Part shown: one piece after another, positions 1-64,000 of the stretch | Position numbering within the stretch: the stretch's first letter is position 1 | Layout: each line of letters starts with the position of its first letter | Assembly (NCBI GenBank): GCA_023251075.1 | Contig: JAHEZM010000016.1 | Coordinates: forward strand, 1 to 64,000 | From: Flavobacteriales bacterium | GTDB lineage: Bacteria > Bacteroidota > Bacteroidia > Flavobacteriales_C > GCA-002722245 | Length of the DNA stretch: 64,000 nucleotides | Direction of reading: 5' to 3' | Made by a program: the position numbers and the translations under genes | The notes under the pieces: model-generated | What the model was told of the DNA's origin: nothing | Seen by the model: only the letters and a program-made list of their open reading frames with translations | The model's database searches: none

Positions 1-497
1 CTTTTATAACGAATAGTTTTTTCCTGCACGTTAACCGTAGCTGGAAGATAGATGATAAGAGTGGTGTCGGGAGTGAATTTCCATGTGAAATAAGATTTTC
101 TACCATAGAAATCATAAATACCCGATGTACAATGAAAATCTAGTGAATCAGCCTTTAATACATTGATATTAAAACATCCCTGCTCGATAATGGTATCTCC
201 ATCAAAAATAACATATTTAGACACTTCCGGTCGAATAAAATGATCGTGTAAAGTGCCATAACCTACATTTAATACACCATCTTTCATTTCTTTAGTATTA
301 ATGCGAAGAGCAACAGGATCGGTAGCATCAAAAGCTGGTTTGGATTGAATAGGACTTTTGGTTTCTTCAAAAGAATTAAAGTAATCTTCGGCAATCCAAA
401 TACCTTCCAGATATTGAATATCGTGAGAAAGATTACTTTGACCATAAGATTGTGAAAACAAAAAAACAAGTGATGAAAACAAATAGATTCGAAACAT
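1..497 (-). CDS. Secreted protein of unknown function, C-terminus beyond window
   Basis: The reverse strand reads open from an ATG at 497 to the window edge (165 codons seen, no stop). The first 20 residues look like a signal peptide (MFRIYLFSSLVFLFSQSYGQ), so the product is probably exported. The mature part contains short beta-type stretches (for example LEGIWIAEDYF and FYGRKSYFTWKF), the style of small lipocalin-like periplasmic proteins, but I recognise no family. It starts 16 bases after the lysA stop and may be cotranscribed with lysC-lysA. The role is unknown. Confidence 0.7.
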   Translation of the reverse strand, partial: MFRIYLFSSLVFLFSQSYGQSNLSHDIQYLEGIWIAEDYFNSFEETKSPIQSKPAFDATDPVALRINTKEMKDGVLNVGYGTLHDHFIRPEVSKYVIFDGDTIIEQGCFNINVLKADSLDFHCTSGIYDFYGRKSYFTWKFTPDTTLIIYLPATVNVQEKTIRYK

Positions 498-513
498 AAA
501 TTTATTGTTTTCC

Positions 514-1677
514 TTACTTTATTTCATCCGAATATATTGCAGAATGTAAGGTTTTCAAATTATAATTCGATGCCATTACTTCACCGTATGCACCGGCACT
601 TTTGATTTCAATAATATCGCCACGTTTCGAAATAGGCAATTCTAAAGCTTTTGCAAAAGTATCGGTAGATTCGCAAATGGGCCCAACCACATCGTAAGTA
701 TCAATTTCTTTCGCTGTAGTGGTAAGATTGTTTATTTTGTGGTAAGCCTGGTACAACATCGGACGAATCAACTCAGTCATACCCGCATCTAAAATCATGA
801 AGCTTGTATTTTCCCCTTTTTTCACAAAAAGAACTCTGGAGATCAATGACCCGCATTGTGCTACAACACTTCTTCCGAGTTCAAAATGCACTTGTTGTCC
901 AGATCGGAGTTGCAGAAATTCATTGAAGATGGCGAAATATTGTTTAAAATCAGCCACATCGTTGCTTTCAGGATTATAGTAATCGATCCCCAATCCACCA
1001 CCTACATTCACCACCTCAATTTTTACATGTCGACTCTCAAACCAATCTTGAATCTGGTTTACACGAACACATAAATTTTTATAAGAAGTTAAATCGGTAA
1101 TTTGAGATCCAATATGGAAGTGAATTCCAACTAAAGAAAGAGTTTTAGAAGCCTTTACACAATCTACTACCGATTCCATTTCCTCCATTTTAACTCCGAA
1201 TTTATTCTCTTTTAATCCGGTAGAGATATGCTTGTGCGTATTGGCATCCACATTAGGATTAATGCGAACAGCTATATTTACTTTTTTATTCAATCTATTG
1301 GCGATTTCATCAATCACTTCCATCTCCTGAACAGATTCGCAATTAAAACAGAAAATATCATTGTTTAAAGCCGCTATGATTTCGTCATCTGATTTCCCTA
1401 CTCCGGCAAAAACTACTTCATTGGCAGGAAAACCCATATCAATAGCTTTCTGAACTTCATTACCGCTTACACAATCGGCACCCATTCCGTACTTGCGAAT
1501 GGTATTTAACACTCTATCATTCACATTGGCTTTAAAAGCATAATGCAAACTATAGCCATATTTCTTTGCTTCTGATGTTAGCGAATCCAGTGTTTTCTCT
1601 AGTAAAGTAATATCATAGAAATAAAAGGGCGTTTTCAGAGTGCTGAAATGCGCCAGCTGCTTTTGCGAAATAATCAT
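514..1677 (-). CDS. lysA: Diaminopimelate decarboxylase
   Basis: A PLP-dependent fold-type III decarboxylase of 387 residues that turns meso-diaminopimelate into L-lysine, the last step of lysine synthesis, in the cytosol. The N-terminal barrel carries the PLP lysine K49 in YAFKAN, then HIGSQ and the glycine-rich phosphate loop VNVGGGLGIDY. The catalytic CESTDTF motif lies near the C-terminus. It is slightly shorter than the usual 400-420 residues, as is common in Bacteroidota. It starts two bases after the lysC stop, so the two are almost certainly one transcript that couples the first and last steps of lysine synthesis. Confidence 0.95.
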   Translation of the reverse strand: MIISQKQLAHFSTLKTPFYFYDITLLEKTLDSLTSEAKKYGYSLHYAFKANVNDRVLNTIRKYGMGADCVSGNEVQKAIDMGFPANEVVFAGVGKSDDEIIAALNNDIFCFNCESVQEMEVIDEIANRLNKKVNIAVRINPNVDANTHKHISTGLKENKFGVKMEEMESVVDCVKASKTLSLVGIHFHIGSQITDLTSYKNLCVRVNQIQDWFESRHVKIEVVNVGGGLGIDYYNPESNDVADFKQYFAIFNEFLQLRSGQQVHFELGRSVVAQCGSLISRVLFVKKGENTSFMILDAGMTELIRPMLYQAYHKINNLTTTAKEIDTYDVVGPICESTDTFAKALELPISKRGDIIEIKSAGAYGEVMASNYNLKTLHSAIYSDEIK

Positions 1678-1679
1678 GA

Positions 1680-3038
1680 TTACGCTTTTTGAAGTTTCTC
1701 ACCTTTCAAACCAAACAACCCCTCATTGATCGTTTGTAGAGCCTTCAATTTATTTTCAGCATTGGTTAATACAGAAATATTGTGCGTACTTCCACCGTAA
1801 GAAATCATTCTTAATGGTACTCCAGATAAAGCATTGAATAACTTCTTAGCCATTCCGCCTTCTTCTGCAATCATATCCCCTACTAAACAAATAATTGTTT
1901 GATCTTTATCTACCTCAACTGTACCAAATGCTTGCAATTCTTTAACAATTTGATCCAGATGCGTAGCATCATCAATAGTTAATGATACTGCAACCTCAGA
2001 GGTAGTAATCATATCGATTGGAGTTCTATATCTTTCAAATACTTCAAATACTGAACGCAAGAAACCATAGGCCAACAACATACGGGTTGACATGATTTTA
2101 ATAGCAATAATACCATCTTTAGCTGCAACTGCTTTCACGAAATTTCCACCAATGTTCTGAGGTTTTTCAGTAATTGTAGTTCCTTTAGCTTCAGGTTGCA
2201 TCGTATTTAACAACTTCACAGGAATATTGGCTTGTTTAGCTGGTAAGATACAAGAAGGATGAAGAATTTTAGCACCGAAATAGGCTAACTCAGCTGCTTC
2301 ATCAAATGATAATTCAGCTACAGGTTTAGTTTCTCCCACAAAACGAGGATCGTTATTGTGCATACCGTCGATATCCGTCCAAATTTGAATTTCGCTTGCA
2401 TCAATTGCATTACCCACTAATGAAGCGGTATAATCACTACCACCTCTTTTCAGATTATCAATTTCACCAAAAGTATTGCGGCAGATGTAACCCTGTGTTA
2501 CGAACAACTCAACCTCCGGATATCTCTTAAGTTCTTTAGCAATATGTTCTCTGATGTAAGCCAAATCTGGCTCTTCATCTTTATTAATTTTCATGAAATT
2601 TAAAGCTGGCAATAAAACAGAATTGAATTTTTGCTCCTCCAGATAAACCTGAAACATTGCTGTTGACATCAACTCACCCTGAGCTAATAGAGCTCTTTCC
2701 TGGTAAATATTAAATGCTTTAACCACAAAAGTTTTCATGAAATTGAAATTTTCACGAATCACTGCAAATGCTTTCTCTCTAAATTCGGCAACTGAATATA
2801 AATCGGCTATTACAGCTTCATATTTCTTTTGCATTTCTTCAATTTTAGCCACTGCTTCTTCCTGCTTATTCTTATACAAAAGTTGTCCGATTTCCACTAA
2901 ACCATTAGTTGTTCCCGACATTGCCGAAAGCACTACTACTTTAGGGTCTTTATCTGCAGTAACTAATTTAGCAACATCTTTAATTCTAGCTGCTGAACCT
3001 ACTGATGTTCCACCGAATTTTAAAACCTTCATTTGCAT
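1680..3038 (-). CDS. lysC: Aspartate kinase (monofunctional)
   Basis: Phosphorylates L-aspartate, the entry to lysine, threonine and methionine synthesis. The start reads MQMKVLKFGGTSVG, with the KFGGTSVG nucleotide-binding motif. The middle has the kinase motif GGSDYTASLVG, and the last ~150 residues hold two ACT domains that normally bind feedback inhibitors. At 452 residues it is a stand-alone kinase with no homoserine dehydrogenase domain. An ATG two codons downstream is an equally possible start. It is the first gene of the lysC-lysA unit, with an exact Bacteroidota -7 box 29 bases upstream. Confidence 0.95.
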   Translation of the reverse strand: MQMKVLKFGGTSVGSAARIKDVAKLVTADKDPKVVVLSAMSGTTNGLVEIGQLLYKNKQEEAVAKIEEMQKKYEAVIADLYSVAEFREKAFAVIRENFNFMKTFVVKAFNIYQERALLAQGELMSTAMFQVYLEEQKFNSVLLPALNFMKINKDEEPDLAYIREHIAKELKRYPEVELFVTQGYICRNTFGEIDNLKRGGSDYTASLVGNAIDASEIQIWTDIDGMHNNDPRFVGETKPVAELSFDEAAELAYFGAKILHPSCILPAKQANIPVKLLNTMQPEAKGTTITEKPQNIGGNFVKAVAAKDGIIAIKIMSTRMLLAYGFLRSVFEVFERYRTPIDMITTSEVAVSLTIDDATHLDQIVKELQAFGTVEVDKDQTIICLVGDMIAEEGGMAKKLFNALSGVPLRMISYGGSTHNISVLTNAENKLKALQTINEGLFGLKGEKLQKA

Positions 3039-3066
3039 AATTTTTATATAAGAATTTTTAGAGCCG

Positions 3067-3074
3067 CAAAGATA
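3067..3074 (-). promoter_or_regulatory. -7 promoter box of lysC
   Basis: The minus strand reads TATCTTTG, an exact match to the Bacteroidota -7 consensus TAnnTTTG, 29 bases before the lysC ATG. I see no clear TTTG at the expected -33 position, so the call rests on the -7 box and its placement. Confidence 0.5.
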
Positions 3075-3132
3075 GGAAAAGAGAAAGGGAATAAGTACTA
3101 GAATTAAAAAAATATTTCCAAGAGTAAAAATG

Positions 3133-3165
3133 AAAAAAGCCCTCCGTTATTTGACGGAGGGCTTT
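3133..3165 (-). terminator. Rho-independent terminator after the RRM gene
   Basis: A perfect 12-base-pair stem (AAAGCCCTCCGT paired with ACGGAGGGCTTT, six-base loop) sits 20 bases after the stop of the RRM gene. Read on the minus strand it is followed by a run of T. It separates the RRM gene from the lysC promoter. Confidence 0.85.
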
Positions 3166-3186
3166 CTCTATAAAATTGAATACTTC

Positions 3187-3627
3187 TTAGTATCTGTCAT
3201 CGTTTCCGTAGCTTCTATCTCTATTCCCATAGCTATTTCCACCTCTGTCTCCGCCTCTATCGTTACCTCTGTCATTTCCTCCTCTGTAACCACCTCTGTC
3301 ATTTCCACCTCTATCACCACCAAAGCTTCTTGGTCCGCGATTTCCACCACCAAAACCACCGCCACCACTTCTTCTTTCCTTAGGAGCTGGAGGATTAGCT
3401 TTGCTAACTTTAAGTGAACGTCCGTTTACTTCTTTTCCGTTTAGAGCATTTAAAGCAGCTTCTCCTTGGTTGTCATCTGCCATTTCAACAAAACCGAAAC
3501 CTTTAGAACGATTTGTTTCACGATCAATAACTACTCTGGTTGATACTACTTCGCCAAATTCTGCAAACAAGCTTGATAAAACATCTTCTCTAACGTCGTA
3601 GTGAAGATTTCCTACGTAAATTACCAT
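3187..3627 (-). CDS. RRM-domain RNA-binding protein with Gly/Arg-rich tail
   Basis: A single RNA recognition motif fills residues 1-80: RNP2 is IYVGNL and RNP1 is KGFGFVEM, with the aromatic residues that stack on RNA bases. The last ~60 residues are low-complexity Gly, Arg, Asp and Asn with RGG-like repeats. This is the plan of the small RNA-binding proteins found in Bacteroidota and cyanobacteria, some of which respond to cold. RNA binding is well supported by the motifs, but the targets are unknown. It is monocistronic, closed by its own terminator. Confidence 0.92.
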   Translation of the reverse strand: MVIYVGNLHYDVREDVLSSLFAEFGEVVSTRVVIDRETNRSKGFGFVEMADDNQGEAALNALNGKEVNGRSLKVSKANPPAPKERRSGGGGFGGGNRGPRSFGGDRGGNDRGGYRGGNDRGNDRGGDRGGNSYGNRDRSYGNDDRY

Positions 3628-3728
3628 TGAAAATAAAATTTAAAAATTAATTAATTACTGATCTAATAAAGTATCAAATCTCTACTAATATAAAGAATAA
3701 TCTCACTACGCCAATACTTCATTAAAAA

Positions 3729-4394
3729 TTATTTCTTCTGCGACTTTCCCAATTCTACTTTTTCGCCCAAAAATTTAGGTTCAGTTCCAATAATGAAGTC
3801 TACCAACACTTTCACCCGGGCAAAAGCCTCACGCAACATGGTCCATTTACCATAAGCAGCACTCACATCTGCCGCATTAAACCCCCGCACAAAGAGCCCG
3901 TTTTGCTCTCCTATATAAATAGCTCTTTCATTGTGAAACTGCTGAGAAATAACCAATATCGAATCTTGCGAAAAAATTTTCTTACAACGCACCATGCTAT
4001 CGAAAGTACGAAAGCCAGCATAATCTAAATAGATTTTATTGGAGTCGATTCCGGCAGCCACTAAATCATTTTTCATATCGGTTGGTTCATCGTATGATTT
4101 TGTACTATTATCTCCACTTATAATAATATACTTTATTTTATCTGCCTTAAATAACTCGGCCGAGGCATTAATTCGTTTAGTATAATAAACATTCATAGTT
4201 CCACTTTTTGTGTGTTTTGAAGTACCTAACAACAATCCAACCTTAAAAGCAGGCACTTCTTCAATAGTTGAAAACGTTTTGTGAAATGCGTTCGACTCTA
4301 TAATTTTATTTGCACACCACAATGCAACCACCATTAATATCAGAGCTATAAAAAAACTAAACAGCATTCTTTTTAGAGTAAATATTTTCTTCAT
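3729..4394 (-). CDS. SanA/YdcF-like DUF218 membrane protein
   Basis: A protein of 221 residues with one N-terminal membrane anchor (residues ~10-30) and a DUF218 domain: GLLLGTSK, IIISGDNS, the D-x-P-TDM stretch and VISQQFHNERA. This is the layout of E. coli SanA, an inner-membrane protein linked to envelope barrier function and vancomycin exclusion. The catalytic activity of the family is not established. It is divergent from the porin gene at 4570. The exact role here is inferred from the family only. Confidence 0.82.
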   Translation of the reverse strand: MKKIFTLKRMLFSFFIALILMVVALWCANKIIESNAFHKTFSTIEEVPAFKVGLLLGTSKHTKSGTMNVYYTKRINASAELFKADKIKYIIISGDNSTKSYDEPTDMKNDLVAAGIDSNKIYLDYAGFRTFDSMVRCKKIFSQDSILVISQQFHNERAIYIGEQNGLFVRGFNAADVSAAYGKWTMLREAFARVKVLVDFIIGTEPKFLGEKVELGKSQKK

Positions 4395-4520
4395 ACTATC
4401 TCATATTTTGTTACATCCAAAAGGCCTTTGCAATTTAATACTCCCCCGTGAATTTACATCTTAGCACAAAGCTTTTTAATTCATCAATAACAGTAATTAA
4501 CAAATACCACAAAGTAGGTA

Positions 4521-4551
4521 TTGTAACACCAACACTGCCAAAGTAGATTTG
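4521..4551 (+). promoter_or_regulatory. Promoter of the porin-Rieske pair
   Basis: TTG at 4521-4523, 20 bases, then TAGATTTG at 4544-4551, an exact TAnnTTTG -7 box. Transcription would start near 4555. This rules out the longer reading of the porin gene, whose upstream codons overlap the -7 box, and supports the ATG at 4570 with a leader of about 15 bases. Confidence 0.7.
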
Positions 4552-4569
4552 TCTTATAAGTTTTATATC

Positions 4570-5733
4570 ATGAAAAAAACAATACTACTAGCAAGTTTAT
4601 TTACCTCAATGGCCGGCTCTCAAATGTTCGGACAAATGTTAACCAAAGAAGATTCATTGGCCGCTGGCCTAATTGCATCAAAAGCCTCAACTGTACTTTC
4701 AGGTTATGGAAATGTTCAATACTCCAATAATTTAACAACCAAAGAAGCTACTACTAATGTTGACCGACTAGTTCTTTTTGTGGGTCATAAATTCACCTCT
4801 AAACTATCTTTCTTTTCTGAGTTAGAAGTGGAGGATGTTAAAATCGCAGGGGGTGAATCGGGGGGTGAATTTGCACTAGAGCAAGCGTTCATTAAATTCG
4901 ACATTAATAGAAACAACTACATTTCTGCAGGTTTAATAATTCCAAGAATTGGTATCATCAACGAAAATCACTTGCCCACAACATTTAACGGTAATGCGAG
5001 AACTAAAGTAGAAACTCATATTATTCCTGCGACTTGGAGAGAAATTGGAATTGCTTATTATGGAACAAGTACCAGGATGCCGGGATTAAACTATTCATTT
5101 GCTTTATTGAATGGATTAAATAGTGCCGATTTCAATACCGACGAAGGAATTCGTGAAGGTAGGTACGAAGGTGCAAATGCTAATGCTAATTGCCTAGCTG
5201 CAACAGGAGCTCTTTTGTATTATGTAAAACATTTTAGAATTCAAGCTTCAGCATACGTAGGTGGATCAAATACTTTATCGAAATTTCACTCTGACTCCTT
5301 AGGTATTGCTAAAAATGTTTTCGGCGCTCCTGTTCAGCTATTAGAATGCGATGTTCAATATAGAAACAAAGGATTACAAATTAAAGCATTAGGCACCGTT
5401 ACCAACATTAGTGATGCAGAAAAACTAAATGCTTTTTATGGCAATAATATGGCTCAAAACATGATTGGATACTATGGCGAAATTGGATACAATTTAAATT
5501 GGAAAAAAGAGAAAGCAGTAATCATTTTCTCACGTTATGAAAACTTAAGAATGACAGCAAAAATGACTTCTAATGCTGTATACAGCGACGCCAGCAACAT
5601 GCAATTTATCACTTCTGGAATTAGCTATTTACCTCACCAAGGAGTAAGTGTAAAACTAGATTACACCTACAAAATTGATGGATCTAACTATGCACAAAAT
5701 TCTATCAATGTTGGTTTAGGTTACAGTTATTAG
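4570..5733 (+). CDS. Outer-membrane beta-barrel porin
   Basis: The ATG at 4570 gives 387 residues beginning with a signal peptide (MKKTILLASLFTSMAGSQMFGQ). The rest shows alternating amphipathic strands and ends in an aromatic residue after a glycine-rich strand (GLGYSY), as expected for an outer-membrane barrel. It resembles the porin-like proteins of Bacteroidota related to OprO/OprP, but I cannot name the solute. It lies 12 bases upstream of the Rieske lipoprotein gene and shares its promoter, which hints that the two work together at the envelope. The strand pattern is visible; the specificity is not. Confidence 0.75.
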   Translation: MKKTILLASLFTSMAGSQMFGQMLTKEDSLAAGLIASKASTVLSGYGNVQYSNNLTTKEATTNVDRLVLFVGHKFTSKLSFFSELEVEDVKIAGGESGGEFALEQAFIKFDINRNNYISAGLIIPRIGIINENHLPTTFNGNARTKVETHIIPATWREIGIAYYGTSTRMPGLNYSFALLNGLNSADFNTDEGIREGRYEGANANANCLAATGALLYYVKHFRIQASAYVGGSNTLSKFHSDSLGIAKNVFGAPVQLLECDVQYRNKGLQIKALGTVTNISDAEKLNAFYGNNMAQNMIGYYGEIGYNLNWKKEKAVIIFSRYENLRMTAKMTSNAVYSDASNMQFITSGISYLPHQGVSVKLDYTYKIDGSNYAQNSINVGLGYSY

Positions 5734-5745
5734 TATTTTCGCAGC

Positions 5746-6180
5746 ATGGACAATAGCAGACGAGAATTTATAAAAAAATCATGCGGAATGTGCGCTAGCA
5801 TTGTTGGACTAACAATCCTTGCTTCTTCCCTAGATAGCTGTACTCCATTGAAATATGTTTCGGGAGAAATAAATAAAGGAGCGGTGAAATTTTCCGCAAA
5901 CAACTTTATAGAAAATTCGAAATTAGTTATCATTAGAAACAATACTTTAGAATATGATATCGCTGTCGTAAAAGGCAGCGATAATTCATATCGCGCACTT
6001 GAACTGAAATGCACGCATCAAGACAATGCTTTGGTTGCCAACGCAACAGGATTTCAATGCAATTTGCATGGAAGCACCTTCGCACTAGATGGTACAGTTG
6101 TAACTTCTCCAGCCACATCCAGCTTAAAGGAGTACCGCGTCAGTGCAGTTGGTGACCTAATTGAAGTATTTGTTAAATAA
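5746..6180 (+). CDS. Tat-exported Rieske [2Fe-2S] lipoprotein
   Basis: This 144-residue protein has a twin-arginine motif at the start (SRREFIKKS), a hydrophobic segment, and a possible lipobox at Cys32 (SSLDSC). The Rieske cluster ligands are complete: C89-T-H91 and C105-N-L-H108-G-S. It would be folded with its cluster in the cytosol, exported by Tat and lipid-anchored in the periplasm. Isolated Rieske proteins like this are seen in Bacteroidota, often annotated as Rieske 2Fe-2S domain proteins; the redox partner is not visible here. It is cotranscribed with the porin. Confidence 0.88.
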   Translation: MDNSRREFIKKSCGMCASIVGLTILASSLDSCTPLKYVSGEINKGAVKFSANNFIENSKLVIIRNNTLEYDIAVVKGSDNSYRALELKCTHQDNALVANATGFQCNLHGSTFALDGTVVTSPATSSLKEYRVSAVGDLIEVFVK

Positions 6181-6224
6181 TTAATTTATTAGCTTTACTC
6201 TGTTACAAGCTAATTTCTACATTG

Positions 6225-8309
6225 ATGCAGCACACCAATTTTTCTACTTCAAAACAGCTTAGCGAAAAACAAATAAATTCAGTCATCCAACTTTTAGAAG
6301 GTGGAGCCACCATTCCTTTTATTGCGCGCTACAGAAAAGAAATTACTGGCAGTTTAGATGAAGTAAAAATTGCTGAGATAAAAAATCAATATGATGCCTC
6401 CATCGAATTGGAAAAACGAAGAGCGAGCATCATCAAAACCATAGAACAACAAGGTCAGTTAACTCCCCAGCTACAAGCACAGTTAAACAGTGTTTCTAAT
6501 CTTCAATCGCTAGAAGATATTTATCTTCCTTACAAACAAAAAAGAAAAACGCGCGCCGCTGCTGCAATAGAAAAAGGATTAGAACCTTTGGCGAAAATTA
6601 TATTCGCACAAAATGGAGGAAATATTGAAGGGAAATCGGAAACCGATTTAGCTGGCGCAAGAGACATCATTGCAGAATGGGTAAACGAAAATGTTAACGT
6701 TAGAAATTCCGTTCGAAAAACCTTCGAACGTGAAGCTATCTTATACGCCAAAGTGAAAAAAGGAAAAGAAGCCGATGCTATTAAATACCGCGACTACTTT
6801 TTCTTTAAAGAAGAATTAAAGAAAATTCCATCACATAGATTGCTGGCAATAAAACGCGGACAAGAAGAAGGATTTTTGAAAGCATATATCGCCATCAACA
6901 ATGAATCTACTATAGAATCCATCAACCGACTGTTGGTTAAAGGAAATGGACCTTCACAAAAGCAAGTGGTACTAGCCATTGCCGATGCTTATGAAAGATT
7001 ACTAGTACCTAGCATGGAAAATGAATTTGAAAATCTATCAAAAGAAAAAGCCGATAAAGAAGCCATAAATATTTTCATAACAAATTTGCGACAATTATTG
7101 CTAAGTGCGCCTCTCGGACAAAAACGGATCTTAGCCATCGACCCCGGATTTCGCACTGGATGCAAAACAGTTGTACTAAATGAATTGGGCGATTTACAAG
7201 TAGAAACTGTTTTATATCCATTGCAAAAACAATTTGAAACAGAACAAAATCTAAGGCATTTGTTAAGTACCCATAAAGTGGAAGCTGTAGCTATTGGCAA
7301 TGGTACTGGTGGCAGAGAAACAGAAACTTTTGTTCGCAATTTCATTAAAAATAATCCCGAGTTTAAAGCCATTCAAATTCATATGGTATCAGAACAAGGG
7401 GCCTCTATTTATTCGGCATCGGAAATTGCACGCGAAGAGTTTCCCGATAAAGACATCACCGTTCGAGGCGCTGTTTCTATTGGCAGAAGATTAAAAGATC
7501 CTTTGGCTGAGTTGGTAAAGATTGATCCTAAATCGATTGGTGTAGGACAATACCAGCACGATGTAAATCAAAAACTATTAAAAGAAAGTTTAGATCAAAC
7601 CGTCATCTCTTGTGTAAATCAGGTGGGCGTAGAACTCAACACAGCCAGCAAACATTTACTGAGTTATGTATCGGGCTTGGGTCCGGTATTGGCGCAAAAC
7701 ATTGTAGATTACCGAAAAGAAAATGGAAAATTTACTTCTCGAAACCAACTTAAAAAAGTACCACGCTTAGGAGAAAAAGCATTTGAACAGGCAGCAGGTT
7801 TTTTAAGAATTCACGGCGCTAAAAATCCTTTAGACAATTCTGCTGTGCATCCCGAAACATATACTATTGTGGAGCAAATGGCGAAAGATTTAAACGTGAG
7901 CATTGACGAATTAATGAGTAACACTGCTCTGCATTCCAAAATAGATTTATCCAAATATGTAAACGACCAAATTGGTTTACCAACATTAACCGATATCGTT
8001 AATGAATTAGCAAAACCTGGCAGAGACCCACGAGAACAACTCGAAGTATTTTCTTTTGGCGATGTAAACAGCATAGATGATATTACAGTAGGAATGGTAT
8101 TACCTGGCATCGTGACCAACATTACCGCATTTGGGTGTTTTGTTGATATTGGAGTGCATCAAGATGGATTAGTGCACATCTCTCAACTTACGGATAGATT
8201 CATTAAAGACCCCAATGAAATAGTAAAGCTCAACCAAAAGGTAAATGTGAAAATTACTGAGGTCGACATAGCAAGAAAAAGAATTGGATTGAGTATGAAA
8301 GGCATTTAA
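6225..8309 (+). CDS. tex: Tex-family RNA-binding transcription accessory protein
   Basis: A protein of 694 residues with the Tex order: N-terminal helical region, YqgF/RNase H-like domain (ILAIDPGFRTGCK and AIGNGTGGRETE), helix-hairpin-helix repeats (SYVSGLGPVLAQNIV and LKKVPRLGEKAFEQAAG), and a C-terminal S1 domain (GIVTNITAFGCFVDIGVHQD). Tex proteins bind nucleic acid and affect transcription and stress survival; the biochemical role is not fully settled. The ATG at 6225 is chosen over the TTG immediately before it. Its stop abuts the stop of mpl with no gap. Confidence 0.95.
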   Translation: MQHTNFSTSKQLSEKQINSVIQLLEGGATIPFIARYRKEITGSLDEVKIAEIKNQYDASIELEKRRASIIKTIEQQGQLTPQLQAQLNSVSNLQSLEDIYLPYKQKRKTRAAAAIEKGLEPLAKIIFAQNGGNIEGKSETDLAGARDIIAEWVNENVNVRNSVRKTFEREAILYAKVKKGKEADAIKYRDYFFFKEELKKIPSHRLLAIKRGQEEGFLKAYIAINNESTIESINRLLVKGNGPSQKQVVLAIADAYERLLVPSMENEFENLSKEKADKEAINIFITNLRQLLLSAPLGQKRILAIDPGFRTGCKTVVLNELGDLQVETVLYPLQKQFETEQNLRHLLSTHKVEAVAIGNGTGGRETETFVRNFIKNNPEFKAIQIHMVSEQGASIYSASEIAREEFPDKDITVRGAVSIGRRLKDPLAELVKIDPKSIGVGQYQHDVNQKLLKESLDQTVISCVNQVGVELNTASKHLLSYVSGLGPVLAQNIVDYRKENGKFTSRNQLKKVPRLGEKAFEQAAGFLRIHGAKNPLDNSAVHPETYTIVEQMAKDLNVSIDELMSNTALHSKIDLSKYVNDQIGLPTLTDIVNELAKPGRDPREQLEVFSFGDVNSIDDITVGMVLPGIVTNITAFGCFVDIGVHQDGLVHISQLTDRFIKDPNEIVKLNQKVNVKITEVDIARKRIGLSMKGI

Positions 8310-9662
8310 CTACCCCACCATTTTTTTTCCAAATTCATCTAAATTCATTCCGTCGTAATTACCACTACTCATAAGTAAATAGCTTGTATGATCTCCTTTT
8401 CTGCTGAGTAAATAATTTTGTAATTCATCGGGCTGAGTGATCACTTTTAAATTCGAATTACCAAAGGCTTGTTGCACTTGTTCAACAGTGATAGGTTTTA
8501 GTTTTTTGTGTTCAATAGCATGAGGAGAAAAATATACTATCGCTTCATCGGCAGTATTCATAGAACCATCATACTCTTTAAGGAAATTTTCATTTAAGGA
8601 ACTAAAAGTATGTAGCTCCATACAAGCTACCAACCTTCTTTTAGGAAACTGATCTTTCACTGCTTTAGTAGTTGCTTTTAGCTTACTGGGTGAATGCGCA
8701 AAATCTTTATATACATCGCAAGTATCATTTCCAGCTACCCATTCTAATCTTTTTGCTGCACCTTTAAATGTGGCAATTGCAGAATAGAATTGTTCATCTG
8801 TCAATCCTAATTCTTTACAGATTAACATTGCTCCACTTAGATTTTGAAGATTATGTTGTCCGAAAATTTTCATGGGCAATTCTCTTCCATTCGCCAACAA
8901 AAATGTTTTTCCCTCTTTCACCGCATTGGGATGCGAATTATAGGGAATACTTTTTACATTTTTCTTTTTCACGATAGCCTGAATATTTTCATCACCGTCG
9001 AAATAAATTAAAGTTCCATCTTTCTCCATCACATCCACCAATAACTCAAACTGGTAACAATATTCAGGGAAAGTTGGAAATACATTGATGTGATCCCAGG
9101 CGATACCGCTCATCAGTGCCACATGCGGACGATAGTGAATAAATTTCGGACGTCTATCGGTTGGAGAACTTAAATATTCATCACCTTCTAAAATAATTAC
9201 CGGTGCTTCTCTCGTTAATTTAACCATCGTATCAAAACCTTCCAGTTTCGCGCCCACCATGTAATCACAATCTACTTTATTTACTGTAAGCACATGTAGT
9301 ACCATTGCTGTAATGGTTGTTTTACCATGACTTCCGGCAATCACCACACGCTTTTTATCCTTCGATTGTTCGTAGATATATTCAGGATAAGAATAAATTG
9401 TTAAGCCCAATTTCTGAGCACGAATCAACTCCGGATTATCTTTTCGCGCATGCATACCCAATACCACCACATCAATATCTTTAGTAATTCTGTTCGCATC
9501 CCACCCCATTGTTTCAGGAAGCAATCCCTTGTTTCTTAATCTTGTTTTCGATGGTTCAAAAATCTCATCATCAGAACCCGTTACCTGATATCCTTTACCA
9601 TGTAAAGCCAAAGCCATATTGTGCATGGCACTTCCCCCTATTGCAATTAAATGTATTCTCAT
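8310..9662 (-). CDS. mpl: Murein peptide ligase Mpl
   Basis: A Mur-ligase family enzyme of 450 residues that joins recycled tripeptide L-Ala-gamma-D-Glu-meso-DAP to UDP-MurNAc, so peptidoglycan fragments re-enter cell-wall synthesis. The N-terminal Rossmann domain has IAIGGSAMHNMAL, characteristic of Mpl rather than MurC. The ATP loop is GSHGKTTITAM, and the middle domain has ILEGDEYLSSPTDRRPK. It faces tex end to end. Use of meso-DAP agrees with the lysA gene in this window. Confidence 0.92.
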   Translation of the reverse strand: MRIHLIAIGGSAMHNMALALHGKGYQVTGSDDEIFEPSKTRLRNKGLLPETMGWDANRITKDIDVVVLGMHARKDNPELIRAQKLGLTIYSYPEYIYEQSKDKKRVVIAGSHGKTTITAMVLHVLTVNKVDCDYMVGAKLEGFDTMVKLTREAPVIILEGDEYLSSPTDRRPKFIHYRPHVALMSGIAWDHINVFPTFPEYCYQFELLVDVMEKDGTLIYFDGDENIQAIVKKKNVKSIPYNSHPNAVKEGKTFLLANGRELPMKIFGQHNLQNLSGAMLICKELGLTDEQFYSAIATFKGAAKRLEWVAGNDTCDVYKDFAHSPSKLKATTKAVKDQFPKRRLVACMELHTFSSLNENFLKEYDGSMNTADEAIVYFSPHAIEHKKLKPITVEQVQQAFGNSNLKVITQPDELQNYLLSRKGDHTSYLLMSSGNYDGMNLDEFGKKMVG

Positions 9663-9808
9663 AGAAATAATTTGTTGGAAAATTATGTATTTACTTCTTT
9701 GAAGTAGTTATGAATTGACAATTTTATGAACTAACAATATGTTAATATTAAGAATTCTACTTCCTTTTAAATCTTCTTAATCTTATATTAGTAAATATTA
9801 TAAAATCT

Positions 9809-10519
9809 ATGCGATTTCTAATTCTTATCTTCTCACTTATATTGGTAAATTCATATTGCCAAGAAATGCCAGACATACAATACGGCAATAGTTTGTATGA
9901 AAAACTACCTAATGATCCTGAAATTATTCTTTTGAGAGGCTCCATTGCCGCAAAATCTAATTTAGAAGATACTACTCTAGCAATGTGCGAAAAATATTTA
10001 TTGATCAAAAAACAAAAATTGAACACAAAAGATAGTATAATTTTTTATAGAATTAGAGGCGAAGCATACCTCTATAAAAAAATGAAAAAAGAGGCCATAT
10101 CTGATTTTAATTTCGTGGCTGCGCATGATAGCACAGTTAATACTTTTCTGTTAATTGGGGAATTATATTATCAAAAAGGAAAATACATTGAAGCTGATTC
10201 ATCATTCAAAATGGTAGAAAAAACATCCTCTAAATATCAATACGCTCAAGTTGGTGTTGCTAAATGCTTGATGAAAAATAAAAAAGAAAAAGAAGCTGAG
10301 ATTATTCTTGAAAATATCATCATAAATTATCCTTTAGGAATACCTGCATACAGATATTTAGCTGAGATAAATATTATAAATAAAGATTTTGGAAGAGCAT
10401 GTTCTAATTTAAATAGGAGTTTAATAAACTATGATGAAACGAAGCAAAATTGGAATACCTCCTACTGGACTGAATTTATTGAGGAGACAAAAATAATTCA
10501 AACTCAAAACTGTAGATAA
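9809..10519 (+). CDS. Exported TPR-repeat protein
   Basis: This 236-residue protein begins with a signal peptide (MRFLILIFSLILVNSYCQ); the Cys could also be a weak lipidation site. The body is a run of helical repeats of TPR type (for example FLLIGELYYQKGKYIEADSSF and AYRYLAEINIINKDFGRACSNL). It probably acts as a protein-interaction scaffold in the periplasm. The Lys/Ile/Asn-rich, very AT-rich sequence differs from the housekeeping genes around it. It is 19 bases upstream of the hydrolase gene. The function is unknown. Confidence 0.72.
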   Translation: MRFLILIFSLILVNSYCQEMPDIQYGNSLYEKLPNDPEIILLRGSIAAKSNLEDTTLAMCEKYLLIKKQKLNTKDSIIFYRIRGEAYLYKKMKKEAISDFNFVAAHDSTVNTFLLIGELYYQKGKYIEADSSFKMVEKTSSKYQYAQVGVAKCLMKNKKEKEAEIILENIIINYPLGIPAYRYLAEINIINKDFGRACSNLNRSLINYDETKQNWNTSYWTEFIEETKIIQTQNCR

Positions 10520-10538
10520 ATAAAACTTAAAAAAAAAG

Positions 10539-11378
10539 ATGAACTTATACTCTGTCAATACCGGCTATTTCAAACTCGACGGTGGTGCCATGTTTGGCGT
10601 GGTTCCTAAATCTATATGGAACAAAACGAATCCTGCCGATGAAAAGAATTTATGTTCATGGGCCATGCGTTCTTTATTGATTGAAGATGGAAATCGCCTG
10701 ATCTTGATTGACACAGGAATGGGATCGAAGCAAGATGAAAAATTCTTGAGCCACTATTATTTACATGGCGATGATTCTTTACAAAAATCATTGAATAAAT
10801 ATGGCTTTACAGAAGATGACATCACCGATGTTTTTTTAACACACTTACATTTCGATCACTGTGGTGGCGCAATTAAAAGAGATGCAAATGGTTTATTGAT
10901 TCCTACTTTTAAAAATGCTAAATTCTGGAGTCACTCCTCTCATTGGGCTTGGGCAAGCAACCCTAACCCACGTGAAAAGGCTTCTTTTTTGAAAGAGAAT
11001 ATTCATCCTATTGAAGCAAGCGGACAATTAAATTTCATTGACAAAACATCACATCCTTTTCATCCCGAAATTTCTATTTTAACAGTAAACGGTCACACCG
11101 AATCACAAATGATTCCTCACATTCAATACAAAGGAAAAACCATTGTTTTTATGGCCGACTTATTACCTTCTGTAGGACACATCCCCCTAGCCTACGTAAT
11201 GGGATACGACACCCGACCACTACTTACAATGGACGAGAAAAAGTTATTTCTAGACAATGCTGCTGCGAAAGAATACATTCTATTTCTACAACACGATTCT
11301 GAGAACGAATGCTGTACAGTACAGCAAACAGAGAAGGGTGTTCGACTAAAAGAAAAATTCAGCTTTTCGGCTTTATAA
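10539..11378 (+). CDS. Metallo-beta-lactamase-fold hydrolase
   Basis: This 279-residue protein carries the zinc motif HLHFDHCGG (HxHxDH), the upstream LILIDTGMG, a later NGHTESQM histidine and FMADLLPS (Asp ligand), so the di-metal site is complete. The family includes lactonases, quinolone-signal hydrolases and other ester or thioester hydrolases. The N-terminal LDGGAMFGVVPK stretch is typical of the lactonase-like branch, but I cannot assign a substrate. No signal peptide is seen, so it is cytosolic. It is followed by a strong bidirectional terminator. Confidence 0.88.
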   Translation: MNLYSVNTGYFKLDGGAMFGVVPKSIWNKTNPADEKNLCSWAMRSLLIEDGNRLILIDTGMGSKQDEKFLSHYYLHGDDSLQKSLNKYGFTEDDITDVFLTHLHFDHCGGAIKRDANGLLIPTFKNAKFWSHSSHWAWASNPNPREKASFLKENIHPIEASGQLNFIDKTSHPFHPEISILTVNGHTESQMIPHIQYKGKTIVFMADLLPSVGHIPLAYVMGYDTRPLLTMDEKKLFLDNAAAKEYILFLQHDSENECCTVQQTEKGVRLKEKFSFSAL

Positions 11379-11381
11379 AAC

Positions 11382-11414
11382 AAAAAAGCTTCCCGATTAC
11401 TCGGGAAGCTTTTT
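11382..11414. terminator. Bidirectional terminator between hydrolase and sucC
   Basis: A perfect 13-base-pair stem, AAAAGCTTCCCGA and TCGGGAAGCTTTT, closes on the loop TTAC. A T-run follows on both strands. It lies between two convergent genes and can serve both. Confidence 0.9.
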
Positions 11415-11432
11415 CTATACAATTTCAACCAA

Positions 11433-12647
11433 TTACTTTTTCAAAACCTCTTTCACTTTATCGGCAGCTTCTTGTAAAAGAACTACAGAGTGAACTTCCA
11501 ATCCTGAATCTTCAATTAACTTTTTAGCTTCCTGAGCATTGGTTCCTTGTAAACGAACAATAATTGGAACATGAACTTTTCCAATGTTTTTGTATGCATC
11601 AACAATACCTTGAGCAACTCTGTCGCAACGAACAATACCACCAAAAATATTTACCAAGATTGCTTTAACATTTGGATCTTTCAAAATAATACGGAAAGCT
11701 TTCTCCACTCTCTCCGCATTAGCTGTTCCTCCTACATCTAAGAAGTTAGCCGGCTCACCACCAGATAATTTAATAATATCCATAGTAGCCATTGCCAAAC
11801 CAGCACCGTTTACCATACATCCAACGTTACCATCTAATTTCACATAGTTTAAGCCGTGTTCTTTAGCTTCAACCTCAGTTGGATCTTCTTCTGTTACGTC
11901 ACGCATAGCGGCATAATCAGCATGACGATCTAAAGCATTACCATCTAAAGTAACTTTAGCATCAACAGCGATGATTTTATCATCAGAAGTTTTCAATACC
12001 GGATTGATTTCAAACATCGCAGCATCGCAGCCTATGTAAGCTTTGTACAATGAAGCTACGAACTTCGTCATTTCTTTATTTGCTTTTCCTTCTAAGCCCA
12101 AGTTGAAAGCAATTTTTCTTGCTTGAAAACCTTGTAAACCTAAAGTAGGATCAATTTCTTCTTTATGAATTAACTCAGGAGTGTTGTGCGCCACATCTTC
12201 GATTGACATACCACCTTCTGTAGAATAGATAATTACATTTTTACCTTTCTCCCTGTCTAACAACACACTCATGTAAAACTCTTTCGGCTTACTGTCGCCA
12301 GGATAGTAAACATCCTGAGCAATCAATACCTTATTAACCAATTTACCCGTCTTACTGGTTTGCAAAGTAACCAGGTGTCCACCCAAAATAGCTTTTGCTT
12401 TTTCCGGAACTTCTTCTAAACTTTTTGCCAAAACAACACCCGCAGAACCTGTTTCAGAAACTTTACCTTTACCTCTACCACCTGCATGGATTTGAGCTTT
12501 AACTACGAACCAACCGGTACCAGTTTGTTCTTTTAATTTTTTTGCCGCCTCAGTTGCTCCTTCTGGAGAATCTGCTACAATACCCTCTTGTACTGCAACA
12601 CCAAAGCTTTTAAGAATTGATTTTCCTTGATATTCGTGAATGTTCAT
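11433..12647 (-). CDS. sucC: Succinyl-CoA synthetase beta subunit
   Basis: A protein of 404 residues: ATP-grasp domain at the N-terminus (MNIHEYQGKSIL, FVVKAQIHAGGRGKG) and CoA-ligase domain at the C-terminus (NIFGGIVRCD, GTNAQEAKKL). With SucD it converts succinyl-CoA to succinate while making a nucleoside triphosphate in the TCA cycle. No sucD is next to it here, which is common in Bacteroidota where the two subunits are often unlinked. It stands alone between a terminator and the divergent ATPase gene. Confidence 0.95.
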   Translation of the reverse strand: MNIHEYQGKSILKSFGVAVQEGIVADSPEGATEAAKKLKEQTGTGWFVVKAQIHAGGRGKGKVSETGSAGVVLAKSLEEVPEKAKAILGGHLVTLQTSKTGKLVNKVLIAQDVYYPGDSKPKEFYMSVLLDREKGKNVIIYSTEGGMSIEDVAHNTPELIHKEEIDPTLGLQGFQARKIAFNLGLEGKANKEMTKFVASLYKAYIGCDAAMFEINPVLKTSDDKIIAVDAKVTLDGNALDRHADYAAMRDVTEEDPTEVEAKEHGLNYVKLDGNVGCMVNGAGLAMATMDIIKLSGGEPANFLDVGGTANAERVEKAFRIILKDPNVKAILVNIFGGIVRCDRVAQGIVDAYKNIGKVHVPIIVRLQGTNAQEAKKLIEDSGLEVHSVVLLQEAADKVKEVLKK

Positions 12648-12725
12648 GAAATATATTTTTGTTGAGCGGCTAATTTACATTTTTTTTGCAGATACTCTCT
12701 CCCAACTTTTATTTATTTTTAGGGC

Positions 12726-13403
12726 ATGATTGAAATAAGCAACATCAAAAAATCGTACGGATCTTTAGAGGTACTGAAAGGAATCAACTTACATATTACT
12801 AAAGGAGAAATTGTTTCTATTGTAGGTGCTTCGGGGGCAGGAAAAACAACACTGTTACAAATTATCGGAACTCTTGATCAATCAGATTCGGGTGTTTTAA
12901 AAATCAACGACACAGAGGTCAACACTTTAAAGGGCAATAAATTAGCCAAGTTCAGAAACAAGAATATTGGTTTTGTTTTTCAATTCCATCATTTACTACC
13001 CGAATTTACTGCACTTGAAAATGTATGTATCCCTTTCTTTATAGCAGGTGGAAATAAAGCCGATGCAGAAAACAAAGCAATGAAACTACTAAGTATTCTG
13101 GGTGTTGCAGAGAGAGCTCACCATAAACCCAATGAACTTTCGGGAGGTGAGCAACAAAGGGTAGCTGTTGCCAGAGCGTTAATTAATGACCCGGCAATTG
13201 TATTAGCCGATGAACCTTCTGGTAACCTGGATTCTAACACAGCAAACAACCTTCATCAATTGTTTTTTAAATTAAGAACAGAATTAAATCAAACTTTTGT
13301 AATTGTTACCCACAATGAAGAACTAGCCGCTATGGCCGATAGAAAAATTGTGATGAGAGATGGTGTGGTTGTAACACCGAGTGAGAGTGAGAACAACCAC
13401 TAA
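12726..13403 (+). CDS. lolD: LolD-type ABC transporter ATPase
   Basis: This 225-residue ABC ATPase has Walker [10 protein letters not shown]-loop [13 protein letters not shown], signature [15 protein letters not shown], Walker [10 protein letters not shown], and switch His in VTHN. The [13 protein letters not shown] stretch and the short length match the LolD branch of the MacB/LolD family. LolD drives release of outer-membrane lipoproteins from the inner membrane with LolC/E. No permease gene is adjacent, so the partner must be elsewhere. LolD rather than another member of this branch is likely but not proven. Confidence 0.85.
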
Positions 13404-13424
13404 ACACGGAGAGGCAAATTATAG

Positions 13425-13592
13425 TTATTGCTGCTGAACTGCTCGCACTTTCAAAAACTTCATTCCATCGAAGGAATCCACTTGATCCAATAATCTTTGT
13501 AATTCTTTTACTTCATTTTCCGATTTTTCGGCAGTCATTAATTTTCTGATTCTGTCAACAACGCGGTTGTATTCGTCCACTGATTTCAACAT
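13425..13592 (-). CDS. Small protein, similar in style to the N-terminus of HigA-type antitoxins
   Basis: An uninterrupted frame of 55 codons runs from ATG at 13592 to TAA at 13425. It has good codon use and an acidic-basic helical pattern: LKSVDEYNRVVDRIRKLM, then a second helix KELQRLLDQVDSFDG. The EYN...RI..LM layout resembles the short N-terminal domain that precedes the helix-turn-helix in some HigA/MqsA-like antitoxins, but no DNA-binding domain follows. The gap between lolD and ygiQ is otherwise empty. It may be a stand-alone small protein or a truncated antitoxin. Confidence 0.6.
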   Translation of the reverse strand: MLKSVDEYNRVVDRIRKLMTAEKSENEVKELQRLLDQVDSFDGMKFLKVRAVQQQ

Positions 13593-13657
13593 AATTAACA
13601 ATGATTTAATATAGCCCTTTAACCATGAATAGCAAAATTCGGTTACGAAAATCTTTA

Positions 13658-13732
13658 TTATTTGCGAAACTTCCTATACTTCATTTCCTTTTCTCGTCTT
13701 TCTTTTAACCATTTTGGTGTTGATACAATCCC
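13658..13732 (-). other. In-frame extension of ygiQ beyond its TAG stop
   Basis: Directly after the TAG that ends the radical SAM gene, the same frame stays open for 24 more codons to TAA at 13658-13660. The reading is strongly protein-like and basic (PKWLKERREKEMKYRK). It may be a tail cut off by a recent nonsense change, a readthrough product, or chance. Confidence 0.4.
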
Positions 13733-15592
13733 CTAACTTCCTTTAGATCCATCAATCAAGCGTTCAATTAAATCTTCTCTATTCAAGGCTTTTAAACGAG
13801 CTATAATTTTTTGTTTATTCTCTTCTTTATACCAAAAGAAAAATACATTCTGATCTTTTTTCTCATCACGAGCAATAGCCGCATCTACTTTTTGCAAGGT
13901 ATATGGATGATAACCTGAATAGAAAATTTCGGTAGCAACAGTCATCGGGGTTGGTGTAAAATCCTGCACTTGCTCCAACTTAAATCCCAAGGCTTTTGTC
14001 TCTGCAGCCAACTCCGCCATATCCTCCTCGGTGCTACCGGGATGACTAGAAATAAAATAAGGAATAAGAGGTTGATCTAGCCCATGCTTCTTATTGATCA
14101 AATCGTATTTTTTCTTAAATTCTTTAAAGTGTTTAAAAGATGGTTTTCGCATGATTTTCAGTGTGTTATCAGCAGTATGCTCAGGCGCCACTTTAAGCCT
14201 ACCACTAATATGTCTAGTAACCAATTGATTCATGTAATCATCTATACTTCCATCCCCATTTTTATTATAACTATCGGTGAGTAAATCATAACGAATCCCA
14301 CTGCCTACAAAAGCTTTTTTAACCAAAGGATGTGCATCCACTTTTTTATACAACTCTGTCATGGGCGCATGACTCGTATCCAAATTAGAGCAAATCACAG
14401 GATGAATACAAGAAGGACTCACGCAACGTTCACAAATCGCTTCATCAATCCCTTTCATTTTATACATATTCGCCGAAGGACCACCCAAATCACTTATATA
14501 ACCTTTAAAATCAGGCATCTTAACAACCTCCTCCACTTCTTTTAAAATAGACTTTTCGGAGCGACTCGCAATAAACTTACCCTGATGAGCGGAGATGGTA
14601 CAAAAACTACAACCCCCGAAACAACCCCGATGCATATTCACCGAAAATTTAATCATATCATAAGCAGGAATCGGAGCCCTCGATTTATACTTTGGATGCG
14701 GTAATCTCGTGTATGGAAAATCGAAAGAAGCATCCATTTCTTTCTCCGTCATTGTTTTAAATGGGGGATTGATAACCAGCATTTTAGATCCAACAGACTG
14801 AAGTATTCGTCGAGCATTCAATTTATTTGATTCCTGCTCCACAGTTTTAAAGTTAGAAGAGTACAATTTTTTATCCTGGAGACATACCTCGTGGGAAACT
14901 AAATTAACATCTTCCCATCGTTTATTTTTAGGAAGCTCCTCTCCTTCTTTTAACAAAACTGAAGTTTGAGGAATTGTTTTCAAGGACTCAAATGGAACTC
15001 CTTTTTTTAACAATTCCATAATTTGTCGGAGAGGTTGCTCTCCCATTCCATACACCAACATATCCGCCCCGCTACTTTCCAAAATACTAGGCATTAATTG
15101 ATCACTCCAATAATCGTAATGCGTAACTCTTCTCAAAGAAGCTTCAATACCTCCTATTAAAACCGGAACATCAGGGAATAGTTGTTTTAATATTTTTGTA
15201 TAAACGGTAACCGCATAATCCGGTCGGAAACCCGCTTCACCCCCCGGGGTATAAGCATCACTCGACCGTCGGCGCTTACCCGCAGTATAATGATTCACCA
15301 TAGAATCCATACAGCCAGAAGTAACACCAAAAAACAATTTAGGTTTTCCTAATTTTTGAAAATCCTGAAGATTGTCACGCCAATTGGGTTGAGGAACAAT
15401 CCCCACTCGCAAACCCTCACTCTCTATTATTCTACCTATCACTGCGGTTCCAAAGGCAGGATGATCCACATATGCATCTCCAGAGATGATAATCACATCC
15501 AGCTCTTCCCAATCTCTTTTACGCATTTCCTTTTTAGAAATGGGCAACCAATCGCTTAAGGGTCTTAAATTTTCCACAGCTGCAAGGTACAA
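13733..15592 (-). CDS. ygiQ: YgiQ-family radical SAM protein
   Basis: A UPF0313/YgiQ protein of up to 619 residues. The N-terminal domain has WLPISKKEMRKRDWEELDVIIISGDAYVDH split over the usual positions, and the radical SAM cluster motif CFGGCSFC binds the [4Fe-4S] centre. Further family blocks are VGSGIRYDLL, LKVAPEHTADNTL and PYFISSHPG. The reaction of the family is unknown. The frame opens at a TTG (15592), with a GTG five codons in as an alternative; I see no ATG near the expected start. The stop is followed by an in-frame basic tail (see 13658-13732). Confidence 0.9.
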   Translation of the reverse strand: MYLAAVENLRPLSDWLPISKKEMRKRDWEELDVIIISGDAYVDHPAFGTAVIGRIIESEGLRVGIVPQPNWRDNLQDFQKLGKPKLFFGVTSGCMDSMVNHYTAGKRRRSSDAYTPGGEAGFRPDYAVTVYTKILKQLFPDVPVLIGGIEASLRRVTHYDYWSDQLMPSILESSGADMLVYGMGEQPLRQIMELLKKGVPFESLKTIPQTSVLLKEGEELPKNKRWEDVNLVSHEVCLQDKKLYSSNFKTVEQESNKLNARRILQSVGSKMLVINPPFKTMTEKEMDASFDFPYTRLPHPKYKSRAPIPAYDMIKFSVNMHRGCFGGCSFCTISAHQGKFIASRSEKSILKEVEEVVKMPDFKGYISDLGGPSANMYKMKGIDEAICERCVSPSCIHPVICSNLDTSHAPMTELYKKVDAHPLVKKAFVGSGIRYDLLTDSYNKNGDGSIDDYMNQLVTRHISGRLKVAPEHTADNTLKIMRKPSFKHFKEFKKKYDLINKKHGLDQPLIPYFISSHPGSTEEDMAELAAETKALGFKLEQVQDFTPTPMTVATEIFYSGYHPYTLQKVDAAIARDEKKDQNVFFFWYKEENKQKIIARLKALNREDLIERLIDGSKGS

Positions 15593-15616
15593 GGAAGAAG
15601 TAAAAGTAAAAAATAG

Positions 15617-15624
15617 TAGCTTTG
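15617..15624 (+). promoter_or_regulatory. -7 promoter box of the outer-membrane barrel gene
   Basis: TAGCTTTG is an exact TAnnTTTG box ending 19 bases before the ATG at 15644. No TTTG is evident at -33. Confidence 0.45.
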
Positions 15625-15643
15625 CGAAATTAAAACTACTACC

Positions 15644-16171
15644 ATGGGAGCATTAAAAAAACTAACACTATTTTCTCTATTCTTAGGAAACCTGAGCTTA
15701 AATGCTCAAATTCAAAAATCTTCTTGGTTAATGGGCGGATCAATGAGCTTATCTGGCAATAAAGATTACTCATCATTTACTTTCAATCCCAATGCAGCCT
15801 ATTTTTTCACCAATAAATTGGCATTGGGAGGAGCTTTCGATGCATCACAGTGGCACAACAAAAACAACAACACCAATAGTTCTTCAATGGCAGTGAGTAT
15901 TATGGGGAGATATTATTTCACCCCAAGCAACAAGGAAAAAGCTACTATAAAACTTCCTGTTTTTGCGCAAGGAAATATAGGATTAGTAGCAGGCAGCGGA
16001 GTGATTTTCTCTTCGTTAGGAGTGGGTTGTGATTTATTTTTAACCAACAGTACTGCATTAGAAATATCAGGAGGGATAAATACCGACAATACCGACTTCT
16101 CTAACTTATATGCCATGGTTGGTTTTCAAATATTTTTACCACCCTCGGTTTTTAAAAAGAAAGCAGAGTAG
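15644..16171 (+). CDS. Small outer-membrane beta-barrel protein
   Basis: This 175-residue protein has a signal peptide (KKLTLFSLFLGNLSLNAQ) followed by alternating strands rich in Gly, Ser and aromatic residues (for example FNPNAAYFFTNKLALGGAF and VSIMGRYYFTPSN), consistent with an eight-stranded OmpA/OmpX-like barrel. It ends in a short basic tail (FKKKAE) rather than the usual terminal Phe. It lies just upstream of the lipoprotein/sigma factor operon. The function is unknown. Confidence 0.75.
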   Translation: MGALKKLTLFSLFLGNLSLNAQIQKSSWLMGGSMSLSGNKDYSSFTFNPNAAYFFTNKLALGGAFDASQWHNKNNNTNSSSMAVSIMGRYYFTPSNKEKATIKLPVFAQGNIGLVAGSGVIFSSLGVGCDLFLTNSTALEISGGINTDNTDFSNLYAMVGFQIFLPPSVFKKKAE

Positions 16172-16181
16172 TTCAGCCTAG

Positions 16182-16212
16182 TTTGCTTTTGTTGAAAAAA
16201 CCGTTACTTTTA
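16182..16212 (+). promoter_or_regulatory. Promoter of the lipoprotein/sigma/anti-sigma operon
   Basis: TTTG at 16182-16185, 19 bases, then TACTTTTA at 16205-16212 (seven of eight to TAnnTTTG). Transcription would start near 16216, leaving a leader of about 19 bases before the TTG start at 16235. It looks like a vegetative promoter rather than an ECF one. Confidence 0.55.
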
Positions 16213-16234
16213 GCACTCATAAACTCTCAAGCGT

Positions 16235-16939
16235 TTGAAATTTCTTATAAGATTTAGTGTTGTGACGGCCGTTGCGTATTTGACAATCTTTTGTCAAAGC
16301 TGCAAAACCATTGGAAGCTCAGAAGAGGGGGTTATCTCATACGAAATTACCTATCCGAAACCTCCAAAAAGCGATCTAACCAAATCAATGATGCCATCAG
16401 AAATGGAATTGAAATTCAAAGATGATAAATATCTTACTTTTATTTCTTTTGGATTTGGTTTAGTAAAAATGCAATACTTCTCTGATGATAAGAAAAAAGA
16501 ACTATATGAATTAATTGCCATTGGAAAAGAACGTGTTGCTTCTCACAATACACCAGAGAACATTGGCGATTTATTAAAAATAACTCCTGAACACACCGTA
16601 ACATTAGTAGAGGGAGAAACAAAAGAAATAGCCGGATACGATTGTCTTAAGGCAAAAGTAAAAGTTGGAGGAGCTAATCCCTATGAATTCGATGCGTACT
16701 ACACTATGGACCTTCCTTTAATCGACCCTAACTGGTGCACTCCTTTCAAAGGAATTCCTGGAGTTTTAATGCAATACCAGGTTGAACAGTTTGATGTTCG
16801 CATGGAGTTCACTGCCAAATCAGTAGAATTTATTCGACAAGATGCCAAAGAGTTCTCTGTGCCTGATGATTATTCAATAGTAAACCGTCAGAAAATGGAC
16901 TCGGTTCGAGTTCAGCTTAAAGAATTGAGCGAAGAGTAA
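16235..16939 (+). CDS. GLPGLI/DUF4412-like lipoprotein
   Basis: The frame starts at TTG (16235) and gives 234 residues: a hydrophobic signal segment and a lipidation-like Cys (LTIFCQSC), then a beta-rich domain with GVISYEITY near the start and FKGIPGVLMQYQ towards the end. The latter block matches the GLPG motif of the GLPGLI/DUF4412 families of Bacteroidota envelope proteins. It is three bases upstream of the ECF sigma gene, so it may sense or respond to the envelope state that the sigma factor controls. That link is inferred from the operon only. Confidence 0.7.
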   Translation: MKFLIRFSVVTAVAYLTIFCQSCKTIGSSEEGVISYEITYPKPPKSDLTKSMMPSEMELKFKDDKYLTFISFGFGLVKMQYFSDDKKKELYELIAIGKERVASHNTPENIGDLLKITPEHTVTLVEGETKEIAGYDCLKAKVKVGGANPYEFDAYYTMDLPLIDPNWCTPFKGIPGVLMQYQVEQFDVRMEFTAKSVEFIRQDAKEFSVPDDYSIVNRQKMDSVRVQLKELSEE

Positions 16940-16942
16940 TTT

Positions 16943-17515
16943 ATGAATGATTCGAAAGAAAAGTTCACTCTTTGGATTAATGAGTATGCTGATGAATTTT
17001 TTCGATATTCCATTTCCAAAGTATCCAACCAGGAAGCAGCCGAAGACATAGTTCAAAACACATTTTTAGCAGGATTTCAAGCTATCAGTAATTTCAAAAA
17101 CGAAAGCTCTCCAAAAACCTGGCTCTATTCTATTTTGAAGAATAAAATCAAGGATTACCATAGATTGAACTACCAACGCAATGAAGTAAAATCATTAGAA
17201 AATGATAAAGACCCTTTTTTGAATTATTTCTTTAACGAGGAAGATCATTGGAAAATGGAAACCCAACCACAAATATGGAGTAATTCAGAAAATTTACTCG
17301 ACAATACCGACTTTAACTCAATGCTTAAAAATTGTATTGAAAAATTACCCGCTAAATGGCAATCGGCAATACAAATGAAATATTTAGATGATAGGGATGC
17401 TAATTTAATTTGTCAGGAATTAAAAATAACCCCGTCTAATTACTGGCAAGTTCTTCATCGCGCTAAATTACAATTAAGAGAATGCTTAGATACCCATTGG
17501 TTTAAAAATGAATAA
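16943..17515 (+). CDS. ECF-type RNA polymerase sigma factor
   Basis: A sigma-70 family protein of 190 residues. Region 2 (residues ~10-80) has EYADEFFRYSISKVSNQEAAEDIVQ split over the usual helices and the TWLYSILKNKIKDYHR block. Region 4 (~125-185) is a helix-turn-helix (LPAKWQSAIQMKYLDD, then LKITPSNYWQVLHRAK). It lacks region 3, as expected for ECF factors. The next gene overlaps its last codons by eight bases and encodes a small zinc protein likely to hold it inactive. Confidence 0.92.
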   Translation: MNDSKEKFTLWINEYADEFFRYSISKVSNQEAAEDIVQNTFLAGFQAISNFKNESSPKTWLYSILKNKIKDYHRLNYQRNEVKSLENDKDPFLNYFFNEEDHWKMETQPQIWSNSENLLDNTDFNSMLKNCIEKLPAKWQSAIQMKYLDDRDANLICQELKITPSNYWQVLHRAKLQLRECLDTHWFKNE

Positions 17516-17780
17516 ACTGGTTAAAATATTAGGATTGGTTTTTTGTAAGAAAGCGACAGAGCTAGCCGACAAAAAAATATATTTCGGACTTTCCAAAAAG
17601 GAAGAAATACAATTGTTTTTTCACAAATTATCTTGCGATGCTTGTCGCAATTACCAAAAACAGGCTGTCCTTCTGGATAAAATTTTAAAAGAGAAACTCA
17701 GCAAAGAGAAAAATAGTGAAGCAACTAATTTATCCCACGATTTCAAACTTAGAATCATTCAGCAAATTGAGAAGCAATAA
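17508..17780 (+). CDS. Soluble zinc-binding anti-sigma factor (candidate)
   Basis: This 90-residue protein has the ZAS-type zinc motif H39-x3-C43-x2-C46 (FHKLSCDAC), with an upstream Cys13 as a possible fourth ligand. There is no membrane segment, so it would act in the cytosol, like RsrA or ChrR N-terminal domains. The eight-base overlap with the ECF sigma gene points to translational coupling and a one-to-one complex. In the known cases oxidation of the zinc cysteines frees the sigma factor; whether that holds here is inference. Confidence 0.75.
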   Translation: MNKLVKILGLVFCKKATELADKKIYFGLSKKEEIQLFFHKLSCDACRNYQKQAVLLDKILKEKLSKEKNSEATNLSHDFKLRIIQQIEKQ

Positions 17781-17813
17781 TTCCTCAGCTTACCCAGCTA
17801 TAAAAACTCACTC

Positions 17814-17844
17814 TTTGACTCCACACATTTAACTTGTACCTTTG
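17814..17844 (+). promoter_or_regulatory. Promoter of rnpB
   Basis: TTTG (17814-17817), 19 bases, TACCTTTG (17837-17844): a perfect Bacteroidota promoter. The predicted start, about four bases after the box (~17848), falls right at the 5' strand of the RNA's terminal helix, so it is a good ruler for the other promoters in this window. Confidence 0.9.
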
Positions 17845-17847
17845 TAT

Positions 17848-18186
17848 CATTACAAACTGTCTTATCGCTTCCCGTTTTTAACGGGGGGAGGAAAGTCCGG
17901 GCATCACAGAGCACCATGCCTTATGAAAATGAGGGCAGAGTACTTGAAAAAGTTCTTTGACGGAAAGGGTAACAGAAAACAACCGCTCCGTCCGTCAGCT
18001 GACAGACGGAGTAAGGGTGAAAAAGTGAGGTAAGAGCTCACAGATATTTGCAGTAATGTAAGTATGGTAAAAACCCCTTGGGATGAAAGTTCAAATAGGC
18101 CGGGGAGCTGCTCGCTCTAACCCGGTGGGTAGAACGTATAGATAAATGATAAGACTCGACAGAATCTGGCTTATAGGTTTGTAATG
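17848..18186 (+). ncRNA. rnpB: RNase P RNA
   Basis: The catalytic RNA that trims tRNA 5' ends. The conserved core GAGGAAAGTCCGGGC lies at about 17887, and its partner region with ACAGAATCTGGCTTAT at about 18160. The terminal helix P1 pairs TTACAAAC (17850-17857) with GTTTGTAA (18177-18184). An internal hairpin with arms CTCCGTC and GACGGAG lies near 17985-18012. A perfect promoter precedes it and a terminator follows. Short open frames seen inside it are not genes. Confidence 0.96.
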
Positions 18187-18190
18187 ATGA

Positions 18191-18224
18191 AGCCTCCGTT
18201 GTAAAGCGGGGGCTTTTTGTTTTT
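18191..18224 (+). terminator. Terminator of rnpB
   Basis: The stem AGCCTCCG / CGGGGGCT (one T-G pair) is followed by TTTTTGTTTTT, just after the 3' strand of P1. Confidence 0.85.
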
Positions 18225-18260
18225 AAAAAATAAAAAATAGAATAAAAATTCAAATCTCCT

Positions 18261-18290
18261 TTTGAAAGCCAAATTGTTGTGGTATTTTCG
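18261..18290 (+). promoter_or_regulatory. Probable promoter of the sulfite-reduction operon
   Basis: TTTG (18261-18264), 18 bases, TATTTTCG (18283-18290), one mismatch to TAnnTTTG. The leader before the ATG at 18316 would be about 22 bases. Confidence 0.45.
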
Positions 18291-18315
18291 TGCTTATATC
18301 TTTTAAATTATTACA

Positions 18316-20412
18316 ATGCAAAGTTTCAGGACTGAATTAGAAAATCCGGTAGTTCAACAAGACATTATCGACTTAGAAAAGAAAATTGCTAAGTTTAAAT
18401 TAGGCGAAATCGATGAAGAGAAATTTCGTTCATTGCGTTTGGCTCGTGGTGTTTATGGTCAACGTCAGCAAGGCGTTCAAATGATACGTATTAAAATTCC
18501 TTACGGTAAAATGACTACTGAGCAATTGCTTAGAATTTGTGAAGTATCTGAGGAATACTCCATTGGTAGATTACATACTACTACTCGTCAGGATATTCAA
18601 ATTCACTACGTTAGTTTAGATAGAACTCCCCAATTGTGGGCCGATTTAGAGAAATCTAACATCACCTTGCGTGAAGCTTGTGGTAACACGGTAAGAAATA
18701 TAACTGCTTCTCCTGATGCGGGAATCAACCCAAGTGAAGTTTTTGATGTTGCTCCTTACGCTCAATCTATGTTTGAGTATTTCTTGCGTTACCCTGTGTG
18801 CCAGGAAATGGGAAGAAAATTTAAAATATCTTTCTCTGCTTCAGAAGCAGATGAAGCTTTCTCTTATATCCACGATTTAGGATTCATTCCTAAAATTAAA
18901 GATGGTGTTCGTGGCTTTAAAGTAATGTTGGCGGGCGGTTTAGGTGCTCAATCTTTCCACGCTAAGGTTGCTTACGAATTTCTAGAAAGTGATAAAATCA
19001 TGCCTTATACCGAGGCTGTGTTAAGAGTTTTTGATCGTCATGGTGAGCGTTCTAAGCGTCACAAAGCACGTATCAAATACTTGTTACACGACTTAGGTTT
19101 AGAGGCTTTTACCAAATTAGTAGAAGAGGAATGGAAATCTATTCAACACAAAACATATCCTATCGACCCAGAATCACACCAACAAACAGAAGCTCCTGCT
19201 CACAAAGAGATTCCTGCTGTTGCAGCCATAGATGAAAAAGAATACGACAGATGGTTTAAATCAAATGTTTTCGAACAAAAACAAAAAGGGTTTTATGGTG
19301 TTTGGATCAAATTAACCAACGGTGATTTCTATTTAAAAGAAGCTCGTGCATTGGCTGCTTTGGTTAAAGAATATGCTGCCGATGATATTCGTATCACCGC
19401 CAACCAAGGTTTGATGTTGAAATATATTCGTCCGGAAGCACTTAAATTCTGGTTCCAGGAATTAACCAAATTAGGTATGGCTAAGCCGGGATTCAACACT
19501 CCTGCCGATGTAACAGCTTGTCCGGGTACAGATACCTGTAACTTAGGTATCTCCGATTCAGTGCATACGGCAGAAGTTATAGAGAAATTTATCGAAGCTG
19601 AATATCCTGAATTGGTTTTCAACCACAATTTATCTATTAAGATCAGTGGTTGTATGAACTCATGCGGACAACATGCTTTGGCCGGAATTGGTTTCCACGG
19701 AAGCTCTATTAACGTAAAAGGAAAAGTAATGCCTGCATTACAAGTTCTTTTAGGTGGTGGAACGATTGGAAATGGTGAAGGAGCTTTATCTGAAAAAGTG
19801 ATTAAAATTCCTTCCAGAAGAGTGTTAGATGCATTAAGAATATTATTAGATGATTATTCTGCTAACCAAACTGAAGGTGAATACTACTGGGCTTATTTCC
19901 GCCGTCAGGGAGAAAAACATTTCTATGCATTGTTGAAACACTTAGGTGACACAACCAATGTAAGTGATGAGGATTTCTTAGACTGGGGACATGTTGAACA
20001 ATATGTAAAAGCAATTGGTGTGGGTGAATGTGCCGGAGTAGTGATTGATATGATTTCTACTTTGTTTGCCGATGTGGAGGAGAAATTAGAGAATGCTAAA
20101 TTGACTTTAGAAAATGGTAAACTGGCCGACTCTATCTATCATTCATACAGTGCAATGGTAAATGCGTCTAAAGCAATGCTAACCAGCGTTGGTAAAGCTA
20201 CCAATACTCAACATGGTGTAATTAACGATTTCGAAAAAGAATTTGTTGAAAGTAGTAAATTCACTTTGTATCCAAGCGCTAAAGAATTGATCTTGAAGAT
20301 CAACAAAAATGAACCTTCTAAAGAATTTGCTACAGAATACTTAGCTGAAGCAAATAAATTCTACAAAGGATTGGTTGAATTGAGAGAAAAACAATTGGTT
20401 GAAGCAAACTAA
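18316..20412 (+). CDS. Assimilatory sulfite/nitrite reductase hemoprotein with C-terminal helical extension
   Basis: A siroheme-[4Fe-4S] reductase of 698 residues. Two ferredoxin-like half domains occur (MIRIKIPYGKM with LHTTTRQDIQIH; and the repeat GVWIKLTNGDFYL with RITANQGLMLKYI). The cluster and siroheme cysteines are in CPGTDTCNLGI and SGCMNSCGQHALAG. Given cobA, met8 and cysH downstream, sulfite to sulfide is the likely reaction. About 140 residues after the core are helical and resemble the HEPN-like tail found on Bacteroidota versions of this enzyme. It is the first gene of the operon. Confidence 0.9.
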   Translation: MQSFRTELENPVVQQDIIDLEKKIAKFKLGEIDEEKFRSLRLARGVYGQRQQGVQMIRIKIPYGKMTTEQLLRICEVSEEYSIGRLHTTTRQDIQIHYVSLDRTPQLWADLEKSNITLREACGNTVRNITASPDAGINPSEVFDVAPYAQSMFEYFLRYPVCQEMGRKFKISFSASEADEAFSYIHDLGFIPKIKDGVRGFKVMLAGGLGAQSFHAKVAYEFLESDKIMPYTEAVLRVFDRHGERSKRHKARIKYLLHDLGLEAFTKLVEEEWKSIQHKTYPIDPESHQQTEAPAHKEIPAVAAIDEKEYDRWFKSNVFEQKQKGFYGVWIKLTNGDFYLKEARALAALVKEYAADDIRITANQGLMLKYIRPEALKFWFQELTKLGMAKPGFNTPADVTACPGTDTCNLGISDSVHTAEVIEKFIEAEYPELVFNHNLSIKISGCMNSCGQHALAGIGFHGSSINVKGKVMPALQVLLGGGTIGNGEGALSEKVIKIPSRRVLDALRILLDDYSANQTEGEYYWAYFRRQGEKHFYALLKHLGDTTNVSDEDFLDWGHVEQYVKAIGVGECAGVVIDMISTLFADVEEKLENAKLTLENGKLADSIYHSYSAMVNASKAMLTSVGKATNTQHGVINDFEKEFVESSKFTLYPSAKELILKINKNEPSKEFATEYLAEANKFYKGLVELREKQLVEAN

Positions 20413-20414
20413 CA

Positions 20415-21182
20415 ATGAAAAAAAACAAACCATATTTAACCTTAGTTGGTGCCGGTCCGGGAGATCCCGAACTCTTTACTCTTAAAGGAGTGAAAGCACT
20501 TTCTACTGCCGATGTGGTATTGTATGACGCATTAGTAAATAAAGAATTATTGGATTACGCCCCTGCAAAAGCCCAAAAGGTTTTTGTAGGTAAGCGTGCC
20601 GGTAAACACAGCTTGAAACAAGAAGAGATCAATGAGTTGATTGTAGAATACGCATTTAATTACGGACACGTAGTTCGACTCAAAGGAGGTGATCCTTTTG
20701 TATTCGGTCGAGGTCACGAAGAAATTGCTTACGCTGCTGCTTTCGGCATTGATAGCTCTGTTGTTCCGGGTATTTCCAGTTCTATCGCTGTTCCTGAACT
20801 ACAAAAAATTCCGGTTACCGCTCGTGGTTATTCAGAAAGTTTTTGGGTAGTAACAGGAACTACTAAAGATGGTGAAATATCTAAAGACATTCATTTAGCT
20901 GCTCAATCTACCGCAACCGTTGTGGTGTTGATGGGCTTGGGTAAACTGGCTGAAATCATTAAACCTTTCGCTGAATTCAGAGGTGCCGACACTCCTATTG
21001 CCGTAATTCACGCCGGCACCACCAAAAATGAAAAAACTGCCATTGGTACTTTAGATAATATTGAAGCCATGGTGAACGATAAGCAAATTACTACTCCTGC
21101 TTTGATTTTGATTGGTGAAGTGGTGAACGTTCATCCTGAGATGGTGGAGAAAATTATTGAGAGAGAGTTTAGGAACTCCTAA
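20415..21182 (+). CDS. cobA: Uroporphyrinogen-III C-methyltransferase
   Basis: This 255-residue methyltransferase adds two methyl groups to uroporphyrinogen III to give precorrin-2, the precursor of siroheme. The S-adenosylmethionine-binding fold shows VGAGPGDPELFTLKG, VRLKGGDPFVFGRG, the VVPGISSSIAVP block and AVIHAGT. It is a single-domain SUMT, not fused to CysG. Two bases separate it from the reductase gene, whose cofactor it helps to make. Confidence 0.94.
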   Translation: MKKNKPYLTLVGAGPGDPELFTLKGVKALSTADVVLYDALVNKELLDYAPAKAQKVFVGKRAGKHSLKQEEINELIVEYAFNYGHVVRLKGGDPFVFGRGHEEIAYAAAFGIDSSVVPGISSSIAVPELQKIPVTARGYSESFWVVTGTTKDGEISKDIHLAAQSTATVVVLMGLGKLAEIIKPFAEFRGADTPIAVIHAGTTKNEKTAIGTLDNIEAMVNDKQITTPALILIGEVVNVHPEMVEKIIEREFRNS

Positions 21183-21195
21183 TAAATCAAATATT

Positions 21196-21726
21196 ATGGA
21201 TAATTTCAACTCTTATCAGCAAGCAATTTTGTCTGGTAATATGTCAGAACTAGAGCAAGTATTAATCGCTGGAGGAAAGATTTTATGGGTAGGTAATGAT
21301 AATATTTTACATTATTATGTTCAACATTCATCGAACTTTTCCGCATCTCCTTTTGATGTAATTAAATTAATGCAAAAGCATAATGTTGATATTAATCATC
21401 AGAACAAGGATGGAATAACACCATTGCATTATCTTGCCATTTCAAACTATGGAATTACACTAGCAAAAGTCCTAATAGAAAATGGAGCTTTGATTGACAT
21501 TACAGATAACAATGGCAATACACCTCTTTGGAGGGCTGTTATGAACTATCGAGGTGAGCAATCAAAATTAGAATTAATTAAATTATTGTGTGAAAAAGGT
21601 GCAAATCCTGATTTGGAAAATTTTTCAGGAAATTCTCCGAAAAAGATGGTATTGAGAAGACATCAAAATACAGTGCTAACTGGAAAAAATAAAGAATGGG
21701 ATTTACAACCTTTTTTAAATTGGTAG
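21196..21726 (+). CDS. Ankyrin-repeat protein
   Basis: The ATG at 21196 gives 176 residues without a signal peptide. Three or so ankyrin repeats are visible (NKDGITPLHYLAISNYG, NNGNTPLWRAVMNY, and a degraded NFSGNSPKKMVLRR at the end). Ankyrin repeats bind proteins; the partner is unknown. It lies 13 bases after cobA, inside a sulfur operon to which it has no known link, and is followed by a broken copy of the met8 start. It is probably accessory cargo. The sequence is richer in Asn, Ile and Lys than the operon genes. Confidence 0.85.
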   Translation: MDNFNSYQQAILSGNMSELEQVLIAGGKILWVGNDNILHYYVQHSSNFSASPFDVIKLMQKHNVDINHQNKDGITPLHYLAISNYGITLAKVLIENGALIDITDNNGNTPLWRAVMNYRGEQSKLELIKLLCEKGANPDLENFSGNSPKKMVLRRHQNTVLTGKNKEWDLQPFLNW

Positions 21727-21768
21727 TCACGTAAGTTCTGATTTTCAGTCGATAAATTTCAAAGCAAT

Positions 21769-21861
21769 ATGACCAACAATTCTTCAAATAGCAATCCACT
21801 CTACCCCATGTTTCTCTTGCCCGAAAGATTAAACATTCTTGCTGTTAATTCAAGAAATTGA
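21769..21861 (+). pseudogene. Truncated 5' remnant of a met8-like gene
   Basis: A 30-codon frame from ATG (21769) to TGA (21859-21861). Residues 9-26 (NPLYPMFLLPERLNILAV) match the start of the intact precorrin-2 dehydrogenase gene at 23061 (NPLYPIFLLPERLSILVV) at 15 of 18 positions. The matching DNA is about 80% identical (43 of 54 bases by hand count). Similarity stops just before the GGG nucleotide-binding loop and a stop follows. It looks like the leftover 5' end of an older met8, separated from the working copy by the nuclease gene. Confidence 0.75.
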
Positions 21862-21994
21862 ACAGAAAACTCACAGAGCCGCATTTCTAAAAAACAATCC
21901 ATTTTTCATCTCTCTTTTTTAAAATCGCTTTTTTCTATTAGTTTCGCTTCAACTAAACTAGTGGCCCTGCGTCACCTATCTAAGCAAAATTTAA

Positions 21995-23071
21995 ATGACC
22001 AAAAAATTAAAGAAGGCTATATCTAAGTCTAAAATTGTGAAAAAACCTATAGATGTTTTATTCACCAACATTCGTCAGTTAATTGATGAAGCCAGAGAAA
22101 ACACCTACCGAACAGCCAACACCATTATGATAAAAACTTACTGGGAACTAGGTAGAATGATATTTGAAGAAGAACAGCAAGGTAAAACAAGAGCTGAATA
22201 TGGGAGCTATTTAATTAGTGAATTGAGTAAGAAGCTAAGTCTTCAGTATGGCAAAGGTTTCGACATTACAAATCTAAAGCTCATGAGGTCGTTTTATAAA
22301 ACTTTTACAATTGGTGACGCAGTGCGTCACCAATTGAGCTGGACTCATTTTCGACTTCTACTCCGCGTTGAAAGTCAGGATGCACGAGACTTTTACTTAG
22401 AGGAAAGTAAAAAATCAAACTGGAATACACGAGCATTAGAAAGACAAATAAATAGCTTATATTTCGAACGACTCATTTTAACCGGCAGAAAAAAAAGAAA
22501 GGCAGTAAAAAAGGAAGCCGTTAATAAAACAGAGAAGTTTAAGGCCCAAGAAATCATTAAAGATCCATACGTATTAGATTTTCTAAATATTAAAAACAAA
22601 AACCCATTGTATGAAAAGGAACTTGAGCAAGGATTAATTGATAAACTTCAAGATTTTTTATTAGAACTAGGAAAAGGATTTTCCTTTGTTGGTAGGCAAT
22701 ATCGAATAAGTACTGAGGAAGGAAAACACTTTCATGTAGACTTAGTTTTTTATAATTTCATATTGAAATGCTTTTTGTTAATCGACTTAAAAACTCAAGA
22801 ACTTTCGCATCAAGATATCGGACAAATGGATTTCTATGTTCGGTACTTTGAAGATCAAATTAAAGTGAAGGGAGATAACCCCACTATTGGTTTGATATTA
22901 TGCACCGAAAAAGATAAAACTATTGTGAAGTACAGCATGCTAAATAACAGTAAACAAATTTTTGCTTCCAAATACAAATTGTATCTTCCCAACGAGAAAA
23001 TTTTGAAGAAAGAAATGGACAAAGAACGCCAACATTTAGAATTGGAAATGAACCTTAAAAATGAGCACTAA
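21995..23071 (+). CDS. DUF1016 (YhcG-type) PDDEXK nuclease family protein
   Basis: A protein of 358 residues with the two-part YhcG plan. The N-terminal DUF1016 helical domain has the hallmark blocks IMIKTYWELGRMI and QLSWTHFRLLLRVES, then RALERQINSLYFERL. The C-terminal PDDEXK-like domain has HVDLVFYNFILKCFLLIDLK, with D...DLK as probable metal residues. YhcG proteins often sit in accessory and defence-related regions; the cleavage target is not established. It is inserted in the sulfite operon and overlaps the next start by 11 bases. A palindrome lies within the coding sequence. Confidence 0.9.
   Translation: MTKKLKKAISKSKIVKKPIDVLFTNIRQLIDEARENTYRTANTIMIKTYWELGRMIFEEEQQGKTRAEYGSYLISELSKKLSLQYGKGFDITNLKLMRSFYKTFTIGDAVRHQLSWTHFRLLLRVESQDARDFYLEESKKSNWNTRALERQINSLYFERLILTGRKKRKAVKKEAVNKTEKFKAQEIIKDPYVLDFLNIKNKNPLYEKELEQGLIDKLQDFLLELGKGFSFVGRQYRISTEEGKHFHVDLVFYNFILKCFLLIDLKTQELSHQDIGQMDFYVRYFEDQIKVKGDNPTIGLILCTEKDKTIVKYSMLNNSKQIFASKYKLYLPNEKILKKEMDKERQHLELEMNLKNEH
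22308..22336. repeat. 29-base perfect palindrome inside the nuclease gene
   Basis: CAATTGGTGACGCA and TGCGTCACCAATTG are exact reverse complements around a single G. It encodes the residues just before the conserved QLSWTH block. The nine bases TGCGTCACC also occur in the leader of the same gene at 21968-21976. Confidence 0.8.
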
Positions 23072-23657
23072 CACAACATCCAACCCCCTCTACCCCATCT
23101 TTCTCCTCCCAGAAAGACTAAGCATCCTTGTAGTTGGTGGCGGAAATGTTGGCTTAGAAAAGCTCACTTCATTAATTAAGAATTCACCTCAAGCCAATGT
23201 GAAAATGGTGGCGAGCAATATCTTTGAAGAAACCAAAGCTTACGCTGCAGAACACAACATTCCTACTACTCAAAAAGCTTTTAGCGAAGATGATTTAGAA
23301 GGAATTAATATCCTTTTTATCGCTATCGACAGTAAAGAAGAAAGTGCGAAAATTAGAGCTTTAGCGAAATCAAAAAACATTTTGGTGAATGTTGCCGATA
23401 CTCCCGATTTGTGCGATTTCTATTTAGGATCAGTGGTGACCAAGGGCGATTTAAAAATTGGAATTTCCACCAACGGTAAATCCCCTACTCTATCTAAAAG
23501 AATTCGTGAATACATGGAAGAAGCGCTTCCCGATTCAACACAGGAACTAATTGATAACTTGGGTAAAATAAGAAGTAATTTAACCGGTGATTTTAAAAGT
23601 AAGGTCGATCAGTTGAATGAAATAACAAAGAATATCATCGATAAGAACAATGCTTAG
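23061..23657 (+). CDS. Precorrin-2 dehydrogenase / sirohydrochlorin ferrochelatase
   Basis: A Met8/CysG N-terminal-type protein of 198 residues, completing siroheme synthesis: NAD-dependent oxidation of precorrin-2, then iron insertion. The Rossmann loop is ILVVGGGNVGLEK, followed by the FIAIDSKEES region and the GISTNGKSPTLSKRIREY block with the dimer and catalytic helices. It overlaps the nuclease gene upstream by 11 bases and moeB downstream by eight. A truncated relative of its 5' end lies at 21769. It is the functional copy for the operon. Confidence 0.92.
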   Translation: MSTNTTSNPLYPIFLLPERLSILVVGGGNVGLEKLTSLIKNSPQANVKMVASNIFEETKAYAAEHNIPTTQKAFSEDDLEGINILFIAIDSKEESAKIRALAKSKNILVNVADTPDLCDFYLGSVVTKGDLKIGISTNGKSPTLSKRIREYMEEALPDSTQELIDNLGKIRSNLTGDFKSKVDQLNEITKNIIDKNNA

Positions 23658-24717
23658 CAAGGAAGAAATATTACGATACTCACGCCAAACGATTCTTCCC
23701 GGATTTGATTTATCTGGGCAAGAAAAGCTAAAGGCTGCGAAAGTATTGGTAATTGGCGCAGGCGGATTGGGCTGTCCGGTTTTACAATATTTAGCTGCTG
23801 CCGGTGTTGGTAAAATTGGTATTGTAGATGGCGACATTGTTGATATTTCAAATTTACACCGTCAGATTTTATACAACGAAAATGATCTCGGTAAAAACAA
23901 AGCCATTCAAGCAGCAGAGAAAATTCTGTTGATTAATCCTTTTGTGAAAACAGATATTTATGCCGAACATTTAAATAATGACAACGCTTTAGAAATCATC
24001 GCCTCTTACGACATCATTTTAGATGGTACCGATAATTTTCCAACGCGCTATTTGATTAACGATGCTTGCGTGATTTTAGATAAACCAAATGTATTTGCAT
24101 CAATCAATCAATTTAGCGCACAAGTAAGTATTTTCAATGTAAAAGAAAATGGAAAACGTGGCGTGAACTATAGAGATATTTACCCTACTCCTCCTCGTGC
24201 AGAAGAGTCTCCATCGTGTGCAGAAGTGGGTGTGTTAGGCGTTCTACCCGGAATTGCAGGTTCTGTTCAGGCTCTGGAAGCCATTAAACTCATTACAGAT
24301 TTAGGCGATGCGCTCATCAATAAATTATGGATATATGATGCTTTAAACAATCAAAGCACAACACTTCGTTTATCTATTGATGAACAACAAAAAGAAATCA
24401 CTCAGCTGGAAGATTACCAAGTATTTTGTGCTATCGATACTGTTCCTGAAATAAGTGCTCAAGAAGCAAAAACAAATTGGAACGACTACGAGTTTATAGA
24501 TGTGAGAACGCCCGATAAACATGCTCACAAAAACATAGGCGGCATCAATATACCTATAGATGTTTTACATGAACGGCTATCACAACTAAATAAAAACAAA
24601 AAGTATATCTGCTACTGTAGCACGGGAAACAAGAGCAAAACCGCCACCCATATTTTGCTCAAAAATGGTTTCCCCACAGTACAAAGTTTAATTGGCGGAG
24701 TAGAAAATTTCCAATAA
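23650..24717 (+). CDS. MoeB/ThiF-type adenylyltransferase with rhodanese domain
   Basis: A protein of 355 residues. Residues 1-245 are an E1-like adenylyltransferase: VIGAGGLGCPVLQYLAAAG binds ATP, with DISNLHRQ and DGTDNFPTRYL. The last ~90 residues are a rhodanese domain with a probable active Cys in CYCSTGNKS. Such proteins activate the C-terminus of a small ubiquitin-like sulfur carrier (MoaD or ThiS) and hand on sulfur. I do not see the zinc CxxC pairs of typical MoeB. Its place between met8 and cysH links it to sulfur assimilation or sulfur transfer. Confidence 0.88.
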   Translation: MLSKEEILRYSRQTILPGFDLSGQEKLKAAKVLVIGAGGLGCPVLQYLAAAGVGKIGIVDGDIVDISNLHRQILYNENDLGKNKAIQAAEKILLINPFVKTDIYAEHLNNDNALEIIASYDIILDGTDNFPTRYLINDACVILDKPNVFASINQFSAQVSIFNVKENGKRGVNYRDIYPTPPRAEESPSCAEVGVLGVLPGIAGSVQALEAIKLITDLGDALINKLWIYDALNNQSTTLRLSIDEQQKEITQLEDYQVFCAIDTVPEISAQEAKTNWNDYEFIDVRTPDKHAHKNIGGINIPIDVLHERLSQLNKNKKYICYCSTGNKSKTATHILLKNGFPTVQSLIGGVENFQ

Positions 24718-24730
24718 AATAACTATACTT

Positions 24731-25393
24731 TTGTATACCGTGAATTACAACGAATTAAATATAAAATATGCTCCCCTTTCTCCAGAGCAACGTATCGTGG
24801 AGATGTTTAAGGATTTTCCCTCTGAGAAAATATTATTTACCAGCTCTTTTGGTACAACAGCGGCTATCTTGCTACACATGATTACTAAGGTAAATCCACA
24901 ACAAAAGGTTTACTTCTTAGATACCACTTACCACTTCATGGAAACCTTAGAATACAAGAATCAACTTCAAAAACTGCTGAACCTGAATATTGTAGATATC
25001 AGTCCTGAAGAGTGGAAAAATGACTTTACTAGAAAAGACCAAACCTGGACTAAAGATCCCGATTTGTGCTGCTCTATCAATAAGGTAGAACCCTTGGATG
25101 CTATTAAACCTAATTTCGATTTATGGATTTCGGGATTGATGAGCAACCAAACATCACATAGAAAGCAACTCGATATTTTCGAAAAGAAAAGCGACATAGC
25201 CAAGTTCTACCCTATTCTTGATTTCACTGCCGAACAAGCAGCAGAATATTTTGTAAAAAACAATTTGCCCAAACATCCGCTGGAGCACTTAGGATATAGT
25301 TCTATTGGTTGTGCGCAATGTACGGCTAAAGGAAAGGGACGTGAAGGAAGATGGACGAACAAGAGCAAAACGGAGTGTGGATTACACGGATAA
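24731..25393 (+). CDS. cysH: Phosphoadenylyl/adenylyl-sulfate reductase
   Basis: Up to 220 residues: reduces activated sulfate to sulfite, the substrate of the reductase at the head of this operon. Motifs: FTSSFGTTAAILLHM (P-loop-like), DTTYHFMETL, the CC pair in PDLCCSINK, CAQC, and the C-terminal ECGLHG with the catalytic Cys. The CC...CxxC set binds a [4Fe-4S] cluster and suggests APS rather than PAPS as substrate. The start is TTG at 24731, with GTG at 24740 as an alternative. No cysDN is adjacent. A terminator follows. Confidence 0.93.
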   Translation: MYTVNYNELNIKYAPLSPEQRIVEMFKDFPSEKILFTSSFGTTAAILLHMITKVNPQQKVYFLDTTYHFMETLEYKNQLQKLLNLNIVDISPEEWKNDFTRKDQTWTKDPDLCCSINKVEPLDAIKPNFDLWISGLMSNQTSHRKQLDIFEKKSDIAKFYPILDFTAEQAAEYFVKNNLPKHPLEHLGYSSIGCAQCTAKGKGREGRWTNKSKTECGLHG

Positions 25394-25410
25394 ACGCAAA
25401 TTAATTGAAT

Positions 25411-25445
25411 AAAAAATCCCTTATAATTTCTATAAGGGATTTTTA
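25411..25445. terminator. Terminator of the sulfite-reduction operon
   Basis: A perfect 14-base-pair stem, AAAAATCCCTTATA and TATAAGGGATTTTT, with loop ATTTC. The T- and A-runs make it usable from both strands; it lies between convergent genes. Confidence 0.9.
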
Positions 25446-25465
25446 CTTTTTGATATTCAACACTC

Positions 25466-25927
25466 CTACATACCAGACGCGGCTGCAAATGCACCACCAG
25501 CCAATGCTATCAGAAGAAAAGGAACATAGATAGACAAGTAGATTATGGTTAAAATCCCCATGAATTTATAGTGGGATTTTAAATTTTCAAATGCTGAAGT
25601 CAAAGTACTGGTATCATTCGACTTTATTGCCCTTTGAGTCTTCACAGCAAAATTGAAAATATAATAAATAGGAAAAAATGAAATGACAGCAACAATTAAG
25701 AAAATTACAGTAAATAATGCTCCCGGAACCGGAGTTGGCAACTGAGAAAAAAGAGCTCCTGCTGTAAATGCCATAATTACGAATAGTCCAATAAATACAA
25801 ATCCTACGATCGCTAAAAACTTGGCCCACTTACTTGCTGTATCCAAAAAACTGATTGATTGAGAACTCAATCCTAATTCATTGCTTTGAAAAACATTCCC
25901 ATCAATTGTACTTTCATTTGTTGTCAT
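25466..25927 (-). CDS. DUF5362-like membrane protein
   Basis: A protein of 153 residues: a soluble N-terminal stretch, then FLDTASKWAKFLAIVGF leading into the first of about three or four membrane segments, and a last hydrophobic segment before the C-terminus. This matches the small DUF5362 family of Bacteroidota, of unknown role. An exact minus-strand TATATTTG -7 box lies at 25955-25962, 28 bases upstream of the ATG. It is convergent with the sulfite operon. Confidence 0.7.
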   Translation of the reverse strand: MTTNESTIDGNVFQSNELGLSSQSISFLDTASKWAKFLAIVGFVFIGLFVIMAFTAGALFSQLPTPVPGALFTVIFLIVAVISFFPIYYIFNFAVKTQRAIKSNDTSTLTSAFENLKSHYKFMGILTIIYLSIYVPFLLIALAGGAFAAASGM

Positions 25928-26039
25928 AAATTTTGTTTTAATTTTTAATTAAGTCAAATATAATTATTTCAAAATAAAAATGATAAAACTCATTTCAAAC
26001 CAGAAACACATTACTTTTATACTTTAAAACTCAAAAAAA

Positions 26040-26609
26040 ATGCAGGATATTCTCGACGACATCGACTTTAATAAAACAACGAGAAAAATGGAATTCGCTA
26101 GTTTCGGACAACGAGCCGGAGCTGCAATAATCGACACATTAATTATTATTATCAGTTACTACGCGATCTTTTTAATTCTTGAAATTTTATTGGATGATGA
26201 AGTTTCATCATCCGTTAATACCGACAGAGGCTTAATGTTTAGCACTTCCTTCGGTAACAATTTTAGCTTAGGAATAATTACATACTTTATTTTTCTCCTC
26301 TTGATCATTCTTTACTACTCCATAATGGAATCATGTAAAACAAAAGGAACTTTGGGGAAAATGGCACTTGGAATAATTGTAGCCAGAAAAAATGGTGATA
26401 GAATTTCTTTCGGAAGAGCACTCGCAAGATATTTCTCCAGAACCATTTGGTTTTTTGTTGCACTGTTAACAGCAATGATTCTGCATCCGGCACTGGCTTC
26501 TATTGTAGGACTGATTACTATGCTGGTGATTTTCATTCGACCTTTGTGGGATGATGTTTGTCAGGGTTTACACGATAGAATCTGCGGAACCTACGTTTTT
26601 AAAAAGTAG
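26040..26609 (+). CDS. RDD-family membrane protein
   Basis: A protein of 189 residues with the RDD signature: FGQRAGAAIIDTLII starts the first membrane helix, GTLGKMALGIIV lies between helices, and FGRALARYFSRTIWF precedes the last helices. RDD proteins are inner-membrane proteins; some have been linked to ion exchange, but the function here is unknown. It converges on the MoxR cluster, whose other flank carries a second RDD gene (32935). Its stop codon lies inside a palindromic repeat. Confidence 0.85.
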   Translation: MQDILDDIDFNKTTRKMEFASFGQRAGAAIIDTLIIIISYYAIFLILEILLDDEVSSSVNTDRGLMFSTSFGNNFSLGIITYFIFLLLIILYYSIMESCKTKGTLGKMALGIIVARKNGDRISFGRALARYFSRTIWFFVALLTAMILHPALASIVGLITMLVIFIRPLWDDVCQGLHDRICGTYVFKK

Positions 26610-26698
26610 AGACGAAATGCTTTCGTCTTAAATAGAAAATCTACCACTGGTTTGAAAATGTAATTAATCTTTTTAAGACGAAAGCATTTCGTCTCTAC
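26606..26698. repeat. Palindromic REP-like element between convergent genes
   Basis: Two 26-base arms (26606-26631 and 26673-26698) are perfect inverted copies 41 bases apart. Each arm is itself a hairpin: AGACGAAA TGC TTTCGTCT. The unit starting GTAGAGACGAAATGC resembles the short GTAGAGACG palindromes scattered through many Bacteroidota and cyanobacterial genomes. It fills the whole gap between the RDD and DUF58 genes and overlaps the RDD stop. Confidence 0.85.
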
Positions 26699-26699
26699 A

Positions 26700-28034
26700 C
26701 TAAATCAGTCCCCTTGATTTTAACTCAATATATTTATTGATTGCATTTACCGAAAGATCATTCGGTTTGTTGATCACCACTTGTATTCCGTAAGTTTTTA
26801 GTTCCTGTAAAATGCGATACTTATCGTAAATAAATTTCTCAGCAATAGTGGTTAAATACATCTCTTGCATATTTTCCGCTTCGTGTAGGCTATAATTTTC
26901 AATCTCTGTATTTTCAAAAATCATCAGCACCAATAAATGTCGCTGATTTATTTTGCGTAACAAAGGAAGAACACGTTGTACGGCATGTAAACTTTCGAAA
27001 TTGGAAAACAAGAAAAGTAAACTTCTGTTTTTTACACTATTGTTAATGGTAACAAATAATTGCTCGTAGTTGGCTTCCAGTTTATTTTCTGTTTCCTGGT
27101 ACAAGCTCTCCAGAATCAACCCCATTTGTCGGCCTTTACTATCGGCCTTAATCATAGTTTCTGGTTTATTTGAAAATGTAATTAATCCGGCCTTATCGTG
27201 TTTACGAATTACCATGTTTGATAACGCCAATGCGGTATTGATAGAATAATCTAATAAACTCAACCCATCAAAAGGAAGCATCATGCTTCTGCTTTTATCG
27301 ATCACACAATAAATACTTTGCGACTTTTCATCTTCGTATTGATTCACCATAATAGAATCTCTTCTGCCGGTGGCTTTCCAGTTTATACTTCTGATATCAT
27401 CACCGTCTACATAGTTTTTAATTTTCTCAAACTCATAACTATGTCCAATCTTCCTCAATTTTTTAACACCATAACCTTGCGCTGTTTTATCCGACAACAT
27501 CAACTCGCATTTACGCATTTGAATAATTGATGGATAAACCTTTACCGTTTCTTCATTAAATTGTTGGGTACGATATTGCGAAAATCTTAAAGGAGAATTC
27601 ACAAATAAATTAATTTTTCCAAAGTGATATTTCCCTCTTAAAATAGGGCGTAACTTGTAAATAATTTCCTTGCTCTCTCCACCTTTTAATACAGGTAGAT
27701 TGAGCACCATGTTTCTCTCTTGAAACTGCTCAGGAAGTTCATCAAAAATTTCCAATAGCATTTTAGTTTTCGATAAATTACTAATGGTTATTGTTACAGG
27801 ATTTTCATCCCCCAAAGAAAAATACTCACTCATTTTTCTTTGTGCATTAATTTTTAAACTCAAACGAAAACACAACAATGCATCAATAACAACTATTAAT
27901 ACAAGAGCAACTAAAGTAATTTGCGACACAATAAATAAAGAAGGAATACTAAAACTTACACAAAACAATACCACCACCACTGCGAAAGCAATGAAAAAAC
28001 GATTGGTGAGATATAGTTGTGAAATTATTTTCAT
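26700..28034 (-). CDS. DUF58-domain protein (vWA-like)
   Basis: This 444-residue protein has two N-terminal membrane helices (residues ~8-50), a beta-rich domain, and then the DUF58 block YVDGDDIRSINWKATGR, followed by a von Willebrand A-like fold (YCVIDKSRSMML carries DxSxS). It is the standard partner of MoxR AAA+ ATPases, thought to act with them in assembly or chaperone-like steps at the membrane. It starts on the last base of the moxR stop (TAATG), so the two are coupled. Confidence 0.88.
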   Translation of the reverse strand: MKIISQLYLTNRFFIAFAVVVVLFCVSFSIPSLFIVSQITLVALVLIVVIDALLCFRLSLKINAQRKMSEYFSLGDENPVTITISNLSKTKMLLEIFDELPEQFQERNMVLNLPVLKGGESKEIIYKLRPILRGKYHFGKINLFVNSPLRFSQYRTQQFNEETVKVYPSIIQMRKCELMLSDKTAQGYGVKKLRKIGHSYEFEKIKNYVDGDDIRSINWKATGRRDSIMVNQYEDEKSQSIYCVIDKSRSMMLPFDGLSLLDYSINTALALSNMVIRKHDKAGLITFSNKPETMIKADSKGRQMGLILESLYQETENKLEANYEQLFVTINNSVKNRSLLFLFSNFESLHAVQRVLPLLRKINQRHLLVLMIFENTEIENYSLHEAENMQEMYLTTIAEKFIYDKYRILQELKTYGIQVVINKPNDLSVNAINKYIELKSRGLI

Positions 28035-29056
28035 TAGCGAGGCACTTCTACTTTTTGAATTAAGCCATTAATAACTTCTTCTTCTTTGGTTCCTTCCAGT
28101 TCTCTATCCGACGATAAAATAATTCTGTGGTTCAATACCGGACCAGCTACAAAACGAATATCATCAGGAGTTACAAAACTTCTTCCGTTTAATGCTGCAA
28201 TAGCTTTCGATGCTTTCATGATTGCCAAAGAAGCACGTGTGGATGCACCTAAAAATATATCACCATTGTTACGCGTAGAGCAAACGATTTTAGCAATGTA
28301 ATCCATCAAATCATCTTTGATATGTACTTTCTCTACCGCTTCTCTACACAATTTAATTTTAGTTGCATTGATAACAGGTGCTACATCAGCCGTTAATTTA
28401 GAATCGAAATCTTCTTTAAATCTTCTCAAAATTTGTTGCTCCTCTGTTAATGAAGGATAATCTATTTTTATTTTAAACAGAAAACGATCAAGCTGTGCTT
28501 CCGGCAATTTGTAAGTTCCTTCGTGCTCCACCGGATTTTGCGTAGCGATTACAAAAAACGGGAATTCCATTTTATGCGTTTTACCATCTACAGTTACTTG
28601 CTTCTCTTCCATCACTTCAAAAAGTGCAGCCTGAGTTTTTGCCGGAGAACGATTGATTTCATCAATCAAAATAATATTAGAAAACACCGGTCCTTGTTTA
28701 AAAGAAAACTCAGAAGTTTTCATATTAAAAACAGAGGTGCCCACAATATCACTTGGCATTAAATCGGGAGTAAATTGAATTCTTGAAAAGCCCACCGATA
28801 AAGTTTTGGCCAGCATTTTAGCAGAAACAGTTTTAGCAATTCCGGGCACACCTTCCAGCAAAACATGTCCACCAGTAAACAATCCCACCAGCATCAAATC
28901 AATCATTTTTTCTTGTCCTATTACCACCTTCCCCACTTCTTTCTTTATCAGAATTGAAGCTTCGTGTATAGCAGCAATTTCACTTTCCAAACGAGAATCT
29001 TTTAAAAGATTTTCGGGATTAACATTTTCGTGTAGTGGCGAATTAACTTCTTCCAT
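28034..29056 (-). CDS. MoxR-family AAA+ ATPase
   Basis: A MoxR ATPase of 340 residues: Walker A in LLEGVPGIAKT, Walker B IILIDEINRSPAKTQAALF, sensor region FFVIATQNPVEHEGTY, arginine-finger region LPEAQLDRFLFK, and the C-terminal lid with GASTRASLAIMKASKA. MoxR proteins work with vWA-domain partners on folding or activation of protein complexes. It lies two bases after DUF4350 and overlaps DUF58. The client complex is unknown. Confidence 0.93.
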   Translation of the reverse strand: MEEVNSPLHENVNPENLLKDSRLESEIAAIHEASILIKKEVGKVVIGQEKMIDLMLVGLFTGGHVLLEGVPGIAKTVSAKMLAKTLSVGFSRIQFTPDLMPSDIVGTSVFNMKTSEFSFKQGPVFSNIILIDEINRSPAKTQAALFEVMEEKQVTVDGKTHKMEFPFFVIATQNPVEHEGTYKLPEAQLDRFLFKIKIDYPSLTEEQQILRRFKEDFDSKLTADVAPVINATKIKLCREAVEKVHIKDDLMDYIAKIVCSTRNNGDIFLGASTRASLAIMKASKAIAALNGRSFVTPDDIRFVAGPVLNHRIILSSDRELEGTKEEEVINGLIQKVEVPR

Positions 29057-29058
29057 AG

Positions 29059-30312
29059 CTATTTACATTTATTATAAAATTGTTGAATCAGTGAATAAAA
29101 TTCCATCAATTGCTCTTTGGTGATCGAGTGGGCAGCACTAATGAGAATATGTTTTTCAATTATTTTGTTAATGTGTTCCAAAGTCAATCCTGAAGCATCG
29201 GCAAGCAATTGAATTTTCAGAGCTTCGTTTTTAGCAATATTTATTTGGTATTTTTTTCTTACAAAATATTGAAAATGTTTCATTTTATAAAGCGCCACTT
29301 TACGGTGATTGTTTTGCATATAATACAACTTACCAATCGTTTCTATAAACATAATAGAGGTATTAATATTGGGTTCAATTACCGGAATCACCTTTTGTTT
29401 TCTTTTGGCTCTGAATAAAATAAAAACCAATACCAATGCTAAACAGAGATACCATGCCCAACGCAATGATCGTTGAGCTAAAACAAATGATAAAGGTGAT
29501 TTTTCGGGAGTTTCAAAATCATTGAGTTCGTACTGACTAATTTCATCCCAATAAATATCGTCGTTGTTTAAATAGGAAAAAACCTGCTCAGAATATTCTT
29601 TACCTTCTTTTGTTATTTGATTGTAATTGGTAAAAGCCAAAGGAATACAATGCATTAATAATTCACCTTTACCCACTTTAAATTTTGTGTAGTTAAAATA
29701 AACGCTGTCACCATATGGAATCTCCGTAAAACCAATATTTTCAACCTCTGGAAATTTTTCAAAAACCGTAGGCATCACATTCCAGGAATTGGGGATCACA
29801 AAATTATTGAAAACTTTTTTCAACTTTAATTTGCTGCGAGGAACAGATCCAACAAACACGGTGGCCAATGAATCCAGATACAATGTAGGATAATACATTT
29901 CATTGAATTCATAAAAATAATCCACATTAAATTTGAAGGCCAGGCGACGAACCAAAGTAGCAGGAAGCTGATTGGATGCCACAAAAGCCTTATTTCCTCT
30001 TTCCACAAACGCTATCAATGAATCGGCATCTTCATCAGTCCAATAAAAATTTCTGGCAATGCCAACGTAATTTCCTTTAGCTTTATAAGTAAGTGATTTT
30101 CTTAAAGGTTTTTTTAACACTTTGTGATCGTGCTGCGGAAAATAATCCTCCAACATCTTTCCAATTACGTAGGTATCGTAAGGTTCTTTTCCATGCGTAT
30201 CATATCTTTCTTCCCAATTGATTGCAGGTGTATTATCGCCTTTAAACAAAACGATTAAACCAATGAACATTAGCGCCACCACCACAATTGCTATGATTCT
30301 TCCGGCACTCAT
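29059..30312 (-). CDS. DUF4350-domain membrane protein
   Basis: A protein of 417 residues: one N-terminal membrane segment (IIAIVVVALMFIGLIVLF), a periplasmic DUF4350 domain beginning with EPYDTYVIGKMLEDYFP, a second membrane helix near residue 285 (WYLCLALVLVFILF), and a cytosolic helical tail. The DUF4350 fold resembles glutamine amidotransferase-like ThuA domains. It is a regular member of MoxR/DUF58 clusters in Bacteroidota. It overlaps the DUF4129 gene by four bases. Confidence 0.82.
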   Translation of the reverse strand: MSAGRIIAIVVVALMFIGLIVLFKGDNTPAINWEERYDTHGKEPYDTYVIGKMLEDYFPQHDHKVLKKPLRKSLTYKAKGNYVGIARNFYWTDEDADSLIAFVERGNKAFVASNQLPATLVRRLAFKFNVDYFYEFNEMYYPTLYLDSLATVFVGSVPRSKLKLKKVFNNFVIPNSWNVMPTVFEKFPEVENIGFTEIPYGDSVYFNYTKFKVGKGELLMHCIPLAFTNYNQITKEGKEYSEQVFSYLNNDDIYWDEISQYELNDFETPEKSPLSFVLAQRSLRWAWYLCLALVLVFILFRAKRKQKVIPVIEPNINTSIMFIETIGKLYYMQNNHRKVALYKMKHFQYFVRKKYQINIAKNEALKIQLLADASGLTLEHINKIIEKHILISAAHSITKEQLMEFYSLIQQFYNKCK

Positions 30313-31058
30313 GCTTTTTTCATTCGAATTAATTCAACAAAATCTTTAAACACATTTTCTACTGCCGGAAAAGTATTTTCATTCAAATCAACATCACCGT
30401 ACCAAACTCTTTCAAACAGAATGGTAGCTTTACGAAAAGCGAGGTAATTTTTTCTTTTCGACATTTGATTTAAAAAATCCCTGCTAATGCTATTTTTCTT
30501 CAATACAATGTATTTCTTATCATTCAGCTCCTTCAATATAATGAGATAATACAATCGAATAACTTCCTTATGATTCCCTTTGCCTAATGCTTCTAAAAGC
30601 ATTTGATCTAAATTTAACTCTGCAATATTTTCAGGAATGAAATCATGTACTTCCACTTCTGCTTTTTTAATCTTGACATTATCAGGTGAACTGTAATAAC
30701 GCTTGGCAAGCAAACCAAGTAAAAAAATTGCTACAGCAATAATTACAATCCAAAAAATAACTTTTAAAAGATAAAAATCAACTGGAGGGCTTTCCTTTGG
30801 TTTCGTCGGTTCAGCTTTTTTCTCTTCCTTCTCTTTTATTTTATCGTAATTGATTCCCTCAATTATTTTATGCCACTTATCCTCATCGAAACGCTGAATA
30901 ACTGTAGTATCCTCATACTCCGCAGCATCTTCATAAACAACACCCGATTCATCTCTACCATAATAGGCAGAATCAACCAAAGCCGTATCCTGAGCTTGAA
31001 TAGAAAGACATAAAAACATTGCTGCTACAAAAAAACATATTTGCATTTTCATTCTCAT
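30309..31058 (-). CDS. DUF4129-domain membrane protein
   Basis: A protein of 249 residues: signal peptide (ICFFVAAMFLCLSIQAQ), an acidic periplasmic stretch, one membrane helix near residue 105 (VIFWIVIIAVAIFLLGLLA), and a C-terminal DUF4129 domain with the LLEALGKGNHKEVIRLYYL and ISRDFLNQM blocks. It accompanies DUF4350, MoxR and DUF58 in this operon. The function is not known. It overlaps the genes on both sides by four bases, so translation is coupled across the cluster. Confidence 0.82.
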   Translation of the reverse strand: MRMKMQICFFVAAMFLCLSIQAQDTALVDSAYYGRDESGVVYEDAAEYEDTTVIQRFDEDKWHKIIEGINYDKIKEKEEKKAEPTKPKESPPVDFYLLKVIFWIVIIAVAIFLLGLLAKRYYSSPDNVKIKKAEVEVHDFIPENIAELNLDQMLLEALGKGNHKEVIRLYYLIILKELNDKKYIVLKKNSISRDFLNQMSKRKNYLAFRKATILFERVWYGDVDLNENTFPAVENVFKDFVELIRMKKA

Positions 31059-32911
31059 TGAGCCGCAAATTTTTTAATTCTTTCCATTAGGTGATCCCCT
31101 TCCGTTATTTCTTTCAAGGAATAATACATTACAGAAAAACAGGTTGGAAATAAAACCAGAAGAATATAAAACATAAAAAACTTCACAAACCAACTAATGC
31201 CGTTGAGTACTATCACAATAGTATCAGAATCAAAAGAAAGATTCCAACTAATGAACCAATAATACAATGCTAACAAAGGTGAATTCACCATTCCGTACAA
31301 AATGGTAGAGAGAGAGAATAACGACAAATAACACAACAACAAAGTTCCCCATGAATTCTTTAATACTTTAAAAACTTTAGTGAATCCATTAAAACCACGA
31401 TGAAAAACCAAAATCTGAATAAGCACAAAAAATGGCATCACTAAAAAATAAAGAAACTTACCAAAGCCACCCAGCAAAACAAATAATGCCAAAATAAACT
31501 GAAAAATCACCATGAGAATAAAATGATGTTTAAAAATATGAATGGAAAAAAAGTAAGGAATAATCTTCAATGGTTTTTTATTCTCTTGTGCACTCCACAC
31601 GTAGTAAATCGCCAAAATATTCAGCAATGATATTGCACCAAAAACTACCGGAAAGAAGAAAAGCTGATCATCGAAATTGAAGAAAATTCTGAAACTTAAA
31701 AAAGTCTCTAATAGCCATAAATTAAAAGCATTGGAAACATCAGAAATATTTTCGATTTGAATGAAAAAATCACGATCCATAAAAAACACCACCGCCATAG
31801 ATGCTACCGCAAGCACTAAAGCAAATAAAGCAGTCTTCTTAAAATTTCTGGTGTATAGAGTGAAAGTATCCGACAATACCTGAGTAAAAGACTTGATAGA
31901 AGTAAAAGTAATTTTACGATGAAAGGCATTGAATACCTTCTCATCATGTAAATCGGGATCGAACACTTTTTTGTTTTTGTACAAGGGATACCAAATGAAA
32001 TACCATATCAAAAACAGGAGAGAAAAAATAATTACCATCCAGCGTACAACTATATTGGCATCGGTATATCGGGTATAAAAACTCTCAATCATTGCGGCCA
32101 TCACAATAACAGGTACTACCCCCAACATAATTCGCATTCCTTTTTGTGCAGACAGGAAAAATGATTGTCCGCGAGAATAAGTTCCCGGAAATATTAATCC
32201 TTTTCCCAATGTAATTCCTGCGCCTCCTGCAATTACTAAGGCTGCAATTTCCAAAGTGCCATGCTGCCAAATCACCAATGCCGAAGTTCCTAATAAATTA
32301 TTTTGGTAAAAGAAATATTGAAAAGTACCCAGCATGATACCATTATTGATTAAAAAACCAACGGAACCTACCGATGCGAAAAAGCCTAAAAGAAAAGAGA
32401 AAAAAGCTACTTTAATATTGTTTATAGTAATTCCCAAAAACATATCGTAACCGTTTTCACCTTTGTAAACAGCCATTGGATCTCCCTTTCTTATATTCTC
32501 TTTGGTCATCCCTACATAATCATCACCCAGTATTTGATTTACAAAATGAGGATCGTTATGGGTTGAAAAAGCACCAATCAATACCGAAATCAAAAGCACT
32601 ACAAAAGCAAAAGTGAGTTCCTTTCTGGCGTTGTAAATTGCGTAGGGCATTTCTTCTTTCCAGAAATAAACAAAAGGATTTTTCTTGGAATATTTTACTG
32701 CATTTAATTTTTGAAATATTTTTTGAGCCAGGGAATTTAAATAAACGGTAACCGATCTGTTGGGGTAATGCGTTCTGGCGAACGATAAATCATCCGTAAC
32801 ATCAATGAAAATTTCGCTCCATTCTTCAGGATCTTTCTTAGTAGAATCTAAAATCTTCTCGAATTTCGACCATTTTTCTTTATTTTGCTCTATGAATTTG
32901 GTTTCACGCAT
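31055..32911 (-). CDS. SpoIIM-family (stage II sporulation protein M-like) membrane protein
   Basis: The ATG at 32911 (MRETKFIEQNKEKWSKFEKI, the usual family start) gives 618 residues. About ten membrane helices follow a cytosolic N-terminal region. The SpoIIM-like core includes FFSFLLGFFASVGSVGFLI and WQHGTLEIAALVIAGGAGI. These proteins are general membrane components of MoxR clusters and do not imply sporulation. It is the first gene of the five-gene operon. A longer frame begins at 32962, but it overlaps the divergent RDD gene and lacks family support. Confidence 0.85.
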   Translation of the reverse strand: MRETKFIEQNKEKWSKFEKILDSTKKDPEEWSEIFIDVTDDLSFARTHYPNRSVTVYLNSLAQKIFQKLNAVKYSKKNPFVYFWKEEMPYAIYNARKELTFAFVVLLISVLIGAFSTHNDPHFVNQILGDDYVGMTKENIRKGDPMAVYKGENGYDMFLGITINNIKVAFFSFLLGFFASVGSVGFLINNGIMLGTFQYFFYQNNLLGTSALVIWQHGTLEIAALVIAGGAGITLGKGLIFPGTYSRGQSFFLSAQKGMRIMLGVVPVIVMAAMIESFYTRYTDANIVVRWMVIIFSLLFLIWYFIWYPLYKNKKVFDPDLHDEKVFNAFHRKITFTSIKSFTQVLSDTFTLYTRNFKKTALFALVLAVASMAVVFFMDRDFFIQIENISDVSNAFNLWLLETFLSFRIFFNFDDQLFFFPVVFGAISLLNILAIYYVWSAQENKKPLKIIPYFFSIHIFKHHFILMVIFQFILALFVLLGGFGKFLYFLVMPFFVLIQILVFHRGFNGFTKVFKVLKNSWGTLLLCYLSLFSLSTILYGMVNSPLLALYYWFISWNLSFDSDTIVIVLNGISWFVKFFMFYILLVLFPTCFSVMYYSLKEITEGDHLMERIKKFAAQ

Positions 32912-32934
32912 CCAGTAGCTAAAATAGTTTTTTT

Positions 32935-33663
32935 TTGAAAACCATCGATATACAAACCACACAAAAGGTAAGTGTTACTTACGAAATTGCTTCTTTTTGG
33001 CAGCGATTACTGGCTTTGCTAATTGATTTGGTTCTGGTAACTGTAGCCAGTTTAATTATCGCGTTCTCTATCTTTTTAATTTTTGGAGAAAATAAAGCCG
33101 CACGATTTATCGCTGTATTAATCATTATAGCCATTATATATCTACATTGTTTAACCTGTGAAATTATATTTAGAGGTCAAACATTAGGAAAATATGCCCT
33201 GGGTATTAAAGTTGTAAAATTGAATGGCACCAAACTAAAAGGAATCGATTGCACTATTCGCTGGTGTTTCCGATCCATAGATGTGTTTCTGTCTTTAGGT
33301 AGCATTGCTGCTGTTACTATGAACTCTACCAATAAAGGACAAAGACTGGGTGATTTACTAGCCAATACTTCGGTAATAAAATCAAAAACCGATCGGAAAA
33401 TAAGATTAGATGATATTCTTTCTATAAAAACTACCAGTAATTACAAGCCAGTTTATCCTGTTGCCAAAAACTTTAAAGAGCAAGAAATGCTTTTGATCAA
33501 AGATGTTTTAGACAGAAACAAAAATTATCCTAGCGAAGCCAACGAAAAAGCATTGAATGAACTTTTAAAAATAGTATTAGAAAAAACCGATTTACCTGTT
33601 CCTAAAAACAAAGTGCAGTTTTTAAATACACTCATCAAGGATTACATCGTATTAACGAGGTAA
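32935..33663 (+). CDS. RDD-family membrane protein (second copy)
   Basis: A protein of 242 residues. The start is TTG at 32935, supported by the family-like N-terminus KTIDIQTTQKVSVTYEIAS. The RDD region is FWQRLLALLIDLVLVTVA, GQTLGKYALGIKVV and IRWCFRSIDVF, with about three membrane helices. The C-terminal ~90 residues are a soluble helical extension that the other RDD protein lacks. It diverges from the SpoIIM gene with only 23 bases between starts. RDD next to SpoIIM is the usual order in Bacteroidota. Confidence 0.85.
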   Translation: MKTIDIQTTQKVSVTYEIASFWQRLLALLIDLVLVTVASLIIAFSIFLIFGENKAARFIAVLIIIAIIYLHCLTCEIIFRGQTLGKYALGIKVVKLNGTKLKGIDCTIRWCFRSIDVFLSLGSIAAVTMNSTNKGQRLGDLLANTSVIKSKTDRKIRLDDILSIKTTSNYKPVYPVAKNFKEQEMLLIKDVLDRNKNYPSEANEKALNELLKIVLEKTDLPVPKNKVQFLNTLIKDYIVLTR

Positions 33664-33674
33664 TCTCCCCTTCT

Positions 33675-33930
33675 CCTTCCCGTCATTGCGAGATTTTTGT
33701 ACCCAAAAAAAGAAGCAATCTTATTCATCAAAAACTTCAGTAAATTGCCGTCGGTTTTAACCGACGGATTTGATTGTTTTCATAATAAGGCTTTAGCCGA
33801 ACAATATTTTTTGGCTAAAGCCCTGTATGTGTTCTTTTTTCCGTCGGTTAAAACCGACGGCAATTGAAATTAAAAACATTATAAAATTGCTTCTTTTTTG
33901 AATACAAAAATCTCGCAATGACAGGGAAGG
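33675..33930. repeat. Three-tier nested inverted repeat
   Basis: Outer arms 33675-33719 and 33886-33930 (45 bases each, few mismatches) contain GTCATTGCGAGATTTTTGTA. Middle arms 33743-33768 and 33840-33865 are 26-base perfect complements, each itself a hairpin (CCGTCGGTT TT AACCGACGG). The inner arms GGCTTTAGCC (33789-33798) and GGCTAAAGCC (33813-33822) form a third hairpin. The element fills the gap between the convergent RDD and TIGR02757 genes. The unit types resemble dispersed intergenic repeats of Bacteroidota. Confidence 0.88.
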
Positions 33931-33940
33931 CTGATTTTAT

Positions 33941-34702
33941 CTATATTTCATCATTCACACCCAATCCAAATAAAGAGAAATCATATTTCACAGGATCTTT
34001 CGCATCGAATTTTCGCAAGTGATTCATTAGTTCTTCCAATGCCTGCCAATCATTAGGAGTTCTTTTGATTAGTCCGAGTTTACGCGCAACATTTCCTGTA
34101 TGCACATCCAGGGGACAATACAACTGAGAAGGATCAAGCATTTTCCATATTCCAAAATCAACACCTCGGCCATCATTTCTCACCATCCAACGTAAAAACA
34201 TATTGAAGCGTTTGGCTGAAGAACCAGTTATTGGATCGGGTAAATGCTTTTCCGTTCTAGCTAAATGTTTGGTTTCAAAAAACTTCTTTTTAAAATCACT
34301 TATCGCTTGTTGCATATCTCCTTTATAGCACGATGCAAAGAAAACTTCCAAGCCTTTTTCATTTTTGTAAATCTCTTGTAAGCGTTGGAGGAAAAAGATA
34401 CAATCATCACCATTAAAAGTTCGGTGCACAAATTTTTTAAAGCGTTTTAAATCTGAAGAATGGTGTGAAATAATAAAATCGTGCGGTGAACCATCCATTA
34501 AATCCATCAACTTAAAACCATTATTAACTATCGTTTTTCTTTGTCCCCATGCAAAAACAGAAACTAAAAACGCAGCAATTTCCACATCTTCTTTTTTCGA
34601 GAAAGAATGTGGAATGGCAATAGGATCTTGTGAAATAAAATCAGATGAATTGTATTGAAGAAATTTAGAATCTAAAAGATCCTTTAAATCTACTTTTCTC
34701 AT
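33941..34702 (-). CDS. TIGR02757 (DUF2400) protein
   Basis: This 253-residue protein has the family blocks DPIAIPHSFSKKEDVEIAAF at the start, FAWGQRKTIVNN, and LRWMVRNDGRGVDFGIW and LDVHTGNVARKLGL later. The fold is related to helix-hairpin-helix DNA glycosylases such as endonuclease III, but the enzymatic role of TIGR02757 is not established. It overlaps hemF by four bases as the last gene of the guaA operon. Confidence 0.88.
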   Translation of the reverse strand: MRKVDLKDLLDSKFLQYNSSDFISQDPIAIPHSFSKKEDVEIAAFLVSVFAWGQRKTIVNNGFKLMDLMDGSPHDFIISHHSSDLKRFKKFVHRTFNGDDCIFFLQRLQEIYKNEKGLEVFFASCYKGDMQQAISDFKKKFFETKHLARTEKHLPDPITGSSAKRFNMFLRWMVRNDGRGVDFGIWKMLDPSQLYCPLDVHTGNVARKLGLIKRTPNDWQALEELMNHLRKFDAKDPVKYDFSLFGLGVNDEI

Positions 34703-35607
34703 TTAAGCCAATCAATTCCTTTCTTAAGTAGCGATAAAGTTTCCTTTTCTTTACTTCCTTCTTCAAACTGAGGATCGTAAGGCCAGCTGGCCATTTTAGG
34801 CAAACTCATTAAAATCGATTCTATTCTGCCATCGGTATCTAAACCAAACTTAGTTCCTTTATCGTAAACCAAATTGAATTCAACATAGCGACCTCTTCTA
34901 ATCAACTGCCAGTTTTTTTCTTCAGGAGTATAGGATTTGTTTTTATTAACCGACATTAAATGAGTGTAAATAGGAGCGAAAGAATTTCCCAATGATTTAA
35001 TAAATTCAAATCGATTGTGAAGATTATATTTTTGAGAAGCATACATTCTATCAAAGAAAATCCCACCTACTCCTCTCGTTTCATCTCTATGTTTGATATA
35101 GAAATACTCATCGGCCAACTTTTTAAATTCCGGATACATTTCCTTACCACGAGCATCACAAGTATTTTTTAAATGCTGATGAAAAAATTTCGCTTGTTCT
35201 TTATCCACATAATGTGGAGTTAAATCGATACCCCCTCCAAACCATTGTTCTTCTGACCTTCCATTGGTTGATGTTTCAAAGTAACGAACATTCATATGAA
35301 TGATGGGAACATGAGGGTTATTGGGATGAATAACAATAGATAGCCCCGTAGCAAAAAAATGAGTAGATTCTACTCTCAAAGCTTTTGCTACCACAGCAGG
35401 TAACACCCCTTCAACCGATGAAAAATTGACACCTCCTTTTTCAATCACCGCTCCATCCTGAAGAACAGCAGTAATACCACCACCACCACCTAGCCTTTTC
35501 CATTCGTGAATTTCAAATTTACCTAAGCCATCCTCAGCTTCCAATGCTGCACAAATACTTTTTTGCAAAGATTTGAAAAATATCTGAGTGTCAACTTTAT
35601 AATTCAT
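34699..35607 (-). CDS. hemF: Oxygen-dependent coproporphyrinogen III oxidase
   Basis: The ATG at 35607 gives 302 residues. The enzyme decarboxylates coproporphyrinogen III to protoporphyrinogen IX using O2, so the organism meets oxygen. Motifs: GKFEIHEWKRLGGGGGIT, VIHPNNPHVPIIHMNVRYFE, WFGGGIDLTPHYVD, and VEFNLVYDKGTKFGLDT near the C-terminus. A longer frame from 35628 would overlap the LysM gene and is less likely. It sits between the LysM lipoprotein and TIGR02757. Confidence 0.94.
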   Translation of the reverse strand: MNYKVDTQIFFKSLQKSICAALEAEDGLGKFEIHEWKRLGGGGGITAVLQDGAVIEKGGVNFSSVEGVLPAVVAKALRVESTHFFATGLSIVIHPNNPHVPIIHMNVRYFETSTNGRSEEQWFGGGIDLTPHYVDKEQAKFFHQHLKNTCDARGKEMYPEFKKLADEYFYIKHRDETRGVGGIFFDRMYASQKYNLHNRFEFIKSLGNSFAPIYTHLMSVNKNKSYTPEEKNWQLIRRGRYVEFNLVYDKGTKFGLDTDGRIESILMSLPKMASWPYDPQFEEGSKEKETLSLLKKGIDWLK

Positions 35608-35612
35608 AAGTG

Positions 35613-37100
35613 TTATTCTTGAGTACAAACCAATTGGTAATTCTTGAATTCAAGAATTCCTACCTGTCTGTTTTCGATTCCTGATTCAGCAGAATTTTTA
35701 ATGAATAGATAATCCTGCATCATTCCTTTCCATTTAATATTTAAAAAATCATTGTTATTTAAATCTGTGTTTTTCTCAATCGCTGAAACAAAAATATAAG
35801 TGAGATCATACCCTGTAAAAGCATATTCCGATGGCTCAGTTTTAAACTTATTTACATAGGAATAAATCATATTGTCGATGTACGGAGATTCATAACGATT
35901 CAAATAAAAAGAAGGAACGCGAACATTTAATCCCTGAAAATGCAAAACATCAATACTCGCATAATCAGTCCACGACTCCATACCATACAAAGCAAACTTA
36001 TAATCTTTACTCAACTTGTACATCGAGTTCATAAATTTGGTAACAAAGCTTTGATTTTCTGTTGGCAGAAAAACAACATTTACGGTGTCTTTCAACAAAT
36101 GAGCTTTAAAGCTCTCTACCGTGATGGTTAACTTACTTGGATTTACATCAAGATAGGTATTAGCGATCGATTTTCCATCTAATAATGATTTGATGTAAGC
36201 CGCATTTTGTTTGCTTTTATCATTATCTCCTATCACTATAAAATTACAACCCGGATATTTTTTAATGGCATTGTATGTAACTGCTGATAAATAACTGTTT
36301 TTAGCCGGACTCACTTTTACCAGAAAAGGATTATTTGTGATCACTTCTTCATTTTTCGATAAAGGTGAAATCATATATATATTTTTTGAAGCACAGAAAG
36401 CTGAAGCCATTTTCACACAATCCAAATTCACCGGACCAATCAATAAATTCAAACCTTCCAATTCTTTCTTTTTCAATATCTGCTTTAAAACCGAAGTATC
36501 TCCATTATCGTCGTAAGCATACAAATCAACACGATAACCCAACCTCTTCAAACTATCTAAAGCGGTTAAAGCACCTTCATAAAAATCGATAAAAGCCTGA
36601 ATGCTATTAGGAATTTGAAGATCAAGATATTCACCTTTTTTAGCACGAATGGTATCCAAAGCGCTCAAATGAAAGGGTAGAATCAATCCCACTTTTACCA
36701 ATTTTTTTGAACTTGGAATAGGGCACTTCTCATTAGGTAATCTTGGTTTGGTACTATCTATTTGCAATTGAATTTCATCGCTCAAGCCTTTTAATCTTTC
36801 ATCTAATTTTTCTTCCTTCTCCTCTTTTTTAACTTTCTTTTCACTCTTCTTCAATACAGGAATATAAACTACCTCATCTTTTTTTAAGCCTTGTAGCAGT
36901 CCATTATTTGCCGCTTTGATATCCTCTTGCGAAACATCGTATTTTTTCGATAAAGAATACAAAGTTTGTTTCGGTTCAATTTTAACAGCGTAAAACTCTT
37001 TTCCATCTTTCACCACAACACTATCTTTGTGCTGCGCTGTACACGAAGTAAGCACGCCCATACAGAGCGTGAGCATTACAAATATTTTTTTTATTCCCAT
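35613..37100 (-). CDS. LysM-domain periplasmic-binding-like lipoprotein
   Basis: A protein of 495 residues: lipoprotein signal with lipobox LTSC at about residue 20, a LysM domain at ~38-82 ([24 protein letters not shown]), a charged linker rich in Lys/Glu, and a type I periplasmic-binding fold from ~130 ([38 protein letters not shown]). LysM would hold it on peptidoglycan. The layout recalls LpoA-like activators of cell-wall synthases, but that is only an analogy. It overlaps guaA by ten bases. Confidence 0.85.
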
Positions 37101-38620
37101 TCTATGGTTGCTGGTGGTTTTGAGCTAATGTCGTAAACAACTCTGTTCACGCCTTTCACTCTATTGATAATGGTATTCGATACTTCTGCTAAAAATTCAT
37201 AAGGTAAATGCACCCAATCGGCAGTCATTCCATCGGTAGATGACACTGCTCTCAAGGCCACTGCATTTTCGTAAGTACGCTCGTCGCCCATTACGCCTAC
37301 ACTTTGCACCGGCAAGAAAATTGCACCTGCCTGCCATACCGAATCGTACAATCCTTTTTCTTTAAGCATGTTGATGTATATAGCATCAACTTCTTGCAAA
37401 GTACGTACCTTTTCTTCGGTGATAGCACCTAATACACGAATAGCCAAACCTGGACCAGGAAAAGGATGGCGACCTAAAATATCAGCATTAATCTGTAAAG
37501 TTTTACCTACTCTGCGAACTTCATCTTTAAACAAAGAACGAAGGGGCTCAACAATTTTTAATTTCATGAAATCAGGTAAACCACCCACATTATGGTGAGA
37601 TTTAATAGTTGCCGACGGACCTTTAACAGATACCGATTCGATAACATCAGGATAAATAGTTCCTTGCGCCAACCATTTTACATCTTGTATCAAGTGCGAT
37701 TCTTCATCGAATACTTCAATAAAAACTCTTCCTATGATTTTTCTTTTTGCTTCAGGATCGCTCACACCATTCAATTCCCCTAAGAATTTTTTGCTGGCAT
37801 TCACTCCCTTTACATTCAAACCTAAATGCTTGTATTGCTCTAAAACTTGTCCGAACTCATCTTTACGCAACAAACCGTTATCAATAAAAATACAATATAG
37901 ATTTTTGCCAATAGCCTTGTGTAACAATACAGCTGCTACCGAAGAATCTACTCCGCCCGATAAGCCCAATACCACTTTATCGTTACCCAACTTTGCTTTC
38001 AATTCGGCAACCGTAGTTTCCACAAATGAATCGGGAGTCCACGATTGTTTACAACCACAAATATTCACCACATAGTTTTGCAACAATATTTTGCCTTCTA
38101 GTGAATGATATACTTCGGGATGAAACTGAATACAATAGGTTTCTTCTCCTTTGATATGATAAGCCGCTACAGCAACATCCTTGGTAGAAGCAATGATTTC
38201 GAAGTTATCGGCTAATTTAGTAACGGTATCTCCATGCGACATCCATACTTGAGAACCAACACTCATGCCTTTTAATAATGGATTTTTACTTTCAATTTTC
38301 TCGAGATTGGCACGACCATACTCACGATGAGCGGATTTACCTACTACTCCGCCACCTTGCTTCGCCAGATATTGTGCACCATAACAAACTCCCAGCAAAG
38401 GCAGCTTGCCTTTAAAGGCAGATGCATCTATTTGAGGAGCGTCCGCATCATTCACCGAAAAAGGACTTCCTGATATAATAACACCTTTCACATTTTCGCT
38501 AATCGCCGGAAAATGGTTGAAAGGGTGAATTTCACAATAAACATTTAATTCACGTACTCTCCTAGCAATCAACTGAGTGTACTGAGAACCACAATCTAAA
38601 ATAAGTATCATTTCTTGCAT
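37091..38620 (-). CDS. guaA: GMP synthase (glutamine-hydrolysing)
   Basis: A two-domain enzyme of 509 residues making GMP from XMP. The class I amidotransferase domain is at residues 1-190 ([10 protein letters not shown] with the catalytic Cys; FHPEVYHS with the catalytic His). The ATP pyrophosphatase domain follows ([16 protein letters not shown]) and then the dimerisation domain ([16 protein letters not shown]). The start is ATG at 38620, with a second ATG three codons in. A -7 box ends only four bases before the first ATG. It leads the operon guaA-LysM-hemF-TIGR02757. Confidence 0.96.
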
Positions 38621-38624
38621 CTGG

Positions 38625-38632
38625 CAAAGATA
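38625..38632 (-). promoter_or_regulatory. -7 box directly before guaA
   Basis: The minus strand reads TATCTTTG, exact to TAnnTTTG. Using rnpB as the ruler, transcription would start at about 38621, one base from the guaA ATG: a leaderless message. No -33 TTTG is obvious. Confidence 0.5.
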
Positions 38633-38750
38633 CTATTAATGCTTAATTGGCAGAGAGATAGAGAAGATTTTTTGAAGAATTTTTGAACAATGGGGGTTGG
38701 TAAGGTTGAGGAGAAATTGGTATGTTTGAAAAGTTGAGATAAATTAGAAA

Positions 38751-39254
38751 ATGACTTCACTATTTGACATTAAACAGGCTTATTTACAAAGTATGTCCAT
38801 AAAAGACTATTTTAAAACAATAGAGTTATCGATTGGTAAAAACATAAACGTGGATAAACTATCTGACTTTTTAACTGTTTTACCTTATTCCGAGACCAAA
38901 CCGTACTTAACAAGAAGAAACTTGATTCCAGTTGATAAAAGATTTGAAAAAATCGAATTAGTTTATACGAATAAAAATAAAATCAATGCAATTGTTTGGG
39001 ATATAAGTATTTCTCTATCGGAACTAATAGAAATTTTTGGAGAACCAATAATTCATAATGAGCCATACAGTCATTCAACGGCTTTCGCATTTAAAAGTAA
39101 TAATTCAGATATTGAAATTATTAAGACAAGATACCCTGACTGGTTAACAAAGGTAAAGGGCAAAGATATTTTCGAATACCAGAGTAAAAACAATCAAAAA
39201 ACAGAGCTCAAAAACCCTCAATTTAAATTTATACAGATTGATATTAAAAGCTGA
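38751..39254 (+). CDS. Protein of unknown function
   Basis: This 167-residue protein has no signal peptide or membrane helix. It has mixed alpha/beta character (FEKIELVYTNKNKINAIVWD, then LSELIEIFGEP) and a Lys/Asn-rich C-terminus. I recognise no family. It stands alone between guaA and the toxin-antitoxin pair, reading away from guaA. The high AT content and Lys/Asn/Ile bias suggest accessory DNA. An immunity-type or SMI1-like small protein is possible, but I see no diagnostic motif. Confidence 0.65.
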   Translation: MTSLFDIKQAYLQSMSIKDYFKTIELSIGKNINVDKLSDFLTVLPYSETKPYLTRRNLIPVDKRFEKIELVYTNKNKINAIVWDISISLSELIEIFGEPIIHNEPYSHSTAFAFKSNNSDIEIIKTRYPDWLTKVKGKDIFEYQSKNNQKTELKNPQFKFIQIDIKS

Positions 39255-39284
39255 AAGTAAAATCTACTGAGCGAAACAATGGGA

Positions 39285-39611
39285 TCACGCAAGTTTCAAA
39301 TTCTCCTTCCCTATCCTAACATTAAAAAATATCTCTGCCTTAAGTGCTTTAAATACTTTCATAATTGTATCGATACTTGCACTATTAGTACTGCTTTCAA
39401 GTTTAGAGATTTGTGCTTTTTGAACCCCAACCAAAGCGCCCAATTGTTCTTGAGTGAGCTTACGTTCTAAACGCGCTCGTTTAATCATTCTCCCCAACAC
39501 ATCCATACTTAACTCGTACTCATATTCTTCACGCGCTTTGCTTCCCGCCTTGCCAATATGCTTATCTTTCATTTCAGATAAGCTATAGCCTTTTATTGTT
39601 TTCTTTGCCAT
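39285..39611 (-). CDS. higA: HigA-type XRE antitoxin
   Basis: The ATG at 39611 (MAKKTIKGYSLSEMKDKHIG) gives 108 residues. The C-terminal half is an XRE helix-turn-helix (RARLERKLTQEQLGALVGVQKAQISKLES) that binds the operon's operator. It starts one base after the toxin stop, so the two are coupled. The toxin-first order is that of HigBA. A DNA-binding antitoxin is certain from the pair; the name HigA is by analogy. Confidence 0.88.
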   Translation of the reverse strand: MAKKTIKGYSLSEMKDKHIGKAGSKAREEYEYELSMDVLGRMIKRARLERKLTQEQLGALVGVQKAQISKLESSTNSASIDTIMKVFKALKAEIFFNVRIGKENLKLA

Positions 39612-39612
39612 A

Positions 39613-39954
39613 CTATTTAAGATTTTTGTACTCAAAATATTTACGCTTGATCTTTACAGCTCTTTCTATTTCATAGCCTGGAATTTTATCTACTTTCTTG
39701 ATAAAGCCATGTGTTGCTATTACCAAAGTATCATGATTGCTTTGCTTATCCCAAAAAGCCAACAATCGAATTTGCAAACCATTGTATTTGGTTCTAAACT
39801 CCCAAATTTCATTACTTAGTTTTTTAAAGAGCTTTGGGTCGTTCGTTTGTTCGGCTAAATCGATATTGTACAATACCTTTCGAATGGTTTTAGCATCAAG
39901 TGTCGAAACAAACTCTTCGGCATCTTCTAAAAAGAATGTGTTAAAGAAACGCAT
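39613..39954 (-). CDS. higB: HigB/RelE-superfamily toxin (Gp49-like)
   Basis: A protein of 113 residues of the phage-derived Gp49/HigB type: FLEDAEEFVSTLDAKTIRKVLYNI, then EFRTKYNGLQIRLLAFWD and LVIATHGFIKKVDKIPGYEIERA. Conserved features are the basic RT..GLQ.R strand and the GF.KK...P block. Such toxins cut mRNA, usually on the ribosome. It is the first gene of the pair, preceded by a palindromic operator over the -7 box. Confidence 0.9.
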   Translation of the reverse strand: MRFFNTFFLEDAEEFVSTLDAKTIRKVLYNIDLAEQTNDPKLFKKLSNEIWEFRTKYNGLQIRLLAFWDKQSNHDTLVIATHGFIKKVDKIPGYEIERAVKIKRKYFEYKNLK

Positions 39955-39986
39955 TTATTTAAATTCAAAGTTAGGTTAAGAAAACA

Positions 39987-40008
39987 AAGTTTCCAAATAT
40001 AGAAACTT
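39987..40008 (-). promoter_or_regulatory. Promoter-operator of the toxin-antitoxin pair
   Basis: AAGTTTC and GAAACTT form perfect seven-base arms around an eight-base centre, which on the minus strand is the exact -7 box TATATTTG (39994-40001). The box inside the palindrome fits autorepression by the antitoxin. It lies 33 bases upstream of the toxin ATG. Confidence 0.75.
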
Positions 40009-40303
40009 AATTTTAGTTAGTTGGGGTAAAAATAAAGGAATTGTAAACGCTTGTGATTATTTAAAAAGCTTGAGTTATTAGTGAATAATTCACGAAAAAA
40101 TGTTGTACTGCATAAAATGTAAACCAAGTGAAGCGATGTATCATTTTAAACAGGAAAACAAAATCCCTCTTACCACAACACAGGCAATTTCGCGCTCTCC
40201 CTTTTTGCAAAGGGAGAAATTAAAAGCATCCCATTATCCAAAACCTAAACTTGTGTGGCTATTGTATGCGAACCCTAAACTGCCTATATTAAAGTAGGAA
40301 CAT
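40009..40303. other. Gap without a convincing gene; one hairpin
   Basis: A 65-codon frame (40100-40297) runs through here but has no family-like pattern. A hairpin with perfect eight-base arms CTCCCTTT (40197-40204) and AAAGGGAG (40209-40216) lies within it. I see no RNA gene. Confidence 0.5.
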
Positions 40304-40340
40304 AAAAAAAGGATCAGTCACTTGACTGATCCTTTTTATT
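40304..40340. terminator. Bidirectional terminator after the cyclophilin gene
   Basis: The stem AAAAAGGATCAGTC / GACTGATCCTTTTT (14 pairs, loop ACTT) has A- and T-runs outside. It lies 16 bases past the cyclophilin stop. Confidence 0.88.
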
Positions 40341-40355
40341 TTAAGATTATTCGTA

Positions 40356-40787
40356 TTAATCTACAATCACAATTTTTTCGATTTCATCTCCTTGTTCAAT
40401 AGCATCGAGGACATCTAAGCCCTCATACACTTTGCCGAAGCAAGTATGATTTCTATCTAGGTGCGCTGTGTTTTTTCTGCTGTGGCAAACAAAAAACTGA
40501 GAACCACCCGTGTTTCTACCTGCATGTGCCATTGATAAAACACCTCTGTCGTGGTATTGATTTCCTCCATCTAATTCGCATTTGATGGTATAACCTGGTC
40601 CGCCGGCACCAGTTCTATTAGGGCAACCTCCCTGAATCACAAAATCAGGAATTACACGATGAAAATTCAATCCATCATAATATCCGTCTTTTGCTAGTTT
40701 AACAAAGTTTGCTACTGTGTTAGGAGCATCTTTTTCGTAGAAGTCTACTTTCATTACTCCTTTTTCGGTGTGAATTTCTGCTTTCAT
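40356..40787 (-). CDS. Cyclophilin-type peptidyl-prolyl isomerase
   Basis: This 143-residue single-domain cyclophilin has [30 protein letters not shown] split over the usual positions (catalytic Arg in FHRV), [16 protein letters not shown] and [16 protein letters not shown]. It speeds cis-trans isomerisation of proline bonds. No signal peptide, so it is cytosolic. It is the last gene of the pepD unit, two bases from the propeller protein. Confidence 0.93.
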
Positions 40788-40789
40788 TT

Positions 40790-41626
40790 TTACTTAATTA
40801 TTAATTCTAAATTCATTAATAGGGATTGTCCGTCGTCGTTATCAGTCATTGCTTTTAAGAAATAAGAATCACCTTCTTTTCGCTCTACAGCCAATGCTTC
40901 AATTTTATTTTCACGATCTACCAACACAGAAAGAACATCGGAATGGGTTGGTGCGCAAAGATTAATTATTCCAATAAAACTACCTAATATTTCTCCATCA
41001 TTTATCCAATCGCTGGTATTTTCAACCGATGCACTAAAAAACAAGAAATCATCAAAAACACAAGCTCCAGAAAAACCAGCAATATGTCCGTTGATATTAG
41101 GTAAATTATATTTTCGAATTTCTACTTCCTGTAGTTCGTCATTTTTAAAAACCACATTATTAAAGCTTTCCAGAGATAAAATAAAAATACTATTGTCGCC
41201 CCTATTCATTAAATAAACTAAATCATTGAGAACAGCAGCAGCTTCAATATTAAATTCCTCTGGTTTTAATTTTGCTTCGTACTTTAAAACATCATACAAT
41301 TTAACAAGCGAAAACTCTTGTATTTGTTCACTTTTTAAATTCACTACAAACATTTTATTTCTATTTTGGGCAGAACCTGAACCCAATAAAAACAAATCAT
41401 TATCAATCGCAAACATTGCCTCAAAATCGGGTTTCAGCATTTTAGGAATTCGAGCTTCTTGATTTTCGAAAAGAGGAATTTTCTTTTGAATTTTTCCGTC
41501 GTGATTGATTTGAAACACAAAAGAAGAATCATCGCAACACACGAATATTGTATCATTCAATAACTCCATCCCTGAAGCGGAAGGAACATCTTTCAACAAA
41601 ACTTTAGAAAGAATTTTAAGCTCCAT
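40790..41626 (-). CDS. DUF6929-like beta-propeller protein
   Basis: A cytosolic protein of 278 residues made of repeated beta stretches ([75 protein letters not shown]). The pattern fits a small beta-propeller, and the blocks resemble a Bacteroidota family I believe is DUF6929. I cannot name a ligand or activity. It shares one base with the pepD stop and lies two bases from the cyclophilin gene, so all three are one transcript. Confidence 0.65.
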
Positions 41627-43080
41627 TAAGCCGGCACATTTTTAAGCATCTCTACTAAATAATTCCAGAATTTTTCCACCGATTTAATATTCACTTTTTC
41701 ATCGGGAGAGTGAGGATATTTAATGGTGGGGCCGAAAGAAATCATATCTAACCCTGGGTATGCTTTTCCAATGATCCCACATTCTAATCCGGCATGAATA
41801 GCCATTACCTTTGGTTCTACTTTATTCAACACTAAATATTGCGCTTTGGCTACTTTCAAAATTGCTGAATCCATATCGGGTTTCCATCCGGGATATGATC
41901 CTTGAAATTTCACTGTAGCGCCCATCAATTCAAAAGTAGCCTGAATACTTTTGGCTAATTCTACTTTTCCGGTTTCGCTATTTCCTCGAGCTAAACATTG
42001 CACCGACAATTCTCCTTTCCCAACATTCACTTTTGCAATATTATTAGAAGTATCCACCAATCCTTTTATATCAATACTCATGGCCAATACGTTATTCGGA
42101 CAAGCATACAAAGCGTTGATTAAATTTTGCTGACTTTTCTCATCCATTATTGTTGCCGGAAGATCAACTTTTTCAGTACTAAAACTCAATTTATCTTCCA
42201 TCTTAAATTCATTCTTCCATGCACTTTCGAGAGAAGAAACAGATTGTTGCAATTCTTTTTCTGAAGCAACAGGAATAACAATTACAACAAAAGATTCGCG
42301 AGGAATTGCATTTCTTAAGCTACCTCCTTCAACGCTAGCAATTTTTGCATTTAAATTGGCAGTGATTTCTGCCAAAAACCGATTCATTAATTTATTGGCA
42401 TTGGCTCTTCCCAAGTGAATATCAACACCTGAATGACCACCCTTCAAACCTCTCAACGAAAGTTTAAATGCACTATGATTTGCTGGAACTTTTTCTTCCT
42501 GATATTTAGCATTTACGTTCACTTCAATTCCTCCAGCACAACCTACACACAACTCATCCTCTTCTTCCGAATCGAGATTTAATAAAATACTTCCTTTTAA
42601 AATTCCGGGCTGTAAATTGAAAGCACCCGTCATTCCACTTTCTTCATCCACTGTAATCAATGCCTCTACCGGACCGTGTTGTAAATCTTTTGAAGCCATA
42701 ACCGACATAATTGCAGCAACCCCCATTCCATTATCCGACCCCAAAGTAGTGCCTTGGGCCTTCACCCATTCACCATCGATATAACTTATAATTCCTTGCG
42801 TATTAAAATCAAAAATAACATCGCTGTTTTTTTGGTGTACCATATCCATATGCGCCTGAAGAATTACACCTTTTCTGTTTTCAAATCCTTTGCTCGCTGG
42901 TTTTCTATAAATGATATTGCCTATTGCATCTACTATAGTTTCAATACCATTTTTCTCACCAAACTCTTTTAAAAAAGCACGCACTTTTTCTTCCTTTTTA
43001 GAAGGACGAGGAACTGCATTTAAATCTTCGAAATTATTCCAAACAATGGAAGGCTGTAGGTTTCTTACTTCTTGCGACAT
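41626..43080 (-). CDS. pepD: Aminoacyl-histidine dipeptidase / cytosol non-specific dipeptidase
   Basis: An M20-family zinc dipeptidase of 484 residues. The metal-binding blocks are ILQAHMDMVHQ (His, Asp), GSDNGMGVAA (bridging Asp), VDEESGMTGAF (catalytic Glu), LNLDSEEEDEL, and the late HAGLECG and GPTIKYPHSPDE. The lid domain with LKGGHSGVDIHLGRAN lies in the middle. It hydrolyses dipeptides in the cytosol. A minus-strand TATTTTAG box at 43101-43108, 21 bases upstream, may drive this gene and the two below it. Confidence 0.94.
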   Translation of the reverse strand: MSQEVRNLQPSIVWNNFEDLNAVPRPSKKEEKVRAFLKEFGEKNGIETIVDAIGNIIYRKPASKGFENRKGVILQAHMDMVHQKNSDVIFDFNTQGIISYIDGEWVKAQGTTLGSDNGMGVAAIMSVMASKDLQHGPVEALITVDEESGMTGAFNLQPGILKGSILLNLDSEEEDELCVGCAGGIEVNVNAKYQEEKVPANHSAFKLSLRGLKGGHSGVDIHLGRANANKLMNRFLAEITANLNAKIASVEGGSLRNAIPRESFVVIVIPVASEKELQQSVSSLESAWKNEFKMEDKLSFSTEKVDLPATIMDEKSQQNLINALYACPNNVLAMSIDIKGLVDTSNNIAKVNVGKGELSVQCLARGNSETGKVELAKSIQATFELMGATVKFQGSYPGWKPDMDSAILKVAKAQYLVLNKVEPKVMAIHAGLECGIIGKAYPGLDMISFGPTIKYPHSPDEKVNIKSVEKFWNYLVEMLKNVPA

Positions 43081-43120
43081 CTTATAAATATTGATTGCAG
43101 CTAAAATATAAATTTAAAGG

Positions 43121-43990
43121 TTATTTCTCGCCTTCGCAGCCATGAATAGTACATGTTGCATTAATACAAGTAGAAATTTTAGTACATCTGCTGTCCATCA
43201 TATCGGTGGCAATACATTGAACTTCCTTTTTCCGCATACTTTTTTTAATCTCATAAGAGCTGGAAACACCAGTCCAAAAAGGTAAATTCAAACGTGATTC
43301 TATATGTTGTTCCACATAATCGGGTAACTGATAAAAAAAATCATAGCCGGTAAATTTCTCCAGTGAATCGATAGTAACCGGATCTTTTTTCATTTCATTT
43401 TTCACATCTACATTGGGCAATATAAAACCAATAGCATCCATATCAATTCCATTGTAAACCAAAACTGCTTTAAAGAAATAATCGGGAACCGGAATTTTAT
43501 TATCACCTACTGTATCGATCTTTTCTTTGTCTTTAAACACCGGACCACTTACTATATATATACTATCGTAAACCACTGCCCAACCACGCACCATATTTTC
43601 AACAATATTCCAGGTAACCTGATCAAAGGAAGCTTTCATCGGACTCACATTAGCAAATAAATAAGCATCATGCATTTCATACGAACTGGCACGTGAATCG
43701 CCAGAAGGTTTTAATTGTCCGGGAATAAAAGCTCTTTGAACAAAAGCCTGATTATTAATTGCACCAGCGGGTAATTTATCATCGTTGTAAAATTTTAAAT
43801 CGGGATTAATTTTGTTTTTGGCATCGGAACCTCTCAGCATATAAGCCACCCAATTCGACTGTTTGTATTTGGGCGAATACTCATAAAAATATCCGTTATG
43901 GCGCTCAAAAGAAGTAGAATAAGGCATGGCATATTGCTGGGCCTTAATACATTGAGAAAACAATAAAAATGAAAGAAAAATTTGTTTCAT
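43121..43990 (-). CDS. Secreted NUC1-fold protein lacking the catalytic DRGH motif
   Basis: This 289-residue protein has a signal peptide (MKQIFLSFLLFSQCIKAQ) and the body of the DNA/RNA non-specific endonuclease family: YSTSFERHNGYFYEY, then YLFANVSPMKASFDQVTWNIVEN (counterpart of the LSN.SPQ...FN..W..LEN block) and YIVSGPVFKD. Where active members have DRGHLAPAAD, this one has FIPGQLKPSGD, so the catalytic His is Gln92. The C-terminus is Cys-rich (five Cys in the last ~35 residues). It is probably an inactive relative with a binding or structural role; that is inference. Confidence 0.78.
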   Translation of the reverse strand: MKQIFLSFLLFSQCIKAQQYAMPYSTSFERHNGYFYEYSPKYKQSNWVAYMLRGSDAKNKINPDLKFYNDDKLPAGAINNQAFVQRAFIPGQLKPSGDSRASSYEMHDAYLFANVSPMKASFDQVTWNIVENMVRGWAVVYDSIYIVSGPVFKDKEKIDTVGDNKIPVPDYFFKAVLVYNGIDMDAIGFILPNVDVKNEMKKDPVTIDSLEKFTGYDFFYQLPDYVEQHIESRLNLPFWTGVSSSYEIKKSMRKKEVQCIATDMMDSRCTKISTCINATCTIHGCEGEK

Positions 43991-44033
43991 GCACTTACTA
44001 CGCTAAATATAGAATTGAGTTTTGAACAGACTA

Positions 44034-44063
44034 TTTGCTGTCAAAAATAATACCTTATTTTAG
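44034..44063 (+). promoter_or_regulatory. Probable promoter of recR
   Basis: TTTG (44034-44037), 18 bases, TATTTTAG (44056-44063, one mismatch to TAnnTTTG). The leader before the ATG at 44084 would be about 17 bases. Confidence 0.5.
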
Positions 44064-44083
44064 CGCCCACTGAAAAACAACCC

Positions 44084-44704
44084 ATGGAATTTAATTTTCC
44101 GTCGAAAGTATTATTTAAAGCAATTGAGAGTTTCAACAGTTTACCAGGTGTTGGTAGAAAAACTGCGTTGCGCTATACTTTAAATATGTTGAAAATGGAA
44201 CCCGCAGAAATTATTCGTTTTTCAGAAAACATTAGAAAACTTGCAGAAGACATTCGCTTTTGCGAAAAGTGCCATAATATTTCTGATCAGATTGTTTGTG
44301 ATATTTGCAGCAATACTTCCAGAAAACGAGATACCCTTTGTGTAGTGCAGGATGTACGTGATGTTTTGGCGATTGAAAACACGCAGCAATATAATGGACT
44401 CTATCACGTTTTGGGGGGCGTTATTTCCCCAATTGATGGAATTGGCCCCTCAGATTTAAACATCGAAAGTTTAGAGAACAGGGTGAAATTAAACGAAGTA
44501 AAAGAAGTTATTTTGGCATTGAGTACCACGATGGAAGGCGACACCACCAATTTCTATATTTTTAGAAAACTGGGGAACCTTCCCATCAACATCACTACTA
44601 TAGCAAGAGGGATGGGCTTTGGCGATGAAATTGAATATACCGACGAGCTAACATTGGGTCGGTCGATTATTAATAGAATACCTTATAAAGGAGCAGTAAA
44701 ATAA
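44084..44704 (+). CDS. recR: Recombination mediator RecR
   Basis: A protein of 206 residues: an N-terminal helix-hairpin-helix region (FNSLPGVGRKTALRYTL), a C4 zinc finger (CEKCHNISDQIVCDIC), a Toprim domain (TLCVVQDVRDVLAIEN, LALSTTMEGDTTNFYI), and a C-terminal Walker B-like helix. With RecF and RecO it helps load RecA on gapped DNA; recF is present at 61707. Five bases separate it from the glycosyltransferase gene. Confidence 0.96.
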   Translation: MEFNFPSKVLFKAIESFNSLPGVGRKTALRYTLNMLKMEPAEIIRFSENIRKLAEDIRFCEKCHNISDQIVCDICSNTSRKRDTLCVVQDVRDVLAIENTQQYNGLYHVLGGVISPIDGIGPSDLNIESLENRVKLNEVKEVILALSTTMEGDTTNFYIFRKLGNLPINITTIARGMGFGDEIEYTDELTLGRSIINRIPYKGAVK

Positions 44705-44709
44705 AGAAT

Positions 44710-46674
44710 TTGAAACTTTCGGTCATCATAGTTAATTACAACGTTCAGCATTTCCTCGAACAATGTTTGTATTCCGTAGAAAAAGCTATGCGCAAGGTAG
44801 AAGGTGAAGTGTGGGTGGTCGACAATAACTCTGTGGATGGATCGGTAGCCATGGTGAAAAATAAATTCCCTTGGGTTAAATTGGTGGAAAGCAAAAAAAA
44901 TCTGGGATTTTCGAGAGGTAACAATTTAGCGATGAAAGAATCGCAAGAGGAATATATGCTCTTGCTAAATCCTGATACTTTAGTAGAAGAAGACACTTTT
45001 GAAAAAATAGTGAACTTCATGGATGAACACCCCGACGGCGGTGGATTGGGAGTTAAGATGGTAGATGGACAAGGCCATTTTTTACCAGAATCGAAAAGAG
45101 GATTACCTACTCCATCAGTAGCATTCTACAAAATATTCGGGTTAGCATCATTTTTTCCTAAATCAAGAAAATTTGGGAAATACCATTTAGGATTCTTGGA
45201 TAAAGAAGAAAATCACGAAGTGGAAATTCTTTCGGGAGCTTTTATGTTATTGCGTAAATCGGTGCTGGATAAAATAGGCTATTTAGATGAAACATTCTTT
45301 ATGTACGGAGAAGATATTGACTTAAGCTACCGTATTATTAAAGCCGGATATAAGAATTACTATTTTTCAGACACCCGAATTATTCATTATAAAGGAGAAA
45401 GCACCAAAAAAAGTAGCGTAAACTACGTATTCGTTTTTTATCGGGCCATGATTATTTTTGCGAAGAAACATTTTTCACAAAAAAACGCCTCCTTGTTCTC
45501 TTTCTTAATTAATTTGGCAATATACGCCAGAGCTTCATTGGCACTGCTTAGAAGAGGAATAAGCTCAATTTTACTTCCTTTATTCGACGGTGCTTTAATC
45601 TTTCTTTTACTATTTGGATTTAAGCACTTCTATGAGAATCAAATTATAGGAAACCCTAATCATTTTCCCGACACTTTGATTTATTGGGAAATCCCGGCAT
45701 TTATTTGTGTTTGGTTATTGAGTGTTTTTCTTTTTAAAGGTTATAAGAAAGACCCTAAACTATCCAACTTAACTAAAGGAGTTGTGCTGGGAACGGTAGT
45801 TATTGCCGTGATTTATGGGTTATTACCCGAAAGCTTACGATTCTCAAGAATCATTATTCTGGCAGGCATGGTAATTAGCTTATTGAGCTTATTCATCAAC
45901 AGATTAGTGGTTCACTTTGCGCTTTATAAAAACTTCGATATTTCCTTTAACAAGAAAAAGAGAATAGTAATAGTGGGTGGAAAAGAGGAAGCCAAAAGAG
46001 TGGCCAGAATACTTAATCTATCTTACTCAAAACCTATTTTCACGGCACTTGTATCTCCCGTTGAAGAAAGCAATACCGATGAAGATTTTATTGGCAGTAT
46101 TAATCAATTGGAAGAAATTATTGGTATTCATAAAATCGATGAAATTATTTTTTGTGCTAAAGATTTATCTGCTCAAAAAATTATTGATTACATGACCGTT
46201 AATTCAAGCTCTAAAGTTGACTTTAAAATTGCACCTCCTGAAAGTCTTTTCATTATTGGTAGTCATTCTGTTAACGAACCAGGTGAAATGTATGTGATTG
46301 ACTTGAATTCGGTTTCTAAAAAATTGAATCAAAAGAATAAAAGAGGATTCGATATTATTACATCCTGTATGATAATGATATTATCGCCCATACTCATTTT
46401 TATAGTTGAAAAACCTTTCGGTTTATTAAAAAATGCACTTAAAGTGTTAATAGGTAAATTAACATGGGTAGGTTACTTAAAACCCAATACTCTGAAGAGC
46501 GAATTACCGGAAATCAAAACAGGTATTCTCAATCCGTCGGATACCATGCGTATTGTACCTACTCAAGCTGAATCTATCCAACGACTCAACATGATGTACG
46601 CCAAAGATTACAATGTTTTTAATGATTTAGACATCGTTGTAAGATGCATTAAAAAGCTAGGGAGAGTAGCCTAA
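44710..46674 (+). CDS. GT2 glycosyltransferase fused to a membrane and nucleotide-binding region
   Basis: A protein of 654 residues from a TTG start. Residues 1-270 are a GT2 domain of the WbbL/rhamnosyltransferase type (LSVIIVNYNVQHFLEQCL, LLLNPDTLVEED, ETFFMYGEDIDLSYRI). About four to six membrane helices span ~280-420. Residues ~425-540 are Rossmann-like (RIVIVGGKEEAKRVARIL), similar to the CoA-binding domain of polyprenyl glycosylphosphotransferases, and a last membrane segment follows (RGFDIITSCMIMILSPILIF). It probably adds a sugar to a surface-polysaccharide lipid intermediate. It lacks a recognisable phosphotransferase active-site domain. Confidence 0.85.
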   Translation: MKLSVIIVNYNVQHFLEQCLYSVEKAMRKVEGEVWVVDNNSVDGSVAMVKNKFPWVKLVESKKNLGFSRGNNLAMKESQEEYMLLLNPDTLVEEDTFEKIVNFMDEHPDGGGLGVKMVDGQGHFLPESKRGLPTPSVAFYKIFGLASFFPKSRKFGKYHLGFLDKEENHEVEILSGAFMLLRKSVLDKIGYLDETFFMYGEDIDLSYRIIKAGYKNYYFSDTRIIHYKGESTKKSSVNYVFVFYRAMIIFAKKHFSQKNASLFSFLINLAIYARASLALLRRGISSILLPLFDGALIFLLLFGFKHFYENQIIGNPNHFPDTLIYWEIPAFICVWLLSVFLFKGYKKDPKLSNLTKGVVLGTVVIAVIYGLLPESLRFSRIIILAGMVISLLSLFINRLVVHFALYKNFDISFNKKKRIVIVGGKEEAKRVARILNLSYSKPIFTALVSPVEESNTDEDFIGSINQLEEIIGIHKIDEIIFCAKDLSAQKIIDYMTVNSSSKVDFKIAPPESLFIIGSHSVNEPGEMYVIDLNSVSKKLNQKNKRGFDIITSCMIMILSPILIFIVEKPFGLLKNALKVLIGKLTWVGYLKPNTLKSELPEIKTGILNPSDTMRIVPTQAESIQRLNMMYAKDYNVFNDLDIVVRCIKKLGRVA

Positions 46675-46750
46675 CACCCCTTATCTCAACTTGTATTTCG
46701 CTGTAATACAGAGAGTCGGAGAAAAATCAAAAATCTTTCACTAATTTTCT

Positions 46751-46758
46751 TACTTTTG
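46751..46758 (+). promoter_or_regulatory. -7 promoter box of the E2 gene
   Basis: TACTTTTG is an exact TAnnTTTG box ending 22 bases before the ATG at 46781. No clear -33 element. Confidence 0.45.
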
Positions 46759-46780
46759 AGCATCTCATAAGAAATAATCA

Positions 46781-48064
46781 ATGGGCGAAGTAAAATTAAT
46801 CCTTCCTAAAATGGGCGAAAGTGTGGCTGAAGCTACCCTAACGACATGGATTAAAAATGAAGGTGATAAAATTGAGCTGGATGAAGCAGTAGCTGAAATA
46901 GCTACCGATAAAGTAGACTCAGAAATACCAGCAACCCATTCGGGAATTTTAAAAAAACAATTGTTTAAGGTAGGTGACGTAATAAAGGTAGGGCAAGCCT
47001 TTGCCATTATTGAAACCGAAGGAGATGATGATGAATCCAATGAAACCATAGAATTGCATTCTCCTAAAGAAAATCCTAAAACACAAATTTCTTCTCCTCT
47101 TCCCGAAAAAGCAAGTTCTAAAATTGAATTCAGCAACAGCGATAAATTCTATTCTCCTTTAGTGCGAAGCATTGCTGCAAAGGAAAATATTAGCAAATCA
47201 GAATTAGACAAAATAAAAGGAAGTGGAAAAGACGGAAGAGTAACCAAAGACGATTTATTGACCTACCTGAAAACAGGTAAACAAAACATCGAACCTGCTC
47301 CTGCTTCTATACAAAATATCGACTCTCAATCCTACTCTCACTCTGTCTCCGGCGAAGATGAGATCATTGAAATGGACCGAATGAGAAAGCTCATTGCAGA
47401 ACACATGGTAAAGAGCAAACAAATTGCTCCTCATGTTACCTCGTTCATTGAGATTGATGTTACTAAAATGGTTCTTTGGAGAGATAAAGTGAAAAATGAA
47501 TTTGAAAAAAGAGAGGGTTTTAAAATCACCTTCACTCCTATTTTCATTGAAGCAGTTGCCAAAGCCATCAAAGATTTTCCAATGGTGAATATTCAGGTGG
47601 ACGGCACAAAAATTATTAAGAAAAAATCAATTAATATAGGTATGGCAGCGGCTCTACCCTCTGGAAACTTAATTGTACCCGTTATTAAAAATGCTGATCG
47701 TTTAAACATTACCGGTTTAAGTGAACAGGTGAACGACTTAGCGAAAAGAGCCAGAGAAAATAAATTGAAACCCGACGAAATTCAGGGAGGAACTTTTACA
47801 TTAACCAATGTAGGTACTTTCGGAAACGTAATGGGAACACCCATTATAAACCAACCTCAAGTAGCTATTTTATCAACCGGTATCATTAAAAAGAAACCTG
47901 TGGTAGTTGAAACAGAATTGGGTGACACCATCGCTATTCGCCATATGATGTTTTTATCGCTAAGCTACGACCACCGTGTAGTTGACGGTATGCTGGGGGG
48001 TAGTTTTTTAAGAAAAGTGGGAGATTACCTTGAAAACTTTGACTTTAACCGAGTTATATGGTAA
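46781..48064 (+). CDS. 2-oxo acid dehydrogenase E2 (dihydrolipoamide acyltransferase)
   Basis: A protein of 427 residues: lipoyl domain at 1-80 with the lipoyl lysine in ATDKVDSE, an acidic linker, a peripheral subunit-binding domain at ~125-165 (SPLVRSIAAKENISKSELD, GSGKDGRVTKDDLLTYL), and the acyltransferase core ending in YDHRVVDGMLGG with the catalytic His. It could serve pyruvate, 2-oxoglutarate or branched-chain complexes; sequence alone does not decide, although the single lipoyl domain and lone location fit a branched-chain-type E2. E1 and E3 genes are not nearby. Confidence 0.9.
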   Translation: MGEVKLILPKMGESVAEATLTTWIKNEGDKIELDEAVAEIATDKVDSEIPATHSGILKKQLFKVGDVIKVGQAFAIIETEGDDDESNETIELHSPKENPKTQISSPLPEKASSKIEFSNSDKFYSPLVRSIAAKENISKSELDKIKGSGKDGRVTKDDLLTYLKTGKQNIEPAPASIQNIDSQSYSHSVSGEDEIIEMDRMRKLIAEHMVKSKQIAPHVTSFIEIDVTKMVLWRDKVKNEFEKREGFKITFTPIFIEAVAKAIKDFPMVNIQVDGTKIIKKKSINIGMAAALPSGNLIVPVIKNADRLNITGLSEQVNDLAKRARENKLKPDEIQGGTFTLTNVGTFGNVMGTPIINQPQVAILSTGIIKKKPVVVETELGDTIAIRHMMFLSLSYDHRVVDGMLGGSFLRKVGDYLENFDFNRVIW

Positions 48065-48153
48065 ATTCGCTCAGCTATATGAAAAAGAAAATATTTATTT
48101 TATTTTTAGCACACATTTTGAAATCAATAAGAGAAAATCTTAACATCTATTCT

Positions 48154-50223
48154 ATGAGAGTATTATTTGCATTGCTTCTTTTAATTCCATTTATGGGAGT
48201 TAACGCACAAAAAGACGTGACTTTGAAAGAAGCGCAGAAATTTTACAAAAATGCTAAGTACGCTTTGGCGCTAGAAAAATTCCAAGCTGTGGCAAAAGAA
48301 GATTCAACCAACTCGAATATTCATTACAAAATTGGATATTGTATTTTGCAATCGAAAAAGAATTTATCTGATGCGATTGCCCATTTTGAATTGGCTTCAC
48401 AAAGTGTGAACACTAAAGATTATGATGTTGAGTCTATTAAAGAAAGAAAAGCTCCAACCGACGTTTATCTGGAATTAGCGAAAGCTTACCATATTAACTA
48501 CCAATTAGACGAAGCCGTATTGATGTATGAGAAATACAAAAGCTTTCTGGCAAAAGAAGACGAAGAAATTCCAACCATTGATCAATATATTGACAATTGC
48601 GCAACTGCAAAATTATTAATCGCCAACCCTGTTGAATTAATCGTTAGCAATTTAGGCAGTAAAATCAATGGCCCTTATAGAGATGCTGCACCTGTACTAT
48701 CTGCTGATGAAAAAACTTTATTGTTTACTTCAAGAAGAATGGGATCTACAAAAAAACTAGGTTCAAAAGATACTGTGGAGGAAGATGGAAACTTGTTTGA
48801 AGATATTTACTCGAGTACTAAAGATGCAACCGGTAGTTGGACTGCCCCAAAAAACATTACTACTATCAATACTCCATTCCATGAAGCAACTATTGGTTTA
48901 TCGGTAGATGGACAACAAGTTTTAATAACCTCTGATAGAGATCCTAAAGGAAATGGAGATATTTATATCAGTAAATTAAATGGTGAAACATGGGGAGCTG
49001 CTGAAAGACTTCCTGAACCAATTAACTCTGAATCATGGGAGCCAGATGCTTGTTTCAATGTAGATGGAACTATTTTATATTTTGCAAGTGACAGAGAAGG
49101 TGGTCATGGTGGATTGGATATTTATATGGTAAAAAAATTACCTAATGGTGAATGGAGCTACCCTCAAAATTTAGGTCCTAAAGTAAACACCACTGGAGAT
49201 GATAGAGCACCTTTCATGCATCCAGATGGAGTAACTTTGTTCTTCGCTTCAAACGGTCATGCTACCATGGGTGGTTTAGATATTTTTCAAATTGTGCAAA
49301 ACGAAGACGAAACATGGGGAGATGCTGAAAACATTGGATACCCAATCAACACCACTGGTGATGACGCATTCTATGTTACTTCTCCAGATGGCAAAAGATC
49401 TTACTATTCTTCATACAGAGAAGAAGGTTTTGGTGATGCCGATATTTATATGATTAGTTTACCCACTCCTCCTGAGAAACAGTTGACTGTATTTTCTGGT
49501 ACTTTAACTCTGGAAGGTGATGGTCCATCTGCAATTGTTCCTAATGGTGCCCAAATTATCGTAACTGATAATGAAACACATGAAATTGTAGGTATTTACA
49601 AACCAAATTCGAAAACAGGTAAATACTTATTTATTTTGCAACCAGGCAGAAACTACAACATTACTTATGAGGCTGAAGGAGTATTATTTAAATCTGAAAA
49701 CCTTATAGTTCCTGAAGGTTCTCAGTTCTCCACTATCAACAATGATATTAAATTGCCAAGTATTAAAGCAGGTGAGAATATTATTTTGAACAATATCTTT
49801 TTCGAATTTGATAAAGATATTTTAACAGCTGAATCAAAAGTAGAATTGGAAAAACTAACAAGATTGTTGTTGAACAACCCGGCAATGAAAGTTGAGCTTC
49901 AAGGTCATACCGATTCTAAAGGGGATGATAAATACAATCAAAAACTATCTCAGATGCGTGCTGATGCGGTGGTTAAACACTTAGTATCAAAAGGTGTTAG
50001 TCAGTATCAATTAACTGGTAAAGGATACGGTGAATCTCAACCAATTGCTAAAAACACCAATGATGATGGTTCTGATAACCCGGAAGGAAGAAAATTAAAC
50101 AGAAGAACAGTTCTTAAAATTCTTTCTGTAGAAGGCAATAACAAAATGGTTAATGACATTTATGTTCCCGAAGACCTAAAGCTTAAGGAGAAACCTAAGA
50201 ATCAAAAGAAAAAAGGTAAATAA
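48154..50223 (+). CDS. PorE-like TPR-PD40-OmpA outer-membrane protein
   Basis: The ATG at 48154 starts a signal peptide (MRVLFALLLLIPFMGVNAQ) and gives 689 residues. In order: TPR-type helices (~20-150), a PD40/WD40-like propeller (~170-430; repeats LLFTSRRMG, VLITSDRDPKGNGDIY, LYFASDREGGHGGLDIY), a carboxypeptidase-regulatory-like domain (~440-530), and an OmpA C-terminal peptidoglycan-binding domain (~545-650; FFEFDKDIL, LQGHTDSKGDDKYN). This is the layout of PorE of the type IX secretion system. A longer reading from 48058 lacks support. Confidence 0.88.
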   Translation: MRVLFALLLLIPFMGVNAQKDVTLKEAQKFYKNAKYALALEKFQAVAKEDSTNSNIHYKIGYCILQSKKNLSDAIAHFELASQSVNTKDYDVESIKERKAPTDVYLELAKAYHINYQLDEAVLMYEKYKSFLAKEDEEIPTIDQYIDNCATAKLLIANPVELIVSNLGSKINGPYRDAAPVLSADEKTLLFTSRRMGSTKKLGSKDTVEEDGNLFEDIYSSTKDATGSWTAPKNITTINTPFHEATIGLSVDGQQVLITSDRDPKGNGDIYISKLNGETWGAAERLPEPINSESWEPDACFNVDGTILYFASDREGGHGGLDIYMVKKLPNGEWSYPQNLGPKVNTTGDDRAPFMHPDGVTLFFASNGHATMGGLDIFQIVQNEDETWGDAENIGYPINTTGDDAFYVTSPDGKRSYYSSYREEGFGDADIYMISLPTPPEKQLTVFSGTLTLEGDGPSAIVPNGAQIIVTDNETHEIVGIYKPNSKTGKYLFILQPGRNYNITYEAEGVLFKSENLIVPEGSQFSTINNDIKLPSIKAGENIILNNIFFEFDKDILTAESKVELEKLTRLLLNNPAMKVELQGHTDSKGDDKYNQKLSQMRADAVVKHLVSKGVSQYQLTGKGYGESQPIAKNTNDDGSDNPEGRKLNRRTVLKILSVEGNNKMVNDIYVPEDLKLKEKPKNQKKKGK

Positions 50224-50228
50224 CAATA

Positions 50229-50260
50229 AAACCCTCGCTGAAAAGCGGGGGTTTCTTTTT
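50229..50260 (+). terminator. Terminator after the OmpA gene
   Basis: The stem AAACCCTCGCT / AGCGGGGGTTT (one T-G pair) with loop GAAA is followed by CTTTTT, six bases after the stop. Confidence 0.85.
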
Positions 50261-50306
50261 AGTGGTAAGTTGTTTAAAATTTAATAAAACTTATTTTACA
50301 AACGAC

Positions 50307-50337
50307 TTTGGCATCTAATAAGCTATTGTTATCTTTC
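50307..50337 (+). promoter_or_regulatory. Promoter of the second TPR-PD40 gene
   Basis: TTTG (50307-50310), 19 bases, TATCTTTC (50330-50337), seven of eight to TAnnTTTG. A leader of about 17 bases precedes the ATG at 50358. Confidence 0.6.
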
Positions 50338-50357
50338 AATACGGAAAAACATTATTG

Positions 50358-52094
50358 ATGAAAAAGCTTATAACCCTAATACTTTCTCTCAGCTCCACAC
50401 TTTTGCTAGCGCAAGCTCCTGAACCACCCTCTGGAAATGTGACTTTAGCAAAACAATATATCGACTATCTTATGTACGGTCCGGCAATGGACGAACTTAA
50501 GATTGCTTTGAAAAAGGAACCGGAAAATGAAAAAGTAAATCAACTTTTAGCAGAGTGCTACTTAAATACCAGTGAAGATAAAACCAAGGCTATCCCTCTT
50601 TTAGAGTTCCTGCTAAAGAAAGGAAAATATGATCCAATGCTACTTTTCGATTTAGGCAAAGCCTATGCCTACAACAATGAAATGGATAAAGCGATAGAAT
50701 TTTTCAATCGCTACAAAAAAGAAGGAAAACCCAAAACTACAGAATCAGTTGATCGTGAAATTGAGTGCGCACAAACAGCCAAGGATTTTATGAAAGTACC
50801 CATTGATGTTACTTTCACAAATTTGGGTAAAGAGGTGAATACCGATTATTTCGAAGGGCATCCTTTTGTACCCGAAGACGAATCTTTTATTGTTTTTACT
50901 ACCAAAAGAAAAGGAACTACAGGAAACATGCAGGGAGAAGAAGGATTCTTATCGGATATTTACCAAACCGAATTGAAGAACAACGATAAATGGACCAAAG
51001 CCAAAAGCATGGGTACCATGATCAATACTGCCAGTGTAGAAGAGATCACTTCCCTATCACCTAATGGTTCTTACATTGTATTTACCATGATTGATGAATT
51101 AAATATTCAGCGTTTACGTTATTGCGAAAAAGTGGGAAAAGCTCGTGCTTTTAGCAAAGCAATTGATTTTGGAGACTTAGTGAATGATGCTACATGTACA
51201 CAAGCTGCAGGAACAATTTCAAACGATGGAACAATGATCATTTTTGCCAGTGATCGCAAAGGTGGATATGGAGGACTAGATCTTTATCTTTCGGTAAAAC
51301 TACCCAATGGAACCTGGGGAGAACCTCAAAATTTAGGTGGTAATATCAACACAAAATACGATGAGTCTTTTCCTAATTTCGGAGTAGACAATACCACTTT
51401 ATACTTCGCATCAACCGGTCATTTGAATATGGGAGGATACGATGTTTTCAAATCTACATTCTCTACCGAAACACATCTTTGGAATGCACCTAAAAACTTA
51501 GGTTATCCTGTAAACTCTACCGATAACGATATGAATATTTCCTTTGGTGCCAATGGTAGAAACGGATATATTTCCAGAACGAGAAAAGATGGTTTTGGCA
51601 ATAGCGATATATATGCTATTACTTTCAAAACTGTAGAACCGCAATACACTGCTGTTGGATTGCACTTAGTTGCTTACGACACGTATGCCAAACAAATAAA
51701 AGATGCTGATTCACTGATAGAATTACATACGGCTATGATCAAAGAATTGGAATTAAATAAAAGTGCAAAAGATTCTTCCAATTCCATGATCGCTAAACAG
51801 AAAGCAATTAAACAGAGTTTGGATCCTTTGGTGGGAAGTACCATTGTAGTAACAGATGCTAGTAATAATAAAGTTTACGGAGAATATTTGCCAAACATAA
51901 AAACCGGAAGGGCTCTTTTAATATTGCCTGCTGGAACTTATGAGGTAAGTGTTAGCAACCCGAATTACAAAGTAGTAAAATCTAAATTAACCGTTTTAGA
52001 CAAATCGAATTTCGTTAATGAAAATCAGGTAAATATTGTTTTACACAAAGGTGAGTTAGACGTTGCTCCTACCACCAAACCAGCTACAAAATGA
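50358..52094 (+). CDS. TPR-PD40 exported protein, paralogue without OmpA domain
   Basis: The ATG at 50358 (after a TTG) gives 578 residues. Signal peptide (LITLILSLSSTLLLAQA), TPR helices (~25-130), and a PD40 propeller (~150-430; FVPEDESFIVFTTKRKGT, IIFASDRKGGYGGLDLYL, LYFASTGHLNMGGYDVF). A coiled segment and a regulatory-like beta domain follow (VVTDASNNKVYGEYLPN). It matches the neighbour at 48154 domain for domain but ends before the peptidoglycan-binding OmpA domain. Tandem duplication and loss of the anchor is the simple reading. It overlaps the exonuclease gene by four bases. Confidence 0.85.
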   Translation: MKKLITLILSLSSTLLLAQAPEPPSGNVTLAKQYIDYLMYGPAMDELKIALKKEPENEKVNQLLAECYLNTSEDKTKAIPLLEFLLKKGKYDPMLLFDLGKAYAYNNEMDKAIEFFNRYKKEGKPKTTESVDREIECAQTAKDFMKVPIDVTFTNLGKEVNTDYFEGHPFVPEDESFIVFTTKRKGTTGNMQGEEGFLSDIYQTELKNNDKWTKAKSMGTMINTASVEEITSLSPNGSYIVFTMIDELNIQRLRYCEKVGKARAFSKAIDFGDLVNDATCTQAAGTISNDGTMIIFASDRKGGYGGLDLYLSVKLPNGTWGEPQNLGGNINTKYDESFPNFGVDNTTLYFASTGHLNMGGYDVFKSTFSTETHLWNAPKNLGYPVNSTDNDMNISFGANGRNGYISRTRKDGFGNSDIYAITFKTVEPQYTAVGLHLVAYDTYAKQIKDADSLIELHTAMIKELELNKSAKDSSNSMIAKQKAIKQSLDPLVGSTIVVTDASNNKVYGEYLPNIKTGRALLILPAGTYEVSVSNPNYKVVKSKLTVLDKSNFVNENQVNIVLHKGELDVAPTTKPATK

Positions 52095-52909
52095 AATTGA
52101 ATTTAACTCGTCCTTTGGCCTTCTTTGACCTAGAAACCACAGGAACAGATGTATCAAAAGATAGAATCGTGGAGATTTCTATTGTTAGAATTATGCCTAA
52201 TGGCGATAGAGAAAGTAAAACCAGAAGAATAAATCCGGGAATTCCAATACCTAAAGAAGCCTCTGCTGTTCATGGAATTTACGATGAAGATGTGAAAGAG
52301 GCTCCTTTCTTTAAAGCTATAGCAAAAAGTTTAGATGATTTTGTAAAAAATTGCGATTTGGCTGGATTCAATTCCGATCGCTTCGATATTCCTTTATTGG
52401 CTGAAGAATTTTTGAGAGCCGATATTGATTTCGATATGACCAATCGCGCTACAGTAGATGTACAAAATCTATTTCACAAAATGGAACAAAGAACATTAAG
52501 TGCTGGCTACAAATTTTACTGTGGTAAATCTTTGGAAAATGCTCATAGCGCTTTAGCTGATACGGAAGCAACTTTAGATATATTGGAAGCAATGCTCGAT
52601 AGATACAAAGACACAGAAATTGAAGATGAAAATAAAAAGCTTTACAAACCTATTGTGAATGATGTTAAAGCTTTACAGAAATTTTCAAAGAGAGATAAAA
52701 ATGCCGATTTAGCCGGGCGAATTGTATTTAACGAAAAAGATGAAGAGGTTTTTAATTTTGGAAAGCACAAAGGAAAACCAGTTGAATTAATTCTTACTCA
52801 AGAGCCCTCCTATTATGCATGGATGATGGATGGTGACTTCCCTATTTACACCAAAAAAGTATTGGAGAAAATTAAAATTCGTTTGCTGCAAAAGAAATTG
52901 AATTCGTAA
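52091..52909 (+). CDS. DnaQ-type 3'-5' exonuclease
   Basis: A DEDDh exonuclease of 272 residues. ExoI is FFDLETTGTD (Asp, Glu), ExoII AGFNSDRFDIPLL (Asp), ExoIII HSALADTEATLDIL (His, Asp). The C-terminal ~60 residues carry the GKHKGKPVELILTQEPSYYAWM block seen in exodeoxyribonuclease-X-like and related proteins. It could proofread for DNA polymerase III or act in repair. It starts inside the stop of the TPR-PD40 gene (ATGA), an unexpected but clear coupling. Confidence 0.9.
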   Translation: MKLNLTRPLAFFDLETTGTDVSKDRIVEISIVRIMPNGDRESKTRRINPGIPIPKEASAVHGIYDEDVKEAPFFKAIAKSLDDFVKNCDLAGFNSDRFDIPLLAEEFLRADIDFDMTNRATVDVQNLFHKMEQRTLSAGYKFYCGKSLENAHSALADTEATLDILEAMLDRYKDTEIEDENKKLYKPIVNDVKALQKFSKRDKNADLAGRIVFNEKDEEVFNFGKHKGKPVELILTQEPSYYAWMMDGDFPIYTKKVLEKIKIRLLQKKLNS

Positions 52910-52969
52910 AACCTCTACCATGAATTGGAAATAAGGAATCAGAGCAATTCGAACAACTAAAATTTAATA

Positions 52970-53083
52970 TATAGGACAATAGTTCCTTCGTGCCTCAGAA
53001 TGACAACCACTCTCAAAACTCACTCTCAATCTGTGTTTGGGTGTGGTTGTCATTCTGAGGCACGAAGGAACTATCGTCCTATA
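52970..53083. repeat. Large inverted repeat in the gap before the GT39 gene
   Basis: Arms 52970-53010 and 53043-53083 are 41 bases each with one mismatch, separated by 32 bases. The unit contains TTCGTGCCTCAGAATGACAA, a type of dispersed intergenic repeat seen in many bacterial genomes. It lies between convergent genes and could form a long hairpin in either transcript, but has no T-run. Confidence 0.85.
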
Positions 53084-53115
53084 CATAAAACTGGAATCCT
53101 TATATGAAGTCCACC

Positions 53116-55200
53116 TTATTTCGAAATCAACTTATACTCTACATCATCAATATACAATGGTGAATATTGATAACTATTGTCCCAGAAAAAAAGAGATAGA
53201 GTATCCTGATTATTTTGATTTTCAGGAAGAACTATCTCCAGTTTTATTTTTTGCCATTCACCATTAGGTATTATTTTATCTTTTAATTTTTCGTTAACCC
53301 ACCATTTGTTTTTCACTGCTACAAAAACCATATTCACGCTATCTTTCGCTTTTGCCATAAAACTAATTTCCATTTTTTTTAGAGGCGACACTAGTTTTCT
53401 AACTGTTAAACTATAATCGTTTTTAGCATCTAAAACACATGAAAAATTACCAGTATATTTTTCATTCGATACAATGCTATAAGGACGATAATGTTCATTT
53501 TTATACTCAAAAGAAGTATGAATAACATCTTTCGTTTCCGTCCATATATTTTCTTCTTCAAGCGGTTTATTCATCAACAACTCAAAAGGAGGGAGCTGAT
53601 GTAGCTGAGCATACAAAGGCATTTTCCACATTGTTTTAGCCGGTTTTTTAAAATAAGTGCAATAAAAAAAATACAACTTCAATTCATTTTCTTCTTCATA
53701 CCTTTCAATAAAAGTAGAATCTACCAACTCTACTTTTTCAAAAAACGGTGAAATCTGATCGTTACCACCCGTAACGAAATTATCGTGCGAAACTACCACA
53801 CAATTTTTTCCCAACATTTTATTAGGATCAAGTAAAAAGGCATAATTACGCGGCTCATTAGTAATCAACATAAAATCTTTTTCTCCTTTGAAAGCATAAT
53901 CAACCAATCCCGACAACCACCAAATAGAAGAGCCCACAAAAACATTTGAATCGTTCATCCAACCACGTTCTTCAAACTTATCTTTCAACGCATCGAATTT
54001 ATAGCAGTAGATAGTGGGATCGTTTTTTTGATTAAAGGAAAGCGATAACCATTTCGGACCATAGCTGGTCCAAAACCCTGTATTGATATGAATCACCAAA
54101 ACAGCAAACAAAGCAAGCGAAAAAATAACGGTTGCTGTTACAGTTCTGTTAATAGCTTTTCCGTAGCGTTCTGTCTTACTGTCTAGCCATGCCCCCAAAG
54201 GAATAAATAACATCAAATAACCAGGAGTTTGCCAATGAAAATGATATACCAAATCGCTCCATAAAGTAACCACGGTAAAGAAAATAATAGTAGGAAAAGT
54301 AAGCCATGCAATTAATCCATAGGATTGAAATTTATTTTTATTTCTTAAAACAATAAACATCTGCACCACCAATGGAACCCATACCCACGGAAGAAGCCAT
54401 AGTATTTGTCCGGATATACTTCTAAAAAACCAATCCCATCTCAAAGAAGTTTCTGTTGCTCCGGCACGTGAGGATTGAAAAACAAAAGAGATCCAATCGT
54501 TTTGTGCATTCCAATACAACACCGGAATAAAAATAATTAGTGAAATTAAAATCGATAAATACGGACCATAATGTAAAAACCAATGGCGTTGATTTTTATT
54601 GAAAATACAAAACATAAAAACACCAAAACCTAAGAAAGCAATATTGTATTTACTTATGGCTCCTAAGCCAAAAGCGATTCCAAAAATCAACCACCATTTC
54701 AAAACATATTTCGAATTTTTGTAGACTGATAAATCTTTTACTTCAAAAGCAGGGAAAAACAATTTATAGACTGCATGAAAAGACAAGAGCCAAAAAAAAA
54801 TAAAAATGGCATCGGGCTGAGAAAAAATAGCGAACGACAACGAAAATACAGCACTAATATTCAAAGCCAAAACAGAAAAAAAAGCTGCGCGTTTATTTTT
54901 AAAAATATCGAGAGTAATTTTATACAACAATAAAGTGGTGAGCGCAAAAAACAAAATGGAAGAAAATCGAAGAGCCAGATTATTGTAGCCAAACAACTTT
55001 ACGAAAAATCCCGATATCCAGAAAAAAAGTGGAGGCTGATCGAAGTAACCCCATTGCAGATCCCAAACACCGCGCGCATAATAAGCCTCCCCATTCATCA
55101 AAGGATTAAAAGCAAAAACAATTCTAATTAAAGAAGAAATTAAAAGGAGAAATACTAATTTCTTATCTTCTTTCAATATATTAATAACCCCTTTAAGCAT
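53116..55200 (-). CDS. GT39/PMT-family membrane glycosyltransferase
   Basis: This 694-residue protein has about ten membrane helices in its first 400 residues. The first periplasmic loop carries the typical NGEAYYARGVWDLQWGYFDQPPLFFW block, including the acidic residue and the DQPP motif of ArnT/PMT-type enzymes that take sugar from polyprenyl phosphate. The C-terminal ~280 residues are a soluble periplasmic domain ending in a beta-sandwich-like region (SIVSNEKYTGNFSCVLDAK). Donor and acceptor are unknown; lipid or protein glycosylation are possible. It overlaps the ABC-F gene by eight bases. Confidence 0.85.
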   Translation of the reverse strand: MLKGVINILKEDKKLVFLLLISSLIRIVFAFNPLMNGEAYYARGVWDLQWGYFDQPPLFFWISGFFVKLFGYNNLALRFSSILFFALTTLLLYKITLDIFKNKRAAFFSVLALNISAVFSLSFAIFSQPDAIFIFFWLLSFHAVYKLFFPAFEVKDLSVYKNSKYVLKWWLIFGIAFGLGAISKYNIAFLGFGVFMFCIFNKNQRHWFLHYGPYLSILISLIIFIPVLYWNAQNDWISFVFQSSRAGATETSLRWDWFFRSISGQILWLLPWVWVPLVVQMFIVLRNKNKFQSYGLIAWLTFPTIIFFTVVTLWSDLVYHFHWQTPGYLMLFIPLGAWLDSKTERYGKAINRTVTATVIFSLALFAVLVIHINTGFWTSYGPKWLSLSFNQKNDPTIYCYKFDALKDKFEERGWMNDSNVFVGSSIWWLSGLVDYAFKGEKDFMLITNEPRNYAFLLDPNKMLGKNCVVVSHDNFVTGGNDQISPFFEKVELVDSTFIERYEEENELKLYFFYCTYFKKPAKTMWKMPLYAQLHQLPPFELLMNKPLEEENIWTETKDVIHTSFEYKNEHYRPYSIVSNEKYTGNFSCVLDAKNDYSLTVRKLVSPLKKMEISFMAKAKDSVNMVFVAVKNKWWVNEKLKDKIIPNGEWQKIKLEIVLPENQNNQDTLSLFFWDNSYQYSPLYIDDVEYKLISK

Positions 55201-57067
55201 ATTCGGCCAATTCCATCCATCGCATCGTTTTTTCTTCGAGCGTGGAAGCTATTTTTGCTAATTCTACCGAACGCTGATTAAATTCATCACCCGATAATTT
55301 ACCCGATGAAAACTCTTCACTTATTTTTAATTGCAATGTCTCCAACTCGCTGATTTCTTTTTCCAACTTCTCGAACTCTATTTTTTCTTTGTAGCTCAGC
55401 TTCTTCTTTTCTTCTTTTTTAGGAGCTACTACTTCTGTCTTCTCTTTTTGTTTTTCTATTTTCTCCTTAACATCCAAAGCCGCCTTTATACTTTTGTTTT
55501 CGCGGAACTGAGAATAATTTCCAGGAAAATCCTGAATCTCTCCATTGCCTCTAAAAACAAACAAATGATCTACCACATTGTCTAAAAAATATCTATCGTG
55601 AGACACAACGATTACACAACCTTCAAAATCCTGAAGAAATGCTTCCAACGCCGATAAAGTGGATAAATCCAAATCATTTGTAGGTTCATCCAAAATCAAG
55701 AAATTGGGATTTTGAATCAGAATAGACACCAATTGTAAACGCTTTCTTTCACCACCGCTTAAACTATCTACAAAAGCAGTTTGTTTGCGCAGATCGAACT
55801 GAAATTGAGTAAGCAATTGAGAAATCGATAAGGTTCTTCCTCCGCCCATTTTCACCTCATCGGCATAATCGCGAAGCACATCTATCACTCTTTGTCCGGG
55901 TTTTACATCTTCCAGTTTTTGAGAATAATATCCAATCTTCACGGTATGTCCTACTTCAATTCTTCCGCTGCTAGGTTCTTCCAGCGATTTAATCATATTG
56001 AGTAAAGTACTTTTACCAGAACCATTTCTACCAATGATTCCTACTTTCTCTTCCTTCTTAAAAACGTAAGAAAACTGTTTAATAATTTCTCTCTCTCCAT
56101 ATGATTTACTCACATTGTGCAACTCCAACACCTTCTTCCCTATTCTGCTTACATGACTTTCAATATTTATTTTGCGTTCTTCTTTGTAAGAGAAGGCTTT
56201 TTCGCGAATTTCCTCAACGGCATCAATTCGATATTTCGCTTTAGTGGTACGTGCTTTGGGCATTTTACCCAACCACTCCACTTCTTTACGTAAAGTGTTG
56301 CGTGCTTTTTCGGCCACTGTTTTGGCATTGTGAATTCGTTCGGCACGTTTGCTTAAAAAATACTCGTAATTACCATCGTACTGATACATTGAACCCTGAT
56401 CTAACTCCAATATTTTGGTACATACATTATCCAAAAAAAATCTATCGTGGGTAATCACCAGCATAGTAATTTCGGGCCTGGTCATGTATTTTTCCAACCA
56501 TTCCACCATTTCTAAATCGAGATGATTGGTAGGTTCATCCAACAATAAAAACTCAGGTTCTTCGATCAACACTTTAGCCAAAGCCAGTCGGCGTTTTTCA
56601 CCTCCACTCATGTTCGTGGTGATTTGATTCGGCATATTCAACTGCAAACTCGTTAATACTTCCTGAATCTTAGCTTCGGCATCCCATGCATGTGTTTTTT
56701 CAATTTCATCCAGTACTTTCTGCATTACCACATTGTCTTTCTCCCCTTTATCCAACATGCTTTGGTACTTCTGAATCAGTAGTATTCTTGGGTTTTTTGA
56801 ATCGTAAATATATTCCTGAATGGTTTGTCCGCTTAAAAACTGAGGATCCTGCTCCAGCCACCCCATTTTAATACCATCACGAAAAACAATATTCCCGTCG
56901 TCGTGCAAAATTTGTCCCATCAACATTTTAAAAATGGTACTTTTACCTGCTCCATTTTTGGCAACTAATGCAACTCTATCTCCTTTCGCTAATCCAAAAG
57001 AAACCCCTTCAAACAACACCTTCTCATCGAAAGCTTTAGAAATATTTTCTACACTTAAATAATTCAT
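55193..57067 (-). CDS. ABC-F family ATPase (Uup-like)
   Basis: The ATG at 57067 (MNYLSVENISKAFDEKVLF) gives 624 residues: two ABC domains (Walker A AKNGAGKST and GRNGSGKST; signatures MSGGEKRRLALAK and LSGGERKRLQLVS; Walker B LLLDEPTNHLD and LILDEPTNDLD), the linker between, and a Lys/Glu-rich coiled-coil tail that fits Uup. ABC-F proteins act on ribosomes. There are no membrane helices. A -7 box ends four bases before the ATG. The longer frame from 57151 is not supported. Confidence 0.92.
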   Translation of the reverse strand: MNYLSVENISKAFDEKVLFEGVSFGLAKGDRVALVAKNGAGKSTIFKMLMGQILHDDGNIVFRDGIKMGWLEQDPQFLSGQTIQEYIYDSKNPRILLIQKYQSMLDKGEKDNVVMQKVLDEIEKTHAWDAEAKIQEVLTSLQLNMPNQITTNMSGGEKRRLALAKVLIEEPEFLLLDEPTNHLDLEMVEWLEKYMTRPEITMLVITHDRFFLDNVCTKILELDQGSMYQYDGNYEYFLSKRAERIHNAKTVAEKARNTLRKEVEWLGKMPKARTTKAKYRIDAVEEIREKAFSYKEERKINIESHVSRIGKKVLELHNVSKSYGEREIIKQFSYVFKKEEKVGIIGRNGSGKSTLLNMIKSLEEPSSGRIEVGHTVKIGYYSQKLEDVKPGQRVIDVLRDYADEVKMGGGRTLSISQLLTQFQFDLRKQTAFVDSLSGGERKRLQLVSILIQNPNFLILDEPTNDLDLSTLSALEAFLQDFEGCVIVVSHDRYFLDNVVDHLFVFRGNGEIQDFPGNYSQFRENKSIKAALDVKEKIEKQKEKTEVVAPKKEEKKKLSYKEKIEFEKLEKEISELETLQLKISEEFSSGKLSGDEFNQRSVELAKIASTLEEKTMRWMELAEYA

Positions 57068-57071
57068 GCGC

Positions 57072-57079
57072 CAAAAATA
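57072..57079 (-). promoter_or_regulatory. -7 box directly before the ABC-F gene
   Basis: The minus strand reads TATTTTTG, exact to TAnnTTTG, ending four bases before the ATG. Predicted transcription start is about 57068, which would make the message leaderless. No -33 TTTG at the right distance. Confidence 0.45.
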
Positions 57080-57167
57080 AGGTTTAATTACAACATGATA
57101 ATATAAGAGCAATTTGTTAAATATCTCAAAAGAAATCTCTGTACTAGTCAATTAACGATTAATAAAA

Positions 57168-57175
57168 TATCTTTG
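57168..57175 (+). promoter_or_regulatory. -7 promoter box of the metallophosphoesterase gene
   Basis: TATCTTTG, exact to TAnnTTTG, ends 13 bases before the ATG at 57189. No TTTG is seen at -33. Confidence 0.5.
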
Positions 57176-57188
57176 TCGAAACGGTTTC

Positions 57189-58436
57189 ATGAATCATAGT
57201 AAGTTTATACAATTCTTTTTAACCATAGCGGCCATTATGTTGGCTGCAGACACCTATTTTTACTTTGGCATCAAATCAAAAATTTCAAAAAAATGGCGCA
57301 TAGCTTATATTACTTTTAGCGTTGTTTCCTTATTGTATATCCTTTATGGAACTTATGCTTATTTCAGCGGACAGAAAAGCTCAACTTTATTCCGTACTTA
57401 CATATGGGGTGGATTTATGGTGGTTTACATCTCTAAATTATTGGCTTGTGCATGGTTGATTGTTGATGATTTAATTCGAATATTCCGCTGGTCGAAGGCA
57501 AAAATAAAGTCCGACAAAGAATCTCTTGAAAATGGTATTAGCAGGAAAAAGTTTTTGCAATTGAGTGCTGTAGGTACTTTCGGACTTTTTGCTTCTACTT
57601 TTTTTTATGGCATTTTTCGCGGTGGATACAATTACACTATACACCATGTAAATTTGAAATTAAAAGGTTTACCTAAAAATTTCGAAGGGTTAAAAATAGT
57701 TCAAATATCAGATTTGCATGTGGGAAGCTTCCTGAGTTCTGATCCTTTGGAAGAGGCCTTTGCCATGATCAATGAACTTAAACCCGATGTAATTTTCTTT
57801 ACTGGTGATTTGGTGAATGATGTTACTGAGGAAGCCATACCTCACCAGGAAACACTGAAAAAACTAAAAGCTAAATATGGTGTTTATTCCATATTGGGAA
57901 ACCACGATTATGGAGATTACTTCTATCAGCCTGATGATGCGGATTACGAAAAAAACAAACTGCACAACAAAGAGCTGATGAAGAAAGTACATCAGGATGC
58001 AGGTTGGGATTTATTGCTGAATGAAAACAGAACATTAGAAATTGGCGGACAAAAAATATCAATCATTGGCGTAGAGAACTGGGGAGATGGACGATTTGCC
58101 AAATATGGCGATTTGAAAAAAGCCTATGAAGGGGTGAATATGGATACTGTTCAATTGTTGCTATCACATGACCCATCGCATTGGGATGCACAAGTGCGCA
58201 AAGATTTTCCTTCTGCTGCCTGCACTTTTTCTGGCCACACACACGGCATGCAATTCGGTATAGAAAATAAACTCATTAAATGGAGTCCGGTACAATGGCG
58301 TTATCCTCAATGGGCAGGCTTATATGAAAAAGGAGAACAACAAATTTATGTGAATCGCGGATTAGGATTTGTTGGATATCCGGGAAGAGTTGGAATTTCA
58401 CCGGAGATAAGTTTAATTACCTTGGGGAAATCCTAA
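57189..58436 (+). CDS. Membrane-anchored metallophosphoesterase
   Basis: A protein of 415 residues. Three or four membrane helices lie in residues 1-150, then a calcineurin-like phosphoesterase domain with the full metal set: QISDLHVG (D, H), FFTGDLVND (GD), GNHDYGD (GNHD), LLSHDP (H), SGHTHGMQFG (GHTH). This is the YkuE/YaeI-like plan, enzymes that act on phosphorylated lipids such as UDP-diacylglucosamine in some species. The substrate here is unknown. The gene stands alone. Confidence 0.88.
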   Translation: MNHSKFIQFFLTIAAIMLAADTYFYFGIKSKISKKWRIAYITFSVVSLLYILYGTYAYFSGQKSSTLFRTYIWGGFMVVYISKLLACAWLIVDDLIRIFRWSKAKIKSDKESLENGISRKKFLQLSAVGTFGLFASTFFYGIFRGGYNYTIHHVNLKLKGLPKNFEGLKIVQISDLHVGSFLSSDPLEEAFAMINELKPDVIFFTGDLVNDVTEEAIPHQETLKKLKAKYGVYSILGNHDYGDYFYQPDDADYEKNKLHNKELMKKVHQDAGWDLLLNENRTLEIGGQKISIIGVENWGDGRFAKYGDLKKAYEGVNMDTVQLLLSHDPSHWDAQVRKDFPSAACTFSGHTHGMQFGIENKLIKWSPVQWRYPQWAGLYEKGEQQIYVNRGLGFVGYPGRVGISPEISLITLGKS

Positions 58437-58462
58437 TTTATTAAACTTTAACCAATACCTAA

Positions 58463-58654
58463 TTAGTAGTTGAAGGAGATGTAATACAAATCAGTAACAC
58501 CAAAATTTACGATGTTTTAGGAAAGGAAATTACGGAGTCCATTAATATAAAAGTGATCAGTCCAACTCGTGTTGAGTTTGATTTATCAGCATTACCCGCA
58601 CAGTTTTATTTAATTAAAACAGAGAGTACTTGTACTAAAATTTTGAAACAATAA
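58463..58654 (+). pseudogene. Remnant of a gene encoding a type IX secretion sorting domain
   Basis: A 63-codon open stretch with no start codon follows an in-frame TAA and ends at TAA (58652-58654). Its translation reads as a type A (TIGR04183) sorting domain: KIYDVLGKEI, then FDLSALPAQFYLIK, then KILKQ at the end. These match the family pattern (V.-D-L-L-G-.., ..L..LP.G.Y.V...., ...K.V.). Only the last part of a cargo gene remains, cut off upstream. It implies a type IX system in this lineage. Confidence 0.8.
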
Positions 58655-58672
58655 AGGTTAAGTTAGAACAGC

Positions 58673-60277
58673 TTATATATTCGCAAAGAAGTCATTCCCT
58701 TTATCATCACAAATGATGAACGCAGGAAAATTTTCAATTTCAATTTTACGAACTGCCTCCATTCCCATTTCAGGAAAATCAACTACTTCTACCGATTTAA
58801 TATTTTGTTTGGCTAGAATAGCTGCTGGTCCACCAATAGATCCTAAATAGAATCCACCGAATTTTTTACAGGCATTTCTCACTTGCGGTGAGCGGTTACC
58901 TTTGGCCAACATAATCATTGATCCACCCAACGATTGAAATTGCTCCACATAAGAATCCATTCTTCCTGCAGTGGTTGGTCCGAAACTTCCCGATGGCATT
59001 CCTTCTGGTGTTTTAGCTGGTCCGGCATAATACACCGGATGATCTTTAAAATACTGAGGCATTGGCGCACCAGAATCAACAATCTCTTTAATTTTAGCGT
59101 GTGCTGCATCTCTTGCAACAATTAAAGTTCCTTTTAAATTCAAACGGGTTTTAATGGGATATTGAGACAATAATTTCAAAATATCAGCCATAGGTTGATT
59201 CAAATCTACTTCTACTGCTTTCTCCAAATGAGGAGCTTTGGCCGGAACAAATCTTCCCGGATTGATTTCCAATTGCTCTAAGAACACACCCTCTTTAGTA
59301 ATTTTCCCTTTGATATTTCTATCGGCAGAACAGCTAACACCTAAGCCCACCGGACAAGAGGCCGCATGTCGTGGCAAACGAATTACTCTAACATCGTGCG
59401 TAAAATATTTTCCACCGAACTGAGCGCCTATTTGGCTATCCTGACAAATTTTGTGAATTCTCTCCTCCCACTCTTTATCGCGAAACGCTTGTCCGCCCAT
59501 ATTCCCTTCCGTAGGTAATTCATCATAATAGCCTGCACTTGCCAATTTCACTGCTTTTAAATTTGCTTCTGCAGAAGTACCTCCCACTACAAAAGCCAAG
59601 TGATAAGGAGGACAAGCAGAAGTTCCTAAATCTTTAATTTTTGCAGTAACAAACTCCACCATGCTCTTCTCATTCAACAGAGCTTTGGTTTGTTGATACA
59701 AGTATGTTTTATTGGCCGATCCTCCTCCTTTTGCCAAAAATAAAAACTTGTATTCATTGCCTTGTTCGGCATACAAATCAATTTGGGCAGGAAGATTGGT
59801 TCCTGTATTCTTCTCTTCAAACATGTTTAAAGGAACCACCTGAGAATAACGTAAATTTTTCTCCTGGTAAGTATTAAAAATACCTTTCGATAAATGTATT
59901 TCATCATTAACACCAGTATAAACATCTTCACCTTTTTTCGCCATTACAATGGCTGTACCGGTATCCTGACAACCCGGTAACTGTCCTTCAGCAGCAATTT
60001 TTGCATTTTGCAATAAAGTATAAGCAACAAAACGATCGTTGTCAGTAGCCTCTGGATCATCTAATATCTTAGCCACTTTTTCTAAGTGAGAAGTTCTGAG
60101 TAAAAAAGAGATATCCGACATGGCCACTTGCGCCATTAGTTCCAAAGCTTTAGGATCAACTTTTAAAATTTCTCGTCCATCCACCCGAACAGTAGAAACG
60201 AAATCTTTCGTTAACAATTTATATTCTGTAGGATCCTTTTTTAGAGGAAATGGTTTTTGATAAAAAAAATCGGCCAT
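58673..60277 (-). CDS. Class I fumarate hydratase
   Basis: An iron-sulfur fumarase of 534 residues, interconverting fumarate and malate in the TCA cycle. The N-terminal alpha-type region has [17 protein letters not shown] and [13 protein letters not shown]; the C-terminal beta-type region has [19 protein letters not shown] and GPAAILAKQ. Cysteines for the [4Fe-4S] cluster are present in GCQD, ACPPYH and [11 protein letters not shown]. Both halves are in one chain, as in E. coli FumA/FumB. It is monocistronic. The oxygen-labile cluster contrasts with oxygen-dependent hemF in the same window. Confidence 0.94.
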
Positions 60278-60406
60278 AAGTATGTTTTTTGATTGCGAAG
60301 TAAATTTAAGAATCTAATATTAAAGAATGACCAAATTCAAACAGTTTTATTCCATGATTTTTGGTTTGAAAATTCTTGTTCATGAACTTCTCCTGTAGGG
60401 GAGAAA

Positions 60407-61426
60407 TTAATACTGCTTATATGCTTCCCGATGCCGGTCTTTAATGAGTTGCACTAATTTTTTAGGAGCAATTACTTTTACACCTGAACCAAAACTCAAA
60501 AGTTTTTCAATTAACTCATGAGTTAAGGTAACATGCAGTTCAATCACCAAATGATCCTTATTCTCCTCTTTTATTTTTTGAGTTACATGCAAAGGTTGAG
60601 TTTTAATGTAAGCTGCTTGTATCCCCATAAAATCAAGAACAACCTTAACTGGTTCTTCATCAATTTGAGTAATTCCAAAGGAATGTTGAAAGAAAACGGA
60701 AGAATCAAATTTTGCAGAAATTTTAAAAGTATCTTTTAAGGTAGTCAATCCCACTACCCTATCCAAAGCATAAGTAATTACCTTTTGTTTAGCTTCATTA
60801 AAACATATTAAATACCAACGATGCTTATATTCCTTCAACAAATAAGGATGAATTAAATTATCCGATGCAACTTCTTTTCCGAAAGCCTTGTATTTCAGTT
60901 GTAATTTCTGTTTTTCTTTAATAGCAGCTAAAATAAGAGGTAGGTGTTCATTGCCAGAAGTACTTGCTACCTGATCGAATTGAACGAATTGATCGATCGC
61001 ACTATCTTTCACTTCCGGAGAAATATTTAAACGATTGAATATTTTATCAATCGCAAATGAAAACTGCTTAAACATTTCATTGTCGCGGAACTGATACAAA
61101 GTACGCGCAGCAAACTGAATAGCTCCCAAATCATCATCGTTCAATGGAATATCATTGATGGAATATTCTTTATCCTCGTAGAAATAACCTTTGTCTTTTT
61201 TACTGAATTTTATGGGTGCATGAAATGCCAACTCCTCATCTTCACGCATAGCGCGCAAATCCTTTTCGATGGTTGATTTAGAAATAGCATCGCCATAATC
61301 AGAACCATACAAAGCTTCTTCACAGGCCATCATTAAATCTTCAATCGTTGGAAAGGGCTTATATTTATTGCGCAAACGGCGATCAATGATACGGTATCGA
61401 AGTAAAGCGTGTTTGTTAGAAGCCAT
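60407..61426 (-). CDS. WYL-domain transcriptional regulator
   Basis: A protein of 339 residues. The N-terminal ~90 residues hold a winged helix-like domain (HALLRYRIIDRRLRN, then SKSTIEKDLRAMRED); a WYL domain spans ~165-250 with HRWYLICFNEA and the conserved arginines; and a C-terminal WCX-type extension follows. WYL regulators bind ligands or nucleic acids and often control repair or defence genes. Here it is the last gene of the CoA-binding-recF-DUF721 operon, three bases after DUF721, which fits a DNA-damage role but does not prove it. Confidence 0.88.
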   Translation of the reverse strand: MASNKHALLRYRIIDRRLRNKYKPFPTIEDLMMACEEALYGSDYGDAISKSTIEKDLRAMREDEELAFHAPIKFSKKDKGYFYEDKEYSINDIPLNDDDLGAIQFAARTLYQFRDNEMFKQFSFAIDKIFNRLNISPEVKDSAIDQFVQFDQVASTSGNEHLPLILAAIKEKQKLQLKYKAFGKEVASDNLIHPYLLKEYKHRWYLICFNEAKQKVITYALDRVVGLTTLKDTFKISAKFDSSVFFQHSFGITQIDEEPVKVVLDFMGIQAAYIKTQPLHVTQKIKEENKDHLVIELHVTLTHELIEKLLSFGSGVKVIAPKKLVQLIKDRHREAYKQY

Positions 61427-61429
61427 GAT

Positions 61430-61723
61430 TTACCAAATCTTAATTTCGCTAACCACCTGTTTTTTTAGTTCAGTATTTAACTTCTCTGCAATTTTGGTAC
61501 GCATCATCATCAACTCATTTTTTAATGCAGCTGAAGTTACTTTAATATGCAATATTCCTCCCTCTAATTTTATTTTTTCGGTTTGCTTGGCAATGTACGG
61601 TCCCATCATACTTTCCCATAAAGACTGAATCTCTACCTGCTGCAAACCAGAATTCAAGCGGTAAGCATCCAACAACTCCTGAATAGCTTCTTTGAGCGAC
61701 GATTCATTATTTCTTTTCTTCAT
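61430..61723 (-). CDS. DUF721 (DciA-like) protein
   Basis: The ATG at 61723 (MKKRNNESSLKEAIQELL) gives 97 residues: helical N-terminus and a KH-like DUF721 core (LWESMMGPYIAKQTEKIKL, then LHIKVTSAALKNELMMMR). In proteobacteria DciA loads the replicative helicase; the Bacteroidota form is shorter and its role less certain. It overlaps recF by 17 bases, a usual order in this phylum. Confidence 0.88.
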   Translation of the reverse strand: MKKRNNESSLKEAIQELLDAYRLNSGLQQVEIQSLWESMMGPYIAKQTEKIKLEGGILHIKVTSAALKNELMMMRTKIAEKLNTELKKQVVSEIKIW

Positions 61724-62828
61724 GCCATACTTTTTTAATTGCGCCTTTATCGATCTCAAACATTTTGTGTGAACCCTTCACGGCATGCAACAATTGCTCT
61801 ATTCTCTCGGGATGTGTATCGGTGATAAATATTTGTCCGAACTGATTTGTATTCACCAACTCCAACAAATACCTTACTCGGTTTTCATCCAATTTATCGA
61901 AGATATCATCGAGCAACAAGATAGGATTAACTTTCTTGATTTGTTTTAAAAACTCCAGCTGAGCAATTTTCAAAGCAATTAAATATGATTTTTGCTGACC
62001 CTGAGATCCGAATTTCTTCAAAGGATGTGAACCTATATTGAACAACAACTCATCTTTATGAATACCCACTGTAGTAAATTGTTTGCGGGCATCTTCATCT
62101 TCTGAAGCATTTAATAAATCTATAAAACTACCATGTAATAGCGGACTCTCATATTGCAATTGTACCACTTCTTTATTGCCAGAAACAGCGCTGAAATATT
62201 TTTGAAAAATGGGTTCAAAATCGTGAATAAATTTTCTTCTTTTTTCAAAGAGATACAAACCATGATTCACCAACTGATCATTCCAAACCCCTAATGAATC
62301 GGCATCAAATCGGCGTTCTTTAAAAAACAATTTAAGCAAAGCATTTCTTTGCGCTAAAGCTTTGTTATATTGAATTAAATGATCGAGATATTCGCGATCG
62401 TACTGAGCAATAATACCATCAATAAACTTTCTTCTTTCTTCGCTTCCTTCATAAATCAAAATACTATCGGCTGGAGAAATCATTACCAAAGGATAACCAC
62501 CAATATGCTCAGCCAAGCGCTCGTATTCCTTTTTGTTTTTCTTGAATACTTTATTTTGCCCGCGCTTCACTCCACAATGTATTTTATCTACTTCCCCTGC
62601 TTTTTCAAAATCACCTTGAATCACAAAGAAAGGCTCGTTGTGTAAAATATTCTGAACGTCGGACGGATTGAAAAAACTTTTGCAAAACGACAAATAATAA
62701 ATCGCATCCAACACATTGGTTTTACCTTCACCGTTGTTACCTACAAAACAATTCACCTTATCGTGAAACTCGAACTCGGCTTCGCGATAATTTTTAAAAT
62801 TGATAAGAGATAAACTTTTGAGATACAT
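61707..62828 (-). CDS. recF: DNA replication and repair protein RecF
   Basis: An SMC-like ATPase of 373 residues that binds gapped DNA and works with RecR (44084). Walker A is FVGNNGEGKTNVLDAI, signature region KKFGSQGQQKSYLIALK, and Walker B PILLLDDIFDKLD. The N-terminus is typical (YLKSLSLINFKNYREAEFEF). It is second in the operon, ten bases from the CoA-binding gene and overlapping DUF721. Confidence 0.95.
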   Translation of the reverse strand: MYLKSLSLINFKNYREAEFEFHDKVNCFVGNNGEGKTNVLDAIYYLSFCKSFFNPSDVQNILHNEPFFVIQGDFEKAGEVDKIHCGVKRGQNKVFKKNKKEYERLAEHIGGYPLVMISPADSILIYEGSEERRKFIDGIIAQYDREYLDHLIQYNKALAQRNALLKLFFKERRFDADSLGVWNDQLVNHGLYLFEKRRKFIHDFEPIFQKYFSAVSGNKEVVQLQYESPLLHGSFIDLLNASEDEDARKQFTTVGIHKDELLFNIGSHPLKKFGSQGQQKSYLIALKIAQLEFLKQIKKVNPILLLDDIFDKLDENRVRYLLELVNTNQFGQIFITDTHPERIEQLLHAVKGSHKMFEIDKGAIKKVWHEEKK

Positions 62829-62837
62829 AATTACGAA

Positions 62838-63200
62838 CTAATAATTCCCCACACTTAACATTACCAAAGTACAGGCCTCTATTGGCTCAATTCCTTTAGC
62901 TTGCAGCCTATTTTGAAATTCAGGGTTTTCTGTCCCCGGATTAAACACTACACGTTTAGGATTCAATCCTATGATATAGTCATAAAAAGCAGGTTGATTT
63001 TGCGGACCCACATACATCGTTACCGTATCCACACCTGCAATAGCAGGAGTTCCTTTTAAAATTTGAATACCATGAATTTCACCTTCTTTTAAACCTACCG
63101 GCACTACTTCATGACCATGAGCTTTTAATCTTTCCGTCGCTTTATATGAATAGCGTTCAGGATTGGTAGAAGCACCTATTACAACTGTTTTTTTACTCAT
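62838..63200 (-). CDS. CoA-binding-domain protein (YccU-like)
   Basis: The ATG at 63200 gives 120 residues, a single Rossmann-like CoA_binding domain: KKTVVIGASTNPERYSYKAT, VVPVGLKEGEIHG and VVFNPGTENPEFQ. Family members bind CoA in vitro; the cellular role is unknown. It is probably the first gene of the recF operon. A near-consensus TATCTTTA box lies on the minus strand at 63206-63213. A longer frame from 63260 is unlikely. Confidence 0.88.
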   Translation of the reverse strand: MSKKTVVIGASTNPERYSYKATERLKAHGHEVVPVGLKEGEIHGIQILKGTPAIAGVDTVTMYVGPQNQPAFYDYIIGLNPKRVVFNPGTENPEFQNRLQAKGIEPIEACTLVMLSVGNY

Positions 63201-63291
63201 AGGATAAAGATAGGGAATAGTGAACACATTTTTCTGTTGTGGGGGAACCCTAAACAACATCTATATACACGAAACAGCATAATGATTTTTT

Positions 63292-63355
63292 AACCACAGT
63301 GGCACAGAGAAACAGAGACTCACAGAGACAAACAATAATTTCATGCTCACAGAGG
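63292..63355. repeat. CACAGAG-type short tandem-like repeat
   Basis: CACAGAG or near copies occur at 63303, 63310, 63321 and 63348. Similar scraps appear near 13395 and 21868. This looks like the degenerate CACAGAG repeat common in intergenic DNA. The rest of 63201-63429 holds nothing I recognise. Confidence 0.5.
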
Positions 63356-63429
63356 CATTGCATTTACTATGAGTTCACTGAGAGTAGCGCCCAGAAAAAG
63401 TTGTATTTTATTACAGAACACTCACAGCA

Positions 63430-63786
63430 TCAATATTCAAAACAACTAATTGTTAAAGCGATATCTAATTCCGCGATTTTTTTAAGCTGAACCTTCGAGA
63501 TTTCCCAATTGCACTGCCCCTGATATTTCAGATCTGCATGGATAATAAGTTCTTCTGCACCAGCATCACGAATTTCTATAATATTTTCATCTATTAATCT
63601 CAGTAAAGCACTTAAGTCATTAGATGAAATTTCTGCATGTGAGTATGGGCTTTTCTTGTTTTTGTATCTTCCTTTACTAAGAATTGTCCCTTTTTCAATA
63701 ATGTTTTTCAAATTTAGTCCTTTTGACAGAAGAGTTTTTGGGTTAAAATTATTCCCACTAAACGAACAGGTAATTATTATTTCCAT
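63430..63786 (-). CDS. Small DUF4279-like protein
   Basis: The ATG at 63786 gives 118 residues without signal peptide or membrane helix. The pattern EIIITCSFSGNNFNPKTLL, then LSKGRYKNKKSP, then LLRLIDENI and a C-terminal ISKVQLKKIAELDIALTI resembles the DUF4279 family (two-strand start, KG, central helix and a final LA-LG-beta segment). That family includes proteins found near toxin and immunity genes. The match is by eye and weak. It lies 20 bases from the permease stop. Confidence 0.55.
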   Translation of the reverse strand: MEIIITCSFSGNNFNPKTLLSKGLNLKNIIEKGTILSKGRYKNKKSPYSHAEISSNDLSALLRLIDENIIEIRDAGAEELIIHADLKYQGQCNWEISKVQLKKIAELDIALTISCFEY

Positions 63787-63806
63787 AATAAACAAACGGT
63801 ATTCAT

Positions 63807-64000
63807 TTATTTTTTCTGTCTTGGGTCCAATGCATCAGTCAAACCTTCACCTATTAAATTGAAAAAAGTCACCACTAAAAAGATGGCGATACCAGGAGTT
63901 AGAATAAGCCAATGGGCATGTTGATTGCTGCGACCGGCATTGAGCAATGATCCCCAAGTAACATCTTCCGGAGCTACACCAATTCCTAGAAAAGAAAGTG
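63807..64000 (-). CDS. Oligo/dipeptide ABC transporter permease, C-terminal part
   Basis: The reverse strand is open from the window edge to TAA at 63807. The 63 residues seen are the end of an OppC/DppC-type permease: LSFLGIGVAPEDVTWGSLLN (the EAA-loop end), a last membrane helix WLILTPGIAIFLVVTFFNLI, and GEGLTDALDPRQKK, the conserved end of this family. The rest lies beyond the window. Confidence 0.92.
   Translation of the reverse strand, partial: LSFLGIGVAPEDVTWGSLLNAGRSNQHAHWLILTPGIAIFLVVTFFNLIGEGLTDALDPRQKK

Follow-up and report, generated by a model that had tools for sequence, protein, structure and literature searches.

REPINs, as Bertels and Rainey are said to have described them in 2011, are reportedly non-autonomous single units with GTAG tags, in which two opposite REPs form a hairpin. 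Bacterial REPs have two great superfamilies, one of them the CGTC REPs, which have been found in five phyla (with Rickettsia, Wolbachia and Neisseria among their carriers), have TGTC and CCTC as tag variants and were published as lacking a dedicated enzyme, what spreads them being left open in the parts of the survey drawn on here (Di Nocera et al. 2013, PMC3733652). The same parts describe TIRtrons, in which a tyrosine transposase gene (TIRYT, RAYT-like) lies inside double palindromic ends that also occur dispersed, and two REP dimers nested with a second palindrome, GTAG-15 of A. variabilis and CGTC-1 of H. neapolitanus, where the REP dimer lies inside an outer palindrome with no partner known there. 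Subclass 1.2 of the TnpA-Y1 transposases is recognized by the motifs DH[IV]H, WQ and Y---Q--HH (Table 1 of Quentin et al. 2018, PMC6006769, likewise used in part) and is said there to be generally without terminal secondary structures, which is a description and not a defining motif.

In the window, that is, the whole stretch of 64,000 nucleotides analysed (Flavobacteriales bacterium, contig JAHEZM010000016.1, positions 1 to 64,000), a nested inverted repeat at 33681-33923 forms a 245-base hairpin in the gap between two convergent genes, an RDD-family gene (+) and a TIGR02757/DUF2400 gene (-); a first-pass annotation of this DNA had proposed such a nested repeat between convergent genes. The dimensions given by that annotation also stood: its outer arms of 45 bases correspond to 33679-33710/33894-33925 (32 nt, 91% complementary) extended by 33706-33724/33881-33899 (19 nt, 95%), jointly ~45 nt at 33679-33724/33881-33925; its middle arms of 26 bases lie at 33743-33768/33840-33865 (26 nt, 100% complementary); and the layers, held to be symmetric about one point, centre at ~33802, 33804 and 33806, a common centre within 4 nt. 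The inner arms (33789-33805/33806-33822) are 17 nt long and 88% complementary, with GGCTTTAGCC and GGCTAAAGCC at their ends. We read this element, with a probability of about 0.72, as two unrelated non-autonomous mobile repeats nested in one another, a CGTC-type REP pair outside and a gene-less subclass 1.2 element inside; the anatomy, the copy numbers, the occurrence of each unit alone, the enzyme genes inside matching ends in relatives and the empty site are direct observations. The features are as follows.

32935-33663, + strand: left neighbour, RDD-family gene, outside the element
33681-33724, + strand: left outer arm, with CGTC tag at 33681-33684, ATTGC / ATTTTTG-TACC-CAAAAAA / GCAAT hairpin and CTTAT edge
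33725-33747, + strand: left linker TCATCAAAAACTTCAGTAAATTG, common to most composite copies
33748-33767, no strand: palindrome P1, CCGTCGGTTTTAACCGACGG
33768-33840, - strand: core between P1 and P2, flipped relative to the linkers when compared with 15 other arm-context copies
33789-33822, no strand: innermost hairpin, GGCTTTAGCC - 14 nt loop - GGCTAAAGCC
33841-33860, no strand: palindrome P2, CCGTCGGTTAAAACCGACGG
33861-33880, + strand: right linker CAATTGAAATTAAAAACATT
33881-33923, - strand: right outer arm, inverted, with tag TGTC at 33920-33923
33941-34702, - strand: right neighbour, TIGR02757/DUF2400 gene, outside the element

The fold of the element is not chance, because its DNA folds at -82.4 kcal/mol against -24.5 +/- 3.5 kcal/mol in 200 shuffles (z -16.4); the RNA fold gave z -18.7. 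Each outer arm is a hairpin in its own right and carries its CGTC or TGTC tag on the outside, the CCGTCGG 'arms' are 20-nt palindromes when taken singly, and the linkers between the layers are asymmetric, so that the element has a direction. Rfam families were considered and rejected, since all 17 weak matches fell below the gathering score and were taken as chance on a long hairpin. Elsewhere in the window lie an inverted repeat at 26606-26698 (31 nt arms, 97%, 31 nt apart) and another long one at 52963-53090 (55 nt arms, 91%, 18 nt apart), the latter including GTCATTCTGAGGCACGAAGGAAC, which looks like a dispersed repeat of another kind.

Searched against its own genome, the element gave 75 matches, both strands counted. 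This genome holds 18 copies of the innermost hairpin and 41 CCGTCGG-type palindromes (<=3 mismatches), and such palindromes adjoin the innermost GGCTTTAGCC hairpin in 18/18 cases; layers 2 and 3 are therefore one unit, and the element is composed of two units, not three. The three repeat types of the first-pass annotation thus persist as three levels but not as three units, and its idea of growth by repeated insertion keeps the insertion into a loop but shrinks to a single nesting step, because the innermost layer never stands alone. Its expectation that layers recur singly holds for the outer pair and for the middle and inner layers together (C7 and C25), but not for the innermost one, whilst its alternative, one mobile unit, is compatible with an insertion after which the composite spread. 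Outer-arm context, with common linkers, was found for 16/18 inner units (nine two-armed composites, six one-armed or damaged and one cut by a contig end), C7 and C25 being the two copies without arms. Core-less outer pairs are present elsewhere in this genome and in the congeners G001, G002 and G003; a search of the congener genomes found no outer arms in G004. The core has one orientation relative to the linkers in 15/16 arm-context copies, and the sole flipped one is the window copy, whose core is identical to the cores of C24a and C42a. The flip is best explained by inversion between P1 and P2, which could turn the core around because they are inverted copies of each other.

Arms are more alike within pairs than between pairs (21 pairs, permutation p 3.5e-4; by type, p 5e-5 for 9 composites and p 0.13 for 12 outer-only pairs). 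Template switching would give such likeness, and a nested palindrome could in principle have grown in place through replication slippage and template switching with no mobile elements involved. However, the same units recur, partly letter for letter, at unrelated sites and in other genera; these dispersed copies refute growth in place as a full account, and we regard it as highly improbable.

The empty site that the first-pass annotation had proposed to look for in relatives exists in congener G001, where the element is absent and the two neighbour genes, in unchanged order, have next to no spacer between them. At 21 places orthologous to seven other composites in three congeners, the core was absent from all 19 that were readable, two falling at contig ends. 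An outer pair alone lies directly behind the gene at two of these places (L302 and L318), which were matched by that one neighbour and therefore do not prove stepwise nesting; at a third (L306) an arm fragment lies 372 nt further on. A precise empty spacer in G002 (L289), the best of 40 comparisons (20 spacers x 2 linkers) at p 0.003 uncorrected, is only suggestive. Convergent ORFs, by simple ORF calling, flank 12/17 core-bearing sites judged, and one terminator-like site was seen against 0.3 expected, as would suit a structure kept for a host function (a two-way terminator or a guard of mRNA 3' ends between convergent genes) and of only incidentally mobile origin. Such a function as the main explanation is nevertheless quite improbable, given that G001 lacks the element at the window site, that arms are lost or damaged in 6/16 copies and that copies adjoin unrelated genes.

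Two Y1 genes, C38 and C36, are present in the genome of the window (G000). The first-pass annotation had pointed to a REP-associated tyrosine transposase (TnpA_REP, RAYT); Y1 genes do exist and C38 lies beside these repeats, but the partner of the inner unit belongs to subclass 1.2 and is not a strict TnpA_REP/RAYT. A CCGTTGG form of the palindrome with GGCTTTAGCC lies just upstream of the C38 transposase, and another half inner unit lies beyond a tandem array upstream of the gene; the 3' side of the C38 element lies off the contig. The array (L052, 525-868) consists of ~52-nt units between the two half inner units. C38 matches ISHp608-type transposases in the PDB, and its translation contains DDHIH, SWQDD and YIYNQESHH, in line with the DH[IV]H, WQ and Y---Q--HH motifs; it thus resembles subclass 1.2, as far as PMC6006769 was drawn on, in its HUH and Y---Q--HH signatures, its size and its occurrence in Bacteroidetes.

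In autonomous relatives the transposase gene occupies the loop of the innermost hairpin and is enclosed by two nested palindromes (L117, L122, L127 and others). Parabacteroides gordonii shows the order P-G-transposase-G'-P' at one locus (L222), with P and G sequences exactly as in the window and, enclosing these, a third palindrome that is of GGCTTTAGCC type. Another locus (L214) has a three-tier form that lacks the gene. The three-tier nests of these two loci differ in make-up from the window element. Because matching nested-palindrome ends enclose a transposase gene in relatives, the inner unit, which has the same ends as the gene-bearing element with the gene missing, is best read as a gene-less form of an IS200-like TnpA-Y1 subclass 1.2 element. 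The arrangement is like that of the TIRtrons, except that the enzyme is of class 1.2 and not RAYT-like (PMC3733652, in part).

The Y---Q--HH signature was found in 28/29 class homologues of the transposase. A strong hairpin lies <=150 nt upstream of the gene in 22/29, downstream in 17, on both sides in 12 and on at least one side in 27/29, against 7.8% of 345 control windows, and an inverted repeat across the gene exceeded the 95% level of mismatched loci in 10/29. Here, then, C38 and the homologue loci depart from the published picture of subclass 1.2, in which flanking REPs or terminal structures are generally absent (PMC6006769, in the parts used): most members have gene-flanking hairpins, and gene-less copies are numerous in the window's own genome. 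The P..G motif occurs widely in named Bacteroidota and Ignavibacteria genomes (90 stretches). In 80 of these stretches 84 pattern matches were counted, of which 26 are gene-less, 5 adjoin a transposase, 5 lie at contig edges and 48 were left unclassified. The RAYT gene G000:C36 (REP_Tyr_transpos) was rejected as a partner, its ends being a different, unrelated inverted repeat; this second Y1 gene, with subclass 2.6-like motifs, sits inside its own long double-hairpin inverted repeat (L032, 1180-1910). A Y1 gene of G001:C95, considered for the outer arms, has a single arm on one side only, and no link was taken.

Among the five congeners, the subclass 1.2 transposase and the P palindrome alike were found only in G000 and G001; the transposase was not found in G002 and G003, where outer pairs are abundant, and hence outer pairs spread without it. 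This bears on whether the Y1 transposase alone moves the composite as a single unit, with the outer arms carried passively, as the presence of the transposase in the window's genome and the one core-linker arrangement in 15/16 arm-context copies might suggest. Core distances and right linker-plus-arm distances were moreover uncorrelated (Mantel r -0.04, p 0.62, 14 composite copies, with C26w and C41 left out), so that arms and cores were not simply copied together, and we consider transport by this enzyme alone unlikely. The missing correlation could reflect arm-to-arm homogenisation or repeated insertion.

The outer unit, which also occurs alone in the window's genome and three congeners, is a head-to-head pair of CGTC-type REPs. 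It is like the published CGTC head-to-head dimers in its tags (CGTC left, TGTC right), in a stem that begins with complementary A and T (ATTGC/GCAAT in the window arms; of 18 other arms, 10 keep the first stem pair and all 18 keep the next four), in inverted pairs with the tags outside, in its intergenic position and variable spacers and in its occurrence in Bacteroidetes (Di Nocera et al. 2013, PMC3733652, in part). It is unlike them, in the same parts of PMC3733652, in that an internal loop breaks the stem (5 bp, internal loop, 7 bp, the inner part being variable), in the inner element within its spacer and in the bracketed GIY-YIG genes, which are not reported there. As the continuous stem of CGTC REPs (8-9 bp, 4-5 nt loop) is lacking, the arms are termed CGTC-type and are not members of the CGTC REPs. 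A strict CGTC detector (stem of at least 7, <=1 mismatch), which does not fire on arms of this class, accordingly had no match in the window and gave no difference from control windows in the class-wide GIY set (p 0.11); an exact fixed-gap arm pattern was too strict as well (2 hits). Relative to GTAG-15 and CGTC-1, the nesting is reversed, the REP dimer being the outer part and the inner part belonging to a transposase family. Like REPINs, the window element is non-autonomous with opposed REPs in a hairpin, but it nests two systems; its arms lack the GTAG tag, and the REP_Tyr_transpos gene C36 has other ends.

Pairing in the arm hairpin is kept through double changes, with 21 cells changed on both sides against 5.6 +/- 1.8 in shuffles, counted on 18 arms of the window's genome in an alignment that left out the window's two arms, mixed-hairpin arms and arms not 38 nt long; the predicted hairpin is supported by these compensatory changes. 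Two outer pairs bracket small ORFs of 106 and 109 aa with no Pfam match (L152, 1042-1514; L085, 1500-1940) and are REP pairs with a different cargo.

Among the congener loci read, no Y1 gene lies between two arms; GIY-YIG genes do sit there. Some congener outer pairs have long spacers, one of which encloses a GIY-YIG gene, and searching the genus for PF01541 yielded 21 hits; with UvrC set aside, 16 remained, of which 5 have arms on both sides, within ~110 nt of the domain. We then took 33 GIY genes, namely the best 30 loci of a 395-genome class search plus three genus loci; as these 30 rank highest by similarity to a bracketed gene and are no random draw, the ranking favours bracketing in the counts obtained, which were arm motifs in either flank of 23/33 genes, in both flanks of 17/33 (15/27 outside the genus) and tags outward on both sides of 11/33. 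Control ORFs gave 0/18 for both flanks and 5/18 for either in the same loci, 0/46 and 1/46 in 24 congener loci, and 0/125 for either flank in 56 loci chosen for Y1 genes. In these 56 loci an inverted repeat (score of at least 34) was found at 15/125 ORFs, the Y1 genes for which they were picked having inverted-repeat ends. VY, Y.G, Arg and Glu, the residues of a GIY-YIG site, are kept in eleven proteins. Arms beside the GIY genes of G001 and G002 (L327, L331 and L344) match dispersed arms of their own species exactly or with one change, and those of G001 also have exact counterparts among the dispersed arms of the window's genome; the outer unit has the same ends as the gene-bearing element, as expected of its gene-less form.

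A GIY-YIG protein search of plasmids gave 32 records, with hits in Sphingobium, Azospirillum lipoferum, Sinorhizobium meliloti, Novosphingobium aromaticivorans and Neisseria among them, all listed as CGTC-positive in the part of PMC3733652 used. Fifteen of the 32 records were read, one per distinct locus as judged from the listing, and the inverted repeat across the gene exceeded shuffles in 11/15, many of these repeats being hairpins of CGTC-ATCCTCGGGC type; it was not above shuffles in four (Sinorhizobium K101, Rhizobium tumorigenes, Aeromonas and Photobacterium). The strict CGTC detector found REPs in both flanks at 5/15 of these loci and in at least one at 9/15, against 4/51 control windows; classical CGTC REPs bracket GIY-YIG genes on alphaproteobacterial plasmids. 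On a Planktothrix plasmid (L380), GTCATTCTGAG-type repeats surround a GIY-YIG gene that is flanked by MmeI-type and DISARM genes; they may represent a further REP family partnered by such a gene. No paper linking CGTC REPs with GIY-YIG genes was found in the open-licence PMC literature, and PMC9465073 gives, in the part used, a gene list without that link.

From these gene neighbourhoods, the partner of the outer unit is probably a GIY-YIG nuclease and not a tyrosine transposase, and we infer that this nuclease would move the REPs. It seems to us an even chance that CGTC REPs are the gene-less remains of a mobile element with a small GIY-YIG nuclease as its sole gene, so that an HUH and a GIY-YIG system would be stacked in the window hairpin. 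The GIY-YIG genes might instead be passengers, homing-type nuclease genes that settle in REP pairs as safe intergenic sites while something else moves the repeats: unrelated small ORFs also lie inside outer pairs (L085 and L152), 10/33 GIY genes have no such motif nearby, and the window's genome has REPs with no bracketed GIY gene. We consider this doubtful in view of the contrast of 17/33 GIY genes with 0/18, 0/125 and 0/46 other ORFs, of the same pattern with classical CGTC REPs in alphaproteobacteria and of the match between gene-flanking arms and the species' own dispersed arms. Neither of the two small GIY genes in the window's genome is bracketed by arms, and the outer pairs of this species may therefore be relics or depend on an unbracketed GIY gene.

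Returning to the reading as two nested mobile repeats, an inner unit would most likely have inserted between the arms of an outer pair, in one or a few events, after which the composite would have spread in its own genome, chiefly into gaps between convergent genes; this order of nesting events is deduced. IS200 enzymes cut at hairpins on single-stranded DNA, and the Y1 transposase would in the same way cut single strands at the hairpins of the inner unit and so move it. The GIY-YIG nuclease would cut at or near the CGTC arms, and repair would then copy the repeat. Repeat presence appears to follow the enzymes across the congeners, since the P palindrome and the subclass 1.2 transposase share their restriction to G000 and G001, and in G004 the arms and a bracketed GIY gene are both absent. 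Counted against the account are the lack of correlation of core with arm distances, the departure from the strict CGTC definition, the unbracketed GIY genes in the window's genome, the unrelated ORFs in some outer pairs, the merely suggestive empty spacer of G002 and the position of the 3' side of C38 beyond the contig.

The bracketed GIY-YIG genes provide a named, testable candidate for the spread of CGTC REPs and, if this proves true, the engine of such a REP system would be a homing-type nuclease and not an HUH transposase. For the subclass 1.2 transposases, an unassigned group, the nested-hairpin ends are a likely substrate. Ultimately, the composite indicates that two repeat systems relying on different enzymes can fuse into one and be dispersed jointly.
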